Below, piece after piece: positions 1 through 22,856 of a stretch of 22,856 nucleotides of DNA. The notes under the pieces were generated by a model. That model was not told the origin of the DNA and did not search any database. It was given only the letters and a program-made list of their open reading frames with translations. Source of the stretch: a virus. Each line of letters begins with the position of its first letter. Positions within the stretch are counted from its first letter, which is position 1. The position numbers were made by a program, and so were the translations under genes. The stretch is taken from positions 1 through 22,856 of IMG/VR virus record IMGVR_UViG_3300000553_003571. One strand, 5' to 3'.

Positions 1-19
1 CTAGCATATTCACTTAACT

Positions 20-48
20 TCATATACTATATATAAATATAATATCCC
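20..48 (-). promoter_or_regulatory. Candidate promoter reading out of the left edge
   Basis: Read on the minus strand, this contains ATTTATATATAGTA, the same core found upstream of the ribbon-helix-helix gene at 127-294. It probably drives a gene that starts beyond the left edge. Only the core is seen; the upstream AATGACATT element of the other copies is absent at the expected spacing. Confidence 0.3.
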
Positions 49-61
49 CGAAAACCAGTTT

Positions 62-100
62 TTAACATTGTTTAACATTAAATTAACATTAAATGTCATT
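62..100. repeat. Three TTAACATT direct repeats plus AATGTCATT
   Basis: TTAACATT occurs at 62-69, 72-79 and 83-90, with 10 and 11 bp spacing, about one helical turn. AATGTCATT follows at 92-100. Sites on one helix face are typical operators for ribbon-helix-helix repressors, and two such proteins are encoded next door. The operator role is inferred; AT-rich chance repeats are possible. Confidence 0.4.
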
Positions 101-126
101 ATTTTATATAAAGTTATTTAATACTA

Positions 127-294
127 TCATAATATATCAAATTCTTTTTTATCTACGGCATTATTTTCAATAAGATCCTTAAGTATTAGATATTCTATAT
201 ATTTTGAAGAATTTTCAATATTTTTCATTAGATAATCTTTAATTTTAGGATTTAAAGCCACAGAAACACTAATCTTTGTTTTAACTTTTTTCAT
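127..294 (-). CDS. Small ribbon-helix-helix (CopG/Arc-like) protein
   Basis: This is a 55-residue protein. A short basic strand (KTKISVSVAL, residues 5-14) is followed by two predicted helices, the second containing SKYIEYLILKD, which fits the strand-helix-helix layout of dimeric DNA-binding repressors and antitoxins. It resembles the divergent gene at 400-558, which has SKSEYVEYLIKKD in the same place, so the two are probably paralogues. No toxin partner is visible beside it. Its promoter region (313-350) is nearly the same as that of the TnpB gene near 22600, and TTAACATT repeats lie just downstream. It is likely a transcriptional regulator, possibly autoregulating. The fold is fairly sure; the target is unknown. 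Confidence 0.6.
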   Translation of the reverse strand: MKKVKTKISVSVALNPKIKDYLMKNIENSSKYIEYLILKDLIENNAVDKKEFDIL

Positions 295-312
295 ATTTTA
301 TTGTTGTTTTAT

Positions 313-350
313 TACTATATATAAATAAAAAAATGTCATTTTTTTCTATT
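313..350 (-). promoter_or_regulatory. Promoter of the 127-294 gene, GAC-type
   Basis: Read on the minus strand it has AATGACATT, a T-run, then TTTATATATAG. The same arrangement lies upstream of the genes starting at 17669, 18575 and 22559. A 38-bp stretch matches the TnpB upstream region at about 35 of 38 positions. Confidence 0.5.
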
Positions 351-399
351 TTTAAACAAAATGAGTAAAAAATGATATAAAAACAAAATAAATTATAAA

Positions 400-558
400 A
401 TGGCTAGACCTAAAATTAAAGATAAAAAAATTACTATGTCCATAACAATCAATGAATTACTTAATGAAAAATTAGAAAAATATTTAGAAAAAAAGAAATT
501 AAGTAAATCCGAATATGTTGAGTACCTTATCAAAAAGGATAAAAATATAGAATTATGA
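400..558 (+). CDS. Small ribbon-helix-helix protein, first gene of the plus-strand operon
   Basis: A 52-residue protein beginning MARPKIKDKKITMSITIN, with a predicted DNA-contacting strand at residues 10-17 and helices through SKSEYVEYLIKKD. This is the usual size and layout of Arc/CopG-type repressors. Its stop overlaps the start of the DUF1848 gene (ATGA at 555-558), so the two are probably translated together. It is divergent from a paralogue at 127-294. The 105-bp gap between them carries a minus-strand promoter but no clear plus-strand one. Likely a regulator of this operon; the ligand and operator are not known. Confidence 0.6.
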   Translation: MARPKIKDKKITMSITINELLNEKLEKYLEKKKLSKSEYVEYLIKKDKNIEL

Positions 559-1331
559 GTAGTCCATACATTATTTCTGCTTCAAGAAGGGAGGATATAC
601 CCGGGTTTGAAAATAGAGTAAAATGGTTTTTAGAGAGATTACAAGAAGGTAAATTTTCACTAACAGGATTTTATCAGAATTATGATGTAACACTTGAAAA
701 ACTCAAATTAATAGTGTTTTGGACTAAAAATCCACAACCTTTACTTGAGCATTTAGATAAAATTCCCTATGAATATTATTTTCAATTTAGTCTAAATCAC
801 TATCCTGAATACGAATTGAATGTACCACCATTAGATAAAAGAATTCAAACTTTTAAAGATTTATCTGTTAAAATAGGTAAGGAGAAAGTTATCTGGCGAT
901 TTGATCCAATTATCGTAAATCAATATGTAACAACCGAAACTCTCATTAAGAGAATAGAATATATTGGAAATCAATTATATCCATATACAGAAAAATTAGT
1001 TTTCAGTTTCATTGACCCTTATAAAAAACTTGGAAATCTTTTCACAGAAATAGATACAGATATAAAATTAAAAATTGCTGAGGAATTAGTAAAATTTAAT
1101 CAAAAATGGAATTTACAATTATCAACTTGTGCTGAAGGAATTGAATTAGAAGGCATATCTCATAATAAATGTATTGATCCTGAATTAGTTAGAAGAATTT
1201 GTGGAAATCAAAAATGGATTACTGATACAAAAGATAAAAATCAAAGATTAGATTGTGGTTGTATAAATTCATCAGATATTGGATCATTCAAATCCTGTAA
1301 CCATAAATGTCAATATTGTTATGCTCAGTAA
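555..1331 (+). CDS. DUF1848 family protein with C-terminal Cys motif
   Basis: This 258-residue protein matches the DUF1848 layout end to end: IISASRREDIP at the N-terminus, VFWTKNPQPLL (54-64), VIWRFDPII (112-120), SFIDPYKK (151-158), STCAEG (190-195), and a C-terminal Cys cluster. That cluster includes CGC (234-236) and CxxxCxxC (C248, C252, C255, followed by YA). The last motif resembles the 4Fe-4S site of radical SAM enzymes but lies at the C-terminus, as is normal for this family. The biochemical activity is not established. The length is complete. The start overlaps the preceding repressor stop, and the next gene starts inside its last codons. Family assignment is firm from memory of the motifs; function is unknown. 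Confidence 0.8.
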   Translation: MSSPYIISASRREDIPGFENRVKWFLERLQEGKFSLTGFYQNYDVTLEKLKLIVFWTKNPQPLLEHLDKIPYEYYFQFSLNHYPEYELNVPPLDKRIQTFKDLSVKIGKEKVIWRFDPIIVNQYVTTETLIKRIEYIGNQLYPYTEKLVFSFIDPYKKLGNLFTEIDTDIKLKIAEELVKFNQKWNLQLSTCAEGIELEGISHNKCIDPELVRRICGNQKWITDTKDKNQRLDCGCINSSDIGSFKSCNHKCQYCYAQ

Positions 1332-1623
1332 AGGTTTTACATACAAACATGAAAATATAAGATTAGAAAAAATGCATTTTTATTTTTCTCCGCCTTATAA
1401 AAATTTTAATATGAGTGCAATACATCAGAAAATAACAAAAGGACTAGGTCCAAATAATTTGGTGAGACAAGTAAGATATGAATTTAATAATAAAACAAGA
1501 ATGCTAACAATAGTGGAAAATCCATATTTAATGATAGGTAAAGTTGTTAAAATTACTTATATTGTTAGTAATCAAGAAGAAAGAAAACTCAAATTAAATA
1601 AAATTGATAATGCGAGTAGGTGA
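1321..1623 (+). CDS. Small hypothetical protein, basic C-terminus
   Basis: A 100-residue protein of unknown function, apparently starting at ATG 1321, which overlaps the end of the DUF1848 gene by 11 bases. An upstream in-frame ATG at 1279 would overlap it much more. It is predicted mainly beta-stranded in its second half (residues 50-85) and ends RKLKLNKIDNASR, the basic tail seen on several proteins of this block. The next gene starts 14 bases before its stop, so the operon is tightly coupled. No catalytic motif is visible. Confidence 0.55.
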   Translation: MLSKGFTYKHENIRLEKMHFYFSPPYKNFNMSAIHQKITKGLGPNNLVRQVRYEFNNKTRMLTIVENPYLMIGKVVKITYIVSNQEERKLKLNKIDNASR

Positions 1624-1855
1624 CATTTTAGTTTATAATGGTAGAAATAGTGGATTTTATACCGATGGAAAACATTATAAAATATATAAAATTGATGATA
1701 ATTTCATACCAGGACATTTATGTGGTTGGATTAGAGATGATTCACAACAATCAACATACTTCAGAGAATGTGAGGCAGAAGATAAAAATTGGCATTATCT
1801 GAAGAAAGATAGAAAGAAAAAATTACAAAAGATAAATGATACTAGTAGAATTTAA
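1610..1855 (+). CDS. Small hypothetical protein, possible SH3-like fold
   Basis: An 81-residue protein starting MRVGDILVYNG at ATG 1610; a TTG six bases upstream is less likely. The beginning G-D-x-L-V-Y-N and the later GKHYKIYKI suggest a small beta-barrel such as the SH3-like proteins common in phages. It ends DRKKKLQKINDTSRI, the basic tail of this gene block. Its start overlaps the previous gene by 14 bases, and the next start lies 20 bases before its stop. Function is unknown; the fold is only inferred from the strand pattern. Confidence 0.55.
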   Translation: MRVGDILVYNGRNSGFYTDGKHYKIYKIDDNFIPGHLCGWIRDDSQQSTYFRECEAEDKNWHYLKKDRKKKLQKINDTSRI

Positions 1856-2206
1856 TTTCAATAAACTTGAAATAGGACAAAATAATGTTCGCGATTATCA
1901 TAAGCCATCTAATAATTTTACGAGAAGTTAGATCTATTAACAGAATATAGAAAAGATGTAGCAGAAACACCATCTATTTTTATAGGATTGAATTTAAGTT
2001 CATTAATGTTAAAAAGTTCCACATTTAATCTTGCAAATTGTGGAAAAAGAATTTCTTTTGGTGCTGGTAATTTTACTAATTGTAAAGTTTATTTAGATTT
2101 ACGAATTAATCCCAATGAAGTAATTATTGGCGAAGAAAAAGAATTGTCTAAACATGTTCTAAGACTAGAACGACAGAAAAAATTAAAAAAATTAAATAAA
2201 AAATAA
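1836..2206 (+). pseudogene. Frameshifted small hypothetical gene
   Basis: ATG 1836 opens a frame that reads to a TAG at 1929-1931. A second frame then runs to 2206 and ends ERQKKLKKLNKK, the basic tail of this block. Adding one T to the T-run at 1916-1919 joins the two: the product then runs KPSNNFYEKLDLL across the join with no stop, giving about 124 residues. The second part has no good start codon of its own (a TTG at 1988 is possible). It is therefore one gene broken by a one-base deletion, or an assembly error in a homopolymer. Function is not recognised. Confidence 0.5.
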
Positions 2207-2215
2207 TATATAGTT

Positions 2216-2531
2216 ATGGAAGCAAATGAATTAAAAAGAAAATTACTCAATATTGTTGTCGGTGAATGGATACAAGAAAAATATTTTCTTAACAAGAAAT
2301 CTTGTAGAAAAAAATCTCACAGATTACATAAATCAATTTCTAAAAATAGAAGGTTTATTAGTTACACTAGAACAAACTGAACCAGATAATAAAACTGTTA
2401 TTTTAGTAAAATATGGTACTTTTGAAAAATCATATGAATTAATGCTCACATTACATTTATCAGTATATGATGATGGTTGTAGTGAATCAGGTGCAACAGG
2501 TTATACTAGAGATTTAAATTATCCACAATAA
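2216..2531 (+). pseudogene. Frameshifted small hypothetical gene
   Basis: ATG 2216 opens a frame reading MEANELKRKLLNIVVGEW that soon drifts into basic, unlikely sequence. An overlapping frame from 2253 continues sensibly to 2531 and ends TRDLNYPQ. Removing one T from the run at 2284-2287 fuses them as QEKYFLTRNLVEKNL, about 104 residues. An ATG at 2253 could start the second part alone. As with the gene before it, the break is at a T-run, so sequencing error is as likely as true decay. The product appears to be an alpha/beta protein of unknown role; it lacks the basic tail. Confidence 0.5.
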
Positions 2532-2563
2532 TTTTTTTACTTAAATAAGATTATCTATTTTTG
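2530..2563 (+). promoter_or_regulatory. Candidate Bacteroidota-type promoter
   Basis: TATTTTTG at 2556-2563 matches the TAnnTTTG box of Bacteroidota sigma factors, 24 bases before ATG 2588. A T-rich stretch lies at the -33 distance. Similar TTTGTAAAAAT context occurs before the gene at 5447. Confidence 0.4.
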
Positions 2564-2587
2564 TAAAAATCTAAAATCTCATAAACT

Positions 2588-2896
2588 ATGAAATATTACT
2601 ACAAAATTTTTATCAATGAAGGATATGAAGAATCTTTAAAATCAATCAATGCACCTGAAAGTTTTTTGACATCATTAAAAGAAAGTTCATCTTTTAATGC
2701 CAATATTGAAGATGGAATGACCGATTTTTATGTTGGTTATGATATTGATCAAGTTAGAAAAGGTAAACCAGACGATGCTTGGACTTGGTGCTCAATCAAA
2801 AACTATTATAAAGTTAATTGGACATATAAGGGTGAACTTCATCACAAGAGGAAAGATGCAGTTACCAAATTGAAAAAATTATGGGAAAATGAGTGA
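2588..2896 (+). CDS. Small hypothetical protein
   Basis: A 102-residue protein of unknown function beginning MKYYYKIFINEGYEES. It has an aromatic middle (DAWTWCSIKNYYKVNW, residues about 61-76) and a basic end containing KLKKLWENE. The last feature resembles the tail shared across the block. It is the first gene after a possible promoter at 2556-2563, so it may start a sub-operon. The next gene overlaps its stop by 8 bases. Confidence 0.6.
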   Translation: MKYYYKIFINEGYEESLKSINAPESFLTSLKESSSFNANIEDGMTDFYVGYDIDQVRKGKPDDAWTWCSIKNYYKVNWTYKGELHHKRKDAVTKLKKLWENE

Positions 2897-3050
2897 TCAT
2901 AAATTAATTGGTAGATGTGGAAAATATTTACCAAATTGTTATATAATTAAGCAAGGTAATAGGGAGTTCTATCTCAAAGACTACCAATTACCTTTTATTT
3001 TTTCCATTAAAGAAATTCGCAAGTTTAAATTGCGGGAAATCCAAAAATAA
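2889..3050 (+). CDS. Very small hypothetical protein with basic tail
   Basis: A 53-residue frame beginning MSDHKLIGRCGKYLPN at ATG 2889, overlapping the preceding stop in the same style as its neighbours. It reads as short beta strands and ends IRKFKLREIQK, which fits the basic C-terminal motif of this block. That shared tail and the overlap are the main evidence that it is real. Function unknown. Confidence 0.5.
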   Translation: MSDHKLIGRCGKYLPNCYIIKQGNREFYLKDYQLPFIFSIKEIRKFKLREIQK

Positions 3051-3059
3051 ATAAAATTA

Positions 3060-3248
3060 ATGAAAGCAAAATGTAAAGTGGACTACGGTCAATTTGAAAT
3101 CAACAAAAAATACAATTATTCCTACCAAAACAACACAAGAAAATATCATGTGGACGGTGATTATAGTAAAACAGAATTTACTAAAAAACAATTCGATTCA
3201 ATGTTTATAACAGAAAATATAAATAGAAATGAAAAGAATGTGTATTGA
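3060..3248 (+). CDS. Very small hypothetical protein
   Basis: A 62-residue protein beginning MKAKCKVDYGQFEINKKY, likely a small beta-rich domain given the alternating hydrophobic pattern and many Tyr residues. It starts 10 bases after the preceding stop. The next gene begins 20 bases before its end. Its own C-terminus lacks the basic K-L-K-K tail. No function is recognised. Confidence 0.5.
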   Translation: MKAKCKVDYGQFEINKKYNYSYQNNTRKYHVDGDYSKTEFTKKQFDSMFITENINRNEKNVY

Positions 3249-3417
3249 TTGGCAAAATGAACCTTGTATGAATAATTTTTGTTCACATAGAAAACTACAT
3301 GAAGAAGGTGCTGGTTGTGATATACGATGTGATTTTGTCAATCAATCAAATCCCTGTCAATTAATTTCAAAAATCAGAAAAACAAAAATTAAAAAAATTA
3401 CTACATCAATAAAATGA
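3229..3417 (+). CDS. Small Cys-rich protein, probable metal binder
   Basis: A 62-residue protein with six Cys (residues 5, 13, 18, 29, 33, 43) and two His in the first two thirds. Spacings such as C-x4-C and C-x3-C suggest a structural zinc site. It ends RKTKIKKITTSIK, the basic tail of the block. It overlaps the neighbouring gene on each side. The metal-binding role is inferred from Cys content only. Confidence 0.55.
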   Translation: MKRMCIDWQNEPCMNNFCSHRKLHEEGAGCDIRCDFVNQSNPCQLISKIRKTKIKKITTSIK

Positions 3418-3728
3418 GTAAAATGTATAAAATTGGTGATAGAGTTATTTTTAAAGCTCAAGCATATAAACAATATGCTTGGAGATTAAATGATTTTGAA
3501 GAGTATACCATAATAAATAAGGCACTTTCAAATGAGAATAGTACCGATTATATACCAAACACAATATATTATGTTGTTAAAGATAATAATGGAAATGAAA
3601 CAACTTGGTTTGAATATGACATTAATAGTTTAGGTGCATATATTCCTTCTGATGAAGGTGGTTATTATAATTTTTGTTCATTAAAACAATTTAGAAAACA
3701 AAAACTTAAAAGATTAATGTTATTTTAA
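3414..3728 (+). CDS. Small hypothetical protein, possible SH3-like fold
   Basis: A 104-residue protein beginning MSKMYKIGDRVIFKAQ. The K-I-G-D-R-V-I-F opening is typical of small SH3-like or KOW-like barrels, and similar to the 1610-1855 product. It has aromatic strands in the centre (TIYYVVKDNNGNETTWFEYD) and ends FRKQKLKRLMLF, one of the clearest examples of the shared basic tail. It overlaps the previous stop by 4 bases (ATGA). Function unknown. Confidence 0.6.
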   Translation: MSKMYKIGDRVIFKAQAYKQYAWRLNDFEEYTIINKALSNENSTDYIPNTIYYVVKDNNGNETTWFEYDINSLGAYIPSDEGGYYNFCSLKQFRKQKLKRLMLF

Positions 3729-3880
3729 TCTTTCTCTTGATAAATCATACATCAGGAGGTAATAATATTTATTTTGGAAAACTCTTACATCCAGAAAGAG
3801 ATCCAGAATTGCGTTCATAGGCACAAAGGATAAAAAGAAAAATTAAAATGCAAAAAATAATGAAAATACATGGAAATTAA
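3710..3880 (+). pseudogene. Remnant of a small gene, no start and an internal TAG
   Basis: An open stretch without a usable start reads GGNNIYFGKLLHPERDPEL, meets TAG at 3818-3820, then continues in the same frame as AQRIKRKIKMQKI and stops at 3880. The second part resembles the basic tail of neighbouring proteins, which suggests a decayed member of the same group. The AGGAGG inside it (3754-3759) is part of this coding remnant and has no nearby start codon. Confidence 0.3.
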
Positions 3881-4151
3881 AGTGTTGGAAATTTATGAAA
3901 AATTCAAAAACAATCAAAATGAAATTTTAAAGGAATTAAATGATTTAATCTTAGGTAAAAATATTGAATTATTTGAATATAATCAAGATTCAAAAGAATA
4001 TGATCTTGTTGATGATTATAAAGTAGAATCAACATTTATGTGGGAAGATGATCAAATCGTTTTTTCATTTGGACCTGATGAATGGGATATTGTATCAATA
4101 AACAAAACTGACTTAATTAAAATTAAAGATGAGAATGAAAATAGTTTGTAA
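3870..4151 (+). CDS. Small acidic hypothetical protein
   Basis: A 93-residue acidic protein. An N-terminal helix (residues 1-30, EIYEKFKNNQNEILKEL) is followed by beta-type sequence with MWEDDQIVFSFGPDEWDIV near residues 57-76. It lacks the basic tail of the proteins before it. No family is recognised. It is preceded by gene debris and followed by a 41-base gap. Confidence 0.55.
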   Translation: MEIKVLEIYEKFKNNQNEILKELNDLILGKNIELFEYNQDSKEYDLVDDYKVESTFMWEDDQIVFSFGPDEWDIVSINKTDLIKIKDENENSL

Positions 4152-4192
4152 AAAAACTTACTCATTAAAAGAATATATAAAAAAATAAATAA

Positions 4193-4432
4193 ATGGAAAG
4201 TAAATATATTAGATTTGAAAAGATTCCAAAAGATTCAAATCGAAAAACAGACATATATAAGATAATAACGAAATATGATAAACCAGAAATATTAGGAACA
4301 ATAGAATGGTTTGGTCGTTGGCGCAAATATGCGTTTTTTCCTTTTCCAAATACCGTTTTTGAAACTATATGCTTGACAGACATAATTAATTTCATAAATG
4401 AATTAATGGAAGAAAGAAAAAAATTAAAATAA
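4193..4432 (+). CDS. Small conserved-looking protein (WFGRWRKYAFFP motif)
   Basis: A 79-residue protein with a central motif GTIEWFGRWRKYAFFPFPN (about residues 35-53) followed by TVFE and a C-terminal helix. I recall similar small proteins (K-W-x-x-W-R-x-Y-x-F-F-P, then N-T-V-F) in bacterial and phage genomes of this group, but no function or family name. Its stop directly precedes the ATG of the next gene. Confidence 0.6.
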   Translation: MESKYIRFEKIPKDSNRKTDIYKIITKYDKPEILGTIEWFGRWRKYAFFPFPNTVFETICLTDIINFINELMEERKKLK

Positions 4433-4663
4433 ATGTTAAATTTAGGAATAATTTATAAAGATGATAAAATCGTAAATCACAGATCTTTATTGAAAGTGTC
4501 ATTGAATCCTATTTTTAGATATTTTGGTTTTTGTATTGGTACGATATGTACAGATAATGAATTGAAAGGTTTAAAAATATTAAAATGTGAAAAAAGAAAA
4601 ATTAAATGGCAAAAATATGATGTACAGCATAAAACCATTATTAAAAAAAGAATTATTATATAA
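4433..4663 (+). CDS. Small basic hypothetical protein
   Basis: A 76-residue protein beginning MLNLGIIYKDDKIVNHRS and ending in a Lys/Ile-rich tail (IIKKRIII). It is placed between two genes with no gaps: it starts at the base after the preceding stop and its TAA shares a base with the methyltransferase ATG. This coupling is the best support for it. Function unknown. Confidence 0.5.
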   Translation: MLNLGIIYKDDKIVNHRSLLKVSLNPIFRYFGFCIGTICTDNELKGLKILKCEKRKIKWQKYDVQHKTIIKKRIII

Positions 4664-5406
4664 TGTTAAATATAAACGAAGTATATTTGGGAGATTGTCT
4701 TGATATTATGCAAAAAATTGATACAGCTTCAGTTGATATGATTCTGGCAGATTTACCTTTTGGAAGTACAAATTGTCAATGGGATTCTCAAATTGATTTA
4801 AAAAAATTATGGAAACAATACGAAAGAATAATTAAAGATCATGGTGCGATATTGCTATTTGGTCAAACACCATTTGACAAAGTTCTTGGATGTAGTAATT
4901 TAAAATTACTAAGATATGAATGGATATGGGAAAAACCACAAGCAACAGGTCATTTAAATGCAAAAAAAATACCTATGAAGGCACACGAAAATATATTATG
5001 CTTCTATAAAAAATTACCAACATATAATCCACAAAAAACTTATAATCACAAACGAAAAATATCAACAGCTCATCATAAAAGAAACACTAGTACTGGTGAA
5101 ATATATGGCAAATGTGATGATTTTTCTGATTATAACTCCACAGAAAGGTATCCTAGAAGTGTTCAAATATTTCATAGTGATAAACAAAAATTAAATTTAC
5201 ACAGCACTCAAAAACCTTTAGCATTATGTGAATATTTAATAAATACCTACACAAACGAAGGTGATTTAGTGTTAGATAATGTTTGTGGTAGTGGAACAAC
5301 AGGTGTTGCTTGTAAAAAATTAAATAGAAATTTTATTATGATAGAAAAAGATCTAGATTTCTTTAATATATCATTAAATAGATTAAATGAAAATCCTTTA
5401 CAATGA
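4663..5406 (+). CDS. Site-specific DNA methyltransferase (beta-class, N6-A or N4-C)
   Basis: This 247-residue enzyme would transfer a methyl group from S-adenosylmethionine to an exocyclic amine of A or C. The catalytic motif IV is ADLPFGSTNCQWD (29-41), a DLPF variant of the usual DPPY. The cofactor motif I follows near the C-terminus (DNVCGSGTTG, 205-214), preceded by STQKPLAL (181-188). The order IV then I is the beta-class order of the N6/N4 methyltransferase family. No restriction nuclease is nearby, so it is probably an orphan phage enzyme used for protection against host restriction or for gene control. It is translationally coupled to the gene before it. Family sure, base specificity not known. 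Confidence 0.9.
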   Translation: MLNINEVYLGDCLDIMQKIDTASVDMILADLPFGSTNCQWDSQIDLKKLWKQYERIIKDHGAILLFGQTPFDKVLGCSNLKLLRYEWIWEKPQATGHLNAKKIPMKAHENILCFYKKLPTYNPQKTYNHKRKISTAHHKRNTSTGEIYGKCDDFSDYNSTERYPRSVQIFHSDKQKLNLHSTQKPLALCEYLINTYTNEGDLVLDNVCGSGTTGVACKKLNRNFIMIEKDLDFFNISLNRLNENPLQ

Positions 5407-5424
5407 TTTTTATTTAAAAAATCA

Positions 5425-5432
5425 TTACTTTG
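5425..5432 (+). promoter_or_regulatory. Candidate promoter box before the 5447 gene
   Basis: TTACTTTG is one mismatch from TAnnTTTG and lies 14 bases before ATG 5447. The flanking TTTGTAAAAAT is shared with the box at 2556-2563. Confidence 0.3.
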
Positions 5433-5446
5433 TAAAAATAATTACT

Positions 5447-5956
5447 ATGAAAAAACACGAAAAAAATTATACAATTTTAAAAGAATTTAAAGATGAAATT
5501 AGTTCCGGAGAAATAGATATAGATTATGATATTTTTGGTAATCTCTCAAATGATAATGATTTTTGGGATAAATTTTCTGAAATTAATAAAGATATTCAAC
5601 ATAGTATACCAGATCGTAGTACATCAATTAAAATCGATGATATAATTAAAATATTAGAAAATCTTAAAAATAAAGGTTCCAATTATGTTAATATTGATAT
5701 TGATCATGATCGTAATGAATATTTATTTTATGGTCTTAATATTAGATTAGCTACTGATGATGAAATTGATTTAGAAAATAAGATTATTGAAGAAAATGAA
5801 AAAAGAAAAAAGAAAAAAGAAGTTTTACAAGACGCAGAAAAATCTCTTCAAGATTACGAAATAGAACTAAAAAAAGATCCTTCAAGCACATTCTATAGTG
5901 GTCTTATAGAATTAACAAAAAAAGTTATCGTTGAATTAAAAAAGCCTCAAAAATGA
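5447..5956 (+). CDS. Charged helical hypothetical protein
   Basis: A 169-residue protein starting MKKHEKNYTILKEF at ATG 5447; an ATG at 5387 inside the methyltransferase gene is less likely, because a promoter-like box lies between. The middle contains a helix-strand region (DIIKILENLKNKGSNYVNI). The C-terminal third (residues about 108-169) is a Lys/Glu-rich predicted coiled coil. It is the last gene of the plus-strand run, and its stop lies within a strong terminator. Function unknown. Confidence 0.65.
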   Translation: MKKHEKNYTILKEFKDEISSGEIDIDYDIFGNLSNDNDFWDKFSEINKDIQHSIPDRSTSIKIDDIIKILENLKNKGSNYVNIDIDHDRNEYLFYGLNIRLATDDEIDLENKIIEENEKRKKKKEVLQDAEKSLQDYEIELKKDPSSTFYSGLIELTKKVIVELKKPQK

Positions 5957-5966
5957 GGCTTTTTTA
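5938..5966. terminator. Bidirectional rho-independent terminator
   Basis: Stem AAAGCCTCA (5941-5949) and TGAGGCTTT (5954-5962) with a 4-base loop, flanked by A-run and T-run. It sits between the convergent genes ending at 5956 and 5968 and can serve both. Confidence 0.85.
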
Positions 5967-5967
5967 A

Positions 5968-6423
5968 TTAAAATGCTCTTATAGGTCGTACCCTATATAA
6001 TTGTTCTTTACCACCTAACTCACTTTGAGTGCCATTTCCAAAAAATTGTAGCCAAGCAGTTTCCGGAGTATATTCAGTTGAACTCCAATAATTATCAAGT
6101 GCTGAAAAATTTCCAATAACACTCTTTTGTAAAAACATTTGATTCAATTCATCCTTTGAAGGCAAAAACCAATCAGAATATCCATTCAATATTAGATTAT
6201 AACAAGCATCTGCTGCAATCATAGTATTACCTGTACAACCACTAACAATTAACATTGTATTTGTTAATCCAGAACCTATTACAGTTGATACACAACCAAT
6301 TCCAACTCTTGAGCAACCCCAATATAACGGAAATCTAAAATCCTCAGTTGCAGCTATCAATCCACCAGTTGCACCGGTATAAAAAACTGTACCACCACTT
6401 ACACTATCACCAATATTTGCCAT
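5968..6423 (-). CDS. DUF1566 (Lcl C-terminal-like) protein, probable virion receptor-binding protein
   Basis: This 151-residue protein begins ANIGDSVSGGTVFYTG and carries the DUF1566 signature: GYSDWFLPSKDELNQMF (about 101-117), YWSSTEY (132-138) and the end YRVRPIRAF. The domain has a C-type-lectin-like fold and is common in phage tail tips and surface adhesins. The start MANIGDxVxGGTVFY is typical of short phage versions. It is the last gene of the minus-strand block, close to the terminator, downstream of tail-type genes, so a host-binding role is likely. DUF1566 domains can be targets of diversity-generating retroelements, but no reverse transcriptase is seen here. Confidence 0.8.
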   Translation of the reverse strand: MANIGDSVSGGTVFYTGATGGLIAATEDFRFPLYWGCSRVGIGCVSTVIGSGLTNTMLIVSGCTGNTMIAADACYNLILNGYSDWFLPSKDELNQMFLQKSVIGNFSALDNYWSSTEYTPETAWLQFFGNGTQSELGGKEQLYRVRPIRAF

Positions 6424-6436
6424 TTATTTATTATAA

Positions 6437-6874
6437 TTATTTTTTGCCTTTTGTAGCCATTTCTTGAAATTTGGACTTTCCATATTTTTTACGACCAATC
6501 GCAGCAGCACAAGCATCAGAATCTTTAACACCTTTCTTTTTTAATTTACCAGAAAGTTCTTTAAATCTTTCACCTGAACCTAACCTGGCTTTTTCCTGAA
6601 TAACATCCTTAGCAACTTCTGTACGCTTAGTTTTCTTTGGATCTTTTAATAATTCAGTTTCTGTATATGAATCAAGACTAATAAGATTATTCAAATCTTT
6701 TTTCTTAATCTCATCTCTAGTTTTAGGTTTTTCAACAGGTACTTTACCTGTATTTTCTTGAAGAATATCCTTTGCAACATCTGTACGCTTTGTTGTCTTT
6801 GTTTTCTTAGTAAAATCACCTTCTGAAAAATCTTTCATTCCAAGGAGATTATTTAATTTTTTGTCTTTTGACAT
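6437..6874 (-). CDS. Two-module LNNL protein with basic C-terminal motif
   Basis: A 145-residue basic protein. It has an internal duplication: module 1 (about 6-40) contains LNNLLGMKDF and TKRTDVAKDILQE, and module 2 (about 60-95) contains LNNLISLDSY and TKRTEVAKDVIQEK. A third copy of the module is the protein at 18345-18575. The C-terminus (101-145) has RFKELSGKLKKKGVKDSD and AAAIGRKKYGKSKFQEMA, a basic motif that I recall in small phage and mobile-element proteins with no assigned role. It sits between tail and tagged genes, and its leader carries a TAATATATA promoter-like core. It is probably virion-associated; this is inferred from context only. Confidence 0.65.
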   Translation of the reverse strand: MSKDKKLNNLLGMKDFSEGDFTKKTKTTKRTDVAKDILQENTGKVPVEKPKTRDEIKKKDLNNLISLDSYTETELLKDPKKTKRTEVAKDVIQEKARLGSGERFKELSGKLKKKGVKDSDACAAAIGRKKYGKSKFQEMATKGKK

Positions 6875-6896
6875 ATTCTTATGATTATTTTTATAT

Positions 6897-6915
6897 CTCT
6901 ATATATTAATTTTTA
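6897..6915 (-). promoter_or_regulatory. Candidate phage promoter, ATTAATATATA core
   Basis: On the minus strand AAAAATTAATATATAGAG lies about 25-40 bases before the start at 6874. The same core lies before the genes starting at 8593, 17669 and 18575. Confidence 0.4.
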
Positions 6916-6926
6916 ATTCAAATTTT

Positions 6927-7283
6927 TTATAAATTATATTTATCTGCTTCTAACATTGCAACAAGAAAATCATATGCATCTTCTAAAATATCAGTTTCAT
7001 ATAATATATCTAAATCTTTAATGAGTAAAGTACCTTCATCCTCTTCATCTTCAAATCTATTATATCCTACACTATATTTATATCTTAATATAAGATCAAT
7101 TATTTCATCTCCGAGTTTAGAAATTTCACCATATTTCACAACTTCCCAAACATATATATTTTCTTCTTCTTTCCTCGCATCATCAACAATATATTTTTTA
7201 TAAATTTTTTTCTTTTTCTGCCGGTAACGGTTAATAGCCATACTCTGCCATGTGTGTATTTCAAATAATTTAAGATATTTCAT
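6927..7283 (-). CDS. Tagged small acidic protein (MK..LFE start, KYNL end)
   Basis: A 118-residue protein of unknown function. The first residues, MKYLKLFEIHTW, follow the MK....F.E pattern of T4 capsid-targeting sequences, and it ends ADKYNL, a C-terminus shared with three other proteins here. Between them lies a basic stretch (RQKKKKIYKKY) and an acidic middle with EDEEDEG. It is translationally coupled to the preceding gene (TAATG, sharing one base). Delivery into the phage head is inferred from the N-terminus alone; cleavage after LFE would fit the T4 protease rule. Confidence 0.6.
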   Translation of the reverse strand: MKYLKLFEIHTWQSMAINRYRQKKKKIYKKYIVDDARKEEENIYVWEVVKYGEISKLGDEIIDLILRYKYSVGYNRFEDEEDEGTLLIKDLDILYETDILEDAYDFLVAMLEADKYNL

Positions 7284-7486
7284 TATAATTGTAAATTCTT
7301 TTTGATCTGATTACCTTTCAATTTTTCAGTTTTTTTTGAGCCATCTTCATAGTAAATAACTATTTCGAATTCATCAAATTTTAATCCAAAATCTTGATAT
7401 TCAATTGTATTATAATTAGCACAAAGAATTACCACATTTTTATTGTGATAAAACCCCCTACGACCAATATAATATTCTTTAAACAC
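7283..7486 (-). CDS. Small hypothetical protein, GTG start
   Basis: A 67-residue protein starting at GTG 7486, directly coupled to a possible 17-residue frame upstream and to the next gene downstream. It begins FKEYYIGRRGFYHNKNV and appears all-beta, with a strand FEIVIYYEDGSKK (about 41-53). It ends KKNLQL, a weak echo of the KYNL end of its neighbours. No family is recognised. Confidence 0.55.
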   Translation of the reverse strand: MFKEYYIGRRGFYHNKNVVILCANYNTIEYQDFGLKFDEFEIVIYYEDGSKKTEKLKGNQIKKNLQL

Positions 7487-7539
7487 TAATTTAATTTACT
7501 TTTTTTTATTTCACTTTCAACTCGATTTTGTCTTTTCAT
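7486..7539 (-). CDS. Possible 17-residue coupling peptide
   Basis: A minimal frame reading MKRQNRVESEIKKSKLN. Its ATG overlaps the TGA of the vWA gene (ATGA), and its TAG overlaps the GTG of the next gene (TAGTG). This double coupling suggests that it carries ribosomes across an otherwise non-coding 49-base gap. It may have no function as a peptide. Confidence 0.25.
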   Translation of the reverse strand: MKRQNRVESEIKKSKLN

Positions 7540-8102
7540 AAATTATATTTTTGTGCTGCTTTTTTTAATTCATATTCTTCTGGCGTTATATCTCTTGGTC
7601 TGTAAAAATGATCAAGTGATTCTAAATCATTTATAAAAACCGAAATACCATGATAAGTGTCCTTTGCATGTAAGACATTTCGAAATCCATTATTAATAAG
7701 TATCGGCTCCTTTTCGGTACATAAAATTGCAATATCATTTGGTAATTTTTTTACATCAATTTCAATATAACCATCTGTAAACAACAAAATATCTCCTTGA
7801 AGTTTATTTTTAATGATATAATCTATTCCTGCTTGTATAGTTCCACCATCTTGAGAAATTTTTCCTTGTTGTATCCTTTTAATTAAAGAATCTAAAGATA
7901 TATTATTTAAAACTTCATCAACTTGATTGCTACACAAAATAGCAATAAATTTATCGGATAAATAAAAATTTATATTATCGATCATTTTTTTTAAAGTTGA
8001 CACAAAAGAAGCAGATGAATCGATTAAAAATATCTTATTTTTAACATCATTTTGATAAATATCCTTGTGATTTACTTCTTCAAAAGTTCTTATATGTTTC
8101 AT
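7536..8102 (-). CDS. von Willebrand factor A (vWA)-like protein with CTS-like start and KYNL end
   Basis: This 188-residue protein is a single vWA domain with an intact metal-ion site: DSSAS (28-32, D-x-S-x-S), GGT (86-88) and TDG (109-111). Such domains bind a divalent metal and a protein partner. The N-terminus MKHIRTFEEVNHKD resembles a T4 capsid-targeting sequence, and the protein ends AAQKYNL. It lies 8 bases downstream of the LNEV-repeat gene in the same operon. A role in assembling or regulating a multi-protein complex is likely from the fold; packaging in the head is inferred. The partner may be among the tagged neighbours. Confidence 0.75.
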   Translation of the reverse strand: MKHIRTFEEVNHKDIYQNDVKNKIFLIDSSASFVSTLKKMIDNINFYLSDKFIAILCSNQVDEVLNNISLDSLIKRIQQGKISQDGGTIQAGIDYIIKNKLQGDILLFTDGYIEIDVKKLPNDIAILCTEKEPILINNGFRNVLHAKDTYHGISVFINDLESLDHFYRPRDITPEEYELKKAAQKYNL

Positions 8103-8110
8103 ATTTTTAT

Positions 8111-8593
8111 TTATTTTGGTAAAATTCTTCTTGCAATTGTCATCATTGAATTATATCTTGCTTTTTCAAACATTTCCAATGTAATAACATCTGAATCTTT
8201 AAAATTTACAACTTCATTTAACGAGTCTAATTCTTGATTCTTTTTAACTTCATTAAGTCTTTCTTTACGAAGATTTTCCATTACTTCATTTAATCTATCA
8301 TCTTTCTCTTGTCTCTTTACTTCATTCAAAAGTTGACCATTTACTCTAGTCTCAATAACAAATTCATTTAGATTCATATCTTGTGAATATCTCGATCTTT
8401 GTACTTCATTAATATTAGGTATAGTCGGTTCATTATAAAAATTATTATAATTTGGTACTTCCCTTATCATTTGGTTTTCATTGAATGATGTTGCATTACC
8501 TCTTAATTGTTCAAAATTATAATCTTTTGTTTCAACTTTTTGTTGCTGAATTTGTTTAAATAAATTTAAATATTCTTGGTCTCTGTAATCCAT
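8111..8593 (-). CDS. LNEV-repeat protein, candidate head core protein or polyprotein
   Basis: A 160-residue helical, charged protein with L/I-N-E-V/F at residues 61 (INEV), 75 (LNEF), 89, 101, 113 and 125 (LNEV). The spacings are 14, 14, 12, 12 and 12. Related SFNEN and YNEP occur at 37-41 and 53-56. L/I-x-E is the cleavage rule of the T4 prohead protease gp21, so the repeats may be serial cut sites releasing 12-residue peptides, as T4 gp22 and gp67 yield internal peptides. The alternative is a row of docking motifs on a helix. It lies between the PRTase-like and vWA genes. No homologue is recognised; the role is a hypothesis. Confidence 0.65.
   Translation of the reverse strand: MDYRDQEYLNLFKQIQQQKVETKDYNFEQLRGNATSFNENQMIREVPNYNNFYNEPTIPNINEVQRSRYSQDMNLNEFVIETRVNGQLLNEVKRQEKDDRLNEVMENLRKERLNEVKKNQELDSLNEVVNFKDSDVITLEMFEKARYNSMMTIARRILPK
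8210..8413 (-). repeat. Coding repeat array, L/I-N-E-V/F every 12-14 residues
   Basis: Six motif copies; the last four are exactly 36 bases apart on the DNA. Leu codons and the residues between copies differ, so the motif is kept at protein level, more than as a recent DNA duplication. Confidence 0.7.
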
Positions 8594-8610
8594 TGGTTTT
8601 AATTATTTTC

Positions 8611-8628
8611 TGTATATATTAATTTTTA
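8611..8628 (-). promoter_or_regulatory. Candidate phage promoter before the LNEV gene
   Basis: The minus strand reads TAAAAATTAATATATACAG, 18-36 bases before ATG 8593. The core matches that upstream of 6874 and lies beside the solo transposon end at 8624-8667. Confidence 0.4.
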
Positions 8629-8667
8629 TAGAGCCCGTCAAAGAAAACAACTACATCTTTAGTGTAG
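8624..8667 (+). mobile_element. Solo left end of the TnpB element plus TTTTAT target
   Basis: These 44 bases are an exact reverse-complement copy of 22659-22702: TTTTAT, then a left end starting AGAGCCCGTC and ending in the hairpin CTACATCTTTAGTGTAG. No tnpB or right end follows; instead the sequence runs into the 3' end of the PRTase-like gene. It is best read as the scar of an insertion whose remaining part was lost. On the minus strand the hairpin plus T-rich stretch could also act as a terminator. Confidence 0.75.
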
Positions 8668-9340
8668 ATTTTAATTTGAAAGTTTTAATAACATTTAAAA
8701 GTTCTTTTACACTTCTAATTTCACCTTTCATTATTTTTGTTTCAATTATATCGTAAGGTATATTTTCTGAAAAACTATTCAAAATAGAAACTAGTTTTTT
8801 AATTGGTAGCACATCATCACTATGATAATCATAATATCTATAAATTGAATAAACATTTGACTTTTTTTGAAAACTGCCATCATAAATTACATAAGTCTTA
8901 ATAATTTTAGAACCATATTTTTTAAGATTTTTTTCTATTTCTTCTTGTGTTGAACCTGAATAATAACTATCGTCCAATAAAACAAAATCCTTGTTATACA
9001 TATCATCTTCTTTACCTTGTATAACTTGAAATGTTCTATTTTTTATAGAGGATCTTAATGAACCTGTAATGTGAATAACTGTACCATTAATTTTAGTTTT
9101 ACCAGTTTTTATTAAATTATAAACCCAATCACCAAAATTACCACTTAAAATTAAATTAAAATTTTTACCCTGCTCATGATATATCACATTTATAAGATTT
9201 AAAATCAAATCAGAATTTTTTGGATTTCTGATAAATTCATCAATTTTATCAAAAAAACTAACTCCACCTTCTGATTTCTTTTTCTTCAAATCATTGACAA
9301 CATCTATAATCTTATTCTTATCTTTTGCTAATAAATCCAT
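8651..9340 (-). CDS. Phosphoribosyltransferase-like protein, 3' end replaced by transposon end
   Basis: A 229-residue protein with a type I PRTase core. The PRPP-binding loop is DFVLLDDSYYSGST (118-131), preceded by strands FNLILSGNFGDW (61-72) and TVIHITGSL (87-95). PRTases of this fold make or break N-glycosidic bonds with PRPP; the substrate cannot be told. It starts 8 bases after the radical SAM gene. The last residues (STLKM) and stop are encoded by the solo left end at 8630-8667, so the original C-terminus is probably lost, perhaps including a KYNL end like its neighbours. The core motifs are intact, so it may still be active. Confidence 0.7.
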   Translation of the reverse strand: MDLLAKDKNKIIDVVNDLKKKKSEGGVSFFDKIDEFIRNPKNSDLILNLINVIYHEQGKNFNLILSGNFGDWVYNLIKTGKTKINGTVIHITGSLRSSIKNRTFQVIQGKEDDMYNKDFVLLDDSYYSGSTQEEIEKNLKKYGSKIIKTYVIYDGSFQKKSNVYSIYRYYDYHSDDVLPIKKLVSILNSFSENIPYDIIETKIMKGEIRSVKELLNVIKTFKLKSTLKM

Positions 9341-9348
9341 ATTACATT

Positions 9349-10629
9349 TTATAAATTATATTTTTTTACATCTCTTATAAAAAGTAATTCATCTAAAAAT
9401 TCATCTTTTCTAGCGTCAGGTATAGATACAATAATATACTCATCCTTCAATCTTTGTTTAATCTTAAAATTTTTAGATAATTTACGGTATTCTTTTTTAG
9501 TGATTTTTGCAATTGCTATAGGACTTTCTTTTTTCAAATCACTTTTTAAAAAAACTTCATAAGGACCATCTTCATTATAAATTGAAGGACCACATCCATA
9601 ACTCCCACCGCAACCTTCAACTGTACTATGACCACAACCATCACCACAACCATCACTAAAACCTGAATTTGAATCATCTGAACCACAACCTTCACTAAAA
9701 CCTGAATTTGAATCATCTGAACCACAACCACCTCCATCACTAGAACCACCACATTCAAAAATACCTCTAATAAGACTTTCATTTATTCTATTATAATCAA
9801 CTTTGAGTTTACCTTTCCAATCTTTGGTTACATCACCATTTTCATTAACAATTAATTCATAAATTGTTCCACCTAATTCCTTAGATGGCTCTTCTAATGA
9901 GGCTTTCCAAGAAACTTTTATTCCACCAATTAATTGATTCTTAGTACGACAAACTGGACAATGATACTCACTTGATTTATAACTTTCATAAGCTTTTTCA
10001 ACCTCTGTCGGTTTTAAATCTCCGTGAGGTTTTCTAAAAAATACTTGTGATGCTCCACATTCTTTTGCAAATTGAAGATAATTCTCAATTTCATTTTTAG
10101 TATTTAAATGTTCATTCAAAACAGCACTAAAAGTAACATCAATGCCAACTTTATTTAATTCATTGGAAACTAATTTCAATTCGTCTTTTGTGAGCATTTT
10201 AGCCTTAAAAATAGAATCGTTAATCATATCATCAAAATGATGTCTTGAAATATTAACGTGATCAATTTTACCTTCCAATTTAGACACATAATCAATAAGT
10301 TTAGCACCATTTGAAGTTAAAACGGTATGTTTAAAAACTTTTTTATCAATAAAATTAAGAATACTTTCAAGATGAGGACTTAATGTTGGTTCACCTCCTG
10401 TAAGACTTAGTTGATAGAATTGTACCGGCAAATTACTTAAAATATTATTTAATTTTTCTAAATAATTATTACATGGTGTTGATTTTTTCCAAAAACAAAA
10501 ATCACATTTACCATTACAGCCACCTGGTACAACAATAGATAAATTTGGATTTAGAATTGTTGTTTCAAAAATCTTTTCTTCATTGATTTTTGATTCTTTT
10601 ACATAATTTTCATATCGTTTTAACATCAT
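9349..10629 (-). CDS. Radical SAM protein with Gly/Cys/Ser-rich insert, CTS-like start and KYNL end
   Basis: A protein of 426 residues. The N-terminus MLKRYENYVKESKINEE resembles a capsid-targeting sequence with an INE cut site. The radical SAM core has CxxxCxxC (C38, C42, C45 in GGCNGKCDFCFW) and GGEP (78-81), with SRHHFDD near 128, and should reduce S-adenosylmethionine to a 5'-deoxyadenosyl radical. A CPVC motif follows at about 223-226. Residues about 292-346 form an insert with seven Cys and many Gly, Ser and Asp, including a 13-residue tandem repeat (SDDSNSGF). A basic domain follows, ending VKKYNL. The insert could bind extra Fe-S clusters or be a built-in substrate resembling a RiPP core. 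The substrate is unknown. Radical SAM fold sure. Confidence 0.85.
   Translation of the reverse strand: MMLKRYENYVKESKINEEKIFETTILNPNLSIVVPGGCNGKCDFCFWKKSTPCNNYLEKLNNILSNLPVQFYQLSLTGGEPTLSPHLESILNFIDKKVFKHTVLTSNGAKLIDYVSKLEGKIDHVNISRHHFDDMINDSIFKAKMLTKDELKLVSNELNKVGIDVTFSAVLNEHLNTKNEIENYLQFAKECGASQVFFRKPHGDLKPTEVEKAYESYKSSEYHCPVCRTKNQLIGGIKVSWKASLEEPSKELGGTIYELIVNENGDVTKDWKGKLKVDYNRINESLIRGIFECGGSSDGGGCGSDDSNSGFSEGCGSDDSNSGFSDGCGDGCGHSTVEGCGGSYGCGPSIYNEDGPYEVFLKSDLKKESPIAIAKITKKEYRKLSKNFKIKQRLKDEYIIVSIPDARKDEFLDELLFIRDVKKYNL
9653..9729 (-). repeat. Tandem duplication in the Gly/Cys insert
   Basis: Two identical 38-base copies, 9653-9690 and 9692-9729, with a 39-base period encode two 13-residue units S-[DE]-G-C-G-S-D-D-S-N-S-G-F. 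The exact DNA identity implies a recent in-frame duplication. Confidence 0.85.
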
Positions 10630-10675
10630 TAAATTATATTTTTTTGTAAGTGCTTCATTTGATTTATATATTATT

Positions 10676-11506
10676 TTAAAAATTCTTAATTATATTATAA
10701 ACCTGATCTCCAAAATAAGTTGCACTTGTTGCATCAAAATGATAAGCATCAAGCAAAGTTCCTGCTGACATATTTACACAATGCGCATTTACATCTTCTG
10801 ACGCTATTTGAAATTGAGCAGCTTCCACAGTAGCATTATATTGTGCAGAAGCACGAGATATACTTCCATACACTATCGGTAAAGTTGAATTTCCAACTAT
10901 TGTATTTCGTATATAATAAATAACATCTTTAAAATTTTGATAATAAGCATCCGCTGCTGTTTGTGGTAAATAATCACCTTCACCTTGATGCCATAGTATT
11001 GATTTGACATTTAATGTTTTTCCAATACTTGTAGCATAAGTGACTGCCGATTGATAATACCATTGTAATTCTTGAAGTAAAACATTTCCAGTGGTGTATG
11101 TTGTTATGCCTGTAAAATCAGTATTCCAACATCCCTTCGTATCACCAGATTGAATATATATCGCAGTTCCACCTTTAGTTCTTTTGACCATATATACTGT
11201 TGTATTCTTACCCACATAATAATCATGCATTGCAATCATATCAAATGCCCATGTTGTCTGTGTCCATACATCAGCACCTGAATTAACTCCCAATTTAAAA
11301 TCGTTGAATTGATGTGGCGTTAAATTAATATTCCACATTTTAACTCCTGTTACAGTTGGATTAGATTGATTTAACCAAGATGGTGCATTTACCAATAATA
11401 CTCTACCATCAGCATTAGATTGACCAGCAATCAAAAATGTTGTTAAATTATTTGTAGGTGGTGTAACTACTTTACCTATACTATCTAAAAATCCATATAA
11501 TTGCAT
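10676..11506 (-). CDS. SGNH/sialate O-acetylesterase-like esterase, tail-associated
   Basis: A 276-residue protein with the esterase blocks of the SASA/CE6-like family: AGQSNADGR (27-35) with nucleophile Ser30, WHQGEGD (172-178) forming the oxyanion block, and DAYHFD (253-258) supplying Asp253 and His256. Such enzymes remove acetyl groups from polysaccharides. No signal peptide is seen; the short leader MQLYGFLDSIGKV is more like a virion attachment segment. It lies 14 bases after a tail-fibre-like gene, so it probably acts from the virion on host capsule or O-antigen during adsorption. The catalytic triad looks complete. The substrate is not known. Confidence 0.8.
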   Translation of the reverse strand: MQLYGFLDSIGKVVTPPTNNLTTFLIAGQSNADGRVLLVNAPSWLNQSNPTVTGVKMWNINLTPHQFNDFKLGVNSGADVWTQTTWAFDMIAMHDYYVGKNTTVYMVKRTKGGTAIYIQSGDTKGCWNTDFTGITTYTTGNVLLQELQWYYQSAVTYATSIGKTLNVKSILWHQGEGDYLPQTAADAYYQNFKDVIYYIRNTIVGNSTLPIVYGSISRASAQYNATVEAAQFQIASEDVNAHCVNMSAGTLLDAYHFDATSATYFGDQVYNIIKNF

Positions 11507-11520
11507 TTTTTAAATTTATT

Positions 11521-12960
11521 TTATGCTATTATGAATCTAGTGGCCGTACCACTATAATCTATCGCATTACTTGCTCTTCCATACTGGTCTAAGATATAAC
11601 CTGTTGTCCAATATCCAGAACCATGTGGTAATGATGGTATTATAACAGATGTTATAGTGTCAGAAACAGTTATACCTTGTAATGTACCACCACCACTTTT
11701 CCAAACAGTAACTAAATTTGTTGCTACTGTACCTGTACTTGTTACTGTATAAGTCACATTTATTGTATTACCCGAAGATAATGTTGTACCACTTGTTATA
11801 CCACTAGTTTGATATGAAATAATTGTAGGACCAGTAGTTGGGTCAAATGTTGAATAATTTGTTTTAAAATAAGTACTTATAGTAGATCTTTCTGTTGAAC
11901 TCATAGGTCTATTATAAATAATCATATCCCAAAAATATTTAATTCTTGAAGCAGACGATGTTGTTGTATTTACATATGTAGATAAAATATTAGTTAAACT
12001 TAAAGTTAATCCTGTTTTAGTACCAGTTAAAATTAGAGTATCATCAAAATATACTTCTGATGTTCCTGAAGTTTGATTCCATCCTAAAATATGAACACCA
12101 GCCAATTTATTATGAATGCCAGATCCAGCAGTTTGTGTAGTTAATAATGTATTGATATATGATGTATCTTTATCTCCAAACGATAAAGTTGTTCCTGTAA
12201 TATTTCTAAAAAGTGTATTTGTATTTGAAAATAATGGATCAAACTGAATCAATGAACTAACATACCAAGTAGTACCAGAAACAAATACTATCGAAGTACC
12301 ACCACTCAAATTTTCAGTTTTTCCAGTTGAATTAAAAACTAATCTATTATTTGTTAAATCAACTGTTGGTCTTGATGCATCTGTATTAGAATATAGACTA
12401 AACAAATCATTAAAAGTATTAACTATTTTTGTCACTTTTCCACTTGTTAGGTCAGTTAAAATATTAGAAGCACTATAATGAGCAATAGTATTTCCACTAT
12501 AAGGAATAATAGCAATAGGTTGATACACTCCTGTTTTTACTATCGAATAAGCAATAGTTCCATCCGGTTTATAAACAAACCAAAAATCATAAGTTGCATT
12601 AGTACCATCCATATCATTTCTGTTCATTTGAAAATTTGTATCAAAAGTTACAGTATATAACCTATTACAATTTATTTGCATGTATATCACATTTAATGGT
12701 ACTGCTGTACCACCAGTCACTGAAGTAAAAATTAAATTTGACCATTGATTATATGGTAAATAATATTTTGAAGATTCAAATGTTAAAGTTTGTACAAGAG
12801 ATCCAGCAGATAACGCAGTCACACCAGACAAAACATAACTTTTTAATGTATCAACCGTTGCTTTTTGACTACTTATAAATGATGCATCATCTATTACAAT
12901 ATAATTACTACCAGTAAGACCAGTAACACTATCTAATTGATTTATCCTTTTATTTGCCAT
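11521..12960 (-). CDS. Tail-fibre-like structural protein with LamG-like domain
   Basis: A 479-residue Thr/Ser-rich protein without Cys. The start MANKRINQLDSVTGLTGSNY, with VIDDAS and TVDTLKSYVL after it, is the usual attachment region of phage tail-fibre and baseplate proteins. The middle (about 170-370) reads as a concanavalin/LamG-like beta sandwich, with YFDDTLI and the closing pattern FWDMIIYNRPMSSTERST. The last 110 residues form an Ig-like or fibre-tip beta domain (TVTSTGTVATNLVTVW). Together with the esterase and DUF1566 genes downstream it forms a host-recognition module. It starts 9 bases after a 52-residue gene. The structural role is confident; the ligand is unknown. Confidence 0.8.
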   Translation of the reverse strand: MANKRINQLDSVTGLTGSNYIVIDDASFISSQKATVDTLKSYVLSGVTALSAGSLVQTLTFESSKYYLPYNQWSNLIFTSVTGGTAVPLNVIYMQINCNRLYTVTFDTNFQMNRNDMDGTNATYDFWFVYKPDGTIAYSIVKTGVYQPIAIIPYSGNTIAHYSASNILTDLTSGKVTKIVNTFNDLFSLYSNTDASRPTVDLTNNRLVFNSTGKTENLSGGTSIVFVSGTTWYVSSLIQFDPLFSNTNTLFRNITGTTLSFGDKDTSYINTLLTTQTAGSGIHNKLAGVHILGWNQTSGTSEVYFDDTLILTGTKTGLTLSLTNILSTYVNTTTSSASRIKYFWDMIIYNRPMSSTERSTISTYFKTNYSTFDPTTGPTIISYQTSGITSGTTLSSGNTINVTYTVTSTGTVATNLVTVWKSGGGTLQGITVSDTITSVIIPSLPHGSGYWTTGYILDQYGRASNAIDYSGTATRFIIA

Positions 12961-12969
12961 ATTGTTTGT

Positions 12970-13128
12970 TTACTCCCAAATTAAATTATCATTATCATTT
13001 AATGTGATTATATCAGTATTAGAATTATATATTACATAATTACCTATTGAATTTTCTATCAAAACAGATAAAATTCCACCACCTATTGAAATAATTAATC
13101 CATTAAGAGTTAATATTTTTGTTTCCAT
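12970..13128 (-). CDS. 52-residue protein upstream of the tail-fibre gene
   Basis: A short frame beginning METKILTLNGLIISIGGG and ending DNLIWE, with beta-like alternation and a Gly-rich turn. It starts 48 bases from the divergent 13177 gene, with an AT-rich leader, and ends 9 bases before the tail-fibre start, so the two are probably cotranscribed. It may be a small fibre-joining or tip protein; nothing in the sequence proves this. Confidence 0.5.
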   Translation of the reverse strand: METKILTLNGLIISIGGGILSVLIENSIGNYVIYNSNTDIITLNDNDNLIWE

Positions 13129-13143
13129 ATATTTATAGATTAT

Positions 13144-13160
13144 AATTTTTATATATATTA
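13144..13160 (+). promoter_or_regulatory. Candidate promoter of the 13177 gene
   Basis: AATTTTTATATATATTA lies 16-33 bases before ATG 13177. It resembles the TATATA core upstream of minus-strand genes such as 18310 and could also serve the divergent gene at 12970-13128. Confidence 0.35.
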
Positions 13161-13176
13161 AAAAATAAAATTAAAA

Positions 13177-13785
13177 ATGGATAAACCAAAAAAAGAAGAT
13201 TTTAGAGAATTATTTCAAGAAAATATAGACAAATTAAAAAGTCAAATAGAAGAAACACAAGATGAACTTGATTTTGATCCATCTGACTTTTTTCCAGATA
13301 AAAATGATATGGATCTCAATCTAAAAATTGAAATGCACGATTATGAAAAAGATTTAGAATTAATAAGAGAAGAATCTACGGAAACTTTGGAATGTCTTGC
13401 CAATCTTTATTTAGATGAAGAAATAATGAAAAATAAAAATATCAATAATATTTTAAGAAATGATGCTCTTGCACTTTCAGATTTGAAATTTTCAATATCT
13501 TGTTCTAAAAGGGGCTTAATTAATTTAATGCGTCAAATTGATAATGGTAGTGTTGATGCTGAATTATATCAAGCAGTTTCTTTATTTCAAAGAGAAATGA
13601 AAGAAGGTATTCAAATGCTTTATAAACTTCAAAAAGATATGAAAGAATTTTTCAAAGATTTAAAAAGTGAATTAAAAGAAATTAATGTCGGAGTAACCGA
13701 AAATTATGATAAATATAAAGATATGAGAATTGCCGATAGAGATATCAACAAAGCACTTGATAAAGCAATGAAAAAAGGAAAATAA
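13177..13785 (+). CDS. Helical hypothetical protein
   Basis: A 202-residue, almost entirely helical, charged protein. After an acidic segment (DFDPSDFFPDKNDMD, about 30-44) come long helices, with a predicted coiled coil near 140-170 (MYKLQKDMKEFFKDLKSEL). It is the only plus-strand gene inside the minus-strand block, and its stop abuts that of the convergent 13786-14151 gene. Small terminase subunits and scaffold or adaptor proteins can look like this, but no motif confirms either. Function unknown. Confidence 0.65.
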   Translation: MDKPKKEDFRELFQENIDKLKSQIEETQDELDFDPSDFFPDKNDMDLNLKIEMHDYEKDLELIREESTETLECLANLYLDEEIMKNKNINNILRNDALALSDLKFSISCSKRGLINLMRQIDNGSVDAELYQAVSLFQREMKEGIQMLYKLQKDMKEFFKDLKSELKEINVGVTENYDKYKDMRIADRDINKALDKAMKKGK

Positions 13786-14151
13786 TTACAAATTGTATTT
13801 TATAGCATCAAGATAATCAGATAATGATTCAGTATTTAATTGATAATCTATTATCATACAGATGTTTCCGTAATAATTTTCTGCCTTGATGGTAAATTTT
13901 TCTACAACTAAAAAATCTTTTAAATAATTCAAAAGTTTCAGCATTTGTTTAGATGAAGGTTCAGTTAAAATTTTAAATACAAAGATAAGACTAGTAGATT
14001 TGTCGCCAGCAGGTCCACGGCACCACCTGGGTACAAGTCTATGATCTTCCATTGTAAAATTACTAAAAAATTTTTCTGCCATAATTTGAGAAAAATTCTT
14101 AATTGTAATATTTTCAGATTCAAATAGTTCCGTAAAATGATGTACTTTCAT
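13786..14151 (-). CDS. Tagged small protein (MK..FTELFE start, KYNL end)
   Basis: A 121-residue protein of unknown function. It begins MKVHHFTELFESENI, fitting the capsid-targeting pattern with a possible cut after LFE, and ends DAIKYNL. Its KYNL is coded AAA TAC AAT TTG, not the AAA TAT AAT TTA used by the other tagged genes, so the ending is conserved as protein. The body looks alpha/beta, with RLVPRWCRGPAGDKSTS (about 38-54) and an FVFKILTEPS strand. It lies downstream of the DHH gene with a 39-base gap. Confidence 0.6.
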   Translation of the reverse strand: MKVHHFTELFESENITIKNFSQIMAEKFFSNFTMEDHRLVPRWCRGPAGDKSTSLIFVFKILTEPSSKQMLKLLNYLKDFLVVEKFTIKAENYYGNICMIIDYQLNTESLSDYLDAIKYNL

Positions 14152-14190
14152 TTAATGACACTCTAATTTTTTTACAATACTTTAAATGTT

Positions 14191-15771
14191 TCATTTCTTT
14201 AAAGACCAGATTTCAACTTTTTCTTTAGATTCAGGTTTAATATATTTACCATCCACCATGTTAAACATAATTTTAAAAATTCTTTTGAATTCTTTTCTTT
14301 GTGATTTACGAACTTCAGTTGCTTCACTATCATATAATTTATCCAAACCGAATTTGTCAGTTATCATTTTAAATAATTCGGTATCTTCAATTGGTTTATT
14401 TTCTTTAAAATATAAACTAGTTAAATCAGTAGGTTTAATAACATGATCTTCAATTTCTTCAAAATGAGTTTGTAACCAAATTTCATAGATTTTTTTCATC
14501 GTAGAATCCTTAAATTTAGATGATAAATTTTTTCTTTCTAGAAAATCACCATAACCATTAATTACAATGTAATTCAAAATTTCTCTTTCGTCACTTTCAG
14601 TTCTTGCTTCATCTTCAGTTCTAACATCTTCGATATCCATCAATTTCTTATTGACTTCTTCTGGTTTTACCGTAATAGGACCGCCTTCGTCTTCATTCCA
14701 AGGCATTGTTAATCCCCATTTTACACCAGAAATATCATTGATAATTTTATTTTTGAACATATCTAAAAACCTAACACCATCATATGCCTTTATGTGACAT
14801 TTTCCAAAAATATTTGAAATCGAACCAATTCCATAATGTCCACCTGCCTTTGTTCTTTCGTCTTGATATCCTAAATATTTTTCAAAATTCTTAACTAAAC
14901 CTTCTGTATATTTTCCTAAATCACTAATTGGATTACCATCTTTATCTTTAGGTAGATCTTCTTCTTTCATATCTTTGATTTTTGATCTTAAATCAGCAAC
15001 TTGTAAAGTATTACCGTATTGTAAAAGAACAAAATTTAATTTTGGATCATCAGGAACAATACCTTTTTCTAAATCTTGACTGAAAATTGCTTTTGCTCTC
15101 AGAGCATTTGCCCAAGTACCTGATGGAACATACATTAAATTACCAATAATTTGATAAACACCTGGTTTTAATTGAAATTTGTGATTTTCTGGTTGATCTG
15201 GAATAATTCTACCATCGTCATCATATTCTTTAAATGGTAAATCATTTGCAAAAGCGTTCCAAAAATCCTCTTGTTCTTCAAATCTAATTTTATGACCATT
15301 TTCGTCAAATCCTTGATTTTTATATCCTGAACCTTTGGTCTTATGTTTCATCATTGCTAATCTTATTTTAGCATCATCAACAAATCCAGGTTCATCACCA
15401 GTTTTCCAGTTAGGATTATTTTTCGGATAAAAAATCTTAAATAAACGATAAATATTATAAATTGATGGATGTTCACAGCCATTGACAACTTCTATAAAAG
15501 TTTTATAATCTGAACGTTTTAATAATTGATTCATTGAAGCGGCAAATTTTAATTTTGCTTTAGGATCTTTTTTTATTTGATTTAAATCAAAATCTAAAAT
15601 TCCTTTAATATCCACATCATAATCAGCATATTTTGCCGAATCTATCATATCAATCCAATCTTTAGTGTCATTTGAAAATGGTACACCTAATTGAGTTGCA
15701 ATACCTTCTGCTGCTGAACCTGTTTTAGTTTTAATTGCATATCCTTTTTGAGTGAGTACTTCATTCCTCGG
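14191..15771 (-). CDS. DHH/DHHA1 phosphoesterase, C-terminal part (after frameshift)
   Basis: This frame continues the protein begun at 16111. From the junction it reads NEVLTQKGYAIKTKTGSAAE and SAKYADYDVD, matching the late DHH motifs (S-A-A-E, then an Asp), and later KAGGHYGIGSIS, the GGH signature of DHHA1 domains. An internal ATG at 15648 gives 485 residues but would omit the S-A-A-E motif, so it is not a natural start. The C-terminal 200 residues are charged, with no recognised domain. The combined enzyme would be about 640 residues. DHH/DHHA1 proteins are Mn-dependent phosphoesterases acting on oligonucleotides or nucleotide messengers. It is functional only if the frame is bypassed or the break is an error. 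Confidence 0.7.
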   Translation of the reverse strand, partial: PRNEVLTQKGYAIKTKTGSAAEGIATQLGVPFSNDTKDWIDMIDSAKYADYDVDIKGILDFDLNQIKKDPKAKLKFAASMNQLLKRSDYKTFIEVVNGCEHPSIYNIYRLFKIFYPKNNPNWKTGDEPGFVDDAKIRLAMMKHKTKGSGYKNQGFDENGHKIRFEEQEDFWNAFANDLPFKEYDDDGRIIPDQPENHKFQLKPGVYQIIGNLMYVPSGTWANALRAKAIFSQDLEKGIVPDDPKLNFVLLQYGNTLQVADLRSKIKDMKEEDLPKDKDGNPISDLGKYTEGLVKNFEKYLGYQDERTKAGGHYGIGSISNIFGKCHIKAYDGVRFLDMFKNKIINDISGVKWGLTMPWNEDEGGPITVKPEEVNKKLMDIEDVRTEDEARTESDEREILNYIVINGYGDFLERKNLSSKFKDSTMKKIYEIWLQTHFEEIEDHVIKPTDLTSLYFKENKPIEDTELFKMITDKFGLDKLYDSEATEVRKSQRKEFKRIFKIMFNMVDGKYIKPESKEKVEIWSLKK

Positions 15772-16111
15772 AAAATTGGCCGTGATGATCTACATAATAA
15801 TCCACGCCTTTACCATCTGGTAATTGTATATTTTCCGCAAAATCTAATGCAATAGTAATCAATCTTGAATCAATTTTAAATCCTTGCCATCCCTCTTGAT
15901 AATTTATAAGTCCAATTTGCTTGATTTTAAATCCATGTTCTTTCAAATAATTTTTCATTATAACTCCAGAACAAATTCCATCTAAGTCATCGTGTATTAT
16001 AAGACACACATCTTTTCCTGATTTACCTCTTTTCTTCCAATATTCCTCACTATTAGGAAGTCTTGGTGCAGACTCATTTAACACCTCTAAATATTCATTA
16101 AAATTTTTCAT
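15761..16111 (-). CDS. DHH phosphoesterase, N-terminal part, CTS-like start
   Basis: A 116-residue frame with the DHH metal motifs: HDDLDGICSG (about 40-49), ALDF (89-92) and DHH (108-110). It stops six residues after DHH, where the family always continues. The N-terminus MKNFNEYLEVLNESAPRL is the closest match here to a T4 capsid-targeting sequence, with a cut site after LNE. Removing one A from the A-run at 15772-15775 (T on the coding strand) joins it to the downstream frame. Alternatively, a +1 ribosomal shift at GAA-TGA would do so. Its start overlaps the homing endonuclease gene by 14 bases. Confidence 0.75.
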   Translation of the reverse strand: MKNFNEYLEVLNESAPRLPNSEEYWKKRGKSGKDVCLIIHDDLDGICSGVIMKNYLKEHGFKIKQIGLINYQEGWQGFKIDSRLITIALDFAENIQLPDGKGVDYYVDHHGQFSEE

Positions 16112-17195
16112 AAATTTCTTTTAATTTTTCTTCTATGTTTTCAACATAACTTATTCGTAATATTTTAATATTATTATCTTTACAATAAAGATTTTTAATC
16201 TCATCATGTTTTTTTGTAATAATAAAATTAGGCAATCCACCAAACCATTCTATTGGTTCGAAATGCTGTTTACCATCATACTCAATACATGTGTTAATAT
16301 CTGGTATATAAAAATCAAATGCTAATTTATTTTTATCTTTGCAATTTTCAAAAGTCTTTTGTTTATCAAACTTTATATTTGAATTTTTTAAAATTCTGGT
16401 TATTTTTTTTTCACCTTTACTTTCACTACAAATAGGACAACCTCTACCAAGTAAATGAGTTCTTGGTGTTTGTTCAAAAATACCATGTTCAGGACAAACA
16501 ATTTTTATTTTAGTTTTACAATTTATATAATCTACTAAAGAATAGTTATATTTATTATCATGTATAGAATTACTTCTATCAATAAAATCTTCTATTTTTA
16601 ATTTTTTACTATTATCTGCACATTTTTTACAACCGCCATCACCAAGATAATGCACATTCGGTGTTATTTCAAATTCACCATGTTTCTTACAAATCAATTT
16701 CACATTAGTTTTGCTGTTTATATAATCTACTAAAGAATACTCATATTTATCTCCGTGAATTTCTTTAGATTTTAAAATAAATTCATCTGTGTTTCTTTTT
16801 TTTGTTCCTGAGCAAATTTGACAACCAGATCCATTAAAATGTTCACTTGGTGTTTGTAAAAACATTCCATGTTCAAAACATATAATTTTAACTTTTTTAG
16901 TAATATTTTCATATTCTACTAAAGAATAATCATATTTATCACCGTGTATTTTTTTTGATTTTTCAATAAACATTCTAGTTGTCAATCTCTTTAATCCTGA
17001 GCAATCTAGACAACCATGTAACATTAAATGAGAATTTGGTGATTGTTCAAAAATACCATGTTCAGGACAAATAATTTTAACTTTAATTTTATTTCCATTA
17101 TATTCAACCAACGAATAATCATATTTATTACCATGAATCTGTTTTGCCTTGAAAATAAATTCCTCAGTAGTTAATTTGACATTATTTTTACCCAC
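16098..17195 (-). CDS. Homing-type endonuclease: four zinc-ribbon repeats plus VSR/PD-(D/E)xK nuclease
   Basis: A 365-residue protein starting at GTG 17195 immediately after the preceding stop. Four repeats of about 63 residues (10-66, 72-129, 135-193, 200-257) each read F-I-x-K-S-x-x-I-H-G-x-K-Y-x-Y-S-L-V and close with C-x-x-H-G and C-x-x-C, likely zinc-ribbon DNA-binding units. The C-terminal domain (264-365) has LAFDFYIPD (D294), CIEYDGKQHF (E305, K309) and a final helix, as in VSR-like/DUF559 nucleases of phage homing endonucleases. It probably cuts a site in related genomes lacking it. It overlaps the start of the DHH gene. The family is confident; the target site is unknown. Confidence 0.8.
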   Translation of the reverse strand: MGKNNVKLTTEEFIFKAKQIHGNKYDYSLVEYNGNKIKVKIICPEHGIFEQSPNSHLMLHGCLDCSGLKRLTTRMFIEKSKKIHGDKYDYSLVEYENITKKVKIICFEHGMFLQTPSEHFNGSGCQICSGTKKRNTDEFILKSKEIHGDKYEYSLVDYINSKTNVKLICKKHGEFEITPNVHYLGDGGCKKCADNSKKLKIEDFIDRSNSIHDNKYNYSLVDYINCKTKIKIVCPEHGIFEQTPRTHLLGRGCPICSESKGEKKITRILKNSNIKFDKQKTFENCKDKNKLAFDFYIPDINTCIEYDGKQHFEPIEWFGGLPNFIITKKHDEIKNLYCKDNNIKILRISYVENIEEKLKEIYEKF

Positions 17196-17669
17196 CTACT
17201 TTTCGTTATTTTTCTTTGCTAACAGTTTTGTTAGATCATCAATAAATTTGTTTGCATACTCTGATTTCATATTTTCTACAATAGAAAATTTAGTATTACC
17301 TTTAATTTTGATACCTTCTGTAATTTTTCTATATGTTGGATTTGTTGAATAAAATTTCAATACACCATTAACAAATCCATTAATATCTAATTTTAAATTT
17401 TCATTATATTTAACAATATGTAATTCATTATCTTTTTTTCTAATGAAATAATCAGTATCAGAATATTTAGTTTTTAATGTTTCTAAAATATCTTTTAATA
17501 TACCTTTATTGAATTTTATAATTTTTTCTTCTAAAATTTCAATATCTAAATCATAATTTTTAGGTTTTAATAGAATTTCTTCTTTTACAATATTTTGTTC
17601 TATTTTTGGTTCAGGTTTACTAGTAACTTTAGAATCATTTGCTATATCTTGATATTTTTTTAGTGACAT
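17196..17669 (-). CDS. Hypothetical protein
   Basis: A 157-residue Lys-rich protein of unknown function. It begins MSLKKYQDIANDSKVTSK; the first residues are only weakly like a capsid-targeting sequence. A disordered segment (15-35) is followed by an alpha/beta domain containing TDYFIRKKDNELHIVKYN and a C-terminal helix. It has its own GAC-type promoter and a terminator upstream, and its stop directly precedes the endonuclease GTG, so the endonuclease is probably expressed from this transcript. Confidence 0.6.
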   Translation of the reverse strand: MSLKKYQDIANDSKVTSKPEPKIEQNIVKEEILLKPKNYDLDIEILEEKIIKFNKGILKDILETLKTKYSDTDYFIRKKDNELHIVKYNENLKLDINGFVNGVLKFYSTNPTYRKITEGIKIKGNTKFSIVENMKSEYANKFIDDLTKLLAKKNNEK

Positions 17670-17685
17670 TATAGTATATTATTTT

Positions 17686-17716
17686 TCTTATATATTAATT
17701 ATAAAAAGTCATTTTT
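17686..17716 (-). promoter_or_regulatory. Promoter of the 17196-17669 gene, GAC-type
   Basis: The minus strand reads AAATGACTTTTTATAATTAATATATAAG in two parts: a GACTTTTT element and an ATTAATATATAAG core. The same pair precedes the 18575 gene. Confidence 0.5.
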
Positions 17717-17723
17717 AAAAATG

Positions 17724-17757
17724 AAAAAGAACGTAATATTTCTACCACGTTCTTTTT
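17724..17757 (-). terminator. Rho-independent terminator after the 17774 gene
   Basis: Stem AAAAAGAACGT (17724-17734) and ACGTTCTTTTT (17747-17757) with a 12-base loop and T-run. It lies just after the stop of the Gln-rich protein gene on the minus strand, and before the promoter of the next gene. Confidence 0.75.
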
Positions 17758-17773
17758 TTTAGTTCAGGCAAAA

Positions 17774-18310
17774 TTAAATTTCTTGTGCAGGAACTGCTGC
17801 AGCTGTTGCTTGTGCTTTTTGTTGACCTTGTACTTGGACTGCAGGTTTTTGAGCCTGAGAATTTTGTACAGGTTGTGCGCCTTGTGCTTGTGTAGGTTGT
17901 GCTTGTGCAGGCTGTACCTGAGTTTGTGCATTATCAACTGGTTCTTCTTGTGCTGGTTGAACTTGGGTTTGTGCTTGTCCTTGGACTTGTCCCTGTAACG
18001 GAGCCTTTTCTGAACCTGTAACAATTTCTATTGGAAGATTTTCAATATTCAAATAATTTTCATTTGCCCATTGTACTAGTCTTTCAGCTAATCTTTTTTC
18101 ACCCATTTCAGCACGAAGGTCCTTTCCAGAACTTTCTTTAACTTTCTTAATATATGAACTAATCAAAGATTTAGGAAGGTCAACATCAACACTAACACGA
18201 TAGAAATCATCAAGTAATTCAACCATTTCATTAACAGTATCTCGTCGTGATTCTAGTATGGTTGATTTCTTACCTTTGAAATCATTTAAACTGAGAATAT
18301 TCTTTGTCAT
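17774..18310 (-). CDS. Hypothetical protein with Gln/Ala/Pro-rich tail
   Basis: A 178-residue protein in two parts. Residues 1-95 are helical and begin MTKNILSLNDFKGKK, which recalls the LNNL-x-S-x-x-D-F opening of the LNNL-module proteins. Residues about 105-178 are low complexity, mostly Q, A, P and V (QVQPAQ and QAQ repeats), with many GC-richer codons than the surroundings. Such flexible tails occur in phage scaffold, decoration and assembly proteins. It is flanked by a TATATA promoter-like core upstream and a terminator downstream, so it can be a single-gene unit. The role is not known. Confidence 0.6.
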   Translation of the reverse strand: MTKNILSLNDFKGKKSTILESRRDTVNEMVELLDDFYRVSVDVDLPKSLISSYIKKVKESSGKDLRAEMGEKRLAERLVQWANENYLNIENLPIEIVTGSEKAPLQGQVQGQAQTQVQPAQEEPVDNAQTQVQPAQAQPTQAQGAQPVQNSQAQKPAVQVQGQQKAQATAAAVPAQEI

Positions 18311-18330
18311 TTTTTTCTAATTATTTTTCT

Positions 18331-18347
18331 TGTATATATAAAAATTA
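18331..18347 (-). promoter_or_regulatory. Candidate promoter of the 17774-18310 gene
   Basis: AATTTTTATATATACA on the minus strand, 21-37 bases before ATG 18310, overlapping the end of the preceding gene. It matches the core before 13177. Confidence 0.35.
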
Positions 18348-18575
18348 TCTTCTGAAATTTCTATTTTCTTTTACAACTTGTTTTGCGAGTCCATTACTAA
18401 CAGTTTTTGAATTATCAGAAACTTTTTTAATATCAACATCTTCACCTCTACCTTTTTGAGCAAGAACATCAAGTCCAGTTTCAGTTCTAGAAGTTTTTTT
18501 TGCGCCATCTGGTTTCCAATTATTATTTGTAAAATCATAGAAACTTACCAAATTGTTTAATTTATCTTTTGCCAT
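18345..18575 (-). CDS. Single-module LNNL protein
   Basis: A 76-residue protein whose first half (4-42) is a third copy of the LNNL module: DKLNNLVSFYDF, then KKTSRTETGLDVLAQKG. The two other copies are in the protein at 6437-6874, about 11.5 kb away. The second half is basic and ends KENRNFRR. It has a clear GAC-type promoter and is divergent from nadE. A shared binding role for the module is inferred. Confidence 0.6.
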   Translation of the reverse strand: MAKDKLNNLVSFYDFTNNNWKPDGAKKTSRTETGLDVLAQKGRGEDVDIKKVSDNSKTVSNGLAKQVVKENRNFRR

Positions 18576-18600
18576 AACATTTAAATTATTTTTTATTTAA

Positions 18601-18636
18601 CTTATATATTAATAAAAAAAAGTCGTTTTTTTTCAT
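18601..18636 (-). promoter_or_regulatory. Promoter of the 18345-18575 gene, GAC-type
   Basis: On the minus strand ACGACTTTTTTTTATTAATATATAAG lies about 25-50 bases before ATG 18575; its element GACTTTTT and core ATTAATATATAAG match the promoter at 17686-17716. Confidence 0.5.
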
Positions 18637-18648
18637 CGAAAATTTTAT

Positions 18649-18656
18649 TATCTTTG
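18649..18656 (+). promoter_or_regulatory. Bacteroidota-type promoter box before nadE
   Basis: TATCTTTG is an exact TAnnTTTG match, 21 bases before ATG 18678, which leaves a short AT-rich leader. It suggests that host RNA polymerase transcribes nadE, perhaps early. Confidence 0.5.
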
Positions 18657-18677
18657 CTATATATAAATAAAAAATTT

Positions 18678-20411
18678 ATGAAAATTTCACTCAATCAAAT
18701 TAATACAGTCACAGGAGACATTAAAAACAATTATCGTAAAGTATTAGAATTAACTAATAAGGCACTTTCAAATGACGCAGACATCATTGTATTTCCTGAA
18801 ACAGCATTAACAGGATATTGTGTTGGTTCATTATGGGACAATATTGATTTTATTTTTGAACAAGAAAATTGTATTAAAGAATTGATTAAATTTATACCGT
18901 TCAATAAAGCTCTCATTATTGGTTATGTCAGTTACCATGGTACAAAACCAGATGGATTTCCCTTACTATATAATAGTGTTGCTGTTATTAACAAAAACAA
19001 AATTCAAAGATATGACAAGCAATTATTAGCCAACGCTGATCATCATGAAGATAGGAAATATTTCAAACCAGGAAAAAAAACCAAAGTATTTAAACTTCAG
19101 TTAAATAATGAAATTGTAACTGTTGGTGTGCCGATCTGTGAAGATGCTTGGTATACAAATCATTTTCGTAACATTCCTAAGGAAATGGTTGATATGGGTG
19201 CAGAACTTCTTATTATTCCTAACCAATCCTATTTTTATTATGGTAAAGATTTAATTCGTCAAAAACTTTTTAGTACAATTGCTAAACAATATAATGTGCC
19301 TGTTTTAACTCTTAATTCTGTTGGTATTGGTGATATCGTTAAAAACATCATAATTTATGATGGTGGTTCAATGGTATTCAAAAAAAATGGTCAAAAAATA
19401 AGTCATTTTAAAAAATTTGAAGAACAATCAGAAATTATTGATTTTTCAGATATCAGTACTTATCAAATATATTATGAACCAAAACCTAAATTCGAAGAAA
19501 TTATTGATGCTCTTTGTTTTGAACAAAAAGAAATGTTTCGGTTATTGGGTATAAAAAAAGCACAGGTTCATATTTCAGGTGGTATTGATAGTATTATAGT
19601 TGCAGTACTTTGTATTCTTTCTATGGATAAAGAAAACTGTGTTTTTATTACAAATCCAACTTCTCTTAATAGTAAAAGTTTGAAGCTGGTTCATAAGATG
19701 ATGAAAACTCTTAAAGTTGATTTTTATACTGATGAATTAGATGGAATCGTTAATTCTTTTAAAATTGCCGATAAAAAAGCATTTGGTGAAACAACATTAA
19801 AAAATGAAGGAGAAATTGAAACTGTATTTCACGCTGTCGGAAGAACTGTTCAAGGATTAGCTGCTACTCATAGATTTGGTAGTGGAATTGTTGCAACAGG
19901 TAATCATACTGAGATTGTTCTTGGTTGGTGTAATTTTCACGACATAGGTTCAATTGGTGTACATTCAATCATCGGTGATCTAACTAAATTAGAACTTTAT
20001 CAGTTATCAAAAGTATTAAATGATAAATGTTACTCCATATATGGAGAAAATGTTATTCCTGAGGAATTATTTAATGGAAAAACATTACCCGCTGCTGATT
20101 TACCAGATAGTAAATTAGATCCTTTCGATTACTACATTCAGTCTGGATTATGTGCTGCATATATTCGTGAAAGAAAATCTAAAAGTCAATTAATAGAAGA
20201 TTTCAAAAATAAAAACTTAAATCTTGATTTCTTTCCAAAAGATGTATATGAAAAATATACAATGGAACAATTTACCAAAGAAGTTGAAATTACAATGACA
20301 AGAAGTAGAATCTCTGTATTCAAAGCCGCGCAACACGCACCAATCGTAATTTTAAGTCCTCGTAGTAGAGGATTCTCTAATCGTGAAACGATTATAAATA
20401 AATATGTTTAA
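18678..20411 (+). CDS. nadE: Glutamine-dependent NAD+ synthetase
   Basis: This 577-residue enzyme makes NAD+ from nicotinic acid adenine dinucleotide, ATP and glutamine. The N-terminal nitrilase-type glutaminase domain has the full triad: E41 (FPETALTGY), K114 (RYDKQLLANAD) and C154 (VPICEDAW). The C-terminal synthetase domain has the ATP pyrophosphatase loop SGGIDS (300-305) and later GNHTE and the AADLPDSKLDPFDYY segment. The start at ATG 18678 fits the family start (MKISLNQIN) and follows a promoter box. Length is full. In a phage it may keep up nucleotide metabolism or refill NAD+ emptied by NAD-degrading defences; the latter is inference. Followed by a small gene and folA. Confidence 0.95.
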   Translation: MKISLNQINTVTGDIKNNYRKVLELTNKALSNDADIIVFPETALTGYCVGSLWDNIDFIFEQENCIKELIKFIPFNKALIIGYVSYHGTKPDGFPLLYNSVAVINKNKIQRYDKQLLANADHHEDRKYFKPGKKTKVFKLQLNNEIVTVGVPICEDAWYTNHFRNIPKEMVDMGAELLIIPNQSYFYYGKDLIRQKLFSTIAKQYNVPVLTLNSVGIGDIVKNIIIYDGGSMVFKKNGQKISHFKKFEEQSEIIDFSDISTYQIYYEPKPKFEEIIDALCFEQKEMFRLLGIKKAQVHISGGIDSIIVAVLCILSMDKENCVFITNPTSLNSKSLKLVHKMMKTLKVDFYTDELDGIVNSFKIADKKAFGETTLKNEGEIETVFHAVGRTVQGLAATHRFGSGIVATGNHTEIVLGWCNFHDIGSIGVHSIIGDLTKLELYQLSKVLNDKCYSIYGENVIPEELFNGKTLPAADLPDSKLDPFDYYIQSGLCAAYIRERKSKSQLIEDFKNKNLNLDFFPKDVYEKYTMEQFTKEVEITMTRSRISVFKAAQHAPIVILSPRSRGFSNRETIINKYV

Positions 20412-20433
20412 ACTTTAATTAAAAACATACAAT

Positions 20434-20697
20434 ATGTCAATACTTTTAAAAAATCTAAAAGAAGGTGGATATTTTACTGTTTCATTTGATAGTTATGATC
20501 CATACAAAACAAAAGATCCAAATATTATTGAAATTCAAATTTTAATAAAATTAGAAAATTCAATAAAAATTAAAATTTTAGAAAAAAATGAAGTAAAGTG
20601 GTTTAGTAGCACTAAAATTATTCAATTTTACGACGAAATTCCAGTAAAATATTTTAGAAAAGAAAAACTTAAGAAATTAGAAGATATAGAAGAATGA
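20434..20697 (+). CDS. Small hypothetical protein with basic tail
   Basis: An 87-residue protein beginning MSILLKNLKEGGYFTVSF, with beta-rich sequence and the end YFRKEKLKKLEDIEE. That tail is the same basic motif found in the small genes at 1321-3728, 17 kb away, so it belongs to the same loose group. It lies 22 bases after nadE and 16 before folA and is probably cotranscribed with both. Function unknown. Confidence 0.6.
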   Translation: MSILLKNLKEGGYFTVSFDSYDPYKTKDPNIIEIQILIKLENSIKIKILEKNEVKWFSSTKIIQFYDEIPVKYFRKEKLKKLEDIEE

Positions 20698-20713
20698 AAA
20701 ACAACAAAATTAA

Positions 20714-21217
20714 ATGAGAATTAATATAATCGTATCAGTATCAGAAAATTGGGTTATCGGAAAAGATAATAAATTACTATGGAAATTAAGTAGTGACCTT
20801 AGAAGATTCAAAGATCTAACTATTGGTAAACCAATCATAATGGGTCAAAAAACATTTGAATCTTTACCTAAAGGTGCATTACCTAACAGAACTAATTTAG
20901 TTTTAACTCTTGATCCTGAATTTACATCGCCCAATATAATAACTGTATATAATATTGGTGATGCTTTAGAAAAAGTCAAATTTTATCACGGCAATGATTG
21001 TGAAGTATTTATAATTGGTGGTGGTATGGTCTATAAACAATTTTTTGATTATGCTGATTATATTTATCTAACAATGGTACACACAGTTATTGATGGTGAT
21101 ACTACATTTCCTGAACTTAAAGAAAATCAATGGGAAATAATATCAGAAGATTTTAAAGAAAAAGATGATAAGAATGAATATAATTGCACCTACAAAATAT
21201 ACAAAAGAAAACTGTAA
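20714..21217 (+). CDS. folA: Dihydrofolate reductase
   Basis: A 167-residue enzyme reducing dihydrofolate to tetrahydrofolate with NADPH, supporting thymidylate synthesis. Family motifs in order are WVIGKDNKLLW (13-23), D28 as the active-site acid (SSDLRRFKDLT), GKPIIMGQKTFESLP (38-52), ALPNRTN (55-61), FIIGGGMVY and the C-terminal beta strands ending TYKIYKRKL. Length is normal. T4-like phages often carry this gene with other nucleotide genes; here it follows nadE. A second gene starts inside its last 44 bases. Confidence 0.95.
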   Translation: MRINIIVSVSENWVIGKDNKLLWKLSSDLRRFKDLTIGKPIIMGQKTFESLPKGALPNRTNLVLTLDPEFTSPNIITVYNIGDALEKVKFYHGNDCEVFIIGGGMVYKQFFDYADYIYLTMVHTVIDGDTTFPELKENQWEIISEDFKEKDDKNEYNCTYKIYKRKL

Positions 21218-21330
21218 ATATACTACCTCTGTTAAAACTATTTGTGATGAAAAAATAGAAATTTACACAAATGATGTAGAAGAAATAGAAAATTGTGAAC
21301 ATAAGGCAATTACTGAAGCAATTCAACATA
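21174..21330 (+). pseudogene. 5' part of a gene interrupted by the TnpB element
   Basis: The frame begins MNIIAPTKYTKENCKYTT within the end of folA (an ATG at 21165 is also possible). It reads to EAIQH, where the element begins, and the frame then stops inside the element at 21350. Joining 21330 to 22697 keeps the frame and gives IQHNKTCLKCLSIKQREEE, with a C-x-x-C pair at the join. No family is recognised. If the join is right, the original gene was at least 105 residues and continues past the window. Confidence 0.55.
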
Positions 21331-21480
21331 ATGAACTACTACTACACTGAAGATGTAGTAGTTTCGGGAACATAATGTTCCTTCTCTTTAAGCGTTTCAC
21401 AGATTACGCCAACCGAAGTTGGTCTTATTTGGTCTCCACGCTCGTAATCAGTCGTTCCAACTGATATATTTATTCTATAT
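21331..21480 (-). ncRNA. Predicted omega RNA (reRNA) at the tnpB 3' end
   Basis: TnpB proteins use an RNA made from the 3' end of tnpB and the right end, with the guide just outside the element. The region has two hairpins: GGAACATAATGTTCC (within the last tnpB codons) and the ACTACTACA/TGTAGTAGT stem at the end. The guide would begin TATGTTGAATTGCTTCAGTA. The 5' limit is a guess. Confidence 0.4.
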
Positions 21481-22559
21481 CCTTCGTTGAGGATATTAGT
21501 TGCCGCGTTAAAATCTCTATCGTGTTTTTCACCACATTTGGGACAAATCCACTCACGATCCTTTAATGTAAGTTTGTTGTTTATCCATCCACATTTAGAA
21601 CAGGTTTTACTGGAAGGAAAGAACCTGTCTATATGAACTATAGATTTGTCGTTCCATTCTGCTTTGTATTCAAGTGTGTCTATGAACTTACTCCAACAAA
21701 CATCACTAATTGCTTTTGATAGTTTATGATTTTTCATCATTCCTTTAACATTTAAGTCCTCCAAGTAGATTGTATCAAATTGTTTAATTAAATTGATGGT
21801 TGTTTTATGGATAAGGTCCATTCTTGAGTTTGTAATCTTTTCGTGTATTCTTGCTACTTTAATTCGTTGCTTTTCATAACGATTTGATTTACTAGTCTTT
21901 CTTGATAGAGATTGTTGATTTAATTTTAAAATCCTCTCGTAATGTTTTAGAAATCTATGGTTCTTGATTTTCGTTCCATTAGATAACACTAAAAAGTCCT
22001 TTATTCCTAAATCTATTCCTACTGATAATCCTGTCTTACTAACTGGAGTATATTCCATTTCAGTTAAAATTGAAACAAAGTATTTTCCAGTAGGAGTTTT
22101 TGTTATTGTTGCTTTTTTTATTGTTCCTTTAATTTTTCGTTCCATTATCATTTCTATACCTTCTTGAAATTTAGGTATGAAAAGTAGATTATCATCATTT
22201 TTAACAAATTGAGGGCAAGTAAATGAATTTTTATTTCTTTTAGATTTAAATTTTGGAAATTGAGTTCTTTTATTAAAGAAATTTTGATATGCTTGGTCTA
22301 AACATTTTAATGAGTATTGTAATGATTGGCTATTAACTTCTTTTAACCATTCAGTTCCATCATTAGTTTTCAATTCAGTTAAAAATTTTGATTGTTGATT
22401 GTAAGTGATTGATTTTTTGTTATTTAAATATTCTTGTTTTCTTTGATTTAGAAAATAATTATACGACCATCTAACAGAACCAAAATGTTTATTCAGTAAT
22501 GTTTTTTGTTCGTCTGTTGGTTCTAACCTGAATTTATATGTATATTTAATTATTTTCAT
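21342..22559 (-). CDS. tnpB: TnpB RNA-guided nuclease (IS200/IS605 family)
   Basis: A full-length 405-residue TnpB. The N-terminal helix-turn region (YKFRLEPTDEQKTLLNKHFG) is followed by the wedge domain and the split RuvC nuclease: D183 (GIDLGIKDF), E267 (YLEDLNVKGM) and D349 (DRDFNAATN). The zinc finger is at C320, C323, C339 and C342. All catalytic residues are present, so it is probably active. TnpB cuts DNA next to the element's target sequence, guided by RNA from the right end, and thereby keeps the element at its site. It starts 137 bases inside the left end. Its promoter closely matches that of the ribbon-helix-helix gene at 127-294, so that protein may control it. Confidence 0.95.
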   Translation of the reverse strand: MKIIKYTYKFRLEPTDEQKTLLNKHFGSVRWSYNYFLNQRKQEYLNNKKSITYNQQSKFLTELKTNDGTEWLKEVNSQSLQYSLKCLDQAYQNFFNKRTQFPKFKSKRNKNSFTCPQFVKNDDNLLFIPKFQEGIEMIMERKIKGTIKKATITKTPTGKYFVSILTEMEYTPVSKTGLSVGIDLGIKDFLVLSNGTKIKNHRFLKHYERILKLNQQSLSRKTSKSNRYEKQRIKVARIHEKITNSRMDLIHKTTINLIKQFDTIYLEDLNVKGMMKNHKLSKAISDVCWSKFIDTLEYKAEWNDKSIVHIDRFFPSSKTCSKCGWINNKLTLKDREWICPKCGEKHDRDFNAATNILNEGYRINISVGTTDYERGDQIRPTSVGVICETLKEKEHYVPETTTSSV

Positions 22560-22590
22560 TTATTTAAACAAAAATGATTTTTTTGTATAA

Positions 22591-22618
22591 TTATATATAT
22601 AATTAAAAAAATGTCATT
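22591..22618 (-). promoter_or_regulatory. Promoter of tnpB, GAC-type
   Basis: The minus strand reads AATGACATTTTTTTAATT and then ATATATATAATT, 32-60 bases before ATG 22559. It matches the promoter at 313-350 over 38 bases with about three differences. Confidence 0.5.
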
Positions 22619-22658
22619 TATTTCCATTTTTGGAAGTATTTTAGTCAAATTCATCAAA

Positions 22659-22702
22659 CTACACTAAAGATGTAGTTGTTTTCTTTGACGGGCTCTATAA
22701 AA
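22659..22702 (-). repeat. Left-end repeat of the TnpB element plus target
   Basis: This 44-base sequence is identical, in reverse complement, to 8624-8667. It contains the TTTTAT target, the left-end tip and the hairpin. Confidence 0.8.
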
Positions 22703-22856
22703 CTTGTCTAAAATGTCTCAGCATAAAACAAAGAGAAGAGGAATATAGAATTAGAAATACAGATACAGTTGTACAATCAAAAGCAACATGTGGTGAAATA
22801 ATGGAACAAAGGCAAAAAGGTTTATTAACACAAGAACAAATAAGAAACATGGAACG
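22697..22856 (+). pseudogene. 3' part of the interrupted gene, cut by the window edge
   Basis: After the element an open frame reads KTCLKCLSIKQREEEYRI and continues to the edge as RQKGLLTQEQIRNME. It has no start of its own in a sensible place; the ATG at 22709 is in another frame and stops after 11 codons. It is in frame with the 21174-21330 part when the element is removed. The charged helix and Cys pair give no family. Confidence 0.5.

Follow-up and report, generated by a model that had tools for sequence, protein, structure and literature searches.

Four open reading frames on the minus strand of the window, the 22.9-kb virus record (22,856 nucleotides, a fragment) that was analysed here as a whole, end exactly in the tetrapeptide KYNL. 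The genes lie at 6927-7283, 7536-8102, 9349-10629 and 13786-14151, and their tails, including the stop codon, are found at 6927..6941 (118-aa protein), 7536..7550 (188-aa protein), 9349..9363 (426-aa radical SAM protein) and 13786..13800 (121-aa protein). Three of these tails are encoded by AAATATAATTTA, while the 121-aa protein uses AAATACAATTTG. A sequence-only reading of this DNA had reported these four ends at exactly these coordinates and the one deviating set of codons, and we confirm both. Among the contigs studied, KYNL occurs internally 35 times in 573,359 residues. Hence, about 0.003 KYNL ends are expected among the 42 ORF ends of the window, compared to the four observed (P for four or more about 2e-12). 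The protein bodies had been described as unrelated (radical SAM, vWA, unknown); the 188-aa protein, which had been called vWA-like, gave no Pfam match. Relatives of the radical SAM and the 188-aa protein were not found in IMG/VR. Directly upstream of the radical SAM gene (10630..10658, minus strand), ATGAAGCACTTAC...AAAAAATATAATTTA reads as MKHL in one frame and as NEALTKKYNL in the next, and this might be the relic of a deleted tagged gene with fused ends.

The same proteins also share their beginning, again on the minus strand. MKYLKLFE, with hydrophobic residues at positions 4 and 7, starts the 6927-7283 protein (7260..7283) and MKHIRTFE the 7536-8102 protein (8079..8102). The starts of the radical SAM protein (MMLKRYENYVKE, 10594..10629) and of the 13786-14151 protein (MKVHHFTELFE, 14119..14151) are looser. 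Thus, the shared start that had been proposed for all four proteins is canonical in two. The DHH protein starting at 16111 carries the N-terminal signal (MKNFNEYLEVLNE, 16073..16111) and lacks the C-terminal one, as had been noted before. Its gene is interrupted in the window by a frameshift near 15757-15764, and a 485-aa ORF (14191-15648) represents its second part; in the relative G004 the gene is a single ORF of 632 aa.

Searches with the 485-aa ORF retrieved 30 IMG/VR contigs as well as the 735-kb phage LR756501. With the 67-aa protein (7283-7486) as query, larger contigs of close relatives, up to 330 kb long, were found. One of the close relatives, G031, encodes a T4-type portal protein (PF07230, 212 bits) and, nearby on the same strand, an S77/S80-type prohead protease and a gp23-type major capsid protein (MCP). 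Head genes of the relatives score 27 bits for the S77 protease and 81-92 bits for gp23. Protease and gp23 are also present in G009 and G024, and gp23 in G015; the window and the G034 fragment are without portal, protease and MCP genes. The G031 MCP shares 57% identity with its counterpart in LR756501 and 47-51% with the MCPs of genomes of 634-642 kb. These sequence comparisons place the window, as a genome fragment, in a T4-like megaphage that is kin of the Mahaphage clade, for which Bacteroidetes hosts have been predicted (PMC7162821). Megaphages of this clade are the closest sequenced relatives, and in the 381 kb of LR756501 that were examined neither of the two C-terminal motifs described below was found; this phage has a different repeated short motif, DPYGEExW. 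For a hint on the host, a protein with the sequence FKEYYIGRRG was compared with genome contigs and no relative was found. One query against 50,697 phage records gave no match.

In the relatives the C-terminal signal, hereafter C-tag, takes the full form [AST][NK]-K-[FY]-N-[LI]-COOH. The 330-kb contig G034 has K[FY]N[LI] ends on 102 of its 543 ORFs of at least 60 aa, where 0.11 are expected from the internal tetrapeptide frequency, and the runner-up C-terminal tetrapeptide is seen only twice. The 256-kb contig G032 has such ends on 55 of 414 ORFs (0.16 expected), G001 has three KYNL ends and G006 five KYNL and two KYNI ends. KYNL ends in related genomes are therefore far above chance, whereas ends no more common than chance had been named in the sequence-only reading as a possible refutation. 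Tyrosine is used throughout the window, G001 and G006, phenylalanine in 92 of the 102 tails of G034, and some further contigs mix both; orthologues of tagged proteins carry the conservative variants NFNL, QFNL and NFNM. Tagged genes stand in tandem in at least 120 stretches, and at least about 30 different contigs contain more than one tagged ORF. LamG-like tail proteins of G001 that end in QNYNALKTRFGL were considered as carriers of the same tail and rejected, as they form a homologous family without N-terminal signals. We also gave up the claim of a higher conservation in the tag than in the bodies, because the protein set had been selected by the tag.

The N-terminal signal, or N-tag, has the consensus MK[YH][IL]Kx[FY]E with hydrophobic residues at positions 4 and 7. 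Sequence logos built from 146 and 58 tagged N-termini, plus 87 MK[YHTK] N-termini from G015 and G024, have their information peaks at positions 4 and 7-8. Both tags are strongly linked. N-tags occur on 86 of 102 C-tagged proteins in G034 compared to 55 of 441 other proteins (odds ratio 38, p=3e-45), and the association is similar in G032 (odds ratio 33, p=7e-25). The idea of a two-ended tag on unrelated proteins thus gains strong support from the statistics and from the relatives. The distant relatives G015 (464 kb) and G024 encode dozens of N-tagged proteins (MKYLKLFESF and similar), and neither the C-tag nor the second C-terminal motif, RKxKLxKL, was found in them; therefore, the N-tag is older and wider, with the C-tag added in the lineage of the window. 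Distant relatives thus have N-tagged proteins without a C-tag, and the same genomes that use the C-tag contain some as well; capsid targeting does not inherently involve the C-tag, and packaging alone should not require it.

A resemblance of the N-tag to the capsid-targeting sequence (CTS) of T4 had been suggested, and it fits with the T4-type portal, protease and MCP genes of the relatives and with the match at positions 4 and 7. In T4 IPIII the first ten residues direct proteins to the prohead core, with residues 4 and 7 carrying the targeting and residues 8 and 10 the processing information (PMC9026906). The CTS of IPI, IPII, IPIII and Alt likewise spans about ten N-terminal residues, begins with MK, has hydrophobic residues at positions 4 and 7 and precedes small bodies of diverse kinds, and the phages described here likewise have T4-type head genes. 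MKTFNQYNE and MKTYQQFNE in G034 are nearly identical to the T4 sequence MKTYQEFIAE, as quoted in the sequence-only reading. However, the N-tag differs from the T4 CTS at positions 8-10, its glutamate being mostly at position 8 and not 10, and about a hundred proteins are tagged here compared to four in T4. The nearly obligatory C-tag is a further addition. The C-terminus of T4 Alt is processed as well, but that source describes no shared C-terminal motif (PMC9026906).

For cleavage of the N-tag after its glutamate the sites give a mixed picture. Sites of the gp21 type ([LIV]xE) are only about twofold enriched near the N-termini of tagged proteins (3.3% compared to 1.7% per position), the commonest N-tag of G034, KKFE/N, does not fit the (L/I)xE cleavage rule of T4, and no enrichment of protease sites was seen before the C-tag. 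The DHH family of the relatives keeps [ILV]xE before (E)[AS][AS]PR[LI]P, and the MCPs of the relatives carry HS[IL]NE/N at what we take to be the place of the T4 gp23 cleavage region. The untagged neighbour at 8111..8593 (minus strand) contains six [LI]NE[VF] repeats that are kept in relatives, and on this pattern it is a candidate for multiple cleavage by the prohead protease, like T4 gp67/gp22 in kind. Although gp21 sites are only modestly enriched, the match at positions 4 and 7, the [ILV]xE junctions in the DHH family and the MCPs, and the [LI]NE repeats of the 8111-8593 protein lead us to regard the N-tag with good, not full, confidence as a T4-type CTS. The N-tags then add many new examples to a type of signal that is already known.

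Expression signals separate two sets of genes. The motif TTAATATATA, by its consensus a putative late-type promoter, was found 10-35 nt upstream of gene starts in 122 of 241 cases. In G031 it is located 21 nt upstream of the portal gene, the first in the portal-protease-MCP stretch; in G024 and G015 the MCP genes are not directly preceded by the exact motif. In the window it precedes, on the minus strand, the gene at 6437-6874 (6900..6909), the operon of 8111-8593 and 7536-8102 (8613..8622) and the operon to which the radical SAM gene and 7536-8102 belong (13152..13161). When operons are counted, 60 of 176 C-tagged genes, 40 of 79 genes with the N-tag only and 21% of the rest stand behind the motif, and permuted motifs reach 0 to 7%. 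A second C-terminal motif, RKxKLxKL, ends 66 genes in G034, 89 in G032 and six in the window, where 0.5-0.7 are expected in the large contigs, and its carriers fall into 68 body clusters. Window carriers are the gene at 3414..3728 (plus strand), for example, with FRKQKLKRL, and those at 1321-1623, 1610-1855, 2889-3050, 3229-3417 and 20434-20697. RKxKLxKL and the K[FY]N[LI] tag never occur on the same protein. Since TTAATATATA precedes none of 165 RKxKLxKL genes compared to 60 of 176 C-tagged genes (p=3e-20), there are two gene classes that are labelled differently. The sequence-only reading had missed both the wider [AST][NK]K[FY]N[LI] form of the tail and this second, mutually exclusive motif.

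The tagged bodies are diverse. After trimming of both ends, 173 tagged proteins of six contigs form 69 body clusters, with matches to ankyrin, LRR, radical SAM, ExoX-like, DMP19, DUF4240 and SH3-like proteins, so that the N-tag, too, sits on unrelated mature bodies. Two paralogous families are large, with 50 and 23 members, and AlphaFold predicts confident bodies for these, an SH3-like barrel and ankyrin repeats. The N-tag residues and the C-tag are modelled with low confidence, and the C-tag follows a terminal helix. For the SH3-like family, comparison with the PDB gave no confident match (best E 0.04).

With moderate confidence, we favour the interpretation that the tagged proteins are internal, capsid-packaged and probably ejected, with the N-tag acting as CTS and the C-tag as a second address; their location in the head, their cleavage and their binding partner are predictions. 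The hydrophobic residues 4 and 7 of the N-tag would dock on the prohead core, and a gp21-like protease may remove the N-tag from some copies. The C-tag [AST][NK]K[FY]N[LI]-COOH, an addition of this lineage, would be bound by one predicted phage-encoded partner, for which a head component is the likeliest candidate, namely the scaffold or the gp23-type shell with its inner face. Such a reader could concentrate or retain cargo once the N-tag is released, as the cargo-loading peptides of encapsulins do. By this analogy, the C-tag probably serves the loading of cargo into the virus head. Encapsulin cargo-loading peptides are short, C-terminal, common to unrelated cargo and bound by an HK97-fold shell (PMC8346489), and the C-tag is likewise short, C-terminal and found on unrelated proteins. 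It differs in being K[FY]N[LI] and not the GSL-type consensus SDGSLGIGSLKRS (PMC8346489), and in being paired with an N-terminal CTS in a phage; its binding to a shell is a prediction by analogy. Giant phages of the SPN3US/phiKZ type are similar in the many different proteins, such as inner-body and ejection proteins, that are packed with the DNA in the head, some with N-terminal propeptides (PMC10052503). However, most of those propeptides are long, they do not form a single common motif, and a common C-terminal tag is not reported in the part of the literature covered. That same part of the literature, searched with questions on other subjects than RKxKLxKL and DPYGEExW, gave us no account of the C-tag or of either of these two motifs. 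The C-tag thus looks like an address label that had not been described before.

The main rival places the action of the C-tag inside the host. The N-tag would package the proteins, and the C-tag would act only after ejection, directing roughly 100 effectors to a single site or partner in the host cell, be it nucleoid, membrane, ribosome or phage compartment. This is a real but clearly less probable possibility. It would agree with the lineage-specific addition of the C-tag over an older N-tag and with the protein-interaction repeats, ankyrin and LRR, among the bodies. Moreover, protease sites are not enriched before the C-tag, and the tag may therefore persist in the mature protein. Nevertheless, the host partner would be a postulated one, and the close tie of the C-tag to the N-tag suggests a single pathway.

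A signal for regulated degradation or quality control, for example in clearing unpackaged cargo, appears improbable. The exactly C-terminal position of the tag would suit it, and bacterial degrons are commonly short hydrophobic motifs at the C-terminus. Yet, the C-tag does not match the ssrA-type LAA tail, and such a signal would mark about a fifth of the proteins, nearly all of them N-tagged and many behind late-type promoters. Similarly improbable, and by now largely refuted, is the view that the ends are shared at the level of DNA or RNA, either as recombination homology for the shuffling of gene cassettes or for translational coupling in tandem arrays. In the arrays of G034, 51 of 102 tagged genes have ATGA overlaps compared to 33 of 406 untagged genes, AAC (51% compared to 14%) and ATA codons are preferred at the tag, and the possible fused-end relic at 10630-10658 of the window would also be in line with it. 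However, the half of the tagged genes that does not overlap a following gene carries the same tag, and untagged overlapping genes lack the pattern. Furthermore, the degenerate DNA pattern of the tag is enriched solely in frame at ORF ends: 102 of its 119 matches in G034 are exact in-frame ORF ends, with 17 others compared to 18 in the control, and 58 of 74 in G032, with 16 others compared to 12. This enrichment, together with the variation of F/Y, of L/I and of synonymous codons, bears out the earlier proposal that the tail is conserved as protein. A T4 late promoter, TATAAATA, laid over the stop codon (TTA TAA ATA), was considered as cause of the tail and rejected, since it does not agree with the bases that follow the stops, and TATAAATA also occurs elsewhere. 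Plain homology, with the shared ends as remnant of a single ancestral small protein, would find support in the two big paralogous families, but it is very unlikely and largely refuted by 69 clusters of different folds, including radical SAM, ankyrin, LRR and nuclease-like proteins, and by the position of the tags in low-confidence ends of folded bodies.

Returning to the head-address interpretation, we tentatively suggest a clade-wide postal code, in which an old N-terminal CTS is combined with lineage-specific labels, each read by one partner, and about 100 proteins are loaded into one head for delivery at infection. The labels would comprise K[FY]N[LI]-COOH, carried here by as much as roughly a fifth of the proteins, and RKxKLxKL, which marks a class without late-type promoters; the 735-kb phage would use DPYGEExW. 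Should the C-tag prove to be a head address, the proteins that a megaphage injects could be listed by one motif search, which in one contig yields about 100 candidate effectors. Foreign cargo could then also be brought into very large capsids by means of the peptide. Many of the small unknown genes of megaphages would then be cargo, which is a testable answer. Wherever the proteins go, it is rare for dozens of unrelated families to carry one C-terminal label, and this points to a dedicated receptor, for which the peptide can serve as bait.

The KYNL-type tag is not the only C-terminal motif common to different proteins in this lineage. A second one, RKxKLxKL, is found on small proteins encoded on the plus strand of the window (1321-3728 and 20434-20697) and also in the related virus contigs G034 (330 kb) and G032 (256 kb). 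Across these three sequences it is carried by 160 proteins that fall into 68 body clusters; none of these also bears the KYNL-type tag, and the putative late-type promoter motif TTAATATATA was never seen ahead of RKxKLxKL genes. Other shared ends occur in relatives. The N-terminus MKIRxGFVSNSSSSSF, a shared start additional to the capsid-targeting-like N-tag, is common to several different proteins (G034, L071, 61590-67059; G001, L035, 17189-17722), and in a structural-protein array of G001 (L031, 1048-15587) two different repeat families have the C-terminal segment QNYNAxKxRFGL/I in common.

At the KYNL-type tag itself, codon choice is biased in G034 and G032. The tag Asn is AAC in about half of the tagged genes, compared with approximately 9-14% elsewhere, and the tag Ile is nearly always ATA. 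In G034, the preference also holds for tagged genes that lack an overlap with the one following.

Several window genes deserve separate mention. The radical SAM protein (9349-10629) contains a Cys/Gly/Ser-rich repeat stretch (CGSDDSNSGFSEGCGSDDSNSGFSDGCGDGCG), to our knowledge uncommon within such an enzyme, that is perhaps a self-modified peptide region. Directly adjoining, at 10630-10658, an MKHL start and a KKYNL end in neighbouring frames are fused inside 29 bases, possibly the remnant of a tagged gene lost by deletion. The DHH-family gene (14191-16111) is broken by a frameshift near 15757-15764, either a natural change or an assembly error; the gene is unbroken in the related contigs G004 (632-aa ORF) and G006 (640-aa ORF). 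A KLNNL...RTxxxxD repeat domain is present twice in 6437-6874 and once in 18345-18575. The protein encoded at 8111-8593 has six [LI]NE[VF] repeats spaced by about 12 residues and kept in relatives, making it a candidate scaffold or internal-peptide precursor that would be multiply cleaved by the prohead protease.

The motif (L/E)DPYGEExW was found in none of the other contigs examined; it occurs in LR756501.1, a 735-kb Mahaphage-clade relative, where the first 381 kb (loci L271-L290) hold 45 copies in 36 of 523 ORFs. Often it lies about 10 residues before the C-terminus or directly behind the N-tag, and its codons differ between copies. (L/E)DPYGEExW looks like a further genome-wide linear motif in this phage.

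Follow-up and report, generated by a model that had tools for sequence, protein, structure and literature searches.

The window, by which we mean the whole stretch of DNA analysed here (22,856 bases long, a virus record from IMG/VR), encodes a protein of 426 residues on its minus strand (9349–10629) that consists of a catalytic core, a Cys-rich strip, and an extra C-terminal domain. The initial annotation had read it as a radical SAM enzyme, and both defining features of that superfamily are present: the Pfam Radical_SAM domain (E = 1.5e-11) and the CxxxCxxC motif of the SAM-binding cluster (residues 38–45 with Cys38, Cys42, and Cys45; 10495–10518, minus strand), which all 30 aligned relatives share. 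Near the end of the core lies a CPVC motif (residues 224–227; 9949–9960, minus strand), whose Cys224 is kept in 30/30 and Cys227 in 29/30 aligned relatives, with both present in 29/30. Residues 1–21 (10567–10629, minus strand) form a lineage-specific N-terminal extension, longer than the corresponding part of most relatives.

The strip spans residues 293–346 (9592–9753, minus strand) and is rich in Gly, Ser, Asp, and Cys. Its seven cysteines are at positions 293, 302, 315, 328, 332, 340, and 346, and the 57 residues from 291 to 347 include 19 Gly, 12 Ser, 7 Cys, and 7 Asp. The Cys-rich insert of the initial annotation is therefore real, and so is the 13-residue tandem duplication described there, with a period of 39 nt (window 9643–9730), although it had been called perfect and is not. 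Copy 1 (residues 301–313; 9691–9729, minus strand) ends in FSE and copy 2 (residues 314–326; 9652–9690, minus strand) in FSD, the two being identical at 12 of 13 residues. The clustering of cysteines alone is only mildly unusual: when the protein was shuffled 10,000 times, 316 shuffles placed 7 of its 14 Cys within 57 residues. It is the recurrence of the strip in relatives that raises it above chance. Structure prediction with AlphaFold2, which had been proposed as a check, gave pLDDT values above 90 across most of the core and below 50 at residues 285–366, so that the strip is predicted to be disordered. Values were middling at about residues 371–415, a lineage-specific beta-alpha-beta-beta-alpha domain (9385–9519, minus strand) that is followed by a C-terminal KYNL. 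A search for phage relatives of this domain gave a best E of 0.3, and the domain folded alone had no PDB match at E ≤ 0.001. We propose that the strip is internal in the window protein through the addition of this small domain behind it.

The window probably derives from a large tailed phage, because the protein encoded at 14191–15648 shows 40% identity over 343 residues to a protein of the 735-kb huge phage LR756501. Near the enzyme are a SASA-type esterase (10676–11506) and a protein with an Lcl C-terminal domain (5968–6423), both possibly virion or fibre related. The protein encoded at 16098–17195 is made up of treble-clef-like units in series, with a tandem repeat of 189 bp, and relatives of this protein occur near four other family loci. 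Four of the 29 listed window genes, all on the minus strand (6927–7283, 7536–8102, 9349–10629, and 13786–14151), encode a KYNL C-terminus, one of them with different codons. The same four have similar MK..F/Y-like starts, and these ends may be terminal tags. In a shuffle test, the C-terminal kinship of the four proteins was not significant for most pairs; the closest pair, the enzyme and the 7536–8102 protein, had a score reached in 8 of 500 shuffles. An enrichment of KYNL ends in LR756501 was considered and rejected (1 match against 6 in the control).

Relatives were found only by alignment-based scans of viral contigs, and scans of these contigs with the window protein alone returned none. 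Near-identical copies (L085 and L086 of L006; L018, L021, L094, and L095 of L015) and broken or chimeric genes (L020, L102, and L109) were dropped, giving a family set of 31 intact, non-redundant members including the window, among the matches listed; L096 was left out of the alignment (A3) and the tree, which have 30 rows. Among the same listed matches, 24 of the 31 members have, after the catalytic core, a Gly/Ser/Cys strip containing two or more Cys, and this strip is the C-terminus in 23 of the 24, being internal only in the window. Five members, again among the matches listed, have a strip-less enzyme with an adjacent ORF of 26–93 residues that itself ends in a strip, and the remaining two are L008, which has no in-frame tail, and L009, which ends in a single Cys. 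At the downstream end of the L008 gene (5105–6046), a tail-like stretch ending in SSSCGR is seen in another reading frame. The comparison of homologues suggested with the initial annotation thus gave a recurrent strip with mostly conserved cysteines. Homologues lacking the insert without any other loss had been named there as the contrary outcome; five of the seven strip-less relatives instead have a neighbouring strip ORF.

The tails share a local pattern rather than a fixed layout. In 29 tails or partners (all except L008 and L009), Gly or Ser precedes 77 of the 83 Cys, compared with 35 of the 253 Cys in the cores, and Gly directly follows 57 of the 83. The last Cys lies 0–3 residues from the C-terminal end in 28/28 tails or partners other than the window. 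The number of cysteines ranges from 2 to 7, with two in most tails, and how they are spaced and how far they lie from the core differ greatly from tail to tail. Between sister proteins, the cysteines are mostly kept while the linkers diverge, with one or two Cys unmatched in 5 of 12 pairs. For example, the cores of L098 and L101 are 94% identical, and their tails of 141 and 81 residues are 50% identical where aligned and keep both Cys. In L007, one CPVC Cys is lost and two tail Cys are kept. Dulem virus 40 and several gut relatives have neither the CPxC motif nor a tail. A distant phage radical SAM protein (L022, 7238–8131) carries an N-terminal CCGGGSSCC-like segment, and two Firmicutes MAG contigs (L124 and L125) have three consecutive radical SAM-like genes, of about 221, 324, and 344 residues in L124, without Cys tails.

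Fused and split strips are mutually exclusive. The split partners have 93 (L011, upstream), 65 (L012), 29 (L017), 60 (L019), and 26 (L120, a Spirochaetales MAG) residues. ORFs with a tail by our criterion account for 5 of 22 beside the seven strip-less enzymes, 0 of 63 beside the 24 strip-bearing enzymes, and 11 of 6329 elsewhere (Fisher p = 1.3e-9 for the first set against the last, the related loci not being independent). This criterion was fixed after the cases had been seen, and three thresholds gave p values of 2.1e-7, 1.3e-9, and 1.3e-9; it replaced an earlier, stricter one (3 of 111 adjacent ORFs, Fisher p = 0.0034). On the 30-row tree, at least four changes between the fused and split states are needed, at least two of which are forced by well-supported branches. 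The partners of L017 and L120 are alike in their N-terminal part and differ in their Cys ends, and they read like leader plus core. Within the L011 stretch, a similar helix-like start occurs only in the enzyme and its partner, and the start of the L019 partner is of the same kind. When 804 ORFs from 32 loci were clustered, the enzyme was the only conserved gene, the next largest clusters covering five loci; no conserved protease, transporter, immunity, or export gene was found near the enzyme at these 32 loci. The module therefore consists of the enzyme and its tail.

A cousin subfamily from huge phages, with about 25–32% identity to the window protein, shows a related arrangement. At 18 of 22 non-redundant cousin loci, among the matches listed and with the more distant rows (L179 on) left out of the count, the protein directly upstream ends exactly in Cys. 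These partners have 83–211 residues, often with an earlier Asp-Pro-Cys-Gly-like unit; the loci without one are L165, L151 (of the L165 type), L173, and L174 (broken). Cys-ending ORFs make up 17 of 18 upstream ORFs and 7 of 251 others (Fisher p = 1.8e-20; 20 of the 22 loci, related and not independent), L151 and L174 being left out and L173 and L178 having no ORF that fits the upstream rule. Partners at L168, L175, and L150 have one Cys within their last 45 residues. The cousin enzymes keep Cys17, Cys244, and Cys246 in 9/9 aligned sequences. Two similar tandem partners, both ending in Cys, precede the cousin enzyme in L027 (4327–4665 and 4683–5018), and an ORF of 43–69 residues with an AxAIAT..E...GAACGQL-like stretch lies downstream of it in L158, L160, L161, L164, L172, and L174. 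In L026, a distant radical SAM gene is followed by a small ORF (9050–9313) whose end is a Cys-rich stretch, DPCKFCSNHPSNGGSGICHC, a Cys-rich NGGSG motif not found elsewhere among the loci examined. In jumbo phages of Erwinia, Dickeya, and Yersinia, the enzyme takes a third form: it has a CPSCF-like motif, and its tail comprises 2–4 Cys units, mostly Cys-x-Phe/Tyr. This tail was present in all 12 loci read, of which two belong to the same phage and some are nearly the same, with 52 records matched, among the matches listed. Main-family and jumbo-phage loci that came up again in the later cousin scan entered these counts once.

The closest solved folds to the window enzyme are MoaA (Z = 19.6), tetraether synthase (18.4), SuiB (18.3), viperin (18.1), and SkfB (18.0), and the sactipeptide maturase entry 5why scores 14.0. 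Each of the 30 members gives a match with the MoaA, viperin, and pVip models. Nevertheless, the window protein scores 44.2 and 49.6 bits with two MoaA NCBIfam equivalog models (cut-offs of 284.05 and 325.25) and 46.2 bits with the viperin equivalog (cut-off of 180), and its QueE profile score is also far below the cut-off. The view that the insert is unlike a SPASM domain held up: no SPASM profile matched the window protein up to E = 10 or the 30 members in Pfam at 0.01, a search that a very divergent domain might escape. No recognised precursor-binding domain was found by profile.

We hypothesized that this family comprises phage radical SAM enzymes fused to their own peptide substrate, forming a RiPP-like module in which the Cys tail is modified in cis or in trans, and we regard the chances that this is correct as evenly balanced. 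The MoaA/SkfB-like barrel would cleave SAM and then act on the Gly/Ser/Cys strip, the likeliest target being at or near the Cys of the repeated [Gly/Ser]-Cys-Gly units, while the conserved CPVC pair near the active site may help to keep the strip, or a cluster, in place. The strip would be presented either in cis, as the C-terminal tail, or in trans, as a small protein of its own from the neighbouring gene, like a RiPP precursor and its maturase. We favour a substrate over a fixed set of ligands because the number of tail Cys is variable, the repeat in the window has expanded, and the partners are peptide-sized. That the strip is modified, by what chemistry (perhaps thioether cross-links), and to what purpose are points that we infer; likewise, the adjacent Cys-tailed ORFs may be RiPP precursors. 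The possible fusion of maturase and substrate raised in the initial annotation thus gains indirect support from the mutual exclusivity of fused and split forms and from the Cys retained in diverging tails. Taken together, the fused and split strips suggest an undescribed phage route to chemically modify its own peptide.

Several observations nevertheless count against a maturase. Each enzyme molecule would process the substrate fused to it a single time. Dedicated protease and export genes are common in RiPP systems, though not universal, and no conserved protease, transporter, or immunity gene lies nearby. There is no SPASM match or recognised precursor-binding domain, the closest fold is that of the nucleotide enzyme MoaA, and every one of the 30 members matches pVip models, though the window protein scores far below the viperin cut-off. 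Two-Cys tails predominate, as expected of a ligand or redox pair; L008 is tail-less in frame and L009 has one terminal Cys; and the window strip is internal, unlike that of every other fused member.

A serious rival, which we consider possible though not probable, gives the tail a role in the workings of the enzyme itself. Its cysteines would complete, together with CPVC, an auxiliary site for a metal or for an extra Fe-S cluster, the latter an alternative already raised in the initial annotation; or its end would enter the active site as in MoaA, the tail being provided in cis or by the neighbour. We take this ligand or active-site arm seriously because CPVC is nearly invariant, most tails have exactly two Cys and so would make four with CPVC, the last Cys sits at the extreme C-terminus, and MoaA, the closest fold, needs its own tail. 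MoaA has a functional Gly-rich C-terminal tail, whose terminal Gly-Gly is required and inserts into the active site. The invariant Cys17, Cys244, and Cys246 of the cousin enzymes, which are encoded next to a Cys-ending partner, fit the same idea. However, a ligand set is hard to match with tails whose Cys number, spacing, and distance from the core differ so widely, with the repeat expansion and internal strip of the window, or with L007, which has one CPVC Cys fewer and still two tail Cys.

It is quite unlikely that the tail acts as a flexible thiol/disulfide or sulfur relay for an enzyme working on a small molecule or nucleotide. Class I and II ribonucleotide reductases with their C-terminal Cys pair and DsrC with its arm are models of such relays, and the flexible Gly/Ser-rich tails with a terminal Cys pair and the core resembling the nucleotide enzymes MoaA and viperin would suit one. 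Tails with 5–7 Cys, the single Cys at the end of the L168, L175, and L150 partners, partners of only 26–29 residues, and the lack of a conserved reductase or nucleotide gene nearby would not. A viperin- or MoaA-like nucleotide enzyme with the strip as a merely tolerated low-complexity linker is very improbable, since the family-wide model matches and the disorder of the strip are outweighed by the low window scores (44–50 against 284–325 bits for MoaA, 46 against 180 for viperin), the retention of Cys while linkers diverge, and the existence of split partners.

The initial annotation had also suggested that the enzyme might be injected, on account of a head-targeting-like start. By eye, residues 1–21 of the window enzyme resemble what we take to be a T4-type capsid-targeting start, and the N-termini of the cousin partners L153 and L162 resemble it as well. 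A strict DNA pattern for such starts matched 1, 3, and 2 places in three records and none in the controls; the two places in the 642-kb LR756502 include the L153 partner. In the window the pattern matches another gene (15761–16111) and misses the radical SAM enzyme. Delivery of the enzyme with the virion is a guess, at most a lead. The likeness to T4 internal proteins, too, is one of N-terminal starts judged by eye; the sources describe this short N-terminal capsid-targeting sequence for T4 only (PMC7697877, PMC3012670). We consider it rather unlikely that phages of many lineages share a portable module, a radical SAM enzyme plus a Cys-tail peptide on the same or a separate chain, that yields modified protein tails of a new class, and that in huge phages the tail protein is packed in the head and delivered at infection.

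Phage radical SAM enzymes are already known. RiPPs and phages are treated together in one paper (PMC11118758), an Aeromonas giant phage with eight radical SAM genes is termed highly unusual (PMC12390700), and AD1_267 is listed as a radical SAM protein (PMC6143709). The design with a fused Cys tail was not found in the literature covered, which leaves preprints and many journals outside. If the tail is modified, the gene would be a self-contained phage gene for radical-SAM peptide maturation. Such chemistry could then be studied in a simple system whose enzyme and substrate share one chain, and the product might be a phage effector of a new kind, acting after injection or inside the cell. A tail that instead serves the enzyme would amount to a new radical SAM design with a detachable cofactor or redox arm. 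Under either reading, the recurrent switches between fused and split forms open the way to a clear experiment.

Among known systems, MoaA (GTP 3',8-cyclase) is closest in fold, and the phage family differs from it by the Cys-bearing tail, the partner proteins, and scores below the cut-offs. Viperin and prokaryotic viperin share core similarity with all 30 members, although the window protein is well below the equivalog cut-off; CPVC and a Cys tail are not known to be part of viperin. The radical SAM RiPP maturases SkfB, SuiB, CteB, and AlbA, which act with precursor peptides, share the barrel fold, and a Cys-containing small protein is encoded beside the enzyme in five of the phage relatives. 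The phage family differs from these maturases in having no SPASM match, a strip that is mostly fused, a location on phage contigs, and no conserved export or protease gene. The borosin enzymes of the OphMA type are fungal, self-modifying N-methyltransferases fused to a C-terminal substrate peptide. OphMA is not a radical SAM enzyme, but it resembles the arrangement proposed here in carrying enzyme and C-terminal substrate in one chain.
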